NCBI GenBank assembly: GCA_030429445.1
Contig: JAUIFG010000005.1
Span: 1-54,098, forward strand
DNA length: 54,098 nt
Direction: 5' to 3'
Origin: a bacterium
GTDB lineage: Bacteria > Patescibacteriota > Saccharimonadia > Saccharimonadales > Saccharimonadaceae
Shown here: piece by piece, positions 1-54,098 of the stretch
Layout of the letters: every line of letters starts with the position of its first letter
Position numbering within the stretch: position 1 is the first letter of the stretch
Position numbers and translations under genes: made by a program
The notes under the pieces: model-generated
Told to the model about the DNA's origin: nothing
The model's input: only the letters and a program-made list of their open reading frames with translations
Databases searched by the model: none

Positions 1-208
1 CTGCTCGTGCAATAAATGCAACCACGATACCGATAATAGCGAGTGAGTCGGCAAAGACAATTGCGGTAATCATCAACGTTCGAATCTCACCAAGTTTTTC
101 TGGGTTACGACCAAACGCACCTAGTGCTCCACCACCAATGACACCAATACCAACTGCTGCACCAAGGGCAGGTAGGGCATATGCCAATACGAATGCTAAT
201 TGTTCCAT
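1..208 (-). CDS. atpE: ATP synthase F0 subunit c (3' end outside window)
   Basis: Proteolipid that forms the membrane rotor ring of F-type ATP synthase. The 69 visible residues make a helical hairpin: a glycine-rich first helix (about residues 6-30), the polar loop RNPEKLG at 34-40, and a second helix with the ion-carrying carboxylate in FADSLAI (Asp54). An Asp without an obvious sodium-ligand set suggests proton coupling, which is an inference. The ATG at 208 follows a good Shine-Dalgarno AAGGAG (218-224). The gene follows atpB in the usual I-B-E order. The C-terminus lies beyond base 1. Confidence 0.93.
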   Translation of the reverse strand, partial: MEQLAFVLAYALPALGAAVGIGVIGGGALGAFGRNPEKLGEIRTLMITAIVFADSLAIIGIVVAFIARA

Positions 209-248
209 ATATTTTTACTCCTTTTGATTTATTAACAATATTATAACA

Positions 249-1085
249 TCATTCCATCTGTACTGCAGGCTTGCCAGTATGGGTAGGGGAATGATCGGTA
301 ATGTTTGGCTGGGCCTCGTCGTGCGAGCCATGACTCTCGACTGCCAGTGAGGTGAAAATAACTGTCAAAATAAAGAACACGTATGCCTGAACAAAGCCGA
401 TAAACAATTCGAAAATCAGAAAGAATGGCAACGCGACGACCGAAAAATAACTGGTCATAACAGCGATAACAACCAGCAAAATTTCACCAGCAAAACAGTT
501 ACCGAACATTCGGACGGATAGCGCGGCATAGCGCGAAAATTCACCAATAAACTCCAGCGCCCCCTCAAAAGCACCAATTGGATCCTTAATAGGGTTACGA
601 ATGTACCGCTTTAGATTACCAATAGGACCATGCGCCTGCAGTGCAAAATACTGCACCGTAATCAATACAATAATTGCGACAGCAAATGTAAAATTCAAAT
701 CTGCCGTAATGGCACGCAGTACTGGAACGTCATTATAAAATACCGAGTCGAGGCCTGGAAGAACGCTCATCCAATAGCCAAACAACATGACAAAAAAGAT
801 TGTTAATGCCAAAGGCGCAACACGACGTGCTAACTTTTTATCCGGAATCACACTATCAACCTGTCCCAGCATTCCTTCGAATGTCCATTGCACCAAACCA
901 ATAAAACGATTGTACTTATGATTTTTGATCATATAAACCACGTATGAAAACATGCCGAGCATCACCAGAACGCTTATCATACCAGTCATCAAAGAATTCG
1001 TTACAGCAAAATCACCAACATGAAACAAGGCCTGTGAAGCAACGTGGATTTCGAATCCGGCAGATGAAGCAAAATTACTTAGCAC
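249..1085 (-). CDS. atpB: ATP synthase F0 subunit a
   Basis: Membrane stator subunit that forms the ion half-channels against the c-ring. It is 278 aa with several hydrophobic helices. The invariant arginine is in LSVRMFGN (Arg192), on the helix that faces the c-ring. The C-terminal tail after residue 250 is polar and rich in His and Asp. The start is GTG at 1085, three bases after the stop of the AtpI-like gene and about 10 nt after AGGAA, so translation is probably coupled. Length and motif fit the family. Confidence 0.95.
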   Translation of the reverse strand: MLSNFASSAGFEIHVASQALFHVGDFAVTNSLMTGMISVLVMLGMFSYVVYMIKNHKYNRFIGLVQWTFEGMLGQVDSVIPDKKLARRVAPLALTIFFVMLFGYWMSVLPGLDSVFYNDVPVLRAITADLNFTFAVAIIVLITVQYFALQAHGPIGNLKRYIRNPIKDPIGAFEGALEFIGEFSRYAALSVRMFGNCFAGEILLVVIAVMTSYFSVVALPFFLIFELFIGFVQAYVFFILTVIFTSLAVESHGSHDEAQPNITDHSPTHTGKPAVQME

Positions 1086-1087
1086 AA

Positions 1088-1351
1088 TTAATCATTTCCT
1101 TTCTTGTACTGTTGGCGGACGAGCAGGGCAGTGATAGCAATACCTACAGTTAGCCCACTCATCGCGTAGATAGGTTCGGTACTATACACACTGTCCGCCC
1201 AAAGACCCAGACCCGCGCCACCAAGCGTGGGAACAAACATGCGCCACGTTGTATCAACCGCTATCGTAAACAATAAAACAACCGTCGACTTAGCTGGCTT
1301 TTCCGACGGTTGAGGCTTTTTTTCGCTGTTTTTCACTGCGTCAGCACTCAT
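1088..1351 (-). CDS. AtpI/AtpZ-like ATP synthase assembly protein
   Basis: Small membrane protein at the head of the ATP synthase operon. Its 87 aa have a charged N-terminus (1-22), two hydrophobic segments (about 24-50 and 58-80) and the small-residue motif GGAGLGLWAD, typical of AtpI/AtpZ proteins that help c-ring assembly or Mg2+ supply. TAGAGT, part of an extended TGT-TAGAGT, sits about 9 nt before the ATG, and no clear ribosome site is seen, so the operon may begin with a nearly leaderless mRNA. Function is assigned from position and the family motif. Confidence 0.75.
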   Translation of the reverse strand: MSADAVKNSEKKPQPSEKPAKSTVVLLFTIAVDTTWRMFVPTLGGAGLGLWADSVYSTEPIYAMSGLTVGIAITALLVRQQYKKGND

Positions 1352-1433
1352 TACTTGCTTACTCTAACAGAGAGAGTGACTGATGGCAAGAGTGAACAAG
1401 GACATCAATGTAACACCCCCATTCAATGCGCTA

Positions 1434-1462
1434 TTGACTAAATAAATCTAAAATTGTATGAT
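1434..1462 (+). promoter_or_regulatory. Consensus promoter for the 1558 orphan gene
   Basis: TTGACT (1434-1439), a 17-nt spacer and TATGAT (1457-1462) predict a start near 1469. This gives a leader of about 90 nt before the GTG at 1558. The leader can fold GCTGG/CCAGC and CTTC/GAAG hairpins. The promoter diverges from the ATP synthase operon. Confidence 0.75.
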
Positions 1463-1557
1463 AATCGTGCCTGTTGAGAGCTAGCGCTGGGATACAGTAC
1501 TCCAGCCAAAGCTTCGCAGATGAAGTTTTACATACTACTACAGACGCAGGAGACACT

Positions 1558-1953
1558 GTGAGCTACCGCAAGACACGTCTCGAAAGAGCCCACCACTTGG
1601 CGCATGAGTTTGCGCGAAAACAAATGGATGCCAAGGTGACACCTGATCTTGTCAAAATACACAAGTGTTTCAAGCACGATCAGCACGGTACCCGTAAAAT
1701 CGATGAGAAGTTGTCAGGATGGGTTTTTACCAAATCTGGCAAGGTACCGTTCGTGGCGCTAGAAAATGGCGACATTCTATACGGTGTGGTGCCAAAATTC
1801 TCGACCAGCCTTTTTCCACACAGAAAACATGACCTCCTTGATAGTTATCACTGGGTACATTACGCTGCCGAGAATAATCATTGTAATCACGCCTCTCTCA
1901 GCATGGACCCGGACCTGGTCAGCACCGTCATCCAAGCTCTTTCGCACGCCTGA
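1558..1953 (+). CDS. Orphan hypothetical protein, 131 aa
   Basis: I do not recognise this protein. It is soluble, rich in His and Lys, and has no signal peptide or membrane segment. The frame is open from a TTG at 1474, but that would lie only about 5 nt after the predicted transcript start. GTG at 1558 has AGGAG five bases upstream (1548-1552), so I place the start there. The gene is monocistronic: a consensus promoter precedes it and a 12-bp-stem terminator follows 19 nt after its stop. A cluster of His and Cys near the C-terminus (HVHYAAENNHCNHAS-like region) could bind metal, but this is speculative. Confidence 0.6.
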   Translation: MSYRKTRLERAHHLAHEFARKQMDAKVTPDLVKIHKCFKHDQHGTRKIDEKLSGWVFTKSGKVPFVALENGDILYGVVPKFSTSLFPHRKHDLLDSYHWVHYAAENNHCNHASLSMDPDLVSTVIQALSHA

Positions 1954-1971
1954 GTAGTACCATCAAAACAG

Positions 1972-2004
1972 ACCCTCATCGTTTCACTAACGATGAGGGT
2001 TTTA
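1972..2004 (+). terminator. Intrinsic terminator
   Basis: A perfect 12-bp stem, ACCCTCATCGTT (1972-1983) with AACGATGAGGGT (1989-2000), has a 5-nt loop and is followed by TTTAAT. It ends the 1558 transcript. Confidence 0.85.
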
Positions 2005-2024
2005 ATATAAGATACAATTACTTT

Positions 2025-2219
2025 ATGCCTCGAAGAAACAGACCCATCAAGCACACTCCGTACCAACCACCCGAAAACGAGCAAGCAAAAATGCGTTATC
2101 CCACAAAACGTGCCGCAGAGCAGGCGGCTGAAATAAGAATGCTACAGACCCCAAACTTAGAGCTTACCGTGTATCAAGGTACCAACGGTGGATGGTACCT
2201 AACCTCTCGAGAGAATTGA
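2025..2219 (+). CDS. Small conserved-looking protein, 64 aa
   Basis: A 64-aa basic protein. The N-terminus is proline-rich (PYQPPENEQ), then comes an alanine-rich helix (RAAEQAAEIRM) and a compact strand-rich end (LELTVYQGTNGGWYLTS). It resembles small cytosolic proteins I associate with Saccharibacteria, but I know no function. TACAAT (2013-2018) lies 6 nt before the ATG with no Shine-Dalgarno site, so the mRNA is probably leaderless. It lies 31 nt upstream of the HExxH gene, which has its own -10. Confidence 0.65.
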   Translation: MPRRNRPIKHTPYQPPENEQAKMRYPTKRAAEQAAEIRMLQTPNLELTVYQGTNGGWYLTSREN

Positions 2220-2250
2220 CTTGATCATTTAAAATGTCTACTATTCTTAA

Positions 2251-3375
2251 ATGAAGCATAAGCGACGCGTTGATGCATTTCTGGACAATACTCAAACGTC
2301 CGAACACTATTACCTCGCCGCCGACTCTTTCAATGCAATAACCAGGGATGTTCCAGGAATATTCACTGCGCTTCTATTTCGTAGACGAGCTAATCGTTTA
2401 CTCGACTCGAGACACACTGATGACATACAAGCAGTTCGTGAAATTAACAGAGCATTTCAATACAACGACCTGGGCTACTTGGCGGCCGTGCAAGCCTCTA
2501 GCGATATGTTCAACGATCCAATCATGGATAACTCAGAAACGCCAGGTATAATCCAGTGGCTCGCAAAATCATCACGTCATGACATGTCAACATTTTGCAA
2601 ATGGAACATTGAACGAACGCACGATTTACAATCTGCCATCGACCGTGACAAACCTGAAATTATCAATGGAGTCATGGAGCGAACGCAAACGCTGACCAAC
2701 ATCGGATTGTTTCCCTCGTTTGCGCCAAGAATTATGGAAAACGCCACTGAAAGATATAATCTCGTAGCAATGGATACCTTTTTGAGCGCCGGATACAACC
2801 GAATAGGCTTTTGCACGGACCGCGAAATTGTTATGGCCAACATGTACAACGATAGATTGAGCCTAGCCGGAGAATCAACCGAACTCAACAGAATTTCATT
2901 TCACGAATACTTGCACGGAGCAGGAAGCGATCGCGGATTTTTTGGCGGTATATATACGCCAATGGAACCTCTCCGACCAATAGAGGAGGCCTTTGTTGAA
3001 CATGCGACAGTAGTGGCATTAACAGACGCTCCTCAACAACCAAGTCTTATAGACCCAGAGGAACGTGCTGATATTCTGAAAAATAAAGGTGGATACTGGA
3101 AGGAGCGTACGCTCCTCAATGCAATTATAAAAAACACCGGCATTAGTGTTGAGCAAATGGGCGAAGCATACTTTACCCCTATGCATACAGAGCGTGGCGA
3201 TAGAATACGAGCTGATATAGAGTACAAGATCGGCAAATTTTTTCTATCAGATGAAAGGTTCTTTAATTTTATAGAAAAATATGAACAGTCAAAACGCACA
3301 GGGAGAGATGATCTTATTTTGAATACTCTCGAAACACTACAATCCGATTCGAACACAATGCCAGAAGAAATCTAG
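2251..3375 (+). CDS. Putative zinc metallopeptidase-like protein (HExxH), 374 aa
   Basis: The protein has FHEYLHGAG with a canonical HExxH (His218, Glu219, His222). Downstream, the helix PIEEAFVEHAT (Glu245, Glu246, Glu250, His251) could supply the third zinc ligand, as in gluzincins. The N-terminal 200 residues are mostly helical and match no domain I know. There is no signal peptide, so it is probably cytosolic, or exported by an unknown route. TACTAT (2239-2244) lies 6 nt before the ATG, suggesting leaderless translation. A protease is likely from the motif alone; substrate unknown. Confidence 0.7.
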   Translation: MKHKRRVDAFLDNTQTSEHYYLAADSFNAITRDVPGIFTALLFRRRANRLLDSRHTDDIQAVREINRAFQYNDLGYLAAVQASSDMFNDPIMDNSETPGIIQWLAKSSRHDMSTFCKWNIERTHDLQSAIDRDKPEIINGVMERTQTLTNIGLFPSFAPRIMENATERYNLVAMDTFLSAGYNRIGFCTDREIVMANMYNDRLSLAGESTELNRISFHEYLHGAGSDRGFFGGIYTPMEPLRPIEEAFVEHATVVALTDAPQQPSLIDPEERADILKNKGGYWKERTLLNAIIKNTGISVEQMGEAYFTPMHTERGDRIRADIEYKIGKFFLSDERFFNFIEKYEQSKRTGRDDLILNTLETLQSDSNTMPEEI

Positions 3376-3430
3376 CCATAGACCACTCGGCTAACGCACA
3401 AGACTCTTGTTATACTTATAATTAATATCA

Positions 3431-3459
3431 TTTGTGTTCACTGTGCAATTTGATATACT
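3431..3459 (+). promoter_or_regulatory. Extended -10 promoter for the glutaredoxin gene
   Basis: TGA-TATACT (-10 at 3454-3459) with a weak TTTGTG -35 (3431-3436) at 17 nt. The transcript would start near 3466 and carry an AGGAG site (3473-3477) seven bases before the ATG. Confidence 0.55.
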
Positions 3460-3483
3460 AAGTATAGTAAATAGGAGACGGTT

Positions 3484-3765
3484 ATGAGCGACACAACGCC
3501 AAAAATTACAATCTATAGCACCACCTGGTGTGCATTCTGCCACACCGAGGCGCAGTGGCTTGATCATTTGGGTATTCCATACGTCAAAAAGGATATCGAG
3601 CAAGACCCCGAGGCATACGAAGAGTTGATGAAAAAAGCTGATGGTAACTACCAGGGTGTCCCCGTTACAGATGTCGCCGGAACAATGGTGCTCGGCTTTG
3701 ATAGGCCAAAACTACTCGAAGCAATCAAAGCGAATAACTTAAACCCCTCTGATTCAAAAGATTAA
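3484..3765 (+). CDS. Glutaredoxin-like (NrdH/mycoredoxin-type) protein
   Basis: A 93-aa thioredoxin-fold redox protein, probably a dithiol reductant. The active site is WCAFC (Cys16, Cys19), and the cis-proline that shapes the active site is in GVPVTD (Pro60). The WCxFC motif and short length fit the glutaredoxin/mycoredoxin branch, not thioredoxin. A separate thioredoxin is encoded at 49823. It is convergent with purF. Unlike many neighbours it has a genuine AGGAG ribosome site and a short 5'UTR. Confidence 0.85.
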   Translation: MSDTTPKITIYSTTWCAFCHTEAQWLDHLGIPYVKKDIEQDPEAYEELMKKADGNYQGVPVTDVAGTMVLGFDRPKLLEAIKANNLNPSDSKD

Positions 3766-3796
3766 CAGTAATACTAAAACTAGCCTTTATGGTTAT

Positions 3797-5293
3797 TTAT
3801 TTCGGCATCGAGGGTAATGGCAAGATGACAGCTTCTCGTCCCGCCGTAGGGTAGTCACCGGTAGTGCAAGCGGTGCAAACACCTCCCGATTGCACACCTT
3901 TCTTACCACCAAGCACCGGAGTCAATTCGATAGCCTCCCATAGCTCTTCGTTCGTAATAAAGCGAAGTGTTGTTGCACCAAAATACTTTCGCATCTGCTC
4001 GATATTTTTCTTGCGTGCTAGTAATTCAGACGGGATACCGGTATCAATCCCATAAAAACAGGGGTGAGCGTGAGGTGGATACGCGATACGCATGTGGATG
4101 CTCCGCGGGTCACCTTTCCATAACTCTTGGATATATATTTGTCCACTCGTACCTCTTACGACCGAATCATCAATCACGACTAAATCTTCGCCCTTTATTG
4201 CAGAGTAATCGATATTAAGTTTGAGTTTGACCGCAGCAGCTCTAAGGGCTTGTTTTGCCAAAATAAATGATCGCCCAACGTAAGGATTCTTCGTAACAAC
4301 ACGCTCATACGGTATACCTGTTGCATTCGAATAACCCATGGCGGTATCAATACCAGAATCCGGAATTCCAATAACCATACTCGCTACAAAATCCGGGTCC
4401 TCTCCGCGTGCCAAAATTTCACCCATTCTTTTGCGAACCTGACGAACACTTCGTCCATGTAGGCTTGAATCTGGACGAGAAAAATAAGCAAATTCCATAG
4501 AACAAGTCTTTGTTTCCTCTACGTTATATATATTTTCGGTATATGCATCACCGCCATCAAGAGGTACGGTCACTAACGTACCGGGTGGAACTTCGGTAGC
4601 GGTTCTAGTGTCACAAAAAGGACCAAGCGCACTGTCCTCAGAAACAAAATAATGGTGGTTGTCTTTTTGCGCCTGAAATAGCGGACGAAATCCCCACGGA
4701 TCCCGAGCCGCAATAAGTGATTTTCCGTCAGATGCAACAAGACTATACGCACCATTGAGACCGCGCAAAGTAGCAAGGAGACTTGTTCGAAAATCCTCAC
4801 CATTACGCAACATTCGCTGATCGATGAGTTCAACAAGATACTCAGTGTCAGTTAACTTGTGTTGATTTTCAAGTTCTTTGATATGCCCGTTAAGTGCCAG
4901 TGTAAACATCGAGTTTTTTCCACCAAGCGGATGAGCTTGACGAGCGCTCTCTGCCGCATCTCCACTTTTTTTACCAGTTCCATATCTCGTATGAGCCAAT
5001 GCAACTTTGCCGCGAGGAAAACTTTCCGCGTAACGACCTCCGGCAAACACATCCATGATAAGACCCTTGTCTTTACTGGTGATAAATTTTTTCTCGAAAG
5101 AGTCGTATACAGATATGCCCGCGCCATCCTCGCCACGATGTTGCAAGCCCAGTATGCCTTGGTATGCCACAGGACCCAACACCATGTCATGTTCTCGTTC
5201 TGGTAAAAAACCCGTGTACGCAACGGCGAAGACCCCACACTCCTCTCGTGGTATATCTTCAATTTCGAATCGAGGCTGATGTTCAGCGGTCAT
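3797..5293 (-). CDS. purF: Amidophosphoribosyltransferase
   Basis: First committed enzyme of de novo purine synthesis: PRPP plus glutamine gives phosphoribosylamine. The 498 aa comprise an N-terminal Ntn glutaminase with catalytic Cys19 in EECGVFAV (an 18-residue propeptide would be removed) and a phosphoribosyltransferase domain with PRPP loop VVIDDSVVRGTSG (372-384). Cys264, Cys412, Cys473 and Cys476 match the [4Fe-4S] ligands of the Bacillus-type enzyme. No other pur gene lies nearby. TACTAT (minus strand, 5302-5307) is 8 nt before the ATG, so it is probably leaderless. Confidence 0.96.
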   Translation of the reverse strand: MTAEHQPRFEIEDIPREECGVFAVAYTGFLPEREHDMVLGPVAYQGILGLQHRGEDGAGISVYDSFEKKFITSKDKGLIMDVFAGGRYAESFPRGKVALAHTRYGTGKKSGDAAESARQAHPLGGKNSMFTLALNGHIKELENQHKLTDTEYLVELIDQRMLRNGEDFRTSLLATLRGLNGAYSLVASDGKSLIAARDPWGFRPLFQAQKDNHHYFVSEDSALGPFCDTRTATEVPPGTLVTVPLDGGDAYTENIYNVEETKTCSMEFAYFSRPDSSLHGRSVRQVRKRMGEILARGEDPDFVASMVIGIPDSGIDTAMGYSNATGIPYERVVTKNPYVGRSFILAKQALRAAAVKLKLNIDYSAIKGEDLVVIDDSVVRGTSGQIYIQELWKGDPRSIHMRIAYPPHAHPCFYGIDTGIPSELLARKKNIEQMRKYFGATTLRFITNEELWEAIELTPVLGGKKGVQSGGVCTACTTGDYPTAGREAVILPLPSMPK

Positions 5294-5375
5294 TTATTGC
5301 TATAGTAACATAACCATCGTAAGTGTAAAAAAGCGAGAATTTCAGTGCTAGTGAAGTTCGGGTATACTTGTACTG

Positions 5376-6218
5376 ATGACGAAAAAAACAGTTATTCTTC
5401 CATCAAACAATCCCATAGCGTATTGGTCACATCACGATGATAAGCGTCCCGTGCTTATTCTCGTCCATGGTTTTACAGGATCGCATGAAGGCTTTCAATA
5501 TCTCGTACCTCTACTATCAAACTTTCGATTAATCATTCCTGACTTGCCTGGATTTGGCGTCAGTCCCTTGCCTCACGAAAAGCTAACGTTACGCGAGTTG
5601 GGATCACTTTTGGTTGATTTCGTACAAGCACTCGATCTCGACGATAAGCCACACCTCGTTGGACACTCTATGGGTTCACTGGTTGTATCCGAAGCAATGA
5701 GACAGCACCCAAAGCTTTTTGCCAAAAAAAATATTCTCATCAGCCCCGTTCCATCACCGGTTGGGATTCTTGACGCACGCAAAATTGGTGTACTTTTAAG
5801 TAAACTGTACTATTCCGCCAGCCACCGCCTACCATTCGTTGGACCATATATTGCGACGAGTAAAAAGTTAACTCGTCTCAGCACTCGGCTCATTATGACG
5901 ACCAAGGATAAGTTAATGAAACAAACGATTTACGGTCATCATTTTAATAATCTCAAATTTATCAGCAGTATCGGATGGTATAGGCGACTACACAAAGAGG
6001 TAAACAAAACCGGCATTAGTCGTTACCGCCACGCCTTAGAACAATTTGATATCCTCATCATCAATGGCGATCGCGATTCTGTCACGCCACCGAGAAAACA
6101 AAAGAAAACGTCGAAAAAAATAAACGCAAAACTTGTCATAATCCCAAAAGTAGGGCATTTATCACATTACGAAAAGCCAACCGAGCTTGCTACTGCGATT
6201 TCTGAGTTTCTTCAATAA
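5376..6218 (+). CDS. Alpha/beta hydrolase
   Basis: A 280-aa hydrolase of the alpha/beta fold. It has the oxyanion motif LVHGFTGS (about 29-36), nucleophile elbow GHSMGS (Ser98), an acid in NGDRDSVTP (Asp232 or Asp234) and the catalytic His in VGHLSHYEKP (His261). The substrate cannot be told; esterase or lysophospholipase-like roles are common. No signal peptide. TATACT (5363-5368) lies 7 nt before the ATG, a leaderless arrangement. Its 3' end overlaps the convergent glycosyltransferase by 29 bp. Confidence 0.85.
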   Translation: MTKKTVILPSNNPIAYWSHHDDKRPVLILVHGFTGSHEGFQYLVPLLSNFRLIIPDLPGFGVSPLPHEKLTLRELGSLLVDFVQALDLDDKPHLVGHSMGSLVVSEAMRQHPKLFAKKNILISPVPSPVGILDARKIGVLLSKLYYSASHRLPFVGPYIATSKKLTRLSTRLIMTTKDKLMKQTIYGHHFNNLKFISSIGWYRRLHKEVNKTGISRYRHALEQFDILIINGDRDSVTPPRKQKKTSKKINAKLVIIPKVGHLSHYEKPTELATAISEFLQ

Positions 6219-7371
6219 CTTGTTCGTATAGTTTTTCAAACTTTGGAATTACTACGCGCACATCGTGGCGTTTTGCAATTTTGATGCTGCGCTTTGCATA
6301 AGTCTCACGCTTTTTGGGATTATCGATTAAATCAACGAGGGCTTTTGCCATAGCATCGACATCATCAACTGGAACAAGATAACCATTCTTACCAGTGAGA
6401 CACAGTTCACCCAAGGCACCCGCATCAACAGCCACAACAGGCTTTCCACTTGCCATAGCCTCGAGCATCGCCAGACACTGTAGTTCAGTTGGTGAAGGCA
6501 TGACATAGACATCACCAATCCGATGCAACTGGACTAAGTCATCATCCGAAACAAGACCCGTGAATGTAATATGGTCATTAAGTTTCAAGGTGTCTATCAA
6601 TTCATCAAGTTTACCCCGAGCATTACCACTCCCGACGATCACTGCATGAAACTCTTTGCCTGACCATCGCAATAGTTCAAGTGCCTGGATGAGGATGTGT
6701 ATGTGCTTTTCTTCATCAACACGACCAATATAGGTAATGAGCGTTTTGTTTCGCGGAATATTGAACTTTTTGAATAGTTCACTCTTTGATTTGCCTGGTT
6801 TGAAGCGATCAAGATTAATTCCGTTACTAATAGCTAGTGCCGGCGCTTCGATACGATCAGTATTAAATAATCCGATTGCCGATTCTGTTGGCATAACAAT
6901 GCGCCGAGCTCCACGATAGAGAAGAGCACCGTATTCTGTCAAAATATAGCTGAAAGGTCGCGATACGGGTGCAAGAATTTTTATATTCTTAACCATGTTA
7001 TCGGGCATAACATGGTTAGTTGCCACGACAGGGATACCCCTATGGACTGCGGCCCGCAACATGCCTATACCCGTTGTCAATTGGGTGTGGACATGAACCA
7101 CGTCCGGCTGAAATTCATCCAAAATACGTCGCATCTCTCGATCATACGTAACGGACACTCGCAAATTTTTTCGAAAAGCCAAACCAAAAGAACGAATCCG
7201 AGTAATCTCATAGTTTTCGTCGATTTCCTTATAGCCTCGTCCCGTCTGTGATGGAGCAACCACCATAACAGTGTGCCCATTAGTAGCAAGCCCCTGAGCA
7301 AGCGTCCGCGCCGCTGTAGCGACACCGCTCTTCATTGGCCAGTGTTGATCATTGGCGATCAAAATACGCAT
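6190..7371 (-). CDS. Glycosyltransferase family 4
   Basis: A 393-aa GT-B retaining glycosyltransferase. It has the N-terminal Rossmann half with the acceptor-side glycine segment GVATAARTLA, and the C-terminal nucleotide-sugar half with EX7E at Glu296/Glu304 in TELQCLAMLEAMASGKPVV. It probably adds a sugar to a lipid or surface glycan; many relatives are mannosyltransferases or diacylglycerol glucosyltransferases. TACAAT (minus, 7380-7385), in an extended TGT context, lies 8 nt before the ATG, so it is likely leaderless. It diverges from the 7405 membrane protein and its sibling GT4. Confidence 0.9.
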   Translation of the reverse strand: MRILIANDQHWPMKSGVATAARTLAQGLATNGHTVMVVAPSQTGRGYKEIDENYEITRIRSFGLAFRKNLRVSVTYDREMRRILDEFQPDVVHVHTQLTTGIGMLRAAVHRGIPVVATNHVMPDNMVKNIKILAPVSRPFSYILTEYGALLYRGARRIVMPTESAIGLFNTDRIEAPALAISNGINLDRFKPGKSKSELFKKFNIPRNKTLITYIGRVDEEKHIHILIQALELLRWSGKEFHAVIVGSGNARGKLDELIDTLKLNDHITFTGLVSDDDLVQLHRIGDVYVMPSPTELQCLAMLEAMASGKPVVAVDAGALGELCLTGKNGYLVPVDDVDAMAKALVDLIDNPKKRETYAKRSIKIAKRHDVRVVIPKFEKLYEQVIEETQKSQ

Positions 7372-7404
7372 TGATACTCATTGTAACATGCTAGAATAGG
7401 ACAA

Positions 7405-7707
7405 ATGGGCAACTATAATCCGTTCGTCAAAGCCATCTTTTACTCAATTGTTTTGTTTGCTGTTATCCATCTTGCATTTAGTTTTTTCTACGGCATGATC
7501 CACGGCGATACCGAAATCACCAACATGTTTCACATTCTTGGGCTAGATCTCGCATGGCCGAATCTTGGTACCGGTAAAGTTAACAGCTTTCTTGGTGTTG
7601 TCATGACCGTTGGTGTTTGGGCTATTATTGGCTACACTCTACATTGGCGCGACAAACGAGCGGACAAACTCCGCAAAGCCTCAAAAAAACATCCAAAGGA
7701 AAAATAA
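7405..7707 (+). CDS. Small membrane protein, 100 aa
   Basis: I do not recognise this protein. It has two predicted membrane segments (about 8-30 and 60-80), a polar segment of about 30 residues between them, and a Lys/Arg-rich C-terminus (KRADKLRKASKKHPKEK). Its stop overlaps the next glycosyltransferase start by one base (TAATG), so the two are translationally coupled and it may be a membrane partner of that enzyme. An extended -10, TGC-TAGAAT (7389-7397), lies 7 nt before the ATG; no Shine-Dalgarno site. Confidence 0.75.
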   Translation: MGNYNPFVKAIFYSIVLFAVIHLAFSFFYGMIHGDTEITNMFHILGLDLAWPNLGTGKVNSFLGVVMTVGVWAIIGYTLHWRDKRADKLRKASKKHPKEK

Positions 7708-8777
7708 TGCGGTTATTTTTTGATGCTCGTTACATCCGCACGGATTTTCATGACGGTATTAGTCGCTATACGACCGAACTCGGAAACGCACTTGCACGCC
7801 TAACTCCTGTTACATTCATTCTTTCTGATAGAGCACAGCTTAAACACCTGCCTAGCGGCGCTGAACATATCATCATCCACGCTATCACATCCATCAAAGA
7901 ACCTTTCACAAGCCTTGTTCTGAACAAATACAAACCAGATGTTGTTATATCACCGCTACAAACCATGGGGTCGCTCGGCAGGCGCTTCAAGCTTGTATTA
8001 ACCCTGCACGACTTAATCTATTACAAGCATCGTACGCCACCACCGCAATACTCACGCGCGTTGCGCCTTGGTTGGCGCCTCTACCATTCATCCTATATTC
8101 CTGGGAGGCTCATACTCAATAACGCGGATCTCATCGTAACCGTTAGTGAAACCAGTAAGCAAGAAATCCTCGATGCTAACCTCACGAAACGACCAATTAT
8201 TGTCGTTTCGAATGCTGCACGTGATTTATCACACTTCTTGGAGAAAACGTCACAGGTTATAAGCAAACCGAAGAATTTGATATATATGGGGTCGTTTATA
8301 CCATACAAGAACGTCGAGACTCTCATTAAAGCCATGGGGTTTTTGCCGGGACGAACGTTACACCTCTTGAGCCGTATCAACCCTGAACGAAAGACCCAAC
8401 TACAAAAATTAATCCCAAAACATGCCAATGTTGTATTCCATGGTGGTGTCAGCGACAAAGAGTATGCGAATTTACTAGCCAACGATGCTGTAATGGTAAG
8501 TGCCAGCAAGGCAGAGGGCTACGGCTTACCGCTTGCCGAAGCATTAGTGATGGGCGTGCCCGCCGTCGTGAGTGACCTTGATATCTTTCGGGAAGTAGGA
8601 GGTGATGGTGCGTTATTTACAAATCCAGACGACCCCAAAAGTTTTGCAGAACACATCTCAAAACTAGATGATAAAAAACTTCGAGATGAATTGATAGAAA
8701 AAGGCAGGCAACACATCAAAAAATTCGACTGGAATTCTTCGGCGAAAAATCTTCTCGATAGCATTGAAAGACTATAG
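7707..8777 (+). CDS. Glycosyltransferase family 4
   Basis: A 356-aa GT-B glycosyltransferase. The N-terminal half has FHDGISRYTTEL (acceptor-side glycine). The C-terminal half has EX7E at Glu270/Glu278 in SKAEGYGLPLAEALVMG. The DARYIRTDFHDGISRY start resembles mannosyltransferases of the WbaZ/MtfB kind. The reading frame is open upstream, but ATG 7707 overlaps the previous stop and follows AAAGGA, so I start there. Together with the 6190 gene it implies a surface glycan or glycolipid. The gene ends just before a GC-rich hairpin at 8792-8813. Confidence 0.88.
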   Translation: MRLFFDARYIRTDFHDGISRYTTELGNALARLTPVTFILSDRAQLKHLPSGAEHIIIHAITSIKEPFTSLVLNKYKPDVVISPLQTMGSLGRRFKLVLTLHDLIYYKHRTPPPQYSRALRLGWRLYHSSYIPGRLILNNADLIVTVSETSKQEILDANLTKRPIIVVSNAARDLSHFLEKTSQVISKPKNLIYMGSFIPYKNVETLIKAMGFLPGRTLHLLSRINPERKTQLQKLIPKHANVVFHGGVSDKEYANLLANDAVMVSASKAEGYGLPLAEALVMGVPAVVSDLDIFREVGGDGALFTNPDDPKSFAEHISKLDDKKLRDELIEKGRQHIKKFDWNSSAKNLLDSIERL

Positions 8778-8791
8778 GTCATATAAAGTAA

Positions 8792-8813
8792 ACCCCCGGC
8801 CTTTGCCGGGGGT
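8792..8813. terminator. GC-rich hairpin between convergent genes
   Basis: ACCCCCGGC (8792-8800) pairs perfectly with GCCGGGGGT (8805-8813) around CTTT. T-rich sequence follows only on the minus strand, so it mainly terminates the 8827 hydrolase and may also serve the 7707 gene. Confidence 0.7.
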
Positions 8814-8826
8814 ATAGCACCTTTCG

Positions 8827-9678
8827 CTAAGAACACCAACTGTTGAAATGCTCACCCTGGAGTAGCTGTATAAATTCCCAGCTATTCTGATGGAATCCGC
8901 TGTGTGTTGCAGCAACATCCAAGAGAGTAAGGTTAATCCAACCTTGCCAATCTTTAGCGGCACACGACCTGACCGCTCTATTGTGCAGTAGGCACCGGAT
9001 ATAAGTTGTCCAAATATCCTCGTGCGATTCACATGCGCGAGCCAACGTGCCATTACGCGCCACATGAATCATCCAGTAAATCTCTTGTGCCCAAAGTGAG
9101 ATCGGAAAGCCAGACAATCTCTGCACCGTTGATCGTTCAAACTGCCACAAATAATTGTCGCGGCTAGTTGGCATGTCGGGGGGAATTGAAACGTGACTCC
9201 TTGGTGGCATAAAAACCGGAGCAGTAATCCACGAAGGCAACGCCGATAATGCGCCCACCACTCGACGATTACCAAGCAAAAATGCCCTGTAGTCAACTAG
9301 ACTTTGCAGACCACTCGGAGCATCAACAATGATCGCTTCAAGCAATGCCGGATCATGTTCTTTTCGTAACTCTCTCATCAAGAATGGCGTCATCACTCCA
9401 CCCATTGATGTGCCAAAGACTCGAATCGGCTGACCAACATGATCACGAAGGTCTACCACGGCCTGATTAATGACCGAAAGAGGACGAAATTGTCGACCAC
9501 GTGCATTATAGGCCCGCACTTCGCCAGGCAAGCAGTGTGCGATTGGTGCAAACTGACTAAAGCCATGACTCTGCATACCAGCCAAGCACACTGTCACGCC
9601 AGGACCACCAAGGCTCCTGTGCGTTCGTGAAAATACGTGTTTTTCAACTCCGTTCGCGAATGTACTCACATCCATCAC
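8827..9678 (-). CDS. Alpha/beta-hydrolase-like protein
   Basis: A 283-aa protein with the nucleophile elbow FGTSMGG (Ser91) after a beta strand, and a late AATHSGFHQN that could hold the catalytic His. The acid residue is not obvious. It is unusually rich in Trp and His and distant from the 5376 hydrolase. The frame opens with GTG-ATG (9678/9675); AAAGGAAG lies directly upstream, and the ATG at 9675 is the likelier start. No signal peptide. Hydrolase fold is likely; substrate unknown. Confidence 0.65.
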   Translation of the reverse strand: MMDVSTFANGVEKHVFSRTHRSLGGPGVTVCLAGMQSHGFSQFAPIAHCLPGEVRAYNARGRQFRPLSVINQAVVDLRDHVGQPIRVFGTSMGGVMTPFLMRELRKEHDPALLEAIIVDAPSGLQSLVDYRAFLLGNRRVVGALSALPSWITAPVFMPPRSHVSIPPDMPTSRDNYLWQFERSTVQRLSGFPISLWAQEIYWMIHVARNGTLARACESHEDIWTTYIRCLLHNRAVRSCAAKDWQGWINLTLLDVAATHSGFHQNSWEFIQLLQGEHFNSWCS

Positions 9679-9740
9679 TTCCTTTAAGGTACGATCGAAA
9701 GATGGGATAGCAAAATGCTACTAGCGCTATTATGGTATAT

Positions 9741-10556
9741 TTATATCAATTTTTCAAATAATTTCACGACTGGTTGGACCATCTGATCTTTTGTCATATC
9801 AGCTGACGTATCGATAACTATCATTTCACGACCAGAACCACGAGGCTCATAGTCAAGGTCGGGCAGGGCAAACGACAGTGCATTTTTTGGTAACACAATA
9901 GGGTGAACAGCACGCTCGGCATCTGAACGATTGCGCTCGACAATTTGTATCGCCATTTTATCTATTTCATCTTTTTGTTCATTAGATAATTGTTCGTAAT
10001 CCTTGTTACTATAGCCAAGCGTCCGTCGTGCTCCTGTTTGTGGATTGCAAAGGAAATAGAAGCCCATCCTATACTCACAAAGCTCTTCCTCTTCAAGCGT
10101 GGAACCAACCTCCTCTAGCGCACGCCCATCTATCAAAACAACCTCACAACCCTCATTGATAGCGTCATTCAACCATTTACGTAATAAATTATCCTTGAAT
10201 TCTTGGGCAAGCGGTCGTGCACCAACCTTTGCGCTATTAACACCGACCTGAGGTGTATACAGCAATGCATCACGTTCAGCATGCTTCATGTGATAAACCT
10301 CTTTCACGAGAATCTTTGCTTCTTGCAACATCTGCTCATCAGACAAAAACAGATCAATAGCATCAGGAGAATCAACATCTACACCATGCTTTATTACGGA
10401 CACGACCAAAACGCGGAACACTTGTCCCGCGTCGATGAGCATCGTATTGATACTTCGTAATTGAAGCGATCGCTTGACCGCATGCACCACCGTGCCTTTT
10501 CCGCTACGCGCTTGTCCATCGAAGGTGAACAATGCTGGTAAGGTATGTACAGACAT
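9741..10556 (-). CDS. Cytidylate-kinase-like P-loop kinase
   Basis: A 271-aa NMP-kinase-fold protein. The P-loop GQARSGKGT (14-22) sits in FTFDGQARSGKGT, which matches the (d)CMP kinase pattern. IDGRALEEVG in the middle resembles the IDGRDIGT motif of Cmk, and NRSDAERAVHPIV resembles the R/D segment near the Cmk C-terminus. It is longer than standard Cmk (about 225 aa) and divergent, so I call it Cmk-like. TATAGT (minus, 10565-10570) lies 8 nt before the ATG, suggesting leaderless expression. It diverges from smpB. Confidence 0.7.
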   Translation of the reverse strand: MSVHTLPALFTFDGQARSGKGTVVHAVKRSLQLRSINTMLIDAGQVFRVLVVSVIKHGVDVDSPDAIDLFLSDEQMLQEAKILVKEVYHMKHAERDALLYTPQVGVNSAKVGARPLAQEFKDNLLRKWLNDAINEGCEVVLIDGRALEEVGSTLEEEELCEYRMGFYFLCNPQTGARRTLGYSNKDYEQLSNEQKDEIDKMAIQIVERNRSDAERAVHPIVLPKNALSFALPDLDYEPRGSGREMIVIDTSADMTKDQMVQPVVKLFEKLI

Positions 10557-10617
10557 TCCAAAAGACTATATCAGATTTAGAACTCATCTCAAAACCACTC
10601 CTGTTACAATAGAGTGG

Positions 10618-11100
10618 ATGAGTCCCGCAAAGAAAAAATCAATCAAAAAACCATCCGCCATCGTCAACCGTCGAGCACGGTTTGATTATGCATTGGATGA
10701 TGAGCTCATTGTTGGACTCAGCCTTACAGGCCCAGAAGTCCGCGCTGCACGCGATGGGCACATTCAGCTGAAAGGTTCGTTTGTGACCATTCGAAACAAT
10801 GAACTATGGCTCAATAATGCCAGCTTTAGCTTGAAACTCAATGAAAAAGGTAAGTCTGATGCCCGTACAATTGATACCGAACCACGCAAATTATTGGCAC
10901 ATCGCAGACAAATTGACGCACTCGCTATCCGCAAAAAAGAAGGCCGATCCATCGTACCGACAAAATTACTAACAGCCGGCAGATTCATCAAGCTAGTCAT
11001 CGCAACAGGTAAGGGTAAAAAGAATTACGACAAACGCGAAACCCTCAAGCGTCGCGACCAAGAACGTGAATCACAACAAGCGATCAAACAATACAAATGA
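10618..11100 (+). CDS. smpB: SsrA-binding protein SmpB
   Basis: Trans-translation partner of tmRNA that rescues stalled ribosomes. It is 160 aa with the family fold: ARFDYALDDELIVGLSLTGPEV, the RNA-binding NNASF strand, HRRQIDAL, and the basic tail KGKKNYDKRETLKRRD that enters the mRNA channel. The frame is open far upstream, but ATG 10618 gives the family length and lies 7 nt after TGT-TACAAT (10602-10610), a leaderless arrangement. No tmRNA gene is visible in this window. Confidence 0.96.
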   Translation: MSPAKKKSIKKPSAIVNRRARFDYALDDELIVGLSLTGPEVRAARDGHIQLKGSFVTIRNNELWLNNASFSLKLNEKGKSDARTIDTEPRKLLAHRRQIDALAIRKKEGRSIVPTKLLTAGRFIKLVIATGKGKKNYDKRETLKRRDQERESQQAIKQYK

Positions 11101-11103
11101 AAT

Positions 11104-11128
11104 AGGGCTCAACCATTGGTTGAGCCCT
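11104..11128. terminator. Hairpin between convergent smpB and the 11149 gene
   Basis: AGGGCTCAACC (11104-11114) pairs with GGTTGAGCCCT (11118-11128). A short GTTCCC tail follows on plus and ATTTCATTT on minus. It probably acts bidirectionally. Confidence 0.7.
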
Positions 11129-11148
11129 GTTCCCAAAAAGTACAACAG

Positions 11149-11529
11149 CTAATCTTCGGTCTGAAGGCGTGGTGCCCTAAACGGCCTTCGGCCAAAGAAT
11201 GTGCGATCCGCCAAATTATTGACCACAATAACCTCACGTGGCCAAATAACTACCTGCATACTCGCATCAGGGAAGTGGATGCAGCCAATTCTTTGGCTAG
11301 GAAATGGATTGTGCGGATCTTGGTACAGAACCAGTTCGGACTGTGCCGGAATCTCAACCATCCGATCTTTTGCACCAAGTAATCTGAAGGGGCTACCTAT
11401 AAAATCTAGGTAATTTATTCCTCGATTCAAGACCTCACGGTAGCGACAACCCTCCGTCATGAGCTCCAAAAACCTCTTTACAGAGACCGTCCTGAGAGCG
11501 CCGACCTGAGTCGGTTCAGCTGTTTGCAT
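11149..11529 (-). CDS. Orphan hypothetical protein, 126 aa
   Basis: I do not recognise this soluble protein. Its second half is rich in strands and prolines (LLGAKDRMVEIP, SELVLYQDPHNPFP, SMQVVIWPREVIVV), and it ends in an Arg-rich tail. There is no signal peptide or membrane segment. It belongs to the cassette class: promoter TTGATT-17-TGC-TATAGT, a leader of about 38 nt with the palindrome AAACATGTTT, AGGAGA nine bases before the ATG, and a hairpin terminator at 11104-11128. It diverges from the 11675 cassette. Confidence 0.6.
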   Translation of the reverse strand: MQTAEPTQVGALRTVSVKRFLELMTEGCRYREVLNRGINYLDFIGSPFRLLGAKDRMVEIPAQSELVLYQDPHNPFPSQRIGCIHFPDASMQVVIWPREVIVVNNLADRTFFGRRPFRAPRLQTED

Positions 11530-11567
11530 TAGGTACTTCTCCTACGATAGGGGATGGAAACATGTTT

Positions 11568-11596
11568 ACTATAGCATATAAATTAAAATTAATCAA
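11568..11596 (-). promoter_or_regulatory. Promoter of the 11149-11529 gene
   Basis: On the minus strand, TTGATT (11591-11596), a 17-nt spacer ending in TGC, and TATAGT (11568-11573). It is both -35-bearing and extended -10, and predicts a leader of about 38 nt. Confidence 0.65.
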
Positions 11597-11616
11597 TATC
11601 ACTACGCCGACCTCTA

Positions 11617-11644
11617 TAGACTTTTTTTACTTTTATGCTATAAT
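11617..11644 (+). promoter_or_regulatory. Promoter of the 11675 gene
   Basis: TAGACT (11617-11622), a 16-nt spacer and TGC-TATAAT (-10 at 11639-11644), an extended -10 promoter. Transcription would start near 11651, leaving a short leader with AAGGAGAG. Confidence 0.6.
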
Positions 11645-11674
11645 AAACTTACCCAAATCGAGAAGGAGAGTATC

Positions 11675-11875
11675 GTGCCTATTCGTAAGTTTATCGGTCT
11701 AGGACTGATGCTGACGGGTTTTACGGTGGCGCTGATCGGCATTGGCTTGTACAGACTTGCTAATTGGGAGCTCGTTGACGGAACCATTTGTAGCATGGCT
11801 GGAATTGGACTTTTGATTATAGGAGTGGTAGTTTCCGCAAAAGAAACACTACCCAGAATTTCAGACAACAAATAA
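11675..11875 (+). CDS. Small two-helix membrane protein, 66 aa
   Basis: Two hydrophobic segments (about 6-28 and 40-57) are joined by a short loop with WELVDG; the C-terminus is short and polar. Function unknown. The start is GTG with AAGGAGAG eight bases upstream. It is monocistronic: extended -10 promoter before it and a clean terminator at 11893-11926 after it. Confidence 0.65.
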   Translation: MPIRKFIGLGLMLTGFTVALIGIGLYRLANWELVDGTICSMAGIGLLIIGVVVSAKETLPRISDNK

Positions 11876-11892
11876 TAAAACTTCAATGAGGT

Positions 11893-11926
11893 ACCCCCGC
11901 ACACATACGTCGCGGGGGTTTTACTT
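11893..11926 (+). terminator. Intrinsic terminator
   Basis: ACCCCCGC (11893-11900) pairs with GCGGGGGT (11912-11919), with an 11-nt loop, followed by TTTACTTT. It ends the 11675 transcript just before xth. Confidence 0.85.
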
Positions 11927-11949
11927 TGTGCATGTTAAAATTGATAACA

Positions 11950-12741
11950 ATGAATATCTATTCTTGGAACGTCAACGGAATCCGCGCCGTCATCAATAAA
12001 GGTGCTTTTACTGAATTTATGTCCGCCCATCAACCGGATATTCTTTGTATTCAGGAGATAAAAGCTCGAAAAGAACAGGTTGATATACATCTTGATAACT
12101 ATCATCAATACTGGACAAGCGCCACAAAAGCGGGGTACAGCGGGACAGCTATTCTCAGTAAAGTACCTGCAATTCAGGTGTTATCAAACATCCCGCCCAA
12201 CATAGCATCACAGTTTGAACTCAGTGACAACTACGGTGATACCAATAGTGAAGGCCGTGTAACCGCTGCTGAGTTTGAGAATTTTTGGGTCGTCAGCGTA
12301 TATACACCGAATAGTAAAGGCAAGCTGGAACGACTCGATTTACGAACCAAACAGTGGGACAAGGCCTTTTTGGCATACATGAAGGATTTGGAAAAAACAA
12401 AACCCGTTATCTTTTGCGGAGATCTAAACGTCGCACACAAAGAAATTGACTTGGCTCGACCAGATGACAACCACAAATCACATGGATTCACTGATGAAGA
12501 GCGTGCTGGATTTGATACAATTATCAGCACTGGTTTCCTAGATACTTTCCGACTGTTCAACGATAAAGGCGAAAACTACACGTGGTGGACCGCATGGTCA
12601 AATGCCCGTGCTCGTAATGTAGGCTGGCGTATCGACTACGTTATCGCATCACAATCGCTACAAAAATCTATCGTATCGGCATCCATACACCCTAACCAAA
12701 TGGGATCAGATCATTGCCCAGTCAGCATTGAGATAAAATAA
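11950..12741 (+). CDS. xth: Exodeoxyribonuclease III / AP endonuclease
   Basis: Base-excision-repair enzyme of the exonuclease III (EEP) family, 263 aa. It has SWNVNGIRA (Asn7), the metal-binding Glu36 in CIQEIKA, the Asp158/Asn160 pair in CGDLNV, IDYVIASQ, and the terminal Asp254-His255 of GSDHCPV. An earlier in-frame start would add eight residues, but ATG 11950 matches the family N-terminus. TAAAAT, in an extended TGT context, ends 8 nt before the ATG, consistent with a leaderless mRNA. Confidence 0.95.
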   Translation: MNIYSWNVNGIRAVINKGAFTEFMSAHQPDILCIQEIKARKEQVDIHLDNYHQYWTSATKAGYSGTAILSKVPAIQVLSNIPPNIASQFELSDNYGDTNSEGRVTAAEFENFWVVSVYTPNSKGKLERLDLRTKQWDKAFLAYMKDLEKTKPVIFCGDLNVAHKEIDLARPDDNHKSHGFTDEERAGFDTIISTGFLDTFRLFNDKGENYTWWTAWSNARARNVGWRIDYVIASQSLQKSIVSASIHPNQMGSDHCPVSIEIK

Positions 12742-12800
12742 CGATAAAACTCCTGCCCGTCTAGTATTTTATTCCTTTATTTTGTTATACTGCCAGACAT

Positions 12801-13604
12801 ATGGAGAAAGAAGCGTCTCAGCAACGACTAAACCAACTGGTAGCCAATGCCGACAACTATGAATGTCGAGACAAGGATCGTAATCATGAAAAACGAGTCA
12901 TCGCTCTACTAGGCCCTTCAGCTGTTGGTAAATCAACAATCATACGCGAGTGCCTAGAGCGAGCAAAAGATCATGACATCACGTCAATTGACGAAGTCGG
13001 AACAAGCACAACGAGACCCCGCCGATCCAGCGACCCTGACAACTATCACACTGATATTCCTCATGAGGAAATGATTGAAATGATCGAACAGGGTAAATTG
13101 ATCAATTGGTCATCACACCCGTCTGGTCATATTTATGGCACATTACCACGTGACTTCACTTCTAAATACAACCTCATGGCATGCCTACCAGATAGCGTAC
13201 CCATGCTCAAGCGTGCAGGTTTTGCGGTCATACACTCAGCCTACATCGTCACGACTGCCGAAAGATGGGAAGACCAACTAGAAACAAGGATGTACACACC
13301 CGAAACGTTGCATCTACCAGAGAACCAGCGACAATATCGACCAGATTTTTCGGATCGGATGGAAGAAGCAATAGCATCTTTGCATACTATCATCAGACGA
13401 TACTCTACCGATTATCAATACATCATAAACGAACCAACCGAAAAAGGATTGGCTTGGTCAGCAGATCAAATATTAAAAACAAGTAAACTTGATAAAGTAG
13501 GGTACAGCAGTGCTGAAACACACCCTCGCTTCAACCAATATGCCCGCGATATGTGGAGTCGAGCGATCGATCTTGCCTGGGAGTCAAAGCCCTCTCAACA
13601 ATAG
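12801..13604 (+). CDS. Guanylate-kinase-like P-loop protein
   Basis: A 267-aa protein. The P-loop is GPSAVGKST (38-46). GTSTTRPRR (68-75) matches the GMP-binding TTRPxR signature of guanylate kinase, and INWSSHPSGHIYGT resembles the Gmk segment that holds GMP. It is about 60 residues longer than canonical Gmk, with a 30-residue charged N-terminus and an unfamiliar C-terminal third, so the substrate may differ. TGT-TATACT (12783-12791) lies 9 nt before the ATG; no ribosome site. Confidence 0.7.
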   Translation: MEKEASQQRLNQLVANADNYECRDKDRNHEKRVIALLGPSAVGKSTIIRECLERAKDHDITSIDEVGTSTTRPRRSSDPDNYHTDIPHEEMIEMIEQGKLINWSSHPSGHIYGTLPRDFTSKYNLMACLPDSVPMLKRAGFAVIHSAYIVTTAERWEDQLETRMYTPETLHLPENQRQYRPDFSDRMEEAIASLHTIIRRYSTDYQYIINEPTEKGLAWSADQILKTSKLDKVGYSSAETHPRFNQYARDMWSRAIDLAWESKPSQQ

Positions 13605-13652
13605 ATACCGTGCGACCTCGCATCTTTTTGAAAAGCAGTATACTACATAGAT

Positions 13653-14444
13653 ATGGAACCTCTTAATTACTGGCAAAAGCAGATACCTGGCAAGCCCCTC
13701 TTTCCTGATATCGAGTGGAATAAGCCCGAAGGGCGCATGCATGCAGGTAGATTAGGAATTATTGGTGGCAACAAACTCGGCTTTGCATCAGTCGGCGATG
13801 CCTACATAACAGCAAATGATACCGGGATAGGATATGTGCGTGCGCTACTGCCGGATGTTTTGAAAAAATCCGTTCCCAACACTATCACGGATATTGTGTA
13901 TGCACCTAGTAATCCATCGGGGGGATTAAATCGTGATGCCCTGAACGAAATGAAAGCACTTGGTGCATGGAGCGAGGGTATTTTATTAATTGGTGATGTC
14001 GGACGCAATAGCGAAACGGCCATCTTATATGAAAATTTTGTTCGTAGCTATGACGGACCACTCACTATTACTCGAGATGCCATCGACCTTTTTCTCAATT
14101 CCACCGAAACAATTGTCGAACGTAACAACACACTGCTGGTTGTGTCATTTGCGCAATTACAAAAAATCTTTACCCGCGTCTACTACCCAAAGGTTTTGAC
14201 ATTTAGTATGCAGTTGCAGCAATTGATTGAAGCACTCCACAAATTTACCATAACGTACCCCGTTTCTATCGCGACACTACACCAAGACCGGCTAATTGTC
14301 GCTTCGAGCGGTGACGTCACAACAACAGAGTGGCAAAACCCCATGGCTATCTGGAAGGGTACTGTCGCAACCCGCGCAGCAGCTTATTGGCTGTGGAATC
14401 AAAAAAAGCCGCTGCAAGCAACAACGACTAGTTTGATATCATAA
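13653..14444 (+). CDS. NAD(P)H-hydrate dehydratase-like (ribokinase fold) protein
   Basis: A 263-aa protein that looks like a divergent NnrD/ADP-dependent NAD(P)H-hydrate dehydratase. It has HAGRLGIIGGN (30-40) at the nucleotide-binding start, GILLIGDVGRNSET in the middle, and ASSGDVTTTEW where NnrD has its GTGD motif. The N-terminal epimerase domain is absent and several motifs are weak, so another ribokinase-like function is possible. TATACT (13639-13644) lies 8 nt before the ATG. It is followed by tRNA-Leu on the opposite strand. Confidence 0.5.
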   Translation: MEPLNYWQKQIPGKPLFPDIEWNKPEGRMHAGRLGIIGGNKLGFASVGDAYITANDTGIGYVRALLPDVLKKSVPNTITDIVYAPSNPSGGLNRDALNEMKALGAWSEGILLIGDVGRNSETAILYENFVRSYDGPLTITRDAIDLFLNSTETIVERNNTLLVVSFAQLQKIFTRVYYPKVLTFSMQLQQLIEALHKFTITYPVSIATLHQDRLIVASSGDVTTTEWQNPMAIWKGTVATRAAAYWLWNQKKPLQATTTSLIS

Positions 14445-14560
14445 AATTTACTAACTGGTACCGCGAGCCGGACTTGAACCGGCACGAACTAATGTTCACC
14501 AGATTTTGAGTCTAGCGCGTCTACCAATTCCGCCATCGCGGCACTAGTTAGTAAATTTTA
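14442..14560. repeat. 15-bp inverted repeat bracketing tRNA-Leu
   Basis: TAAAATTTACTAACT (14442-14456) and AGTTAGTAAATTTTA (14546-14560) are perfect reverse complements. In the precursor, the 5' leader would pair with the 3' trailer and capture the terminal A of CCA, extending the acceptor stem beyond a small bulge. Confidence 0.9.
14456..14542 (-). tRNA. tRNA-Leu (anticodon CAA)
   Basis: An 87-nt class II tRNA read from 14542 down to 14456. The acceptor GCCGCGA pairs with TCGCGGT (one G-U), followed by discriminator A and an encoded CCA. The anticodon loop CTCAAAA gives CAA, so it reads UUG. There is a long variable arm and the T-loop TTCAAGT. The gene is bracketed by a 15-bp inverted repeat (14442-14456 and 14546-14560), described separately. 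Confidence 0.97.
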
Positions 14561-14646
14561 ATTTGCGAAACAAATTGCTTATCAATTATTATGCTCGCTC
14601 GTAAACCCCATATATTGTATACTAATATCTGTAAGGAAGCTACCTC

Positions 14647-15708
14647 GTGCAGCCAAAAAAAGACACGTCCAACCAACATGATGACAAACGAGACGCCGCA
14701 ACCGATCTAGTACGCGGCCAATTAGATGCGCTTTACAATAAGCCCACGGCCAATGATGCCCCCAAAGACGAACATAATACTGCAAAACAAACTCAGGATG
14801 AACAAGTAACTCGCTATCATGCCGAGTGGCAAGATTACTACCAAAAATACTATGAACAATACTACGTAGGACACCTACACCAAGCAATCGAAGATGCCGA
14901 AAAGGGCAAGCTTTCAGCCGAGGAGTTACGTCAAAAAGAACTCACTAACCTACGAGAAAAAATTACCGCTCGAGCCAAAACATCCGCCAAACGTGCCCGT
15001 CGTAGCCGACACTTCATTCCGGTTATCAGTGGATTTTCTGTCGCATTGATTGTCGCATTCCTGCAATACAACCAAATCCTTGTTTCGAACGTTCTCGCCT
15101 ACGTCAGCCCTGGTGCAATCGATCCGCAAAATATCATTGTCGACCCTTCGGCTAATGTTCGAGTTGGACCTGAACCAAAACTCATTATTCCAAAGATTAA
15201 TGTCGATGTTCCAGTTGTATACGGGGTAGGGTATGATCAAAAATCTCAGCTAAACGCCATGAAAAAGGGAGTCGCACACTTCTCAATTCCTGGCGCGAAC
15301 AGTATACCGGGACAAATCGGAAATACAGTGATATCCGGCCACTCCAGCAATGATCTTTTTGACCCAGGTGATTATAAATTCATCTTTGCACAACTGAACA
15401 AAATGAAAAAAGGCGATAGCATTTACGTTAATTACAAATCGACTCGCTACACATACACAATCACGAAAAAGGAAGTGGTGTTACCATCCCAAGTCGATAA
15501 GTTAACATACAGCACCAAAAAGCCCATCCTGACGCTTATTACTTGCACACCCCTTGGAACAGCAGAGAAACGACTACTCGTCACCGCGGAACAAGTAGCC
15601 CCAGATCCAGCCAAAGCAAAGCCAGCAAATACGTCAACGGGCAGTGACGACGCTGTCCTCACTGGCGACAGCCCAACCCTTCTAGAGCAATTATTCGGCG
15701 CGCGTTAG
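14647..15708 (+). CDS. Sortase family transpeptidase
   Basis: A 353-aa membrane-anchored sortase. A long acidic/coiled N-terminal region (1-115) is followed by one membrane segment (about 123-150) and the sortase beta-barrel. The catalytic triad is visible: His232 in ISGHSSN, Cys300 in TLITCTP and Arg309 in AEKRLLVT. The cytosolic extension is longer than in typical sortases. Start GTG with AAGGAAG eight bases upstream. It probably attaches surface proteins or processes pilins; no LPXTG substrate was recognised in this window. Confidence 0.92.
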   Translation: MQPKKDTSNQHDDKRDAATDLVRGQLDALYNKPTANDAPKDEHNTAKQTQDEQVTRYHAEWQDYYQKYYEQYYVGHLHQAIEDAEKGKLSAEELRQKELTNLREKITARAKTSAKRARRSRHFIPVISGFSVALIVAFLQYNQILVSNVLAYVSPGAIDPQNIIVDPSANVRVGPEPKLIIPKINVDVPVVYGVGYDQKSQLNAMKKGVAHFSIPGANSIPGQIGNTVISGHSSNDLFDPGDYKFIFAQLNKMKKGDSIYVNYKSTRYTYTITKKEVVLPSQVDKLTYSTKKPILTLITCTPLGTAEKRLLVTAEQVAPDPAKAKPANTSTGSDDAVLTGDSPTLLEQLFGAR

Positions 15709-15725
15709 AGTCTAGTCAATCGCAC

Positions 15726-17174
15726 CTACAAAATAATTTGGACTCGACGCAACTCAAAACCACTATCAGTGCGAAGTAACCCATAGATATATTTACCACC
15801 GCCAGCAAGCGTAGCCGAAAATCCCTTTGTCACTTCCATCACATCGTGTTGGTTCGCGCCATCAAAATCATATATGCGTAAATGACCGCCATCATCCGAC
15901 CACACGATATAGTCATCGAGCCATTGAACAGGTTGGTATTTTTTTGCCTGATAGTTCCACTCTGTTTGATGGAATACATCCAGTTCGATATCATATACCG
16001 CAAATTTATCAATGTATTCCAACACCACAAATCGTCCGTTAGAACTCATCGTTAACGCCTTTATACCGGCAGGTACATCCTTGGCAAAAATACGCTTCAA
16101 ATCAGCACTTGATGATGGAGTTGGCAACGAGCCCCTGTCGACAATCAGCTGGTTGTCTCGAACAACCGCAATATTCTGTTTGTTGAAATACTTTGACATC
16201 GCTACGAGAAACGGCCTATCGGTATCGTCATAGGTGCGGATAATTTGCTGTTTTGCAAAATCAGTCTGTGAATAGCCAGCGATCCGAACACCTAGACTAT
16301 TAGGCAAACTCGTATACACAACTGTTGTGCCATCGTACGCAGAAAAGTCATCAACATTCTCGACAATCGGGTCAGAGATACTGTTATTATCCATGTTAAT
16401 TCTCTGGACCTTGTCACCAATTTGAACAAACAGCAATCTATCGCTCTTGCCGGCAAAGACAACCTTGCTCGGATTAATGGCCAGAGTTTTATTTAGATTG
16501 AGGGATTCATTAGGCTTTTCACGGTTGAGTAAGATCCATTCAACTTTATTTGAAAAATCATGACGAAGTAAAACCAAATCTTCATTGTCGCTCCAACCAA
16601 CGACCTTCAACAGCTCAGAGCCTGACGTTGAAGCCGTTACAATACCGGCGGGTAGCTGAATTTTTGTTCTCTTTACATCATCGGCGCGTACATCAACCAA
16701 TTGAAAACTTGTTACATCTGCCCCTGGATGAAACAGGATGTAATTTCGTTTCGATGAAACCGACATATCGGAAACACTATCGAATGTCTGCACGGTTGTC
16801 GGAGTTAAATCAAGGGGGATTAAACGAGCATAGTTCAGCCAAGCAACCTGACCCGCACGCAAAGTAATCGATTTTGACCATGCATGGTATTTATCCAAAT
16901 CAAAATCAACTTGATGCACACCGGCAGATACAGTCTGTTTTGTATCCGTATTCGAACCAATCTTGTGACCATCAATCGATACTTTTGCCCCATCTGGTTC
17001 CGACGCAAGTTGCAGCAAGCCACCTTGCTCGATCCTGCCCTCATCTTGATTAATTGAATATCCCAACACGAGGAGCATCATTGTCGTTACTATGACCACG
17101 ACACAAAATGTCATAAATGTGTAAATAATTGTTCTGCGCAGTGGTTGTCTTTTTTGCGAGACATGATGCTTCAT
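15726..17174 (-). CDS. PEGA-domain, membrane-anchored beta-propeller-like protein
   Basis: A 482-aa protein with an N-terminal membrane anchor (about 13-37), then a PEGA-like domain (LQLASEPDGAKVSIDG, about 50-120), then a long strand-rich region that may be a WD40/TolB-like propeller. It is probably extracytoplasmic and envelope-associated. The frame is open to 17300, but ATG 17174 directly precedes the basic N-terminus and hydrophobic segment. TATACT (minus, 17184-17189) lies 9 nt before that ATG, so upstream starts would not be transcribed from this promoter. It is convergent with the sortase, 17 bp apart. Confidence 0.75.
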   Translation of the reverse strand: MKHHVSQKRQPLRRTIIYTFMTFCVVVIVTTMMLLVLGYSINQDEGRIEQGGLLQLASEPDGAKVSIDGHKIGSNTDTKQTVSAGVHQVDFDLDKYHAWSKSITLRAGQVAWLNYARLIPLDLTPTTVQTFDSVSDMSVSSKRNYILFHPGADVTSFQLVDVRADDVKRTKIQLPAGIVTASTSGSELLKVVGWSDNEDLVLLRHDFSNKVEWILLNREKPNESLNLNKTLAINPSKVVFAGKSDRLLFVQIGDKVQRINMDNNSISDPIVENVDDFSAYDGTTVVYTSLPNSLGVRIAGYSQTDFAKQQIIRTYDDTDRPFLVAMSKYFNKQNIAVVRDNQLIVDRGSLPTPSSSADLKRIFAKDVPAGIKALTMSSNGRFVVLEYIDKFAVYDIELDVFHQTEWNYQAKKYQPVQWLDDYIVWSDDGGHLRIYDFDGANQHDVMEVTKGFSATLAGGGKYIYGLLRTDSGFELRRVQIIL

Positions 17175-17321
17175 ATGCTTATTAGTATACTCGCTTTTAC
17201 ACAAAAATTGTTCTCCTCGCTCAATAGTAAATAATCGATAAAACTTAGCATCGTATACTATTGCAAAATTTAACCGCCAAGCATAAGATAAATAGTACAT
17301 AGATAGACATAAGGGGATAGG

Positions 17322-18266
17322 ATGACAAAGGACACCAGCACTGTTAACCTGAACGGTCAGTTATACAACACTGTCACCGGCTTGCCCGTTTCAGACACAC
17401 AGTTCGCTCCTCGTCCTACCAGATCAGCTCCAAACGTCAACGGGGGAGCATCTCCAGACTTTCATGCTCAACCTCAAAAATCCATTACCTTACACCGGAA
17501 AATTACAAAACGACCCGAAGCACAGGGGCATGTTATCATGCACAGACCAGTAAAAGTGCACTCCGCACAGATCAAAACTCACCCTGATATTAAAAAATTT
17601 GCACCTCATCCTGTCGGTGCAATCAAGCCAAAAATGATGGATGTCGGGCCGATTGCTCATCCTCATGTCGCCAAAGCCCATGCCAAATCAGTCGAAAAGT
17701 CTCTACCCAAAGAGCTACCCTCAGCCTCCAGCATCAAAGAACGAGCGATCAAAAACGCCATAGAAAAAGCTCATAAAAAACCACAACTCCGCAAAAGATG
17801 GATGCCTCGTCAACGACTTATTGGAGCATTGAGCGCTGTTGTCGCACTTATTATCTTTGGTTCCTACCTGACATACCTCAGCATGCCAAATCTATCAGTA
17901 CGCGTAGCCGCCATCCAAGCAGGAATTGACGCTGATTACCCAGGATACAACCCAGATGGGTACAGCCTTGACGGACCAATAGCGTATACCGATGGACGCG
18001 TCTCGCTCAAGTATGGTTCAAACGGCGGACCACATTATTACACCGTCAGTCAAAGCCGTAGTGACTGGAATAGTGATGCTGTACTCGACAATTACGTTGC
18101 ACCACGAGCAGGCACTAATTACATTCCATACACAGAACGAGGACTCGTTATCTATACCTATGGAACTAATGCTGCATGGGTGAACGGAGGCGTTTTGTAC
18201 ACCATCGAAGGCGATGCACCACTTTCTAGCGAGCAAATTCGACGTATTGCAACTAGTCTACTATAA
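17322..18266 (+). CDS. DUF4367-like single-pass membrane protein
   Basis: A 314-aa protein with a long basic, proline/histidine-rich cytosolic region (1-163), one membrane segment (166-187) and an extracytoplasmic domain (195-314). That domain ends in VLYTIEGDAPLSSEQI, typical of DUF4367-like domains related to anti-sigma/MucB-type lipoprotein-binding folds. GGGGATAGG precedes the ATG at 17322. Role unknown; it lies among other single-pass envelope proteins (sortase, PEGA, DUF3048). Confidence 0.7.
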   Translation: MTKDTSTVNLNGQLYNTVTGLPVSDTQFAPRPTRSAPNVNGGASPDFHAQPQKSITLHRKITKRPEAQGHVIMHRPVKVHSAQIKTHPDIKKFAPHPVGAIKPKMMDVGPIAHPHVAKAHAKSVEKSLPKELPSASSIKERAIKNAIEKAHKKPQLRKRWMPRQRLIGALSAVVALIIFGSYLTYLSMPNLSVRVAAIQAGIDADYPGYNPDGYSLDGPIAYTDGRVSLKYGSNGGPHYYTVSQSRSDWNSDAVLDNYVAPRAGTNYIPYTERGLVIYTYGTNAAWVNGGVLYTIEGDAPLSSEQIRRIATSLL

Positions 18267-18340
18267 GTATAGATTTATATATGCTTTTCCCGTTCTTTAG
18301 GTTACCAAAGAACGATAGTGCATCTGTTATAATACCTCTC

Positions 18341-19939
18341 ATGACACGCACACGCTTTGCCCCAAGTCCAACCGGTTTTATGCATGTTGGCGGTATCCGC
18401 ACCGCGCTGTTTGCATGGCTACTCGCACGTCAGTCTGACGGGCAGTTTGTCCTGCGACTAGAAGACACCGACAAGAATAGGGAAGTCGAGGGATCCAGCG
18501 AACATATCCTGGAATGCCTAGATGCACTAGGTCTCGATCGCGACGAAGGCGTTGATGTCGGCGGGCAATATGCTCCTTATCTACAGAGTGAACGCCTGGA
18601 TATTTATCGAAAATGGGCACAGAAACTCATCGATGCTGGACGCGCGTATGCCGACCCTTACACGAGCGAGGAAGTTCAAGCATTTCGCGAACAAGCTCGA
18701 GCGAATAAACAACCGTTTTTATATCGAAATCACAGGCCCCAGAATCCACCCGCATGGGATGGCACAATGCCACTGCGATTCAAATCCGATCCAAAAGATT
18801 ACAAATGGAATGATGAAGTTATGGGTGATCTACACTCTGGACCAGAGGTTATTGATGATTTTATTTTGATCAAATCCGACGGTTATCCAACCTACAATTT
18901 TGCACATATTGTTGATGATTCCGAAATGAAGATTACGCATGTCATCCGTGGACAAGAGTTTCTGTCTAGCATGCCAAACTACTTAAACCTCTACGAAGCA
19001 CTCGGCATACACGAACGACCGAAAACACTGCAGGCAGATGCTATGCAAGGCGCAGTCGAGCAACGGACCGAGTCGTACACGAAGTACGATGAGGGAGTAG
19101 CGGAGAATGCAACGCAGCAGAGCACTGCAAGCGACGGTGGTGCCACTGGCCCCGCCAGTGGGCAGACCGACGCGGTGCAGAGTTTTCGACCACTATTTGC
19201 GACAATGCCTCATATTATGAACGAACAGGGCAACAAAAAACTCGGCAAACGCGATGGCGCCAAAGATTTGTTGGACTATGTACGTGATGGATATCTGCCC
19301 GAAACATTACTAAGTTTCATCGCTACGCTTGGTTGGAATGATGGCACCGAACAAGAAGTATTCACTCGCACTGAATTGATAGAAAAATTTCGCCTAGACC
19401 GCGTCCAGCATAGTGGTGCGCGCTTTGATGAAAAAAGATTACTATGGATGAACGGCCAGTTCATTCGTGAGCTATCGCTGGATGATTTGTGGGATCGTGT
19501 TGCTGATTTTTGGCCAGATGTTGCCAGAGACGCCGACCACGAATATAAACGTCAAGTGTTGACATTGGCCCAAGACCGCCTCAAGACATTGCATGACATA
19601 CCAACATTGACCAGTTATTTCTTTGCTGAACCAGAACCAAACTGGCAAATGATTGATGACAACAAGCAACTAGCAAAACTGGATCGTGCTCGACACATCG
19701 AACTACTGCAATCTGCCAAATCCATGCTAGAATCAACCGAATTCAATGCCGAAGCACTCCAGGAAACCCTGAACAACCTCCTGGAACAAACTGGCGAAAA
19801 ACCAGGAACCCTGTTCAGCCTCATTCGATTTGCAATCACCTGGGCACCATTTAGCCCAGCGCTACCAGAAACCATGGAAGTACTCGGGCGCGAACGCACA
19901 CTGGAACGTCTACAAAAATCCATCGATTCAGCACGTTAA
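18341..19939 (+). CDS. gltX: Glutamate--tRNA ligase with an in-frame insertion
   Basis: Class I synthetase that charges tRNA-Glu; 532 aa. The nucleotide-binding signature is PSPTGFMHVGG (8-18, HIGH equivalent) and the KMSKS loop is KKLGKRDG (299-306). Residues 229-282 form a low-complexity Thr/Ser/Ala/Gln-rich insert between HERPK and RPLFATMPHIMN, just before the KMSKS loop; normal enzymes are continuous there. The frame is open upstream to 18281, but ATG 18341 begins the conserved N-terminus and lies 7 nt after TGT-TATAAT (18325-18333), so it is probably leaderless. The anticodon-binding end looks intact. Confidence 0.94.
   Translation: MTRTRFAPSPTGFMHVGGIRTALFAWLLARQSDGQFVLRLEDTDKNREVEGSSEHILECLDALGLDRDEGVDVGGQYAPYLQSERLDIYRKWAQKLIDAGRAYADPYTSEEVQAFREQARANKQPFLYRNHRPQNPPAWDGTMPLRFKSDPKDYKWNDEVMGDLHSGPEVIDDFILIKSDGYPTYNFAHIVDDSEMKITHVIRGQEFLSSMPNYLNLYEALGIHERPKTLQADAMQGAVEQRTESYTKYDEGVAENATQQSTASDGGATGPASGQTDAVQSFRPLFATMPHIMNEQGNKKLGKRDGAKDLLDYVRDGYLPETLLSFIATLGWNDGTEQEVFTRTELIEKFRLDRVQHSGARFDEKRLLWMNGQFIRELSLDDLWDRVADFWPDVARDADHEYKRQVLTLAQDRLKTLHDIPTLTSYFFAEPEPNWQMIDDNKQLAKLDRARHIELLQSAKSMLESTEFNAEALQETLNNLLEQTGEKPGTLFSLIRFAITWAPFSPALPETMEVLGRERTLERLQKSIDSAR
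19143..19161. repeat. Perfect hairpin inside the gltX insertion
   Basis: CCACTGGC (19143-19150) and GCCAGTGG (19154-19161) flank CCC. The local sequence is more GC-rich than the rest of gltX. A second inverted pair, TCGTAC/GTACGA, lies near 19074-19090 in the same insert. Confidence 0.85.
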
Positions 19940-19970
19940 ATCTCTGTAATCTGATACAATAAGCTTACGC

Positions 19971-21059
19971 ATGGATGCTATTCATCGGAGGGCAATTGAT
20001 CGATTAAAGGGGTGGGCAAGTGCGCATCCCAAACTATCAAAACTACTCATCGGGGTAGGTGTTCTTGTTTTTGTTTTCGCTATTGTTCTCGCATCCCTAC
20101 TGTTATCAACTAAATCAGCGACCGCACCAGTCGCTACCGTCATAGAAGAGCCTCCCGAACCCATCATCTATTATTCACCTCTTACTGGCGTTGAGGTAAA
20201 GGATGAGGCAACAACCAAAAAAGCAGTAACAGGTATCATGATCGAGAACAGCCCTGACGCTCGACCGCAATCAGGAGTAAAGCAAGCCGGTGTCGTCTTT
20301 GAAGCAGTCGCCGAAGGTGGTATTACACGCTTTTTGACCCTCTATCAAGAAACAAAACCAACCCTCGTTGGACCTGTTCGTAGTGTCCGCATGTATTTCG
20401 TTGACATGGTCGTGCCGTTTCAAGCATCAATCGCACACGTTGGAGGGAGTTATTTAGCGCTCAAAGTAGTCAGAAATGGAACAAATCGTGACATTGATCA
20501 ATTCTTTAACCCCGGATCATATTGGCGCGCAACTGATCGCTGGGCTCCTCATAATGTGTACACGAACTTCACAAAATTAAATGCTCTAAACAAAGCAAAG
20601 GGATACAAAACATCAAAATTTGAATCATGGACACGAACAGATGGCGAACCCGCAAAAAAACTCACCGCCAAAAAAATTGATATCACCATGAGCGGTCCAT
20701 TATTTAACATCGCCTATGCCTATGACAAGAAAACAAATACGTATAAACGTTCCCAGGGTGGTGCGCCCCATGTTGATCGCGAGAAGGGGAGAATTGCGCC
20801 TTCGGTTGTCATTGCCATGGAGACAACAATGACCGCAGTAACCGAAGACGGCTACCGCGAAAAAATAAAAGCGATCGGTAGTGGCAAGGCAAAAATATTC
20901 CAAGGCGGTACAGTCATCAAAGGTAAATGGATCAAAAAAGATCGTAAAAGTCAGATTCAGTTCGTCGACAGTAAAGGCAAAGAGATCGAACTATTTCGTG
21001 GTCAAACATGGATTACGGCGGTACCGATGAATCGAGGTGGAGCAGTAGCATGGCAGTAA
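19971..21059 (+). CDS. DUF3048 (YerB-like) anchored extracytoplasmic protein
   Basis: A 362-aa protein with a basic N-terminus, one membrane anchor (about 24-46) and a DUF3048 domain. Signatures are PLTGVEV, MIENSPDARPQSGV, EAVAEGGITRF, GPVRSVRMYFVD and AHVGGS. The Bacillus relative YerB is a lipoprotein of unclear role; here the anchor is a membrane helix without a lipobox Cys. TGA-TACAAT (19952-19960) lies 10 nt before the ATG. The stop overlaps the start of the sensor kinase by 10 bp, so the two are probably an operon. Confidence 0.82.
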   Translation: MDAIHRRAIDRLKGWASAHPKLSKLLIGVGVLVFVFAIVLASLLLSTKSATAPVATVIEEPPEPIIYYSPLTGVEVKDEATTKKAVTGIMIENSPDARPQSGVKQAGVVFEAVAEGGITRFLTLYQETKPTLVGPVRSVRMYFVDMVVPFQASIAHVGGSYLALKVVRNGTNRDIDQFFNPGSYWRATDRWAPHNVYTNFTKLNALNKAKGYKTSKFESWTRTDGEPAKKLTAKKIDITMSGPLFNIAYAYDKKTNTYKRSQGGAPHVDREKGRIAPSVVIAMETTMTAVTEDGYREKIKAIGSGKAKIFQGGTVIKGKWIKKDRKSQIQFVDSKGKEIELFRGQTWITAVPMNRGGAVAWQ

Positions 21060-22555
21060 ACAAAGATAGCAAAGAACGATCAGCGCAGGACTTTTGGTCG
21101 AAGTATAGCCTCCGGATGTACATTAGCTTTGCAGCGATCCAATATGCCTTCCTCCTTGCACTCTTTGGCATACTAGAACTCTTACAAATAACTTCTCTGG
21201 GGTTATCGACGTACCTGATCATATCAATCATTAGCGCTACTGTACTTAATATAATTGTAGCGAGCCTCCTTTATGCGCAAACTCAACCCTTCCGAGACCT
21301 CGTTCGAGCAGTCATTCTTGCATCAGGAGAAACCCCTACCAAAACACCGCCAGACCCAAGTGCATACAGCCATAACAAAGATGGTTTTTCAGAGATACTG
21401 CAATCCGTTTATACTCTTAGAAAATCCAGCGACGACACACTGCTGGATGATATCAAAGACATCTCTCCTGGTATTGTGATGTTGAATAAAAATAACGATA
21501 TTATTTACTCAAATGACAGTGCCCCTGTCGCCAAAGACATGGACGAAGGATTATCGCTCGACTTACATTTTCCCGAAGAAGATAGCCTAGAGCAATGGTT
21601 ACAAAAAGTCAAAAAAGGCAAACTCAGAGCAGAGAAACAATGGGGGCGGATCTCAAACAAATTGCCCGGTGAAAAAGATCGCAAGATTTTCGACGTTTCT
21701 GCTAGTTTTCGTAAAGATAGCACTGCAGAAGTAGTCTTGGTATTACTAGATCGCACCGACTTGTACGCTCCCGAGGAAGACGAGCTCGAATTTATTTCTT
21801 TCGCTGCCCATGAATTACGCGGCCCGATTACTGTAATACGAGGTTATCTAGATGTTCTTCAGGACGAACTTAACCCAAGAATCACCACAGACCAACAAGA
21901 ACTCATGAGTCGATTGGTTGTGAGCGCAAACCGCCTGACGAGTTATGTTAACAATATCCTCAACGCCTCACGATATGATCGTCGGCACCTTAAACTACAT
22001 CTCGTGGAAGAAAAGCCGAAACAGCTCTACAGCCTCGTAGCTGACGATATGCAAATGCGTGCTAGCACCCAAAACCGACTCCTGGCAATTGATATTCCCG
22101 ATAACCTCCCGACCGTTGCGGCGGATGTTAACGCGGTTGGCGAGGTACTATCAAATCTCATCGATAATGCCATCAAATACTCAAACGAAGGCGGGCTTGT
22201 TCGGGTTACGGCAAAAACTGCCCCAGGCTTTGTCGAAATATCTGTCATCGACCGAGGTATCGGCATGCCGGAAAATGTTCTGCCTAATTTATTTCACAAA
22301 TTTTACCGCTCACATCGTAGTCGTGAAACCGTCGCTGGTACTGGTATCGGTCTCTATATATGCAAGGCAATTATTAGCTCACACGGCGGTACTATCACGG
22401 CACGCAGTGTCCAGGACGAAGGATCTACCTTCAGCTTTACATTACCCATCTATGACACGGTTGCTGAAAAGATAAAACCAGGCAACAATAATAACAAATT
22501 ATTAATAGAACACGGCAGTGGGTGGATTCGAAACCATTCACTCTACAGAGGATAG
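21050..22555 (+). CDS. Sensor histidine kinase (two-helix, PAS-like)
   Basis: A 501-aa kinase with two membrane helices (about 23-44 and 53-76), a PAS-like region (about 135-235), the H-box FAAHELRGPITV (phospho-acceptor His254), the N-box NLIDNAIKY, and G-boxes DRGIGM and GTGIGLYICKAI. The membrane part is very short, so the stimulus is probably membrane-linked or cytosolic. ATG 21050 overlaps the DUF3048 stop and follows GGTGGAG. The 22608 receiver gene follows 52 nt downstream and is its likely partner. Confidence 0.92.
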   Translation: MAVNKDSKERSAQDFWSKYSLRMYISFAAIQYAFLLALFGILELLQITSLGLSTYLIISIISATVLNIIVASLLYAQTQPFRDLVRAVILASGETPTKTPPDPSAYSHNKDGFSEILQSVYTLRKSSDDTLLDDIKDISPGIVMLNKNNDIIYSNDSAPVAKDMDEGLSLDLHFPEEDSLEQWLQKVKKGKLRAEKQWGRISNKLPGEKDRKIFDVSASFRKDSTAEVVLVLLDRTDLYAPEEDELEFISFAAHELRGPITVIRGYLDVLQDELNPRITTDQQELMSRLVVSANRLTSYVNNILNASRYDRRHLKLHLVEEKPKQLYSLVADDMQMRASTQNRLLAIDIPDNLPTVAADVNAVGEVLSNLIDNAIKYSNEGGLVRVTAKTAPGFVEISVIDRGIGMPENVLPNLFHKFYRSHRSRETVAGTGIGLYICKAIISSHGGTITARSVQDEGSTFSFTLPIYDTVAEKIKPGNNNNKLLIEHGSGWIRNHSLYRG

Positions 22556-22607
22556 TGGACCCCCTCCAAACCTAGATATAATCAAAGTTTTGTATTAGGA
22601 TGATGGT

Positions 22608-22976
22608 ATGGCAAAAACAATTCTGGTTATCGAAGATGATAAATTCATTGGTGAAATGTACGTTCGTAGCCTCAAAAAAGCAGGCTATACAGTAGATTGG
22701 ATGCTCGGTGGCAATGACGGCCTAACCGCAGCGCGCAACAAGAAATACGACCTCATCCTCCTTGACGTCATGCTACCAGAAAGACGTGGAAATGAAATTA
22801 TGGAAGCGCTTCGTGGCAAAGAAGACCTTATCCCCGACACTAAAGTCATCGTTATCACAAATTTTGAACAAGATGAAGAATCGCGCATGGCGATGGAACA
22901 CAATGCTGATGCATATCTAATAAAAGCTGAGATAACCCCAAAAAAGCTTCTCGACGTTATAGAAAAAATTATTTAA
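22608..22976 (+). CDS. Stand-alone response-regulator receiver
   Basis: A 122-aa receiver domain only. It has acidic-pocket Asp10/Asp11, phosphorylatable Asp53 in LILLDVMLP, the switch Thr in IVITNF and Lys in LIKAEI. No output domain, so it acts by protein contact or passes phosphate on. It is partnered with the kinase just upstream. TATAAT lies about 25 nt before the ATG, giving a short leader with TAGGATG as ribosome site. Confidence 0.93.
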   Translation: MAKTILVIEDDKFIGEMYVRSLKKAGYTVDWMLGGNDGLTAARNKKYDLILLDVMLPERRGNEIMEALRGKEDLIPDTKVIVITNFEQDEESRMAMEHNADAYLIKAEITPKKLLDVIEKII

Positions 22977-23005
22977 ATTTTTTCTCAAAAAAATACCCCC
23001 TTTCA

Positions 23006-23028
23006 AGGCATGATTGTTTTACATGCCT
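23006..23028. terminator. Weak hairpin between convergent genes
   Basis: AGGCATG (23006-23012) pairs with CATGCCT (23022-23028). T-rich sequence appears further along on the minus strand. Possibly a terminator for the 23029 gene. Confidence 0.4.
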
Positions 23029-23670
23029 CTACTCAGAGGTAGGGTAGCCCCAGTGAATTTTAACGTTATTACGTTTTTCCAACGTGGCTAAATCAAGAGT
23101 TATATGAGTTTCATTCAAATGCATCGTACAAAGTGGACGTAGACGACGACAGTCACCGGCAAAAAAAGGAGAGAAACTCTCCGTCTCAAGCGCCACTAAC
23201 TGAGTAGTCTTGTTCTCGCACATTGCGCAACGATCCTCAAAAAATATGTCCAGCACACGCTGATTACTCGAACGATAACCAAAGTCATCGATATTCGTAG
23301 CACTCAATGTACCTTCGATGACATGACCAAACAGCGCTACACGTAGCATCGTCCAGTTGGCAACACGCTCCCTCAACTCTGGGGAGGAAGTTTGCAACCT
23401 TTCTTCGTGAACTCTTTGAACTGCGAACATATAGCGAAGAGAGGTGGCCTCGTCATCCCACGCGTTAAATCCACAAACACAGTGCAAATGAGGGGCGGAT
23501 GCGACATGCTTGTGGCCATGACAAAGCGCCTTATCTTCAATGCCGTACGTCGTGTTACGAAAAGACATCGGCGAAAAGCGAATGACGCTCAGATCCGCTA
23601 GTCGCACATAACTGTGCGCCACTTTCCATCCAATGATGGGAACATTTCGAACTGATGTATTCGTTTTCAC
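23029..23670 (-). CDS. Hypothetical protein with Cys/His clusters, 213 aa
   Basis: I do not recognise the family. It has two likely metal-binding patches: HLHCVCGFNAWDD in the first third and CAMCENKT plus CRRLRPLCTMH in the last third. The CxCGFxAW pattern recalls uncharacterised actinobacterial proteins, but I cannot confirm this. GTG start at 23670 with AGGGGTG upstream. The 45-aa gene lies 19 nt upstream on the same strand, so the two probably share the TTGACT promoter at 23870-23898. Confidence 0.62.
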   Translation of the reverse strand: MKTNTSVRNVPIIGWKVAHSYVRLADLSVIRFSPMSFRNTTYGIEDKALCHGHKHVASAPHLHCVCGFNAWDDEATSLRYMFAVQRVHEERLQTSSPELRERVANWTMLRVALFGHVIEGTLSATNIDDFGYRSSNQRVLDIFFEDRCAMCENKTTQLVALETESFSPFFAGDCRRLRPLCTMHLNETHITLDLATLEKRNNVKIHWGYPTSE

Positions 23671-23689
23671 AAAACACCCCTAGAATTTT

Positions 23690-23827
23690 TTAGCTTGGCG
23701 CTTTTTCTGGCACAGGCTGTCGCGAGGGTTTTGCTGGTGGCGACGTTGGGACGGATCGCCGTGGCGTATAAGCCGGCGACGGACCATCGGGCACTTCGGT
23801 TTCGCGAACTGGGTTACCAATTCCCAT
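23690..23827 (-). CDS. Short proline-rich peptide, 45 aa
   Basis: A 45-residue protein beginning MGIGNPVRETEVPDG and then very rich in Pro, Ser, Arg and Lys; probably disordered. The ATG at 23827 is preceded by AAGGAG about 7 nt upstream and by a consensus promoter. The leader carries an AATCT/AGATT hairpin (23846-23859). It is the first gene of a likely two-gene unit with the 213-aa Cys/His protein. GC content is higher than in neighbours. Confidence 0.6.
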   Translation of the reverse strand: MGIGNPVRETEVPDGPSPAYTPRRSVPTSPPAKPSRQPVPEKAPS

Positions 23828-23869
23828 TACAACTCCTTAAGGTTCAATCTTTTCAGATTTGTAAAGTAA

Positions 23870-23898
23870 ATTATATACTTTTATAATGCTCCAGTCAA
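23870..23898 (-). promoter_or_regulatory. Promoter of the 23827-23029 unit
   Basis: On the minus strand, TTGACT (23893-23898), a 17-nt spacer and TATAAT (23870-23875). Nearly full sigma-70-type consensus; leader of about 35 nt. Confidence 0.75.
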
Positions 23899-23934
23899 TT
23901 AAAGCATCTGGACAACCTCTGTTAGATTTGATAA

Positions 23935-24003
23935 GGTAGGGTAGCAGTGAAGTCAGAATTGTGCGGACCCACATGGATCCTTCCGGACCATATAGGCCCT
24001 ACC
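23935..24003. other. Unassigned structured stretch upstream of tRNA-Glu
   Basis: A non-coding stretch between the small-peptide promoter and tRNA-Glu. GGTAGGG (23935-23941) and CCCTACC (23997-24003) enclose a GC-rich segment whose inner arms GGATCC and GGACC flank TTCC. No gene or known RNA family recognised. Confidence 0.35.
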
Positions 24004-24063
24004 ATTTCTCGGAATAGCGCAAAAATGAGCAAGCTAATTTTTGTGACTCTTCGCTCGAAATGC

Positions 24064-24138
24064 GGCCCTATCGTCTAATGGTTAGGACATCAGGTTCTCA
24101 TCCTGGCAATCCGGGTTCGATCCCCGGTAGGGTCACCA
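24064..24138 (+). tRNA. tRNA-Glu (anticodon CUC)
   Basis: A 75-nt tRNA. Acceptor GGCCCTA pairs with TAGGGTC. The anticodon stem TCAGG/CCTGG closes the loop TTCTCAT, giving CTC (codon GAG). T-loop is TTCGATC; the discriminator A and CCA are encoded (24135-24138). The ACCA forms the base of the downstream terminator hairpin. Confidence 0.97.
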
Positions 24139-24176
24139 AGAAAAATACCTCATGTCGATGGGGTATTTTTCTTGGT
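24135..24176 (+). terminator. tRNA-Glu terminator hairpin that includes the CCA end
   Basis: ACCAAGAAAAATACC (24135-24149) and GGTATTTTTCTTGGT (24162-24176) form a perfect 15-bp stem with a 12-nt loop. The T-run is inside the 3' arm. The first four bases are the tRNA 3' ACCA. Confidence 0.85.
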
Positions 24177-24201
24177 AAAAACACAACGAACAAATCTATA
24201 A

Positions 24202-24230
24202 TTGACATATATACACATAGATTATATTAT
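24202..24230 (+). promoter_or_regulatory. Promoter of the 24270 gene
   Basis: TTGACA (24202-24207), a 17-nt spacer and TATTAT (24225-24230), with an alternative TATAAT at 24228. Leader of about 35 nt. Confidence 0.75.
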
Positions 24231-24269
24231 AATCCTAACGTCAAGCGTACCTCAACAGATTGGTGGACC

Positions 24270-24683
24270 ATGAAAAAGTCGAAGAGATCCAAAGAACCAA
24301 TGCTTCTCAGCCATGCCTTTTGGAATGGTTGGTATACCCTCGTCAATGTCTCGACTGGTGACGTCATGCGTGGCATGACCCATCGTGTCAAGGGAGGTTT
24401 TTTACTTCCCGTCATTCGCGTGAACTTTCGATCTGGTGCCGTTATCGGCAACTCCGAGAGCATGCCGGATCTGGACCAGGGCGTCGTTTTTATATCAAAA
24501 ACTGCCGAAAAGAGTGTCAAAAACGGTGTTGCACGAATCTCGTGGTCTATCGTCGACAAACACGGTTTACCGACAGAAAAATGGAGACTGACTCTCCATC
24601 GTGAAAGTCATTGCCCACCTTGGATGGACCCAGATGACCCAATATTGTCCGAGTGGAAGAATCCGAGACGCGAGATACTCTGA
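24270..24683 (+). CDS. Orphan hypothetical protein, 137 aa
   Basis: I do not recognise this protein. It is basic at the N-terminus and strand-rich, with WNGWYTLVNVSTGDVM and VARISWSIVDKHG, and many Trp and Arg residues; no signal peptide. The frame is open through the tRNA, but the promoter at 24202 and the ATG at 24270 (after GGTGG) define the gene. It is a monocistronic cassette with its own terminator at 24690-24750. Confidence 0.6.
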   Translation: MKKSKRSKEPMLLSHAFWNGWYTLVNVSTGDVMRGMTHRVKGGFLLPVIRVNFRSGAVIGNSESMPDLDQGVVFISKTAEKSVKNGVARISWSIVDKHGLPTEKWRLTLHRESHCPPWMDPDDPILSEWKNPRREIL

Positions 24684-24689
24684 CATGAA

Positions 24690-24750
24690 ACCCCCGCCAA
24701 CAAAAGTTGCCCATACAGCACCTTCTATTGGCGGGGGTGCTTTATTTTTT
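24690..24750 (+). terminator. Intrinsic terminator
   Basis: ACCCCCGCCAA (24690-24700) pairs with TTGGCGGGGGT (24728-24738) around a 27-nt loop, followed by GCTTTATTTTTT. It ends the 24270 transcript. Confidence 0.85.
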
Positions 24751-24781
24751 CCGCCATATTATCAAAAAGAGGAATATCCTA

Positions 24782-24813
24782 TATAATAATGCTTGAGCTA
24801 ATTGATATCAATT
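24782..24813 (+). promoter_or_regulatory. -10 box and 14-bp palindrome ahead of the kinase gene
   Basis: TATAAT (24782-24787) is followed by the perfect palindrome AATTGATATCAATT (24800-24813), which would sit just after the transcript start. A candidate operator or early mRNA element. The leader to the start codon is about 100 nt and contains T6 at 24824-24829. Confidence 0.45.
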
Positions 24814-24895
24814 GAGCGACGCCTTTTTTGCGCATGTAGCAGTTGAATAAAGTCAGTTACTCGAGCCTGCAGTCAAGAAAAGGGGAGGCAGACAT

Positions 24896-26932
24896 ATAAA
24901 ATCGCTGACATTGACACCATTTTGGCACCGTCGCATATGCGAAGCGGTTATTTTGCTTGATGTTGTCATTATAGGTTTGTACTTTTGGGTCTCTAGCGTT
25001 GGAACAAGTACTGAATTCACTGTCAGCCTGACCGCCCTTATAATCACTATCACTAGCGTGATAATTGCAGCACTCTCGTTCACCATCATTCCGGAAAAGA
25101 AATATTCTCTTCGTATTATCAGCGCACTCTTTGCTTATACGCTACTTCTTGCCTCAATTGGCCTGTTGATCGCAGAAACGGGCATTTCCAATTCACCATT
25201 CTTGGTGCTATGGATGATTGCTTCCGCCCTTAGCGGTATGTTTGGCCTCTGGGTTATTGTGTTTTTCTTTATGGGATTAACAGGATATGCGGTCTGGACT
25301 GGGCTCGAGGGACTATTAGATGATAGCCTGATCCTCGCCCTAGCGCTCGCTGGTTATCTGCCATTATTTGTGAGCTACTTACTGTGGCACAACAAATCAA
25401 ACAATGAAAAAACGAAAGAACGCGCCTACTACGACCTCGCGAATCAACTGGATCAAGTTGCGTCAAAATCAGATACAGTAATTAACGCCATCAAGGATGG
25501 TGTTATAGCGATCAGCAACCAAGGACTTATTGAACTCATCAATCCAGCAGCTCAGCGATTAGCGGGCTGGAAAAGCCAAGATGCCCTAAAGCTAGACTAC
25601 AAATCAGTGCTCCAGTTGATGTCACGAGATGGCTCAGAAATCGACAAAGCCTCCGACCCTGTGTTCGAAGTTCTAACAACCAATCAGCCGATTAAACGTG
25701 ATGACTTATTACTACAGACAAGCTCGGGAAAAAAAGTAAACATAGGTCTTGTCGTATCTCCAATTGGGCGTATTGGATCTGGTGCAATTATCGTCTTTCA
25801 TGACATCACCAAAGAAAAAGCCGACGAAAGGGCACAAGCTGAATTCATCAGTACCGCTAGTCACGAAATGCGCACACCGGTTGCATCAATCGAAGGCTAC
25901 CTGGGACTTGCGCTCAATCCAGCAACAGCAAAAATCGACGAAAAGGCACGTGGCTTTATCACCAAAGCTCATGAAGCAGTTCAGCACTTAGGCCGACTAT
26001 TCCAGGATTTATTGGATGTCACAAAAGCCGACGATGGACGCCTATCAAATAACCCGAAGGTCGTTGATGTCGTTGATTTCACGCATGACATTGTTGGAGG
26101 TCTCGAGCCTAAGGCACAAGAAAAGAACCTTCATCTCTTTTTCAAGCCAATGACTGATGAAGCGGGGGGTCTAAAAAACCTAGAACCTGCGTATTTTGTC
26201 AACGTAGATAATGATCATTTACGTGAAATTATCGCAAACCTCGTGGAAAACGCAATCAAATACACGAAAGAAGGGGAGATCATCATTGACGTAAACGGTG
26301 ATGACACTCACGTTGTGGTCAGTATTGCCGACAGTGGCATCGGTATCCCAGCCGACGACATCCCGCACTTGTTCCAAAAATTCTACCGCGTAGACAGTAG
26401 TGATACCCGAGAAATTGGCGGTACGGGCTTGGGCCTCTACCTTTGCCGACGCTTAGCTGAGGCAATGGAGGGTCGTATCTGGGTCGAAAGCGAACAAGGC
26501 AAGGGCTCAAAATTCTCGATAGAATTGCCTCGGATTTCTCATACAGAAGCCCAGCAGTTAATCGAAGCAAGTCATGAAAGCGTCCAGCCAAATAATACCT
26601 CGCCCCAAGGCAACAATGCCGAGCAGGACGCCGAAACGAGAAAACGCCAACAAGAGGCACTGGCAACCCCCATTATTATAAACAAGGCCAGATCAACTCC
26701 GCCACCCCCGCCACCGCCAGCTCATTCAAGCCCAATGGCCAAGTCTATAAACCAACCTATAAATAATGTACCGATAGCATCAACACAACCGACACCCAGA
26801 CAATCAGTACCAACACCCCAAGCACCAACCCCGCCATCGAGTACACCTGCCCAGCCCGTTCCCCAACCACAGATAGCCAAAGCACCAGCTACTCGAGAGG
26901 GGAGAAGGTTAAATATTCCAGAAAGAAAATAA
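24896..26932 (+). CDS. Sensor histidine kinase with multi-helix membrane domain and PAS domain
   Basis: About 678 aa. Roughly six membrane helices in the first 165 residues, then a PAS domain (about 190-305), H-box TASHEMRTPVASIEGYL (phospho-His near 323), N-box NLVENAIKY, G-boxes DSGIGIP and GTGLGLYLCRRL, and a disordered Pro/Gln-rich tail of about 130 residues. The only strong ribosome site, GGGGAGG (24882-24888), is seven bases before an ATA codon at 24896. The first usual start (TTG 24911) is 22 nt away. I therefore place the start at ATA, with TTG 24911 as the alternative. It is paired with the 26986 receiver. Confidence 0.88.
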   Translation: MKSLTLTPFWHRRICEAVILLDVVIIGLYFWVSSVGTSTEFTVSLTALIITITSVIIAALSFTIIPEKKYSLRIISALFAYTLLLASIGLLIAETGISNSPFLVLWMIASALSGMFGLWVIVFFFMGLTGYAVWTGLEGLLDDSLILALALAGYLPLFVSYLLWHNKSNNEKTKERAYYDLANQLDQVASKSDTVINAIKDGVIAISNQGLIELINPAAQRLAGWKSQDALKLDYKSVLQLMSRDGSEIDKASDPVFEVLTTNQPIKRDDLLLQTSSGKKVNIGLVVSPIGRIGSGAIIVFHDITKEKADERAQAEFISTASHEMRTPVASIEGYLGLALNPATAKIDEKARGFITKAHEAVQHLGRLFQDLLDVTKADDGRLSNNPKVVDVVDFTHDIVGGLEPKAQEKNLHLFFKPMTDEAGGLKNLEPAYFVNVDNDHLREIIANLVENAIKYTKEGEIIIDVNGDDTHVVVSIADSGIGIPADDIPHLFQKFYRVDSSDTREIGGTGLGLYLCRRLAEAMEGRIWVESEQGKGSKFSIELPRISHTEAQQLIEASHESVQPNNTSPQGNNAEQDAETRKRQQEALATPIIINKARSTPPPPPPPAHSSPMAKSINQPINNVPIASTQPTPRQSVPTPQAPTPPSSTPAQPVPQPQIAKAPATREGRRLNIPERK

Positions 26933-26985
26933 AAAACGTAAGAGGTATAGTAATTTTGTTGATGCTTTAGTAGAATGGAGGAGAT

Positions 26986-28038
26986 ATGACAAAAATATTA
27001 TTAGTCGAAGATGATAAAAGCTTGCGCGAGATTTATGGCGTCCGCCTGCTTGCAGAAGGATACGACATTGTTTCTGCCGGTGACGGCGAAGAAGCCCTCG
27101 CGATGGCAATCAAAGAAAAACCACAATTAATAGTAAGTGACGTAATGATGCCGAAAATCAGCGGTTTTGATATGCTGGATATTTTGCGCAGTACAACAGA
27201 AACCCGCGACATAAAAGTTATTATGATGACAGCATTATCGAGTGATGATCAGCGTGCCCGTGGCGAACAGCTCGGAGCCGATAAGTACCTCGTTAAATCT
27301 CAAGTCGGCATCGAGGATGTTGTTCGAACCGTTCATGAGACGCTTAGCGATAGCGCTGGTGGCGTAAAAAACAACACGTCCGGTAGTGACGCAGACAAAG
27401 ACAAACCCTCGGATTCAGGCGAAAACAAAGCCGAACAAAAGGATGGTGATACACCCGACAACCAGGCACCTTCTTCAGCTAACGCCGAAGATAATCCTGC
27501 CAATGAGACAGCATCAACTGATGATAATTCTAATAATACCAATAGCACTTCCGTTAGCGACACACCAGCTGATACAATAGACAACACCGGCAGTTCTGAA
27601 AATACCGATAATGCAAAGGAGGGGTCCAACATGCCACCAGCAGGCGACGACACGGCGCCAACAGCTACAACAGACAGTAGCGATTCCGTGACATCAGTAA
27701 CGGGTAATGAGGATCCAGGTCCATTACCGCCTCAGCCCACAGAAATGGAAAGTACGTTGCCAGAACCAACTGCACCATTTTCATCACCAAGACCAACTAA
27801 TTTAGGAGAAAATGCTATGAATCCAACAGACTCAACAAACCCAGTATCAGATAACGGTGGCGCACCCGTACCACCAGCAGGCGACAGTGGTGTACCGCCA
27901 GTAACGCCACCAGTTGAACCACCGGCTGTTCCACCAGTACCAGAAGCTCCAGCGCCTGAGGCTCCAGTACCACCGGCACCTGAAGCTCCCGGCGAGCAAC
28001 AGCCACCAGCCGCTCCACCAGTACCACCAGCAGTCTAA
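26986..28038 (+). CDS. Receiver domain with long Thr/Asp-rich and Pro-rich tail
   Basis: A 350-aa protein. Residues 1-122 are a receiver domain (Asp9/Asp10, phospho-Asp52 in IVSDVMMP, Lys in YLVKSQ). The remainder is disordered: acidic Asn/Asp/Ser/Thr repeats to about residue 215, then Pro/Ala/Glu repeats (PPVPEAPAPEAPVPP-like). No DNA-binding domain. GGAGGAG precedes the ATG. Two further strong ribosome sites with in-frame ATGs lie inside the tail. It follows the second sensor kinase by 53 nt. Confidence 0.88.
   Translation: MTKILLVEDDKSLREIYGVRLLAEGYDIVSAGDGEEALAMAIKEKPQLIVSDVMMPKISGFDMLDILRSTTETRDIKVIMMTALSSDDQRARGEQLGADKYLVKSQVGIEDVVRTVHETLSDSAGGVKNNTSGSDADKDKPSDSGENKAEQKDGDTPDNQAPSSANAEDNPANETASTDDNSNNTNSTSVSDTPADTIDNTGSSENTDNAKEGSNMPPAGDDTAPTATTDSSDSVTSVTGNEDPGPLPPQPTEMESTLPEPTAPFSSPRPTNLGENAMNPTDSTNPVSDNGGAPVPPAGDSGVPPVTPPVEPPAVPPVPEAPAPEAPVPPAPEAPGEQQPPAAPPVPPAV
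27615..27633 (+). promoter_or_regulatory. Internal ribosome site and in-frame ATG (residue 216)
   Basis: AAAGGAGGGG (27615-27624) lies six bases before an ATG at 27631 that is in frame with the receiver gene. This would yield a separate 135-aa tail protein beginning MPPAGDD. Confidence 0.55.
27804..27819 (+). promoter_or_regulatory. Second internal ribosome site and in-frame ATG (residue 278)
   Basis: AGGAGA (27804-27809) lies seven bases before an in-frame ATG at 27817. This would yield a 73-aa proline-rich peptide beginning MNPTDSTN. Confidence 0.5.
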
Positions 28039-28063
28039 ACAGATTATGTTATCATATACCTAA

Positions 28064-28756
28064 ATGCGTGGAGATAACGAATCGATTCGATTGAACAAAT
28101 ATCTCGCACTTCACGCCGGTATATCCCGGCGTGAAGCTGACGAGTTTGTTTTACGTGGCAGGGTAACTGTTAACGGAAAAACTGCTGTTAACGGAATGCA
28201 GGTGTCACCAAGTGATGCCGTTTTTTTGGATGATGAACCTTTAAGCAAAACAACTAAACTTATTTATGTAATGCTCAATAAGCCCATCGGGTATGTTTGC
28301 TCTCGACGCGCACAGGGTGACAATCAAACAATCTACGATTTACTGTCAACAAGATATCACTCTCTCAAATCTGTAGGTAGACTTGATCGCGATAGTAGCG
28401 GTCTCATACTAATGACAAATGATGGGGACTTTGCGCACCAAATGACCCATCCTAGCTTTTCAAAGACAAAGATCTATGATGTCATTCTCGATAAAACCCT
28501 AGGACCCCTGCACCAACAAATGATTGGTGATATTGGCATCAATCTGGATGATGGTAAAAGCCAACTTGGCCTCGAATGTATGAGCGACGACCGAAAGGAA
28601 TGGAGAATAACAATGAGCGAAGGCCGCAATCGACAAATTCGTCGCACATTCAGCGCTCTTGGATATACGGTGTCAAAACTACATCGCACCAATTTTGGGC
28701 CGTATACCCTCGGTAATCTCGCACCTGGCGAGATTAAAACTGTCCAAAAACTATAA
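28064..28756 (+). CDS. 16S/23S rRNA pseudouridine synthase (RsuA/RluB family)
   Basis: A 230-aa RNA-modifying enzyme. An N-terminal S4 domain (IRLNKYLALHAGISRREADEFV, about 8-55) is followed by the RsuA-type catalytic domain with LNKPIGYVCS and GRLDRDSSGLILMTNDGD (catalytic Asp108). The family converts specific uridines to pseudouridine in rRNA; the exact site cannot be told. TGT-TATCAT (28047-28055) lies 8 nt before the ATG, predicting a leaderless transcript. Confidence 0.93.
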   Translation: MRGDNESIRLNKYLALHAGISRREADEFVLRGRVTVNGKTAVNGMQVSPSDAVFLDDEPLSKTTKLIYVMLNKPIGYVCSRRAQGDNQTIYDLLSTRYHSLKSVGRLDRDSSGLILMTNDGDFAHQMTHPSFSKTKIYDVILDKTLGPLHQQMIGDIGINLDDGKSQLGLECMSDDRKEWRITMSEGRNRQIRRTFSALGYTVSKLHRTNFGPYTLGNLAPGEIKTVQKL

Positions 28757-28793
28757 GTGCTTTTGCTAAAACAAGAGTATACTTACTCCATCA

Positions 28794-30038
28794 ATGTCGA
28801 AAGAATTGATGGCAAAAAAGGAGGAAAGACGCGGACCAGGCTGGATAGCTCGAACTATCGGCGCCGTCGGCATCGCGGCAGTGCTCCTTGCGCCATCATC
28901 CGATTCTAGCAAATACTCAAATCTCTCTCTGGAAACAACTGAACCGGCACCTTCCGGAGCAATGAGCGATCACATATATAAAGAGGAGGACCCCGGACCA
29001 ACACCGGAGGTTACTATAAAAATCAATCAGCCACCACCGCCAGAACGAATTCCTGGCCGACCATACAGAGACACAGGTCTCGACACTCAGCCATGCAAAG
29101 ATTTCTACGTTTGCGGAACTGATCTAGGTGTACCTGTTGAATTATCCGATGGCAGAATCGCATATTTCTTCGGAGATACATTCGGTGTCTCTGGGCCACA
29201 CCTTGAAACACCACCGGGAGTGGACATGTACCGCCCACAAGCAATGCTGATATCTGACATGACACCTAAAGAGGGTCAGCCTCTCATTTTCGACAGCGCA
29301 GGAGGACTCGAGGGTAAGGGTGTCGCACCAGACTTATTTGGATATAAACGCACTATCACCGATGGCGTTAACACGAAAGATAATGAGCTTGTTGTCTCAT
29401 TCCAGCAAAACATCCAGGGCGGAGAGCCCTACTGGCGGACAGATGCCGCTGGTCTAGCATGGAGTGAAGACAACGGCAATAACTTCGAAGTAAAGGAAGT
29501 TCTATGGAAAAATAACGAGACCAATACCGACCCTTACCAGATGTGGTCTATGCAACGTGACGGGGATTGGGTATATATCGTATCGACTCGAGCTGGCAGA
29601 CAACCAGGACCAATGATGCTCTTTCGAGTACCCATAGATGGAATGCTAGAAAAAGACGCGTACACTTACTGGAACGGTTCTGACTGGGGTGAACAAGATG
29701 ATGCACAACCAATACTCGAAGGACATTTTGGGGAACCTTCACTTCGAAAACTTTCCGATGGCACCTGGATGCTTGGCTATGCCGACTACTCAAAATTACC
29801 AAAAATCGTCACCCAGACTCTAGTAGATTCCGAAACGGGGCCCCAAGGAAAATGGTCCAAGCCAAAAACTCAAGTAACATGGCACCAGATGGAATTTTTG
29901 TATGGCGGCTATATTCATCCACGCTCAACCAAAGATAATGTGATAATGATGGTGTCATCGTGGAAGCGAATCGATAACGACACCGAGAACGGCGAACTCG
30001 TATGGTACTACGTGGGTCACCATATCGGAACAGTCTAG
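28794..30038 (+). CDS. DUF4185-like protein (copy 1)
   Basis: A 414-aa protein. The N-terminus (basic, then GWIARTIGAVGIAAVLLAP, about 16-35) looks like an uncleaved anchor or a signal peptide. After a Pro-rich linker comes a DUF4185-like propeller: CKDFYVCGTDLGVPV, YFFGDTFGV, AGLAWSEDNG, MWSMQRDGDWVYIVSTRAGR and FGEPSLRKLSDGTWML. Such domains occur in secreted, glycan-related proteins, but activity is unproven. TATACT (28778-28783) lies 10 nt before the ATG. It is a tandem paralog of the next gene. Confidence 0.75.
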   Translation: MSKELMAKKEERRGPGWIARTIGAVGIAAVLLAPSSDSSKYSNLSLETTEPAPSGAMSDHIYKEEDPGPTPEVTIKINQPPPPERIPGRPYRDTGLDTQPCKDFYVCGTDLGVPVELSDGRIAYFFGDTFGVSGPHLETPPGVDMYRPQAMLISDMTPKEGQPLIFDSAGGLEGKGVAPDLFGYKRTITDGVNTKDNELVVSFQQNIQGGEPYWRTDAAGLAWSEDNGNNFEVKEVLWKNNETNTDPYQMWSMQRDGDWVYIVSTRAGRQPGPMMLFRVPIDGMLEKDAYTYWNGSDWGEQDDAQPILEGHFGEPSLRKLSDGTWMLGYADYSKLPKIVTQTLVDSETGPQGKWSKPKTQVTWHQMEFLYGGYIHPRSTKDNVIMMVSSWKRIDNDTENGELVWYYVGHHIGTV

Positions 30039-30138
30039 CTTCTAGGTGATGGCCAGCTTATTTGCAATATACCCACTAAATATGTTTTAATATACTTATA
30101 CTACAGTGTAGTCGTGTATTTACAAGGAAGTAGGAGCT

Positions 30139-31308
30139 ATGTATCGAATACTCGTACTTGTCATTACCGTACTGGTGATGGTAGGGTGTGGGTCGACGAT
30201 ACACCCACAAACCCACACTCCCGAGCCCCCCACCAAACAAGCCATTGTGTCATCGCCAGAGCCTGCAGTTGAGATTCAACGAGTAACAGGTGTGGATCTA
30301 GAACCCTGTTGGCGTTGGCGCGTCTGCGGAACCGACCTAGCTATCCCATTTAAACGTGTGGATGGCAGCACTGCATTTCTGTTTGGTGATACGTTCGCCA
30401 TCGCAGATCCGGCGCAGCAGGTTGGAACCGATGGTTGGCGCTCACCGGTAATGTTGTTCTCGGACATCATTCCAGGAGGCAAAGAACCGTTTGCCTTTAC
30501 TGGCGCAGCAAATGTCAGTCATTTTGGTGCGGAAAGATTCATGGATAACCGATGGCAAACTGGTGAAGAATTCACGGTCATCCCAACTGACGGCATCAGT
30601 TTCGCTGAAACTGGCGACACCATTGTGTCATACATGAGCGTCCGTAGCTGGAATGATACGGGAATCGCCGGCTGGCAAACTAACAGCGCCGGGTTGGCAT
30701 GGAGTCACGATGGCCAGTACTTCGAACGAATCGGACCCATTTGGCAAAACAATGCCGATAACACAAATCCGTTTCAGATGTGGTCTATGCAACGTGACGG
30801 GGATTGGGTATATATCGTGTCGACTCGAGCTGGCAGGCAAGAAGGGCCAATGATGTTGATGCGCGTGCCATGGAATCGTATGCTCGAGCCAAATGCATAC
30901 GAGTGTCTCGGCAACGATAGCATAGAAAACCAATGCATTCCCATGTCGTATGGTACGGGCCGCCATGAACGTCCACTCAAAGGTCGATTTGGCGAACCAT
31001 CCTTGCGCAAACTGACAGATGCGACTGGCCGTGATGTTTGGGTTTTGAGTTATCTTGAACAGCACACAAATCGATATAGTGGTTCAGTAACTTGGCAGAT
31101 TGTCACCCGCACAACATCAGCTATCGGCAAGCCGTGGAGCAGAGCTAAAGTACAGATAACGGAAAGAGATTTTCCACGCCTATACGGAGGCTCCCTACAT
31201 CCGGACAGCACCCCCGATAATTTGATATTTATGGTATCAACTTGGAGGGACAAATCACCAGAATTCGATCAACGTTACGACGTGACCATTTTTCAAGGAT
31301 CAGTCTAG
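30139..31308 (+). CDS. DUF4185-like lipoprotein (copy 2)
   Basis: A 389-aa paralog of the preceding gene, but with a lipoprotein signal: hydrophobic 4-14 and lipobox VMVGCGS (lipidated Cys17). The domain repeats the same signatures (CWRWRVCGTDLAIPF, FLFGDTFAI, AGLAWSHDGQ, MWSMQRDGDWVYIVSTRAGR, FGEPSLRKLTD). ATG 30139 has AAGGAAGTAGGAG-type sequence upstream. The 66-nt stretch encoding MWSMQRDGDWVYIVSTRAG is almost identical to copy 1, although the rest has diverged. Ends in a good terminator. Confidence 0.8.
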   Translation: MYRILVLVITVLVMVGCGSTIHPQTHTPEPPTKQAIVSSPEPAVEIQRVTGVDLEPCWRWRVCGTDLAIPFKRVDGSTAFLFGDTFAIADPAQQVGTDGWRSPVMLFSDIIPGGKEPFAFTGAANVSHFGAERFMDNRWQTGEEFTVIPTDGISFAETGDTIVSYMSVRSWNDTGIAGWQTNSAGLAWSHDGQYFERIGPIWQNNADNTNPFQMWSMQRDGDWVYIVSTRAGRQEGPMMLMRVPWNRMLEPNAYECLGNDSIENQCIPMSYGTGRHERPLKGRFGEPSLRKLTDATGRDVWVLSYLEQHTNRYSGSVTWQIVTRTTSAIGKPWSRAKVQITERDFPRLYGGSLHPDSTPDNLIFMVSTWRDKSPEFDQRYDVTIFQGSV

Positions 31309-31326
31309 CAATAGAATTCACCACCC

Positions 31327-31366
31327 AGCCCGGGACGACACCATGTCTCCCGGGCTCAATTTTTGC
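31327..31366 (+). terminator. Intrinsic terminator
   Basis: AGCCCGGGA (31327-31335) pairs with TCCCGGGCT (31348-31356), then CAATTTTTG. It ends the DUF4185 genes. Confidence 0.85.
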
Positions 31367-31446
31367 CCCATCAAGAAAATAACTAGCTATAATAAAAAAT
31401 ATAACTATTGTCAATAGTTTCTACCTCTGTTATAATAGCGGTAGAT

Positions 31447-32835
31447 ATGGCATCACAATTACCAACAGTTGCAATCATCGGTCAAGCGAACGTCGGCAAG
31501 AGTTCGCTGTTTAACCGTATGGTTCGGACCCAACAAGCAATTGTTGCCCGTGAAGCTGGCACAACCCGTGATAGCGTACTAGGTAAAGTAGAGTACCGAG
31601 ACCATCATTTTTGGCTGGTAGACACGGCCGGACTCAAATCTGCCGAAGATGAATTTGAAGCAACAATCCAAGAACAAATTATCGAAGCAACCGAGGTGGC
31701 CGATGTTATCTTGGTCGTCGTTGATAGCACGCAATATGCAAGTGATAGCGATCGAAACATTGCCAAAAAGGCTCTGCGTAGCAAAAAACCTGTTATCCTC
31801 ATCACGAACAAAGCAGACCTAAAAGAAAGCTTGCCCGATAATGAGTTTAAACGACTCGGTATTAAATCAGTTATTCGAACCAGTGCCGAGCATAATAGTG
31901 GTGTTGTTGATGTACTAAACGAAATTGTTACCAACATTCCCGCCCAGACCGAACGACCAGTTGATAATGTCCTGCGAATCGCTCTTATCGGCCGTCCAAA
32001 CGTTGGCAAATCTCATCTATTCAACACGCTCGCAGGTAAACAACAGGCGATTGTTGCGAATGTTGCCGGCACAACTCGTGACATCAATCGTGTTCGTGTT
32101 CGCTATCAAAAAAGAGATATTGAATTGCTAGATACAGCCGGAATTCGCAAACAGGGAAAGCAAGAAGTAGGAATCGAGAAATTTAGTGTCCTGCGCACCC
32201 TGCAGGCAATTGAACAATCAGATATTTGCTTCTTGTTGATGGACGTAAACGAGCTAAACACACAGTTAGATCAACGCCTAGCTGGCATTATTGACGAGGC
32301 AGGGAAGGGTTTGGTCATCGTTGTGAGTAAGTGGGACTCTGTCGAAGGGAAGGATGCATTCACGCGTGACGCCTTAGCTCCAAAGATTGCGCGTACTTTC
32401 AAATTTACTCCTTGGGCGCCTCTCATATTCACATCGTCTATTACTGGTCAAAACGTCACACAATTATTCAAACTCGCAATCGACATTGAATCACGTCGCG
32501 AACAAGAAACGAAAACTCGTGTACTCAATGATTTACTGCAACAAGCGGTTCAATCACACCCACCAGCTGGCCTCAAAAACACTCATCCAAAACTCCGCTA
32601 TATCGTCCAAACTGACACAACGCCACCCTGGTTTGTCATTCATGGTAGCAATCTAAAGTTTGTCCATTGGTCATACAAACGCTACCTCGAACGCGCTTTA
32701 CGCGAAAAATATGATTACTCGGGAACACCGATAAAGTTCAGCTTTATTGACGAAAAACAGGTAAAAAACAACAAGCAACGGATTGCACAGGGCAAAGAAC
32801 CCGTTACAAAAGCTACGAAAAAAGTAAACCCCTAG
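31447..32835 (+). CDS. der: GTPase Der (EngA)
   Basis: Ribosome-assembly GTPase for the 50S subunit; 463 aa. It has two tandem GTPase domains with P-loops GQANVGKSS (12-20) and GRPNVGKSH (181-189), NKAD and SKWD specificity motifs, and a C-terminal KH-like domain. The second P-loop ends in His where Ser/Thr is usual (GKSHLF). The basic tail KVKNNKQRIAQGKEP is present. ATG 31447 matches the family start, 10 nt after TGT-TATAAT (31428-31436); upstream in-frame codons would lie outside that transcript. Confidence 0.95.
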   Translation: MASQLPTVAIIGQANVGKSSLFNRMVRTQQAIVAREAGTTRDSVLGKVEYRDHHFWLVDTAGLKSAEDEFEATIQEQIIEATEVADVILVVVDSTQYASDSDRNIAKKALRSKKPVILITNKADLKESLPDNEFKRLGIKSVIRTSAEHNSGVVDVLNEIVTNIPAQTERPVDNVLRIALIGRPNVGKSHLFNTLAGKQQAIVANVAGTTRDINRVRVRYQKRDIELLDTAGIRKQGKQEVGIEKFSVLRTLQAIEQSDICFLLMDVNELNTQLDQRLAGIIDEAGKGLVIVVSKWDSVEGKDAFTRDALAPKIARTFKFTPWAPLIFTSSITGQNVTQLFKLAIDIESRREQETKTRVLNDLLQQAVQSHPPAGLKNTHPKLRYIVQTDTTPPWFVIHGSNLKFVHWSYKRYLERALREKYDYSGTPIKFSFIDEKQVKNNKQRIAQGKEPVTKATKKVNP

Positions 32836-32869
32836 ACAGTGAATCGGAATATCCGATTATGCCTAGGGG
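32829..32869. terminator. Nested hairpin at the 3' ends of der and the 43-aa gene
   Basis: Outer arms CCCCTAG (32829-32835) and CTAGGGG (32863-32869) enclose a perfect inner hairpin AATCGGA/TCCGATT (32842-32848, 32852-32858). The der stop codon is inside the 5' arm. Probably a bidirectional terminator without a strong T-run. Confidence 0.6.
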
Positions 32870-32877
32870 CGCTGAAC

Positions 32878-33009
32878 TTATAGCCAAAGAAACCAGCCAA
32901 ACAATGGTGCGACGGAGCCAAATATGACTATCCCTGTCGAAAAAATGACAAGCGTCACCACGAGCATCACCATGAGTGAAATGCTCAATCGCTTGAAAAG
33001 CTCCATCAT
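32878..33009 (-). CDS. Small membrane protein, 43 aa
   Basis: A 43-residue protein (first ATG 33009, second 33006). It has a short basic start MELFKRLS and one or two hydrophobic segments (about 9-30 and 33-43), rich in Val, Leu and Phe. AGAGGAA lies just upstream and better suits the second ATG. Promoter TTGATT-17-TATAAT (33045-33073) gives a leader of about 30 nt. Function unknown; it resembles the other small membrane cassettes here. Confidence 0.6.
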   Translation of the reverse strand: MMELFKRLSISLMVMLVVTLVIFSTGIVIFGSVAPLFGWFLWL

Positions 33010-33044
33010 AGATTCCTCTCGTAAGGTACGGTCAGTTCGTAAGA

Positions 33045-33073
33045 ATTATATCAAAACATAAAATATAAATCAA
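33045..33073 (-). promoter_or_regulatory. Promoter of the 43-aa gene
   Basis: On the minus strand, TTGATT (33068-33073), a 17-nt spacer and TATAAT (33045-33050). Confidence 0.7.
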
Positions 33074-33088
33074 TGCAAGCTACTAAAT

Positions 33089-33286
33089 TTAGCTGATGTC
33101 TACTTGGTCGCGCAACGCGCGCCTTTTTACTTCCGCACGAGGTATATCCTTTTGCGTTTTATGTAATCCACCACCAGTCGTCTTGCGCACCTGCAATTGC
33201 TCACGTGACATCTTGAACAGTGACGACAACTTTAAATTTGCACTTTGCTTTCGATTTGATCGTTTTGATTTCTTTTTTCGTGTCAT
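33089..33286 (-). CDS. Small basic protein, 65 aa
   Basis: A very basic, Lys/Arg-rich protein starting MTRKKKSKRSNRKQ and continuing with SSLFKMSREQLQVRKTTGGG; possibly nucleic-acid binding. The frame opens at ATG 33298, but that codon overlaps the TATAAT -10, so ATG 33286 (after GGAGAGAG) is the real start, 10 nt after the -10 TGC-TATAAT. It diverges from pth across 44 bp. Function unknown. Confidence 0.55.
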   Translation of the reverse strand: MTRKKKSKRSNRKQSANLKLSSLFKMSREQLQVRKTTGGGLHKTQKDIPRAEVKRRALRDQVDIS

Positions 33287-33330
33287 AACTCTCTCCATTA
33301 TAGCAACTCTGGTAGCGTATAATACATAAT

Positions 33331-33891
33331 ATGAAACTCATCATTGGCCAGGGCAATCCTGGACCGGAATACGAAAAGACTCGCCACAATGTGGGATTCT
33401 TGGTTTTGGATTATTATGCCAAAAAACACAATCTCGACTTTCAACCAAAAACAAAATTCCATGCTCTCGTTGCAGAGTTGAATAACGGCGAAGATAAAAT
33501 ACTGTTCGTCAAGCCAACAACCTATTACAACGAAACCGGGCAGTCAGTGCGTGCACTCGCAGATTTCTACAAAATAGAATCCACTGACATCCTCGCTATC
33601 CATGATGACCTAGCTTTGCCATTTGGCACACTTCGTATACGCGAAAAGGGTAGTGACGCGGGCAATAATGGCATCAAATCGCTCAATGCTCATCTAGGAG
33701 AGTCCTATACCCGAATACGCGTTGGTACACGCAACGATCTGGTTGAAAAAATCGGTGACCACGATTTCGTATTATCACGATTCAGCTCAGACGAATCAGA
33801 AAAGTTATCAAATGATCTCTATCCAAAAATCGCCGAACTTATCGACGATTTTATTAACAGCAATCATGCCGTGACAAGCCACAGAATCTAA
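33331..33891 (+). CDS. pth: Peptidyl-tRNA hydrolase
   Basis: Releases peptides from dropped-off peptidyl-tRNA; 186 aa. Family motifs are GQGNPGPEYEKTRHNVGF (catalytic His19), KPTTYYNETGQSV, HDDLALPFG and GSDAGNNGIKS. Length is normal. TATAAT (33318-33323) lies 7 nt before the ATG and there is no Shine-Dalgarno site, a clear leaderless case. The stop codon overlaps that of the convergent ZIP gene by 4 bp. Confidence 0.96.
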   Translation: MKLIIGQGNPGPEYEKTRHNVGFLVLDYYAKKHNLDFQPKTKFHALVAELNNGEDKILFVKPTTYYNETGQSVRALADFYKIESTDILAIHDDLALPFGTLRIREKGSDAGNNGIKSLNAHLGESYTRIRVGTRNDLVEKIGDHDFVLSRFSSDESEKLSNDLYPKIAELIDDFINSNHAVTSHRI

Positions 33892-34700
33892 TGCTCGTCA
33901 TGCAGTTCTAGATGTGAATCTGCAACATGATCATGTTCATGCCCATCTAGGTTTATTGAGTGCAACACGGTAATCAATCCACCCACCAGAATAACGCCGA
34001 TAACCAACATTCCCGCCTGTATCATCCCGGGGCCACGTGGCTGTTCGTGAATGTCAGGAATTATATCGCTTGCCGCAATATAAACAAAGAATCCAGCTGT
34101 CACAGCCAACAAAATAGCAACTGGTAATTGCTCTCCGCTTCCCAGCAAGTACACTACAACTGCCATAAAGATTGTCGCAACAGCGGTTGCAATATTCGCA
34201 AATAACACCGTCCGGTCACGCCAACCACGCGACAGTAATAAGGCAAACGTTCCGAGCTCTTTTGGAATCTCGTGTGTACTCACGGCAATTGTCGTGACTA
34301 TACCCAGCGCCGGATTAACCACAAACGCTGCACCGATCGCAACACCATCAATCGCGTTGTGCATCAAATCACCAAATATAATCAACTTTCGTTGGTTGCT
34401 TTTTTTTAGGTGAACATCATGTTCGTGATGATGATGAAACCAACTCGCGCTACGCTCGAACAAAAAGAACAGCAAAAAACCGCCCAGCATCCATAGTAAT
34501 AATTCGCTTGGCTCACCTTGTTCAAATGCTTCGGGTAACAAATCAAAAAATGCCGCCGCTAATAAAGCGCCAGCACCAAATGGCATTGCAAGTAATATCG
34601 CTTGCTGACGACGTTTCTTGGTAGTAAATATTAGTGCACCACCCAATAGGGAGATGGCGCTTCCGATAATAATTGCCGTGATCATTAATAGTAAATCCAT
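33888..34700 (-). CDS. ZIP family metal transporter
   Basis: A 270-aa membrane transporter with about eight helices. The metal-path signatures are HNAIDGVAIG and STHEIPKELG. A His-rich loop (HHHHEHD) lies between helices 3 and 4, and another His-rich segment at the C-terminus (HEHDHVADSHLELHDEH). It probably moves Zn2+ (or Mn/Fe) across the membrane; most bacterial ZIPs import. It diverges from a Fur/Zur-type regulator, and a 13-bp inverted repeat between them is a likely shared operator. Confidence 0.92.
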   Translation of the reverse strand: MDLLLMITAIIIGSAISLLGGALIFTTKKRRQQAILLAMPFGAGALLAAAFFDLLPEAFEQGEPSELLLWMLGGFLLFFLFERSASWFHHHHEHDVHLKKSNQRKLIIFGDLMHNAIDGVAIGAAFVVNPALGIVTTIAVSTHEIPKELGTFALLLSRGWRDRTVLFANIATAVATIFMAVVVYLLGSGEQLPVAILLAVTAGFFVYIAASDIIPDIHEQPRGPGMIQAGMLVIGVILVGGLITVLHSINLDGHEHDHVADSHLELHDEH

Positions 34701-34756
34701 GATAAATTTTTTCCGTTCTTTTTAGTAAGTTGTTGCGTTTAGCATATGCCTACTAT

Positions 34757-34787
34757 CATCTTATTGCAAATTTGTTGCAATAAGATG
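34757..34787. promoter_or_regulatory. Probable Zur/Fur operator, perfect 13-bp inverted repeat
   Basis: CATCTTATTGCAA (34757-34769) and TTGCAATAAGATG (34775-34787) are perfect reverse complements, spaced 5 nt apart. The site abuts the -10 TATACT (34789-34794) of the regulator gene and lies about 57 nt upstream of the ZIP start. Confidence 0.8.
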
Positions 34788-34803
34788 TTATACTGCAACA
34801 AGT

Positions 34804-35211
34804 ATGGACAAACTACACCAGCTATTATCAAGCCGTGGTCATCGTATAACAAAGGCGAGAGAAAGAGTATTCAATGCACTGAATACTGCAGAAAAACCAC
34901 TGTCAACAACAGACATCATAGCATTGTGTCCAACAGCAGACAGAGTAAGTGTCTATCGCACAATTGAACTCTTTTCCCATCTGGGAATCATCAAGCTCAT
35001 TCCCGTTGGGTGGAAACAACAATACGAACTAACGAGTCTCTTTAAATCACATCACCACCACATGTTTTGTACAAAATGTAAAAAACTCATTGATATACAC
35101 TCAGATGACTTCGAAAACTTTGTCGCAAAACTCGCGAGCACATATCAGTTTACGCCCCTTGATCATACATTTGAGATGCGAGGCCTCTGCCAAAAGTGCC
35201 AAAAACAATGA
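34804..35211 (+). CDS. Fur/Zur-family metalloregulator
   Basis: A 135-aa DNA-binding metal sensor. The winged helix (about 8-80) contains RITKARERVF and the recognition helix RVSVYRTIELF. The dimer domain carries HHHHMFC, CTKC and CQKC; the two CxxC pairs form the structural zinc site. Zinc is the likely ligand because it diverges from a ZIP transporter. TGT-TATACT lies 9 nt before the ATG and adjoins the palindromic operator, so the gene is probably self-repressed. Confidence 0.9.
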   Translation: MDKLHQLLSSRGHRITKARERVFNALNTAEKPLSTTDIIALCPTADRVSVYRTIELFSHLGIIKLIPVGWKQQYELTSLFKSHHHHMFCTKCKKLIDIHSDDFENFVAKLASTYQFTPLDHTFEMRGLCQKCQKQ

Positions 35212-35220
35212 GAGAGCTTT

Positions 35221-36270
35221 TTATTGTTTTGACTTGCTTGCTGTCGAGTAACGATTTTTCTCTAGAATACTGGTCACGACTGCAGTCATTATAAAGACAA
35301 GTCCTAGGGATCCGGTCATCCATTCTGGCAATTCAATGTGATAGAGTTTTGCTAACATTACAACGCCGAGTGCCAAAATCGCCCAGTGTGCTCCATGCTC
35401 GAGGTAACGATATTTAGCCAACGTACCCGCACGTAGTAGGTATATCGTCATAGAACGAACCCAGAACGCGCCTACACCCAAGCCCGCCACAATCAGCATC
35501 ACACTCGTTGTAATCGCAAATGCACCAATTACTCCATCAAAGCTAAATGAAGCATCCAATACTTCTAGGTACATGAATGAGGCAAACGCCGCCCAGCCAA
35601 CTTGTTTCGCAACCACCTTGCCTTTGTTAATTGTTTTCTCAAAGAATACCGACAATGAATGGAGGCCAAATTGCAAAAGTATCCCAAGTGAACCCGAAAG
35701 GAGCACCGTCTCTTTGAGTTCCGGATTAATCGTCGCATACATGCACGCAACGACCGCAAGCATAAATATCAGTTTAATAAAACGTATTTTACCGGCACGT
35801 GCCAGCTGACGCTCGACGGGACGCAACCAATGGACCACTTTGTCATGATCCAAGAAATAACTGATCCCCAGCATCAAAAGGAAGGTTCCGCCAAATGCCT
35901 CGATAACTGGTGCAGCATGGTGTAATTCGTCACTATATTTTACTGGATCATTTAGCGCCAGATGAACGACATCCATAAATGCAAGGCCCGTCGCAAACTG
36001 AACAACCACAATCGGCAGAGCAAAGCGAACAACAAATACTGCTATAAATATCCCTACCGTCAAAAACAACTTTACCCACAGATCAGACATTCGTGCCAAA
36101 ATACGACTGTTGATGACGGCATTGTCAAAGCTAAAAGTTACCTCGAGTATTGCCAGAACTATAAATAACCAAAGTGCACCGATGCCACCATAAATAGCCA
36201 CAATAACGGCCAGTGTGATAGATAAGATGCCAGATACAGCGAAAATACGAAGTGGATGAGCAGAATGCAT
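35221..36270 (-). CDS. DUF475 / TerC-like membrane protein
   Basis: A 349-aa protein with about nine helices. The DUF475/TerC signatures EVTFSFDNAVINS and DASFSFDGVIGAF are inverted-repeat acidic motifs inside the membrane. TerC relatives export Mn2+ or protect against metal stress, and the neighbouring ZIP and Zur genes support a metal role. The frame is open to 36375, but TATAAT (minus, 36278-36283) lies 7 nt before ATG 36270, so I start there. It is convergent with the regulator gene. Confidence 0.82.
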   Translation of the reverse strand: MHSAHPLRIFAVSGILSITLAVIVAIYGGIGALWLFIVLAILEVTFSFDNAVINSRILARMSDLWVKLFLTVGIFIAVFVVRFALPIVVVQFATGLAFMDVVHLALNDPVKYSDELHHAAPVIEAFGGTFLLMLGISYFLDHDKVVHWLRPVERQLARAGKIRFIKLIFMLAVVACMYATINPELKETVLLSGSLGILLQFGLHSLSVFFEKTINKGKVVAKQVGWAAFASFMYLEVLDASFSFDGVIGAFAITTSVMLIVAGLGVGAFWVRSMTIYLLRAGTLAKYRYLEHGAHWAILALGVVMLAKLYHIELPEWMTGSLGLVFIMTAVVTSILEKNRYSTASKSKQ

Positions 36271-36298
36271 TGCCACTATTATATAGGATTTATAAGAT

Positions 36299-36348
36299 TC
36301 TCCCGCAACTATCACCATGAATCTTTTCATGAAATTAGTTGGGGGAGA
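36299..36348 (-). terminator. Hairpin downstream of the 36405 gene
   Basis: TCTCCC-G-CAACTA (36299-36311) pairs with TAGTTG-G-GGGAGA (36336-36348), with one mismatch. It ends the 36405 transcript ahead of the DUF475 promoter. Confidence 0.6.
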
Positions 36349-36404
36349 CAGAGGAGAAACTCCACCTCCCTGCAAGCAAAGTCAGATCGACAAAGACCTG
36401 TATC

Positions 36405-36569
36405 TCAGTTGCGCCAGTAAAGGGGTCGTTCGATCTGATCACGAGTGTTCTCAGTCACCAAGGACCGCATGGACGGATCACCCTCGGCTACCCATCGGAA
36501 AAATCCGTGGATAACTGCAAAAGCAGGTATGATTGCAGCGATGACCAGAACAAAAAGCAGCGTGGACAT
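36405..36569 (-). CDS. Small single-pass membrane protein, 54 aa
   Basis: MSTLLFVLVIAAIIPAFAVI is a membrane segment (3-22), followed by a polar tail (EGDPSMRSLVTENTRDQ). Function unknown. ATG 36569 follows GGAGGA; the open frame starts upstream at 36608, but that codon lies in the leader. It has a textbook promoter (TTGACA-17-TATAAT) and a leader hairpin (ACTTGCTACA/TGTAGTAAGT) just before CGACAGAGGAGG. Signals imply strong expression. Confidence 0.6.
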   Translation of the reverse strand: MSTLLFVLVIAAIIPAFAVIHGFFRWVAEGDPSMRSLVTENTRDQIERPLYWRN

Positions 36570-36661
36570 TCGTCCTCCTCTGTCGTTACTTACTACAGAC
36601 TGTAGCAAGTAGTGAAATGTGCTTGTAATATAATACCTTTCGGCTATATCACTGGTATACT

Positions 36662-36690
36662 ATTATAGCATTAAGTGCTATATATGTCAA
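36662..36690 (-). promoter_or_regulatory. Full-consensus promoter of the 54-aa gene
   Basis: On the minus strand, TTGACA (36685-36690), a 17-nt spacer ending TGC, and TATAAT (36662-36667): perfect -35, spacer and extended -10. Leader of about 85 nt. Confidence 0.85.
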
Positions 36691-36711
36691 TACACCTATG
36701 GACATGAGTGT

Positions 36712-37008
36712 TCAGAATGGCAAGATAGGTGATCCCGATCTGGGAAAAAGCTCTCTAAAACTTTCATACCCATCATCCTGCGACCTCTTTCCATCTCGTT
36801 TGACGAACGCTGCATAGATAGCAAGTGTCAAAAAGCCAATTCCCAGAACCCCAAAAGTACCTCCGATTAATATAGGTGCGCTTGTCAGCTCATTGGCAAA
36901 AATAATCAAACTGCCAATCCAAAACGCCAGTATGCTTATTCCAAAGAAGAACAAGCCCATCACATGCCGACCCGAAAGTCGAGGTAATCGAACGTGTAGC
37001 TGCATCAT
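36712..37008 (-). CDS. Small two-helix membrane protein, 98 aa
   Basis: It has a basic N-terminus (HVRLPRLSGRH), two membrane helices (about 17-38 and 46-68) and a charged tail (KRDGKRSQDDGYESFRELF). Function unknown. ATG 37008 is right after AGAGGAGA; the frame is open farther upstream but those codons precede the ribosome site. The leader has an 18-bp palindrome (37025-37042) beside the CGACAGAGGAG element, like the 36569 gene. Promoter at 37085-37112. Confidence 0.6.
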   Translation of the reverse strand: MMQLHVRLPRLSGRHVMGLFFFGISILAFWIGSLIIFANELTSAPILIGGTFGVLGIGFLTLAIYAAFVKRDGKRSQDDGYESFRELFPRSGSPILPF

Positions 37009-37024
37009 ATTTCTCCTCTGTCGG

Positions 37025-37042
37025 TGAGCCCATATGGGCTCA
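37025..37042 (-). repeat. 18-bp palindrome in the leader of the 98-aa gene
   Basis: TGAGCCCATATGGGCTCA is perfectly self-complementary. In RNA it could form a hairpin seven bases before the ribosome site; in DNA it could be an operator. Confidence 0.8.
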
Positions 37043-37084
37043 TGTAAACGTATCACCACAGCCGATGCCATAGCGCATAGCCAT

Positions 37085-37112
37085 ACAGTAGCATGTCTTT
37101 TATGAAGTTCAA
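37085..37112 (-). promoter_or_regulatory. Promoter of the 98-aa gene
   Basis: On the minus strand, TTGAAC (37107-37112), a 16-nt spacer ending TGC, and TACTGT (37085-37090). It lies just after the terminator of the candidate RNA. Confidence 0.5.
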
Positions 37113-37134
37113 AAATAGTAGTGATTTTAGTCTT

Positions 37135-37185
37135 AAAAAACCAAAAAGGACCAGGTAAGGGTGGGCATCACCTGGCCCTTTTTGG
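37135..37185 (-). terminator. Intrinsic terminator of the candidate RNA
   Basis: CCAAAAAGG-x-CCAGGT (from 37185) pairs with ACCTGG-x-CCTTTTTGG (to 37141), 15 of 16 bp, then TTTTTT (37140-37135). One of the strongest terminators in the window. Confidence 0.9.
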
Positions 37186-37386
37186 CCCTTCAACCCACCC
37201 GAATCGGGGGAGATTCTTTGAAGAAATCTCGAAGCGTGACCCACCTCACAACATATGGAGGTCCGCTGGTTAAAGGGGTTAGTAGCCGTGTAATGCGGTC
37301 AAGTCCGAAGACTCGTCCTCATAAGTGGAGGGTAGTTACTTATGAGAAACATTACACAGCACCTAACATATAAATTAGTTAGAATA
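37135..37386 (-). ncRNA. Candidate structured RNA of unknown family, about 245 nt
   Basis: No ORF with coding character. On the minus strand, GTTAG/CTAAC and GTGTAATG/CATTACAC stems enclose two hairpins: CTCATAAGT/ACTTATGAG (9 bp) and AGTC-TTCG-GACT, a UUCG tetraloop. Further 3' are CCTC/GAGG, GAGATT/AATCTC and CCCG-ATT-CGGG hairpins, then a strong intrinsic terminator ending in T6 at 37140-37135. I see no tmRNA, RNase P, SRP, 6S or common riboswitch consensus. The 5' end is uncertain; TATTCT at 37382-37387 is a weak -10. It diverges from dprA. Confidence 0.6.
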
Positions 37387-37406
37387 GGGGGTATAAGGTG
37401 CGATTA

Positions 37407-37481
37407 GATGGTATAATAACCATCAACCAGGCTCATTTTAGCACTGATTTGACATAATGTCAACACTTTTTGCAATAAATA
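37407..37481 (+). promoter_or_regulatory. dprA upstream region with two palindromes
   Basis: GATGGT-ATAATA-ACCATC (37407-37424) contains a TATAAT. TTGACAT-A-ATGTCAA (37449-37463) contains a TTGACA that could be the -35 of a promoter with its -10 near 37473-37481. Both look like operators overlapping promoter elements, so dprA may be repressed or activated by a dimeric regulator. Confidence 0.5.
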
Positions 37482-37484
37482 CCT

Positions 37485-38342
37485 ATGAAAATCAATCAAA
37501 TTTCACCCCTAGAAAATACATTCACCCAGATAGTTGGTAACATTGCGCTTGTGCCTAAAAAGTTATATTATAATGGCACATTACCAAGCAAACGTCCTCC
37601 AACTATAGCAATCGTTGGTAGTCGCAAACCAACCACCTATGGAACAGAGGTAACGACCCGAATCACAGAAGATCTCGCCAGACGAGGAGTTATTATTGTC
37701 AGCGGTATGGCAATTGGTATTGATAGCTTAGCGCACAAGGCTACATTAAACGTCAACGGAACAACAATCGCTGTGCAAGGCAATGGGCTTGCCAGCCTTT
37801 ATCCCAGCAGTAATCGTCAGCTAGGGCAGAACATTGTCGACAATGGCGGGGCAATCATCAGTGAATACGAGCCAGACGCACCGCCAATGAAGCATCGTTT
37901 TCTCGAAAGAAACCGTCTCGTAAGTGCCCTCTCTGACGCTGTTCTCGTTACTGAAGCTGCCGCTCGTAGCGGATCACTCAACACCGTCTCGCATGCACTC
38001 GAACAAGGCAAAGAAGTATTCGTCGTACCCGGCAATATTACCAGCCCACTTTCAACCGGATGCAATGCACTCCTCAAACAAGGCGCACACCCTGCAACAA
38101 GCGCCGAGGATATCTTAGAAATCATCGCCCCCCACTTGCTCAAACCTCAGACTCAGTTGGCACTTGGCGACAATCCTCTACAGACAAAAATTATCACATT
38201 ACTGACAAGCGGTATCCGTGATGGCGACGAACTCCAACGTCTGTCCAAAGAGAACGCCATGGCATTTTCTACAGAACTCACCATGATGGAGATTAACGGC
38301 CTCATCCGTAACCTCGGCGCTAATCAATGGACCCTCAAGTAA
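37485..38342 (+). CDS. dprA: DNA processing protein DprA
   Basis: Natural-transformation protein that loads RecA on incoming single-stranded DNA; 285 aa. The Rossmann-like domain shows IVGSRKPTTYG, IVSGMAIGIDSLAH, QGNGLASLYPSSN, ISEYEPD, RNRLVSALSDAVLV, AARSGSLNT and VPGNITSP, all DprA/Smf signatures. The C-terminal 60 residues resemble the winged-helix tail. No clear Shine-Dalgarno site. The palindromic promoter region suggests regulation. Confidence 0.95.
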   Translation: MKINQISPLENTFTQIVGNIALVPKKLYYNGTLPSKRPPTIAIVGSRKPTTYGTEVTTRITEDLARRGVIIVSGMAIGIDSLAHKATLNVNGTTIAVQGNGLASLYPSSNRQLGQNIVDNGGAIISEYEPDAPPMKHRFLERNRLVSALSDAVLVTEAAARSGSLNTVSHALEQGKEVFVVPGNITSPLSTGCNALLKQGAHPATSAEDILEIIAPHLLKPQTQLALGDNPLQTKIITLLTSGIRDGDELQRLSKENAMAFSTELTMMEINGLIRNLGANQWTLK

Positions 38343-38364
38343 GCATGTATGTTACTATGAGCAG

Positions 38365-39372
38365 ATGATGAAAGAGAAGGTAGGTGCGCTCCTTGCAACA
38401 GCTACAATTGTCTCTGGTTGCGACCAAGATCTGTCTGGTATATTTGAACGACCGACAGCCGACAATGTCATAGAGTACTCGTTCTCTCAGATTCACGCAG
38501 AGCAATTATCCGATACATTACCGCCAGGCGTCGAGGAACAAATCCCGAATGTCGTCGCGATCACTAGCGAAATCCATAGTTACAACAGCGAGCTTCAAAG
38601 AGTCATATCAACCTCAATATGCTCAGGAGTAAGAATTGATGAGCATAACTATCTAAGCGCCGGACATTGCGCGGACCTTCGAAATATTAGTAAAGGTTTG
38701 GCGCCCTACTGTATGGACATCCGTGTCGATATTCCTACTGATCAATCAGGTGGCGTGACATTGGACGGAACAAAGCAAGCAGGCTATTCACCAGAAGGTA
38801 CGTCCGCAACAAGTTTGCAATTCTTGAACTATCAGGACATACTGCTCGTCGAAACAGAACCGGGCAATCAGCCTTCCTACAATAGACCAACTCACTTTCG
38901 AGATAAATCCGACACCGTTAAACAGGGCACCTCTCTTTATTTTGCAAACTACCAACCGACAGAAAATCGTGAGTATCGCAATCCAAGCAAAGAAGCTCTG
39001 TTACCCCCTCAACACTCCAGGGGGCCACATACCCCAGCAATCTTGGGCGGCATTGCAATACGCACAGTTAACCCCGATACCATAGAAGTAGTGACTGCCG
39101 GTGATTCATATGGCACTTCAAAAGATACAGATATTCGTATGGGGGCGAGTGGTGGACCAGTCTATGACAAAATTGGTAATTTAGTAGGAAGAATAGTCGT
39201 CACTGACGCAAATAAAATGAGTGTCAAAGCATTTGAAAATAGTCGCAATATTGAGATCGCAGGAATGCCAGACGAAGAGATGCTACGAATACTTTATGTA
39301 AAAACGAGCTCCCAAGAACAAGTGAATAAACTCCAAGATGAACAACAAACTCTACCGCGTTGCCAAGATTGA
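38365..39372 (+). CDS. Trypsin-like serine protease lipoprotein
   Basis: A 335-aa predicted lipoprotein. The short signal ends in the lipobox TIVSGC (Cys19). The chymotrypsin-fold triad is visible as His101 in LSAGHC, Asp158 in NYQDILLVE and Ser262 in MGASGGPVYD. CSGVRIDEHNYLSAGHC is the usual S1 start. It probably acts outside the cell, anchored to the membrane, and could process surface or host proteins (inference). TGT-TACTAT (38350-38358) lies 6 nt before the ATG, so it is likely leaderless. Confidence 0.88.
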   Translation: MMKEKVGALLATATIVSGCDQDLSGIFERPTADNVIEYSFSQIHAEQLSDTLPPGVEEQIPNVVAITSEIHSYNSELQRVISTSICSGVRIDEHNYLSAGHCADLRNISKGLAPYCMDIRVDIPTDQSGGVTLDGTKQAGYSPEGTSATSLQFLNYQDILLVETEPGNQPSYNRPTHFRDKSDTVKQGTSLYFANYQPTENREYRNPSKEALLPPQHSRGPHTPAILGGIAIRTVNPDTIEVVTAGDSYGTSKDTDIRMGASGGPVYDKIGNLVGRIVVTDANKMSVKAFENSRNIEIAGMPDEEMLRILYVKTSSQEQVNKLQDEQQTLPRCQD

Positions 39373-39434
39373 CTTTTTTAAATAAAGTGATATAATTAAT
39401 TCATTGACCCGACAGTCGGACAATGACTGTCGGG
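39369..39434 (+). promoter_or_regulatory. Promoter and 5'UTR hairpin of the 39473 gene
   Basis: TTGACT (39369-39374), a 16-nt spacer and TATAAT (39391-39396). The transcript would begin near 39403 and almost at once form a perfect 10-bp hairpin, CCCGACAGTC/GACTGTCGGG (39408-39417, 39425-39434). No T-run follows, so it is a UTR element, not a terminator. Confidence 0.7.
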
Positions 39435-39472
39435 CGCATGTTGCTTGATAGTCAATGAACAAAGGAGTTCAC

Positions 39473-39976
39473 ATGTCTCTTTGTAATGCTGCCGTGTTCC
39501 GTATTAGGTACTCGGAGGTAAACGAACGAAGTGCAACACTGCAAATCGCAACGCCGCTCATCGATCGCCTGAGCAATGGTATCGTGACAGCAGGTCAGAG
39601 AGTTGCTCTAATGATGAGTAACATGCGCATCGGAACAATGTTGCCGCTCAGCAACGTTAGTTTCTATGACTACACACCACAAGTGCTCCCCTTAGAGACG
39701 GATTGTGTCCTGCAACCACCCGACAGCCCCGTCTTTATGCGCGACGTAGCAACCGTCATCGAACGCCTAGAAGGTAACCTTGCCTCTAGCGAACTAGACA
39801 AGCTACGCACTCAGCTCTTGGCACCTCGTATGTCAGTGTACGTTTATACTTACGACAGCAGCCGCTACTTCCTTCGAGACGTCGTAAGTGACGCATTATT
39901 CGAATCACTAATGAAGATGTGTTCACGGTCTGAAGATTCAGATGTCCAATTTCAAGACATCTGTTACGACGCCTAG
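39473..39976 (+). CDS. Orphan hypothetical protein, 167 aa
   Basis: I do not recognise this soluble protein. The first half is strand-rich (AAVFRIRYSEVNERSATLQIATPL) and includes a short hydrophobic patch; a helix lies near residues 85-110. ATG 39473 follows AAAGGAG by five bases; an in-frame ATG at 39455 lacks one. It is a cassette gene with consensus promoter, 5'UTR hairpin and its own terminator (40000-40024). Confidence 0.6.
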   Translation: MSLCNAAVFRIRYSEVNERSATLQIATPLIDRLSNGIVTAGQRVALMMSNMRIGTMLPLSNVSFYDYTPQVLPLETDCVLQPPDSPVFMRDVATVIERLEGNLASSELDKLRTQLLAPRMSVYVYTYDSSRYFLRDVVSDALFESLMKMCSRSEDSDVQFQDICYDA

Positions 39977-39999
39977 CCCCCTGTTCACGCTATCGAGCA

Positions 40000-40024
40000 A
40001 AAGCCACCCAATGGGTGGCTTTGT
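40000..40024 (+). terminator. Intrinsic terminator
   Basis: AAAGCCACCC (40000-40009) pairs with GGGTGGCTTT (40013-40022), with an AAT loop, then GTTCATT. It ends the 39473 transcript. Confidence 0.8.
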
Positions 40025-40057
40025 TCATTCCACGTAAACAATGTAGCAACTTGCGAC

Positions 40058-40085
40058 TTGACATGCATAATGATTTGCGTACAAT
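40058..40085 (+). promoter_or_regulatory. topA promoter
   Basis: TTGACA (40058-40063), a 16-nt spacer and TACAAT (40080-40085). Leader of about 38 nt without an obvious Shine-Dalgarno site. Confidence 0.7.
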
Positions 40086-40129
40086 TAGCCTTTGTGTTTA
40101 ATTAAGATAAAGTTAACAGCACAAGCAGT

Positions 40130-42430
40130 ATGCCGAAAAATCTAGTAATAGTCGAGTCCCCAGCAAAAGCAAAAACTATCGAGAAATATCTCGGTAGTGA
40201 TTTTCACGTCCTCTCTTCAGTAGGGCATATTCGCAGCATCCCAAAAAAGACCTCAGATGGTAAGCCGTCGGTCGATATTCAAGATGGATTCAAAACTCAA
40301 TACGAGATCGACCCTGACAAGAAAAAGGTTATCGCCGAACTGCGAAAAGGAGCAAAAAACGCTGATACTATCTGGCTCGCAACAGATGAAGACCGTGAAG
40401 GAGAGGCGATTGCTTGGCATTTGTGCGAAGTATTAAAACTAGACCCAGCAAAAACAAATCGAATTGTATTCCATGAAATCACAAAGGGCGCCATAACGGA
40501 TGCCATTAAAAAACCTCGAACCGTTGACATGCATCTTGTTCAGGCACAACAAGCCCGACAAATATTAGACCGTATTGTTGGGTTCGAGCTCAGCCCCGTC
40601 GTGTGGCAAAAAGTGCCTGGCGGCAAATCAGCCGGTCGCGTCCAATCACCGGCAGTACGCTTACTCGTCGAACGTGAACGAGAAATTACCGAATTTGAAG
40701 GCTCCTTTCAATTTAAAGTATCTGCTGTCCTCATTCACGGCAAGGATGAAGTCAAAGCCGATTTACCTCAGCGATTTGATACCGAAAAAGAAGCACAGGA
40801 ATTCCTCGAAAGCCTCGCTGATGCAAAATTTACAGTAAAAAATGTCGCCACCAGTCCCGGTGTGCGCAACCCCAGTGCACCATTCACCACCAGCACCCTC
40901 CAGCAGGATGCTAACTCACGCATGGGTTATAGCAGTAAAGGTACAATGTCGAGTGCTCAACGCCTGTATCAAGCAGGGAAGATTACCTACATGCGTACTG
41001 ACAGCACAATTCTATCAGGTCAAGCAATCGCGAGTACCAAAGATTTCATTATCAGCGAATACGGCGAACAATATAGCCATGTTCGTAACTTCAAAACAAA
41101 ATCATCCAGCGCCCAGGAAGCTCATGAAGCCATCCGACCAACTGATATGAAATTAGAAAAAGCAACTGACGATGCACGCGATCAAAAACTATATGCATTA
41201 ATCCGTAATCGAACACTCGCCAGTCAAATGGCACCCGCAAAGCTAGAAAAAACTACCATGACGATAGCCATTAGTTCGTCAAAGCATGCCTTCGAGGCAA
41301 AGGGTGAAGTTGTCCTATTTGACGGGTTTCTCAAAGTATACGGTGCCAACAAAAAGACTGACGTCTTGCTGCCAAAATTATCAGCAGACGACACACTACT
41401 ACTCAATGAAGCAATCGCCAAGCAGACGTTTGCCAAACCACCGGCCCGATACACTGAAGGTAGTTTGGTTAAAAAACTCGAAGAACTTGGCATTGGTCGT
41501 CCATCGACGTATGCGACCATCATTGATACTATCCAAACTCGAGGTTACGTCGTTCGCGGTGAAAGCGAAGGAAAGGATCGTGATACTATTGTCCTCTCTC
41601 TCAAGAAAAAAGACGTACAGCGTGAGGTTATCCAGGAAAAAACAGGGGCAGACAAGGGCAAACTCGTTCCAACTCCTGCGGGTGAATTAATTGCTGACTT
41701 CCTGGGTAAGCATTTCGAACAAATTATCGATTACGATTTCACAGCCGATGTTGAAAAGAAATTCGACCTCGTTGCTGACAATAAACTAAAACGAAACGAT
41801 ATGTTGGAAAAATTCTACGGACCATTCCACAAATTAATCGAAGAATCAGGCAGCATCGACCGTAGTAAGGTAGGGCAGTCGCGCAGTATTGGCACTCATC
41901 CAAAATCTGGCAAAATCATTACCGCTCGATTTGGTCGCTATGGACCAATGCTACAACTAGGCGCAACCGAAGACGAAGAAAAACCACAATTTGCACCAAT
42001 GCCAAAAGGTGCAAAGATTGAATCAGTCACACTAGAAGAAGCCTTGACCGCCTTTGAACTACCACGAGTCGTCGGATTGACTGAGGATGGTCAAGAAATC
42101 AAAGCGAACATCGGTAGGTTTGGACCATACATTCAAATTGGCAAGCTCTTTGTTAGCATCAAAGATGAGGATCCGCACACAATTACGCACGAAAAATCAT
42201 TGGAATTATATGCCGCAAAGCTCAAGGCCGAAGCAGAAAAAAACATAGCCGACTTTGGTGATGGTATCAAAGTTTTGAACGGTCGTTTCGGACCCTACAT
42301 CACCGACGGCAAAAAGAACGCCAAAATTCCAAAGGATACTGATCCCAAAACAGTAACTCACGAACAAGCAAAAAAGCTCATTGCCGAGGCTCCCGCAAGT
42401 AAAAAACGCTTTACGCGTCGCAAAAAATAG
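40130..42430 (+). CDS. topA: DNA topoisomerase I
   Basis: Type IA topoisomerase that relaxes negative supercoils; 766 aa. The TOPRIM domain (1-120) has VESPAKAKTIEKYL and DEDREGEAIAWHL; catalytic Tyr287 is in ITYMRTDST. The zinc-finger tail of the E. coli enzyme is replaced by repeated GRFGPY modules (ARFGRYGPM, GRFGPYIQIG, GRFGPYITDG) and a Lys/Arg-rich end, as in many CPR, actinobacterial and cyanobacterial enzymes. No strong ribosome site; the ATG is defined by the conserved N-terminus. Confidence 0.96.
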   Translation: MPKNLVIVESPAKAKTIEKYLGSDFHVLSSVGHIRSIPKKTSDGKPSVDIQDGFKTQYEIDPDKKKVIAELRKGAKNADTIWLATDEDREGEAIAWHLCEVLKLDPAKTNRIVFHEITKGAITDAIKKPRTVDMHLVQAQQARQILDRIVGFELSPVVWQKVPGGKSAGRVQSPAVRLLVEREREITEFEGSFQFKVSAVLIHGKDEVKADLPQRFDTEKEAQEFLESLADAKFTVKNVATSPGVRNPSAPFTTSTLQQDANSRMGYSSKGTMSSAQRLYQAGKITYMRTDSTILSGQAIASTKDFIISEYGEQYSHVRNFKTKSSSAQEAHEAIRPTDMKLEKATDDARDQKLYALIRNRTLASQMAPAKLEKTTMTIAISSSKHAFEAKGEVVLFDGFLKVYGANKKTDVLLPKLSADDTLLLNEAIAKQTFAKPPARYTEGSLVKKLEELGIGRPSTYATIIDTIQTRGYVVRGESEGKDRDTIVLSLKKKDVQREVIQEKTGADKGKLVPTPAGELIADFLGKHFEQIIDYDFTADVEKKFDLVADNKLKRNDMLEKFYGPFHKLIEESGSIDRSKVGQSRSIGTHPKSGKIITARFGRYGPMLQLGATEDEEKPQFAPMPKGAKIESVTLEEALTAFELPRVVGLTEDGQEIKANIGRFGPYIQIGKLFVSIKDEDPHTITHEKSLELYAAKLKAEAEKNIADFGDGIKVLNGRFGPYITDGKKNAKIPKDTDPKTVTHEQAKKLIAEAPASKKRFTRRKK

Positions 42431-42458
42431 TTGACTTTACAGAAATTAGGAATAAAAT
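42431..42458 (+). promoter_or_regulatory. Promoter of the 63-aa gene
   Basis: TTGACT (42431-42436), a 16-nt spacer and TAAAAT (42453-42458), directly after the topA stop. The leader contains a GGGGA/TCCCC hairpin and ends in the ribosome site AAAGGGGGTGA. Confidence 0.65.
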
Positions 42459-42514
42459 TATTTCACTAGTCTCTATTCAGGGGACTCGAGTATCCCCGAA
42501 AGGGGGTGAAAAAG

Positions 42515-42706
42515 ATGAAAGTTTTAGGTTTGGTAGTGGGATTCCTTGGCGTCCTGCTAGCAGTAGCAGCTGTCGTTGTCGGCGCACCAGTCGCCGCATC
42601 GGCTCTGGCCCTCAGCTTCTCGGCCGTATGGTCGTGGGCAACGGTTCAGGCATTTGTCGGCGGCGTTGTCGGTGTCATGCTTGCCCGATGGGGTTTCGAC
42701 CAGTAA
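42515..42706 (+). CDS. Small hydrophobic protein, 63 aa
   Basis: A Val/Ala/Gly-rich double-helix protein (segments about 3-27 and 30-57 with a VWSWATVQAF centre), nearly all membrane or bilayer-active. Function unknown; a structural small membrane protein, holin-like or bacteriocin-like peptide are all possible. The start could be GTG 42506, but AAAGGGGGTGA lies six bases before ATG 42515. It has its own promoter, leader hairpin and terminator and looks strongly translated. GC-rich compared with neighbours. Confidence 0.65.
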   Translation: MKVLGLVVGFLGVLLAVAAVVVGAPVAASALALSFSAVWSWATVQAFVGGVVGVMLARWGFDQ

Positions 42707-42787
42707 GCGGTCCAGCTCATCACCTTCGGCGATCGAACATCAGTAACACCTGATACTCCAACCGTCCAACTTCATCCATAACTAAAT

Positions 42788-42853
42788 ACCGCCCTCAAGA
42801 GAAACCGCCTCGAGACAACACTGTTTCGGCAAAGCTCTTGGGGCGGTTTTCAT
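42788..42853 (+). terminator. Long-stem intrinsic terminator
   Basis: ACCGCCC-T-CAAGAG (42788-42801) pairs with CTCTTG-GGGCGGT (42835-42847), 13 bp with one bulged T, then TTTCATTT. It ends the 63-aa gene transcript; the 80 bp before it hold no gene. Confidence 0.75.
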
Positions 42854-42933
42854 TTGCGCAATGCATCTCCACATTCCAAGGAGGGTAGACTATTTTACTT
42901 GTAAAATTAGCATAAGTATGATATAATAAAAGT

Positions 42934-43728
42934 ATGAAGTCAAACAGCCACGAACAACCATTTCGTATCTCTATTACTGGTATCGACGGATCTGGCAAAG
43001 ATGGTGTTACTACCTCCGTTCTCGAGATGCTTTCTATGGAATCGCCCGCCATACAGATCGGCAAGCCTTCTTTTATGTACGAACAGGGCAAATCACACGA
43101 GATCTTTCGCCCCGTGAATCGAACAGTCGATACCATTCATGATTTTGGCGACAGACACCAGTACCAGAAGCTTATCCTGGGTATCAGTGCGGTCAACGTC
43201 GTTGTCCAAGCTCGCATACTAGAGCGTTTGGCGGAACACTATCAGCCCCACGCTGACATTATTGCTTCAAACCGCGATACACGAATTGATTCTGCTGTTT
43301 ATATGGAATACTACGGTAATAAGTCAAAAAATTCGTCAACAAAAGGACGTGAAGATCAGATTCAACGAATTCAACAACGCATCAACCGAGTCCAACGACT
43401 AACGAAAATTAAAAGAGACCTTATTATCACACTTGCTGTCGATCCCGAAATTGCCATACAACGCATCGAAGACCGGATTGCAAAAGACAAGTTATCTGGA
43501 GCCGGCAAAGAAAGCCCTCGACAAATGCACGAGACAATAGGTGACTTGGCGATGCTTGCAGCCGCTTACGAGCCCGCAAGCCAACAATTACAAGTAATTC
43601 AGCCCCACAGGGCAGTAACCATCGACACATCTGATCGTAGTTTCGAAGAAGTTGTTGATATTACCTACAGGACAATCAATAGTGCCCGTCAGAACCAATT
43701 TGGCCCCGGGCACACCATCAATCTCTAA
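42934..43728 (+). CDS. Thymidylate-kinase-like P-loop protein
   Basis: A 264-aa nucleotide-kinase-fold protein. The P-loop is GIDGSGKDG (16-24), as in Tmk (GxDGxGKS), but the usual final Ser/Thr is Asp-Gly. SNRDTRIDSAVYM is the Tmk-like DRxxxS segment, and LAVDPEIAIQRIEDR matches the helix after beta-4. It is about 50 residues longer than Tmk, so it may act on another substrate. TGA-TATAAT (42919-42927) lies 6 nt before the ATG; no ribosome site. Confidence 0.7.
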   Translation: MKSNSHEQPFRISITGIDGSGKDGVTTSVLEMLSMESPAIQIGKPSFMYEQGKSHEIFRPVNRTVDTIHDFGDRHQYQKLILGISAVNVVVQARILERLAEHYQPHADIIASNRDTRIDSAVYMEYYGNKSKNSSTKGREDQIQRIQQRINRVQRLTKIKRDLIITLAVDPEIAIQRIEDRIAKDKLSGAGKESPRQMHETIGDLAMLAAAYEPASQQLQVIQPHRAVTIDTSDRSFEEVVDITYRTINSARQNQFGPGHTINL

Positions 43729-43817
43729 CGTACAAGCATAAGCAATAAACTATCAACAAAACAATAGGGCAAATATAAAAAGCCTCAAAACATTGTTTAC
43801 GAGATAGGTCTATTTCA

Positions 43818-43876
43818 TGCTATAATCTATAAAAGTACGAAAAGTGTTTGACATTATAAAAAATATGTTTTATAAT
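43818..43876 (+). promoter_or_regulatory. Tandem promoters of the sigma-4/HARE gene
   Basis: An extended -10, TGC-TATAAT (43818-43826), is followed by a perfect-consensus promoter, TTGACA (43848-43853), 17 nt, TATAAT (43871-43876). The leader has an ATTAG/CTAAT hairpin and AGAGGAAC before the ATG. Confidence 0.85.
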
Positions 43877-43934
43877 TCAAAAGATAATTAGAACTAATCC
43901 TAATGACTGAGGTGAGGCAGAGAGGAACAACTGA

Positions 43935-44999
43935 ATGAGCCCAGCTCCAACAAAAACTACCGATGAAGCGACAACTGTCGACATTGATGGTGCTATTGAA
44001 GCAATTCTTGACGCCGTTGAACAGGAACGAGAGCGAGAAATCATTACTCGTCGTTTCGGTTTGTACGAACGCAAAGAGACTCTAGAACAAATTGGCGAAC
44101 TACTTGGCATTACAAGAGAACGTGTCCGTCAATTAGAAAAAGCGATCCTTATTCGCCTAAAGATTGCGAGTAGTGATGGTAAAATTCCCGCCGTTCAATC
44201 TGTCGAAAAGGTACTCGTGCGTGAGCTCAGTGAAATGGGACGGCTGGCAACAGTTGCAGATTTGACCGACGCATTGCTTGGTGACAAAGCAACTCCTCTG
44301 TCGCGTGCACGTGTCGCATTTGCTGCGACGCTCGCACCTCGCTTGGTTGTTATTAACGAAAACGATCATTACAAAAATGCCGTTGCTATCGCTGAATATG
44401 GTGATGAAAAGAAAATTGTCAAACAAGTTGACGAAGTCGTTGCTGGTATCAAAAAACATGGTGAACCATTGACTATCGAGCAACTTCATGACCAGCTAAA
44501 CCATGAACATCCTTCACATGTACGTGCACTAGCTACTGTTAGCAAGCATCTGTCAAACCTAAAAGACTCTTGGGGTCTTAATCGATGGCCAACGGTCAAT
44601 CCAAAGAACATTCGTGACAAGATCTATGTCATCCTTCTCGAAAAAGGCTCATCGATGCACTTTTCAGAAATTGCCGATTCCATCAAAGAAAGTAGCTTTA
44701 GTCGCAAGAATGTTACAACACAGGCAATCCACAACGAGCTCATCAAAGACAAACGATTCGTACTCATCGGTCGTGGTATTTATGCACTTGATAGCTGGGG
44801 TTATTCAAAAGGTACCGTTGCAGACACAATCTCAAAGATCCTCAAAAAGAGCGGGGAACCACTTCATCGTGATGAGATCGTCAAGCGTGTACTAAAGAGT
44901 CGTCAGGTCAAAGAAACAACTATTCTATTGAACTTGCAAAGCAAGCCGCAATTCAAGCGAGTCGCAAAAGCAACCTACACTCTTGCCGAAGACAAGTAA
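43935..44999 (+). CDS. Sigma-70 region 4 fused to HARE-HTH domain
   Basis: A 354-aa transcription-associated protein. Residues 30-78 are a sigma region 4 helix-turn-helix (ITRRFGLYERKETLEQIGEL, ITRERVRQLEKAILIRL). Residues 225-290 resemble the HARE-HTH/RpoE-delta winged helix (LLEKGSSMHFSEIADSI, GRGIYALDSWGY), and 293-350 look like a second such helix. Region 2, needed for -10 recognition, is absent, so it is not a full sigma factor. It may contact RNA polymerase or upstream DNA and tune transcription. Two stacked consensus promoters imply high expression. Confidence 0.85.
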   Translation: MSPAPTKTTDEATTVDIDGAIEAILDAVEQEREREIITRRFGLYERKETLEQIGELLGITRERVRQLEKAILIRLKIASSDGKIPAVQSVEKVLVRELSEMGRLATVADLTDALLGDKATPLSRARVAFAATLAPRLVVINENDHYKNAVAIAEYGDEKKIVKQVDEVVAGIKKHGEPLTIEQLHDQLNHEHPSHVRALATVSKHLSNLKDSWGLNRWPTVNPKNIRDKIYVILLEKGSSMHFSEIADSIKESSFSRKNVTTQAIHNELIKDKRFVLIGRGIYALDSWGYSKGTVADTISKILKKSGEPLHRDEIVKRVLKSRQVKETTILLNLQSKPQFKRVAKATYTLAEDK

Positions 45000-45045
45000 C
45001 ACCTTGCGTAGTGGCGCTTATGGTGGGACAATGGAAGGGTAACCT

Positions 45046-48000
45046 ATGGAAGTATTTTCGTGGATCATTGGACTGCTTTTACAATGGTACGTCTGGCTAC
45101 CAGTCGTACTTATTCTGGGTTATCTAACATGGCGTAATTATCAACGTGTTGATTCAATTCGTGCCACCGAGAGCACTCTATTAATTCTCGAAATCCCAAA
45201 AGCAAATGACAAAAAAGAGCTCGCCGCCGAGCAATTGTTTGCTAGTTTGCACGGAATTCTGCGGGATAAAGAAGAATTAAAGCAATCCGGCGGCATCCAA
45301 GAACACCTCAGTTTCGAAATTGCCAGCGTCAGCGGGCAAATTCGCTTTTACGTTTGGGTGCCAACGGCACTACGCAGCTTTGTCGAAGGGCAAATATACT
45401 CGCAGTATCCAACGGTACAGATTCACGAGGCAGAGGAAGACTACGTTTCACACGAGCGCGAACATAGTGTTACCTACACAGGCGAGATTACACTGACCGA
45501 CAGCGAATTTCTACCGATAAAAACCTTCCAGAGCTTCGAGGTTGACCCACTCGCAGGTATCACTGGAACTCTCGCAAAACTTGAATCAACAGGCGAAGAG
45601 TTATGGATACAAGTCCTCGTTCGACCCGTCCCTGATACGTGGCACAAAGCGTCTGACAGTTGGATAAAGACCGTAAAGGGAGGTGGTAGTCCTTTTGGAT
45701 TTCTGACTGATGGCAAGGGCTTTGATGCCAAATGGCTGTTCGGACTGCTTGAAGCGTTATGGAAACCACCAGAACAAGGAGTAGGAGGTACTGCATCAAA
45801 ACCAGAGTTATCAGAGCGTAACAAAACTCGTATCAGTGAGGCCGAAGCAAAAGCAACCAAGCTTGGCTATCAGGTAAAAATCCGCGTGGCGTACCTTGGG
45901 GATAGTCAAACAAATGCTCGACTGCAAATGCAGGCACTTGTTGGTACGTTCAAGCAATTCAACAGCACCAACCTCAATGGCTTCAAAGTTGCCGGGACAA
46001 GCTTTCGCAAAGAAGACCTCGAAAAATACCGCGCCCGTCTATTTGCGGATAGGGGATACATCCTTAATATCGAAGAAGTTGCCAGTGTCTTTCACTTGCC
46101 GCACACTAATGTCGAGACACCCAATATCGTCTGGGCATCGTCAAAGACAGCTGAACCGCCATCGAAATTACCCGTACTTACAGGTGATGATTCAATAGAC
46201 GAGAACATCAGTGCTTTTGGACTAACAAACTTTCGCGGTATCAACCATCAATTTGGTATGTTGCGAAGTGACCGCTCTCGCCACATTTATATCATTGGAC
46301 AAACTGGAGCAGGTAAATCAGGTACGCTAGAGTTGTTTGCGCTCAGTGACATTTATCACAACCAAGGCTACGCCATTATTGACCCTCACGGGGATTTCGC
46401 CGTTAATAACATGAAGTTCATTCCTGCCGACCGTATCAAAGACGTCGTGTACTTTAATCCTGCCGATACCGCCCATCCGCTCGGATTTAACCCGCTAGAA
46501 GTCACGAATCCTTCACAAAAGAGTAATATCAGCAGTGAAGTTATCGGTGTACTCAAACGTATGTTTGGTGATAGCTGGGGGCCACGCTTAGAATACATTC
46601 TGCGCTATACCATTCTGGCACTCTTGGATCGACCAAACGCCACTATGCTGGATATTACACGCATGCTTACAGACAAAAAATTCCGCAAAGAAACCTTATC
46701 GTACAGCAAAGATACCGTAGTACTCCAGTTTTGGACTGTCGAATTCAACAGCTGGTCGGACAAATTCCAATCAGAAGCAATTGCACCAGTGCTCAATAAG
46801 GTGGGTGCTTTTACGGCAAACCCGATCATTCGTAATATTATCGGCCAACCAAAGAGTACGTTTAATATACGACGTATCATGGACAATGGCGGAATACTCA
46901 TCGTCAACCTATCAAAGGGTCTATTGGGCGAGGATAATTCCAGCATTCTCGGTGCATTTTTGGTTACCAAAATTCAATTGGCAGCCATGAGTCGTAGCGA
47001 CATTCCCGACATCGAAGATCGTCGTCCTTTTTATCTATACGTCGACGAGTTTCAAAACTTTGCCACTGATTCGTTTGCAACGATTTTGTCCGAGGCTCGA
47101 AAGTACGGCCTGAATCTAACTGTTGCCAATCAATACACATCACAAATGAGCGACACCGTACGAGACGCGGTATTTGGCAATGTCGGCACAATGATTTCTT
47201 TCCGTGTTTCTGCCGATGACGCACCAAACCTGGTTAAACAATTCGAACCACAATTCGAAGCAAACGATTTGTTGCAAATGCACAATCGCAACTTTGTCAT
47301 TAACATGGTAATAAAAGGTGAAAAGTCACCAGCGTTCAGCGCCAGAACTCTACAATTACCACCGGTACAAGCCGATAATTCCTCGGCAATTATTGAACAT
47401 ACTCGCCAAACATATAGTCGACGAAGGGAAGATATCGAGCGAGAAATCAGTGAAGCGATTCAGCCACCTGAAAATCTCGTACGTAAAGGACCAGGCAACC
47501 CTCGTACGCCCAGAGAGCCAGCATCATCCAATCAACAAAATCAACAGAGGTATACCCCTGTTAATGTACCTCATCCCAACGAGCCAAACAGGCCAAAATT
47601 TGTCGTAGAAACCCCTCAGGGTGAAGCGATTATGGAATCGGCAAAGAAACCAGAACCGGCGGAGGACGCAACAAAGAGAGAAAAGGAGAAAAAGCCCGAA
47701 GTAAAAGAGGATAGTGGGGAAAATAAAGATGATGCGAAATCCGAGAAAACACCGATCAAAAAGAAGCGGACTCGTAGCCGTCGTCGCAAAAAAGACACTG
47801 CCGACGATAAGAAAGAAGATGCGAAATCCGAGAAAAAGGAAGATGGTAGGCCTGCCGAACAATCTCAAAAAACTGAAACCAAGCAACAGCCCGAAAAGAC
47901 TGAACACGTCAATGATTTGCTGAGAGTAAAACACCACATCCCTGAACAACCCGCCCCTCAGCCTACTGACGACGGGCAAAAGGACAAGCCTACGCCACCA

Positions 48001-48066
48001 AAACCAAAACCCACTCCGCCAAAACCACGCAAAGATGATGACATGGGCCTCCTACGAGTGCGTTAG
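45046..48066 (+). CDS. VirD4/TraG-like ATPase (DUF87-type) with disordered tail
   Basis: A 1006-aa membrane-tethered ATPase. One hydrophobic segment (about 5-27), a large N-terminal domain, Walker A IIGQTGAGKSG (about 414-424), Walker B LYVDEFQNF (about 662-670) and the downstream sensor ANQYTSQM. After about residue 780 the protein is Lys/Glu/Pro-rich and disordered, with a repeated DAKSEK module. It resembles type IV secretion coupling ATPases often found alone in CPR genomes; no VirB genes are nearby. GGAAGGG precedes the ATG. The 48094 membrane gene follows. Confidence 0.88.
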   Translation: MEVFSWIIGLLLQWYVWLPVVLILGYLTWRNYQRVDSIRATESTLLILEIPKANDKKELAAEQLFASLHGILRDKEELKQSGGIQEHLSFEIASVSGQIRFYVWVPTALRSFVEGQIYSQYPTVQIHEAEEDYVSHEREHSVTYTGEITLTDSEFLPIKTFQSFEVDPLAGITGTLAKLESTGEELWIQVLVRPVPDTWHKASDSWIKTVKGGGSPFGFLTDGKGFDAKWLFGLLEALWKPPEQGVGGTASKPELSERNKTRISEAEAKATKLGYQVKIRVAYLGDSQTNARLQMQALVGTFKQFNSTNLNGFKVAGTSFRKEDLEKYRARLFADRGYILNIEEVASVFHLPHTNVETPNIVWASSKTAEPPSKLPVLTGDDSIDENISAFGLTNFRGINHQFGMLRSDRSRHIYIIGQTGAGKSGTLELFALSDIYHNQGYAIIDPHGDFAVNNMKFIPADRIKDVVYFNPADTAHPLGFNPLEVTNPSQKSNISSEVIGVLKRMFGDSWGPRLEYILRYTILALLDRPNATMLDITRMLTDKKFRKETLSYSKDTVVLQFWTVEFNSWSDKFQSEAIAPVLNKVGAFTANPIIRNIIGQPKSTFNIRRIMDNGGILIVNLSKGLLGEDNSSILGAFLVTKIQLAAMSRSDIPDIEDRRPFYLYVDEFQNFATDSFATILSEARKYGLNLTVANQYTSQMSDTVRDAVFGNVGTMISFRVSADDAPNLVKQFEPQFEANDLLQMHNRNFVINMVIKGEKSPAFSARTLQLPPVQADNSSAIIEHTRQTYSRRREDIEREISEAIQPPENLVRKGPGNPRTPREPASSNQQNQQRYTPVNVPHPNEPNRPKFVVETPQGEAIMESAKKPEPAEDATKREKEKKPEVKEDSGENKDDAKSEKTPIKKKRTRSRRRKKDTADDKKEDAKSEKKEDGRPAEQSQKTETKQQPEKTEHVNDLLRVKHHIPEQPAPQPTDDGQKDKPTPPKPKPTPPKPRKDDDMGLLRVR
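47731..47836 (+). repeat. 19-bp direct repeat in the ATPase tail
   Basis: GATGCGAAATCCGAGAAAA occurs at 47731-47749 and 47818-47836, in the same frame, 87 bp apart. It encodes the repeated DAKSEK module, a recent internal duplication. Confidence 0.85.
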
Positions 48067-48093
48067 CATTAGCACTATGGTATAGTGGGAACC

Positions 48094-48468
48094 ATGTTAA
48101 ACTTCTTTGCACAACTTGACCCAGCGGCTCTCCAAGAGCAAATAACAGAAGCAAACAACCAGCAAGCACAGTTGTTGGAATTTGCTCAAACCATGCAGGG
48201 ATTTCTAAAGGCATACCTTCCATTCCTCATCGCAGGCGTAGCCGTATTTGCGTTATTGTTTTTGATAAATGCAATCAACAAAATGCGCGTCGATCGAGCA
48301 ATCATCCGCATGGACAAAAACATTGCAAAAATCCTTGAAAAACTTCCCGATAGAATGCTCGCACACGAACCAAAATCATATGCAAACATGTACGAACCGA
48401 AGCCACCGCCAGACGACAGTCCACCGCCAGCAGAGCAAGAACAGCCAAAGACTACAGATCAGCAATAG
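48094..48468 (+). CDS. Single-pass membrane protein, 124 aa
   Basis: An N-terminal amphipathic/coiled region (Gln-rich, 12-34), one membrane helix (about 41-60), a basic cytosolic helix (KMRVDRAIIRMDKNI) and a Pro-rich acidic tail (PPPDDSPPPAEQEQ). Function unknown; it directly follows the VirD4-like ATPase and could be its partner. TATAGT (48081-48086) lies 7 nt before the ATG, a leaderless arrangement. Confidence 0.7.
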   Translation: MLNFFAQLDPAALQEQITEANNQQAQLLEFAQTMQGFLKAYLPFLIAGVAVFALLFLINAINKMRVDRAIIRMDKNIAKILEKLPDRMLAHEPKSYANMYEPKPPPDDSPPPAEQEQPKTTDQQ

Positions 48469-48515
48469 AGATGCATACTAGTAATATCTGTGTATTTATG
48501 TTATAATATAAGCAC

Positions 48516-49217
48516 ATGAGTCTACGAATTAATTTAGAGCCAGGTGGCATTATTTGGCAGGCTCGGCAACATATGGCCACTTCGCCCCATACGATACCCC
48601 TGGATGTAGATGCCAGCGGATTTGATGGATATGTCGCAGATATGATGAATGCCAAAAGGCTACGCGATAATCTAAATGATGCTCAGGCGAGAGAATATGG
48701 CAGGCACCTGATAGCGGCCAGCAAAGACAATCCCATTGGACGCCAACTCACTAAACATCAAGGACTTTCTGGCGACAAGTCACTCACCGTCAATCTGACG
48801 CTCCTCAATGAATCTATAGGTATCATGCCCGAATACAAACTCGCGGCGTCGGGTATCCGCAAGATTGGACGAGTCACTATATTGCTATACAGCAATGAGA
48901 CGCATGTTCATCTTGCATCCAGGACACCACGACTACAAACAAACATGATGGGTGGTATGAACATTTTGTCTGACGGCGCGGTTCATATGACAATGTTTGC
49001 TCTAGATAACTGCACAAGGTGCGATGATATCAACACCAACGAAGGGAGAAGAATACTGGACCAATTAGACCTATCAGATATTTATTTGAAGCCACAAACC
49101 AACCAAGTTATTCATCACAATGACTTGCAGATGTCTGGTATTTTCAACAAAAAATTTAACGATGACCAAATCACTAGCTTACAGGAATACTTACACGAAC
49201 AGTTTCCGGTAGAGTAG
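48516..49217 (+). CDS. Hypothetical protein, 233 aa
   Basis: I do not recognise this protein. It appears soluble, mixed alpha/beta, with GRVTILLYSNETHVHLAS as a strand pair and a helical C-terminus. No signal or membrane segment. TGT-TATAAT (-10 at 48502-48507) lies 8 nt before the ATG; no Shine-Dalgarno site. It stands between the membrane protein and PspC and shares no obvious function with them. Confidence 0.65.
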   Translation: MSLRINLEPGGIIWQARQHMATSPHTIPLDVDASGFDGYVADMMNAKRLRDNLNDAQAREYGRHLIAASKDNPIGRQLTKHQGLSGDKSLTVNLTLLNESIGIMPEYKLAASGIRKIGRVTILLYSNETHVHLASRTPRLQTNMMGGMNILSDGAVHMTMFALDNCTRCDDINTNEGRRILDQLDLSDIYLKPQTNQVIHHNDLQMSGIFNKKFNDDQITSLQEYLHEQFPVE

Positions 49218-49242
49218 GCGCCTGTTTGCTATAATTAAACTC

Positions 49243-49461
49243 ATGACGAAAAAACAACCAAAACGGCTCTATCGCTCCCGCAAAGATCGCAAGATTGCAG
49301 GCGTGTGTGGTGGCATAGCCGAATATTTCAATATCGACCCCGTTATTACTCGTGTTATCGCAGTATTATTACTATTGCCTGGTGGTTTACCTGGCTTTAT
49401 TCCATACATAGTACTATGGATAATCGTGCCCGAAAATCCAAAACAAAAGCGAACGGTATGA
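49243..49461 (+). CDS. PspC-domain membrane protein
   Basis: A 72-aa PspC family protein. The basic start KRLYRSRKDRKIAGVCGGIAEYF is the family signature, followed by PVITRVIAVLLLLPGG and a second hydrophobic helix ending WIIVPENP. PspC proteins sense or protect membranes under stress, but this short form lacks the toxin/sensor extensions. TGC-TATAAT (-10 at 49230-49235) lies 7 nt before the ATG, a leaderless arrangement. Confidence 0.92.
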   Translation: MTKKQPKRLYRSRKDRKIAGVCGGIAEYFNIDPVITRVIAVLLLLPGGLPGFIPYIVLWIIVPENPKQKRTV

Positions 49462-49526
49462 TGTAGTGAACCTTTCTGAATTCGTTACCTCTACCAATAA
49501 ACTAAAAATTATTGTATAATAAACCC

Positions 49527-49805
49527 ATGAAAACAGGCGAGAATACCAGAGTTTGTGATAATTGTCCAATTCCGGATGATGCTCCTGCGGCACTGGGCGA
49601 ATCGGCGGCGAACATTGCAAACGTCGAAGAGATGAATAGTATCTATCACTCAACATCCGAGCTCGTCAATATGGACGATAGAATAGCCATCGAACAGGGC
49701 TATTTAGAGGACATGGAGATATCACGACGCAAAATAGCACTCGTCAAAAAATGTGCCGACAAGATCCTATCTGGCACATGCGAGTTCCATAACCTTGATA
49801 GCTAG
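49527..49805 (+). CDS. Hypothetical acidic protein, 92 aa
   Basis: A soluble acidic protein with Cys residues near the start (RVCDNCPIPDD) and end (CADKILSGTCEFHN); the rest is predicted helix. The CxxC might bind metal. I do not recognise it. TATAAT (49515-49520) lies 6 nt before ATG 49527; an in-frame ATG 15 bases earlier overlaps the -10 and cannot be the start. Confidence 0.6.
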   Translation: MKTGENTRVCDNCPIPDDAPAALGESAANIANVEEMNSIYHSTSELVNMDDRIAIEQGYLEDMEISRRKIALVKKCADKILSGTCEFHNLDS

Positions 49806-49822
49806 TACGCTATACTAAGCAT

Positions 49823-50152
49823 ATGGCTTTACACAACATCACGACCAAACAGGAATTCGAAAACAAGGTACTAAAGAGCGATAAAATCGTGCTGGTGGAC
49901 TTTTGGGCACAATGGTGCCCGCCTTGCCATGCCATGGCACCGATATTGGCCTCCCTGGCAAAGGATCTCGACAGCACGACGGACATTGTAAAGGTGAACG
50001 TCGAAGAGTCTGCCGACAATAATGCACTCGCCACTGCGCATCAGGTGCAGAGCATCCCAAACATGATGGTATATAAAGGCGGTAAACAAGTCGATAACAT
50101 TATCGGAATGGTACCAGAGCCGGTGCTCCGCGAAATGCTAGTCGCCGCATAA
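49823..50152 (+). CDS. trxA: Thioredoxin
   Basis: General protein-disulfide reductase; 109 aa with FWAQWCPPCHAMAP (Cys32, Cys35) and the cis-proline in SIPNMM. WCPPC differs from the usual WCGPC, which tends to raise the redox potential. No signal peptide. TATACT (49811-49816) lies 6 nt before the ATG. No thioredoxin reductase is visible here. Confidence 0.93.
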   Translation: MALHNITTKQEFENKVLKSDKIVLVDFWAQWCPPCHAMAPILASLAKDLDSTTDIVKVNVEESADNNALATAHQVQSIPNMMVYKGGKQVDNIIGMVPEPVLREMLVAA

Positions 50153-50182
50153 CGCACAACTCAAAAACACCCGCAAAACTCT

Positions 50183-50905
50183 ATAGAACAAAAATAGAAC
50201 ACTCGTTTTATTAGTCTCAGGGATATTTACAGGGGTCGTACCCCTGTTTAGTTTTTGTTCTAAATAGACAAATTACCCCTGTTGACCCCTGTAAATTAAA
50301 AATACGCGTGATAAATAGTAGAAATAATAAGCAACATACATATATTGCCAAGCAAAGAAGAAAAGTGGGGCAATAAATAGGGCAACGCAAAAAATATAGG
50401 CGAGTCGGGCACAAATCCAGTGGATCAACGTGCGCATACATTCATATCAGAGATACTGACTTTGGGTCGCACAATATATCTTTTACGACATTAGGTGTAT
50501 AGACATAAGTTGATTGAGTATACATCTTCTCCAGATACAAATAGGGGGGTTAGCCCTATATTACGTCAAAACGTATAGTAAACATTTGCATGTACACACA
50601 TTACTACCACCCATACTTATACTTATACTTACTACATGATACGCATTGTTTGCCATATGATCGCTCTGTCTTGGCACTTACTACAACACCCTGCAGATGG
50701 GTCGCTATTTGACTTTTCTGAGAAAATGATTGTTGTATATGTTTTCCACAGCTGTATGCCAATTTATTTCCACTAGACCTGTCTCCTATTTTTCACGCGC
50801 CTCCCCTACTTTTCTGACATTATTTGACATTTTATTACTAATATATATTTATATAGTTTTTTGGAATACTATGAATTTATGAAAATAGAACAAAAATAGA
50901 ACACT
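50183..50905 (+). repeat. 21-bp identical direct repeat bounding the intergenic region
   Basis: The copies at 50183-50203 and 50885-50905 are identical. Each consists of TAGAACA, AAAA, TAGAACA plus short flanks. The 5' copy is also partly inverted at 50252-50262 (TTTTTGTTCTA). Confidence 0.85.
50225..50296 (+). terminator. trxA terminator with alternative hairpins
   Basis: Short form: ACAGGGGT (50229-50236) with ACCCCTGT (50240-50247), then TTAGTTTTT. Long form: the same 5' arm extended, ATTTACAGGGGTC (50225-50237), pairs perfectly with GACCCCTGTAAAT (50284-50296). A third ACCCCTGT lies at 50275-50282. The forms exclude one another. Confidence 0.7.
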
Positions 50906-50930
50906 ACAAAGGGGTGAGGAGGGCACTATA

Positions 50931-51890
50931 CTACAGCTTATAGTAGGCTCTTCCCGATACACGAACATCGATATACTCTGGCACGACCCTCTTCTTGTGT
51001 AGATAATCAACCGCTTTTTTCATATCCTCTATTTGCTCCCCTACTGGCCGATCCAGCGATAGCTTTATCGGATACGGATGCTTGCTAATGTGTAGCTGTA
51101 TCTGCCTAGTCATATTCGGGGGTATAGTTGCTTGCTTAACGGTAATGCCAAAGCTTGATGCGGTATCAACAGCCAAGCCAACAAAACGCAAAAACTTACT
51201 ACTAGCAACGACCGTTCCCGCCACTTGTGGCACGCCACTTTCATCAACAATCGCAACCTTTGGTTCATCAAAATAATTTACCCTAAATGGTATGCCGTTT
51301 TTATCAACGTAATAGCGGGTCGAGCCAATGAGCCAACTAGCAACTGGCTTGCGAAATACTATGTCAAATTTCGTCGATGCAAAATCTCCAATCCCAAACG
51401 AGGCAACAGATGCAACTTCTGGAACAAGTTGATTCATATATGCAGATAGCTGATCTTTGTCCAAGAACGGACGCAACCGCTCGTGTGGACGTACCGCTAA
51501 ATAATCAGAGATAGCGCCAGTGTATCTATCGACCTTTATGACTGAACTATCGACATTCGTGGACGAAACCTGAACGCGCGCAGAAAACTGGTATATAAAC
51601 CATGTCAACAAACTGGCGACAAGAACAAAAATAACAAAGAGCCCACCCAGACGTCGCCTATGTGCCAGTAGATGATGGCTGTGCGCCCTCGGAGATTTCA
51701 AACTCGCGCCAAATTCATTCGCACTGCTAATCAATGGTGATACACTACCAATGAGAGTGCGATTACGCTGAAACAACTTCTTGCCTCTACGCTCTTGTTC
51801 AGAACGTTCTTTGGTCGTATCAATATCTTTTTGCCTACGACGTGGAATCGCATCATCACTACGTTTTTTGCGCACCCAGCCCATAATCAT
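50931..51890 (-). CDS. ftsQ: FtsQ/DivIB-like division protein
   Basis: A 319-aa protein with a basic cytosolic N-terminus (1-78), one membrane helix (about 82-102) and a strand-rich extracytoplasmic part that fits POTRA plus FtsQ/DivIB domains (VASVASFGIGDFASTKFDI, VASWLIGSTRYYVDKNGI). FtsQ links divisome proteins to septal peptidoglycan synthesis. Sequence conservation is low, so the call relies on architecture and on its place after murG. ATG 51890 overlaps the murG stop (ATGA). Confidence 0.78.
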   Translation of the reverse strand: MIMGWVRKKRSDDAIPRRRQKDIDTTKERSEQERRGKKLFQRNRTLIGSVSPLISSANEFGASLKSPRAHSHHLLAHRRRLGGLFVIFVLVASLLTWFIYQFSARVQVSSTNVDSSVIKVDRYTGAISDYLAVRPHERLRPFLDKDQLSAYMNQLVPEVASVASFGIGDFASTKFDIVFRKPVASWLIGSTRYYVDKNGIPFRVNYFDEPKVAIVDESGVPQVAGTVVASSKFLRFVGLAVDTASSFGITVKQATIPPNMTRQIQLHISKHPYPIKLSLDRPVGEQIEDMKKAVDYLHKKRVVPEYIDVRVSGRAYYKL

Positions 51891-53050
51891 CCTCGCTTTT
51901 TTGCATTGAGAATTATCGATGCCATATCATGAGCAGCCTGTGGTTTTGCGTGTTTGTGCAGATTTTGACCAAGCCGATGCTGGAGTGATTTGCTAGCAAG
52001 TATCTTTTTGATAGTGTCTACGAGAGACGTATCATCTTGTTCCAAAAACTTGTCTTCATCCAATAGCATGACTGCATCTGAATCGACATATATCTGAGCA
52101 TGCTTTACCTGCCATACTAGTCGTTTACTCGGTACGACAATTGTTGGCCTAGCAACAGCGGCAAGCTCTAGTAGTGAAGTAGCGCCGGCTCTCGACACGA
52201 CTACATCAGCAGCTCCTAATATCTCAAACAGTCCCTCGTGTACAAAATCCTTCAAAACAAATCGTGGATCATCTTGTGGAGTAATACTTCGTAGCTTATC
52301 ATACTGTGCAGAACCACTCAGCAATAATATGTTTGCTTGCTTTAACAACGCATCCATATGAAACGCTACTGCGTTATTAATTGAGCGCGCACCTTGACCT
52401 CCACCTGTAATGACTACAAGCGATCGCTTAGGATCAAAGCCTAGCTCACTTTTGATCTCACTACGTCGTTTTTCGGATAGTATTTTATATGATGGATCTA
52501 TAGGTATTCCAACATATTCAGCTTTTTGCTTTGGATAGTCGTAATTTTCGAGTGGCATACCTGTAGCAATCCGCCTTGCAAAAGGTACAAGTAACCGATT
52601 TGTTAATCCTGGATGCGCATCACTGTCGTGAATAACAACCGGAATACGCAGTAACCACGCGGCGATTCCAACCGGTAAACAAACATATCCGCCTTTAGCG
52701 AATACGACATCGGGTCGCCAGAAAAGCATTCGAGCAAAGCTCTGCCCCACTCCAAATACAACCAAGAAAGCGTCCCGGATATTCGGAAATATAATAGAAG
52801 GAATTGTTAGATGTTGTAATTTTGACAAGTTATGATAGCGCCGGAACTTCCCCGCAACAATTGTTTGCACTTGGACAGACTTGTCATATTCAGAAAAAAT
52901 TGCACGAGTCTCATCGGCAAAATGTCGATCACACCAAAAGCGTACTCGTGCCCTCGGATATTCCTTGTGGATTTCACGCAGTATCGCGACGACCGGTGTT
53001 ACGTGCCCGCCGGACCCCCCGCCCACGCTGAGAAGCTTTATATTCATCAC
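51887..53050 (-). CDS. murG: UDP-GlcNAc lipid II synthase MurG
   Basis: Transfers GlcNAc to lipid I to make lipid II at the inner face of the membrane; 386-387 aa. GT-B fold with SVGGGSGGHVTP near the N-terminus, FAKGGYVCLPVGIAAWLL, ITGGGQGARSINNAV and SRAGATSLLELAAVARPTI. The start is ATG 53047, or GTG 53050, just after AAAAGG. The start lies inside the 3' end of ftsW, giving a 77-bp overlap and probable translational coupling. Confidence 0.95.
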   Translation of the reverse strand: MMNIKLLSVGGGSGGHVTPVVAILREIHKEYPRARVRFWCDRHFADETRAIFSEYDKSVQVQTIVAGKFRRYHNLSKLQHLTIPSIIFPNIRDAFLVVFGVGQSFARMLFWRPDVVFAKGGYVCLPVGIAAWLLRIPVVIHDSDAHPGLTNRLLVPFARRIATGMPLENYDYPKQKAEYVGIPIDPSYKILSEKRRSEIKSELGFDPKRSLVVITGGGQGARSINNAVAFHMDALLKQANILLLSGSAQYDKLRSITPQDDPRFVLKDFVHEGLFEILGAADVVVSRAGATSLLELAAVARPTIVVPSKRLVWQVKHAQIYVDSDAVMLLDEDKFLEQDDTSLVDTIKKILASKSLQHRLGQNLHKHAKPQAAHDMASIILNAKKRG

Positions 53051-54098
53051 CTTTTAGTTTACTACCAAAAACAGTATAGCGCGATAGCTGAAAGGCCAAA
53101 CCTAGTGCAGCTGCAATAAAGACCATGCTCGTACCCCCAAAACTCAGGAGTGGCAATGTAATACCCGTCAGGGGTAACAGGCCAATCATAGCGCTAACAT
53201 TTAATATTACATGGGCAGCTAACCAACCAAAAACTCCAATCACAACTAAGCGCGATCGAACGTCAGGCATGTGATCGGCCACTTTGAGCAGACGCATCAA
53301 TAATGCAGCAAACAACGACAAGATCGCAACTAACCCGACAAACCCAAACGTTTCACCCATAATCGCAAATACCGAGTCATTAATTGCCTCGGGCAAATAT
53401 CCCGTTGCCTGGACGCTATTGCCAATTCCGACGCCTGCCAAACCACCCGTTCCTATTGCAATCTTTGCATGCGTAATGTGATACGCACCAGCATCATCAA
53501 TCGAAGTCGCATCACCTGACAAAAAAGTCATAACACGATCAATCCGATGTGGTGCGATGAGGATAGATACAATTCCCACCAAGACCAATACACCAGCTAC
53601 TAACAGGCCCCAACGGTATTTCAACCCCGCCATGTATAACATCACTGCAAGCAATGCTATGAGCGATACACCAGTCCCCATATCCTTTTGAATTAATACT
53701 ATGAACAAGAGTGCGATACCCGTAACAACTCCGAGCGGCACAAGAGTTTGAGCTCTGTCGTTTACAAGCCCTTGCTTGGCACGTGCCCCCAAGAAACCAG
53801 CAACAAATAACAGCAGTCCAAACTTCAAAAATTCCGCAGGTTGCAAACTACCCAAAGGGCCGAGATTGAACCAGCGACAAGCACCCAGACTACACTGAGT
53901 AATGGCATCTACGCCCAATATGTTGCCGAAAAGCAAGAGCGCAAGGCAAGCAATAAATCCAGCCCCTAATATCTTGCCGGCATTATCGAGTAGAAACCGG
54001 TAAGGCACAAGTGACGCAACGATAAATGCTATCAGTGCCAAAAACAAACTCGTAGTTTGTTTGATAAAAAAATAAGTTGATCCGTAAAAATCAGTGCC
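52974..54098 (-). CDS. ftsW: Peptidoglycan polymerase FtsW/RodA/SpoVE family (5' end outside window)
   Basis: SEDS-family polymerase of septal peptidoglycan. At least 374 residues are visible. The frame continues to base 54098 with YGSTYFFIKQ, typical of FtsW before its second helix, so the TTG at 54047 is not the start. Motifs include RWFNLGPLGSLQPAEFLKFG, LVLIQKDMGTG, the catalytic-region segment EAINDSVFAIMGETFG, and LTGITLPLLSFGGTSM. Neighbours murG and ftsQ support a division role. Confidence 0.93.
   Translation of the reverse strand, partial: GTDFYGSTYFFIKQTTSLFLALIAFIVASLVPYRFLLDNAGKILGAGFIACLALLLFGNILGVDAITQCSLGACRWFNLGPLGSLQPAEFLKFGLLLFVAGFLGARAKQGLVNDRAQTLVPLGVVTGIALLFIVLIQKDMGTGVSLIALLAVMLYMAGLKYRWGLLVAGVLVLVGIVSILIAPHRIDRVMTFLSGDATSIDDAGAYHITHAKIAIGTGGLAGVGIGNSVQATGYLPEAINDSVFAIMGETFGFVGLVAILSLFAALLMRLLKVADHMPDVRSRLVVIGVFGWLAAHVILNVSAMIGLLPLTGITLPLLSFGGTSMVFIAAALGLAFQLSRYTVFGSKLKGDEYKASQRGRGVRRARNTGRRDTA

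Follow-up and report, generated by a model that had tools for sequence, protein, structure and literature searches.

A predicted structured RNA between dprA and the next gene

The window analysed here is the whole stretch of 54,098 nt of contig JAUIFG010000005.1 (positions 1 to 54,098, forward strand) from assembly GCA_030429445.1, a member of the Saccharimonadaceae. On its minus strand, between dprA and the next gene, it holds a transcript-like unit with a near-consensus extended promoter, a strongly folded body and an intrinsic terminator. The original prediction, which described a multibranch domain, further hairpins and a T-run terminator at 37135-37386, was confirmed: the multibranch domain GUGUAAUG/CAUUACAC, the inner hairpin, the UUCG hairpin and the terminator are all present. 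However, the promoter (11 of 12 consensus positions) puts the start near 37428, so that the coordinates should be extended 5' by about 42 nt. The features, with helices (P), joining segments (J) and strands A to C numbered from the 5' end, are as follows.

37485..38342 (+), dprA, the divergent neighbour (Pfam PF02481, E 7e-71)
37435..37463 (-), promoter: -35 TTGACA (37463-37458), 17-nt spacer, -10 TAAAAT (37440-37435) with TG extension; the transcript start near 37428 is inferred
37135..37428 (-), the whole RNA, about 294 nt
37402..37428 (-), P1, 5' hairpin GGUUGAUGG...CCAUCUAAUC, variable in sequence, with a similar hairpin visible in relatives
37378..37401 (-), J1/2, conserved GCACCUUAUACCCCCUAUU followed by strand A (CUAAC, 37382-37378)
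37363..37367 (-), strand B (GUUAG), which pairs with A (P2) or with C (extension of P3)
37285..37360 (-), P3 domain, an 11-bp helix (37360-37350 with 37295-37285) enclosing P4 and, in this lineage, P5
37318..37346 (-), P4 hairpin, whose loop carries CCUCC (37331-37327)
37300..37315 (-), P5, the UUCG hairpin, lineage-specific
37278..37282 (-), strand C (CUAAC), partner of B and copy of A
37268..37277 (-), P6 5' strand CCCUUUAACC, pairing with 37195-37186
37196..37267 (-), P6-enclosed domain, here in its short form: P7 (GCGGACCUC/GAGGUGGGUCACGC) and lineage hairpins
37186..37195 (-), P6 3' strand GGUUGAAGGG
37142..37180 (-), P9, terminator hairpin plus U-run, with loop UGCCCACCC at 37167-37159
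36712..37071 (-), the next ORF, 119 aa, without a Pfam match and possibly a small membrane protein; a perfect 12-of-12 promoter (TTGACA-17-TATAAT) lies just downstream of it on the minus strand at 36690-36662

Folded alone, the 252 nt of the original prediction have an MFE of -107.2 kcal/mol, against -67.1 +/- 4.9 for 200 dinucleotide shuffles (z -8.2), and the 294-nt promoter-to-terminator transcript has a z of -8.5.

Conservation and covariation

The segment was found by blastn in 55 of 101 relatives. A MAFFT alignment of 29 homologues, made without structure, supports five helices (P2, P3, P4, P6 and P9): 97.3% of cells are standard pairs, 20 of 39 core pairs show double changes against 8.2 in shuffles, and sliding the 3' partner by 1-3 columns drops pairing to between 33-34% and 50%. 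In 98 homologues aligned to a covariance model, the corresponding figures are 97.4% and 33 of 39, and a mutual-information scan ranked the proposed pairs first. The latter alignment was fitted to the model and mostly gathered with a P6/P9 DNA pattern, so that its conservation figures for P6 and P9 are biased upward and it is secondary evidence. Double changes were detected in 9 of 11 P3 pairs in the structure-free alignment and, in the alignment of 98, in 11 of 11 P3 pairs, 6 of 10 P6 pairs and 10 of 10 P9 pairs; the P4 stem also covaries.

The loops are near-invariant. CCUCC is kept in 95 of 98 P4 loops, even where flanking letters change, and UGCCCACCC is kept in 95 of 98 P9 loops, and in 16 of the 18 sequences not gathered by that pattern. 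Within J1/2, TTATACCCCC is exact in 54 of 98. In contrast, the UUCG hairpin is absent or different in many relatives, and the P6-enclosed domain has two forms, short (26 of 98, including this genome) and long (72 of 98), so a subdomain was reduced or replaced within the family. A pseudoknot between CCCACCC of the P9 loop and GGGUGGG upstream is not supported, given that the loop is invariant while GGGUGGG changes in several relatives.

RNAalifold pairs strand B with strand C as an extension of P3, while A is a near-copy of C. Rare clades change B and C together (GUUGC/GCAAU, AUAAG/CUUAU and AUUAG/CUAAU), and at least five B:C pairs are possible in 85 of 98 sequences against 71 (maximum 77) in shuffles. 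The A:B and B:C pairings are mutually exclusive, and since most sequences are identical there, a strand exchange between them rests on a few variant clades; it is a reasonable inference, not a demonstration.

Distribution

The covariance model (R1) matched 126 of 149 genomes of the order Saccharimonadales (104 of 117 of good quality), with a single match in all but a handful, where the extra match is usually adjacent, overlapping or weak. Among 287 genomes of the phylum, searched with strict filters, it matched 22, exactly those listed from the same order, and none of the other 265. No blastn match to phages or plasmids was found.

INDEPENDENCE

A promoter of at least 10/12 consensus lies within 100 nt upstream in 62 of 79 homologues (shuffles 3.7%), with a 17-nt spacer in 57 of the 62 and TG in 60, and a U-run follows the terminator in 67 of 79. 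Neighbours were compared at 59 loci, 51 of them distinct. dprA stands divergently beside the RNA in 38; in 8 of the other 13, topA, usually the gene beyond dprA, is there instead, and the RNA is still present. The link to competence hinted at by the original prediction, which had noted that the RNA sits back-to-back with dprA, is therefore positional and not supported. The com genes including dprA have been reported not to contribute significantly to growth in a Tn-seq analysis (PMC10633639). No downstream gene is constant, and the commonest, pth (24 loci), is on the opposite strand.

Comparison with known RNA classes

At gathering scores, no Rfam family other than two tRNAs matched in the window, and lax scans of the locus and of 20 relatives gave only chance, microRNA-type matches. 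No earlier description was found in the open-licence literature searched. For raiA (RF03072, gathering score 101.3 bits), there was no match at E<=10 in this genome, none in 20 relatives with lax filters and none in 192 phylum genomes, although these searches included no genome known to carry raiA as a positive control. 6S RNA (RF00013) was not among the lax matches in the window or in the 20 relatives, and the architecture here is multidomain. The RNase P RNA (RF00010) match of this genome lies elsewhere (C5:4-123), cut by the contig end.

The window encodes SmpB (10585-11094, +; PF01668, E 7.8e-37). ARAGORN detected no tmRNA (RF00023) in the window or in this assembly, and no tRNA-like domain was found at the locus; however, tmRNA lies at another place in 12 of 12 relatives that carry this RNA, and an assembly gap is likely. 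SRP RNA (RF00169) was not detected in this genome or in 60 genomes of the order. Likewise, only fragmentary P-loop matches to the SRP54 GTPase domain, and no full-length match, were found in 60 genomes, and no Ffh/FtsY-like ORF was found in this genome, so the order appears to lack the signal recognition particle.

Possible roles of the RNA

The original prediction, an independent structured RNA of unknown class rather than a riboswitch, is supported by these data. We consider it likely that this is a new family of stand-alone, almost always single-copy structured RNA, near-universal in the Saccharimonadales, transcribed from its own extended -10 promoter and ended by a terminator hairpin that is itself part of the RNA. 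From its conservation, in the absence of any observed transcript, protein partner or phenotype, we infer that it acts in trans as a housekeeping-type RNA, most likely in a complex with protein, with P3 and P6 as the scaffold and the C-rich loops as the contact sites. During transcription, strand B (GUUAG) would first pair with A (CUAAC) and later with C (CUAAY), freeing the conserved UUAUACCCCCUAUUC stretch.

The main alternative, which we regard as possible but less likely, is a trans-acting antisense sRNA whose C-rich loops (CCUCC in P4, GCCCACCC in P9) pair with Shine-Dalgarno or other G-rich sites of mRNAs and block translation, as appears to be the case for C-rich sRNAs of Gram-positive bacteria such as RsaE/RoxS. 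CCUCC is the anti-Shine-Dalgarno core, and the loops are exposed in the covarying structure. Nevertheless, GGAGG lies before only 37 of 725 long ORFs, the longer complement GGAGGGU is not enriched (1 against 1), and the longest complements of the conserved segments in the genome are 11-12 nt, about what chance gives. Moreover, conservation of 230 or more nt of architecture exceeds what a seed-pairing sRNA needs. More speculatively, and with low probability, the RNA could be an order-specific global regulator or ribosome-associated factor that presents an imitation of the anti-Shine-Dalgarno end of 16S rRNA (the CCUCC loop) and sets its active form by co-transcriptional strand exchange.

A divergent form of a known housekeeping RNA (tmRNA, RNase P RNA, SRP RNA, 6S RNA or raiA) would fit the single copy, the order-wide presence and the promoter, as well as the undetected SRP RNA, but it is very unlikely given the searches described above (for raiA, without a positive control), including the missing SRP GTPases. 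A cis-regulatory leader of riboswitch or T-box type is the least likely, since, although the next ORF in the window and close genes in some relatives are on the same strand, the downstream gene differs between relatives, pth faces the other way and in several directly follows the terminator, and the terminator hairpin is always present.

The novelty lies in the RNA family, which has no detectable relative in Rfam; as a type, large stand-alone structured bacterial RNAs probably have precedents in raiA and OLE, to neither of which a match was found. Some Saccharibacteria can now be cultured and genetically modified (PMC10633639). An RNA family kept in one copy across an entire order of epibiotic, genome-reduced bacteria is probably important to them, given that these genomes have lost even detectable SRP parts but keep this RNA.
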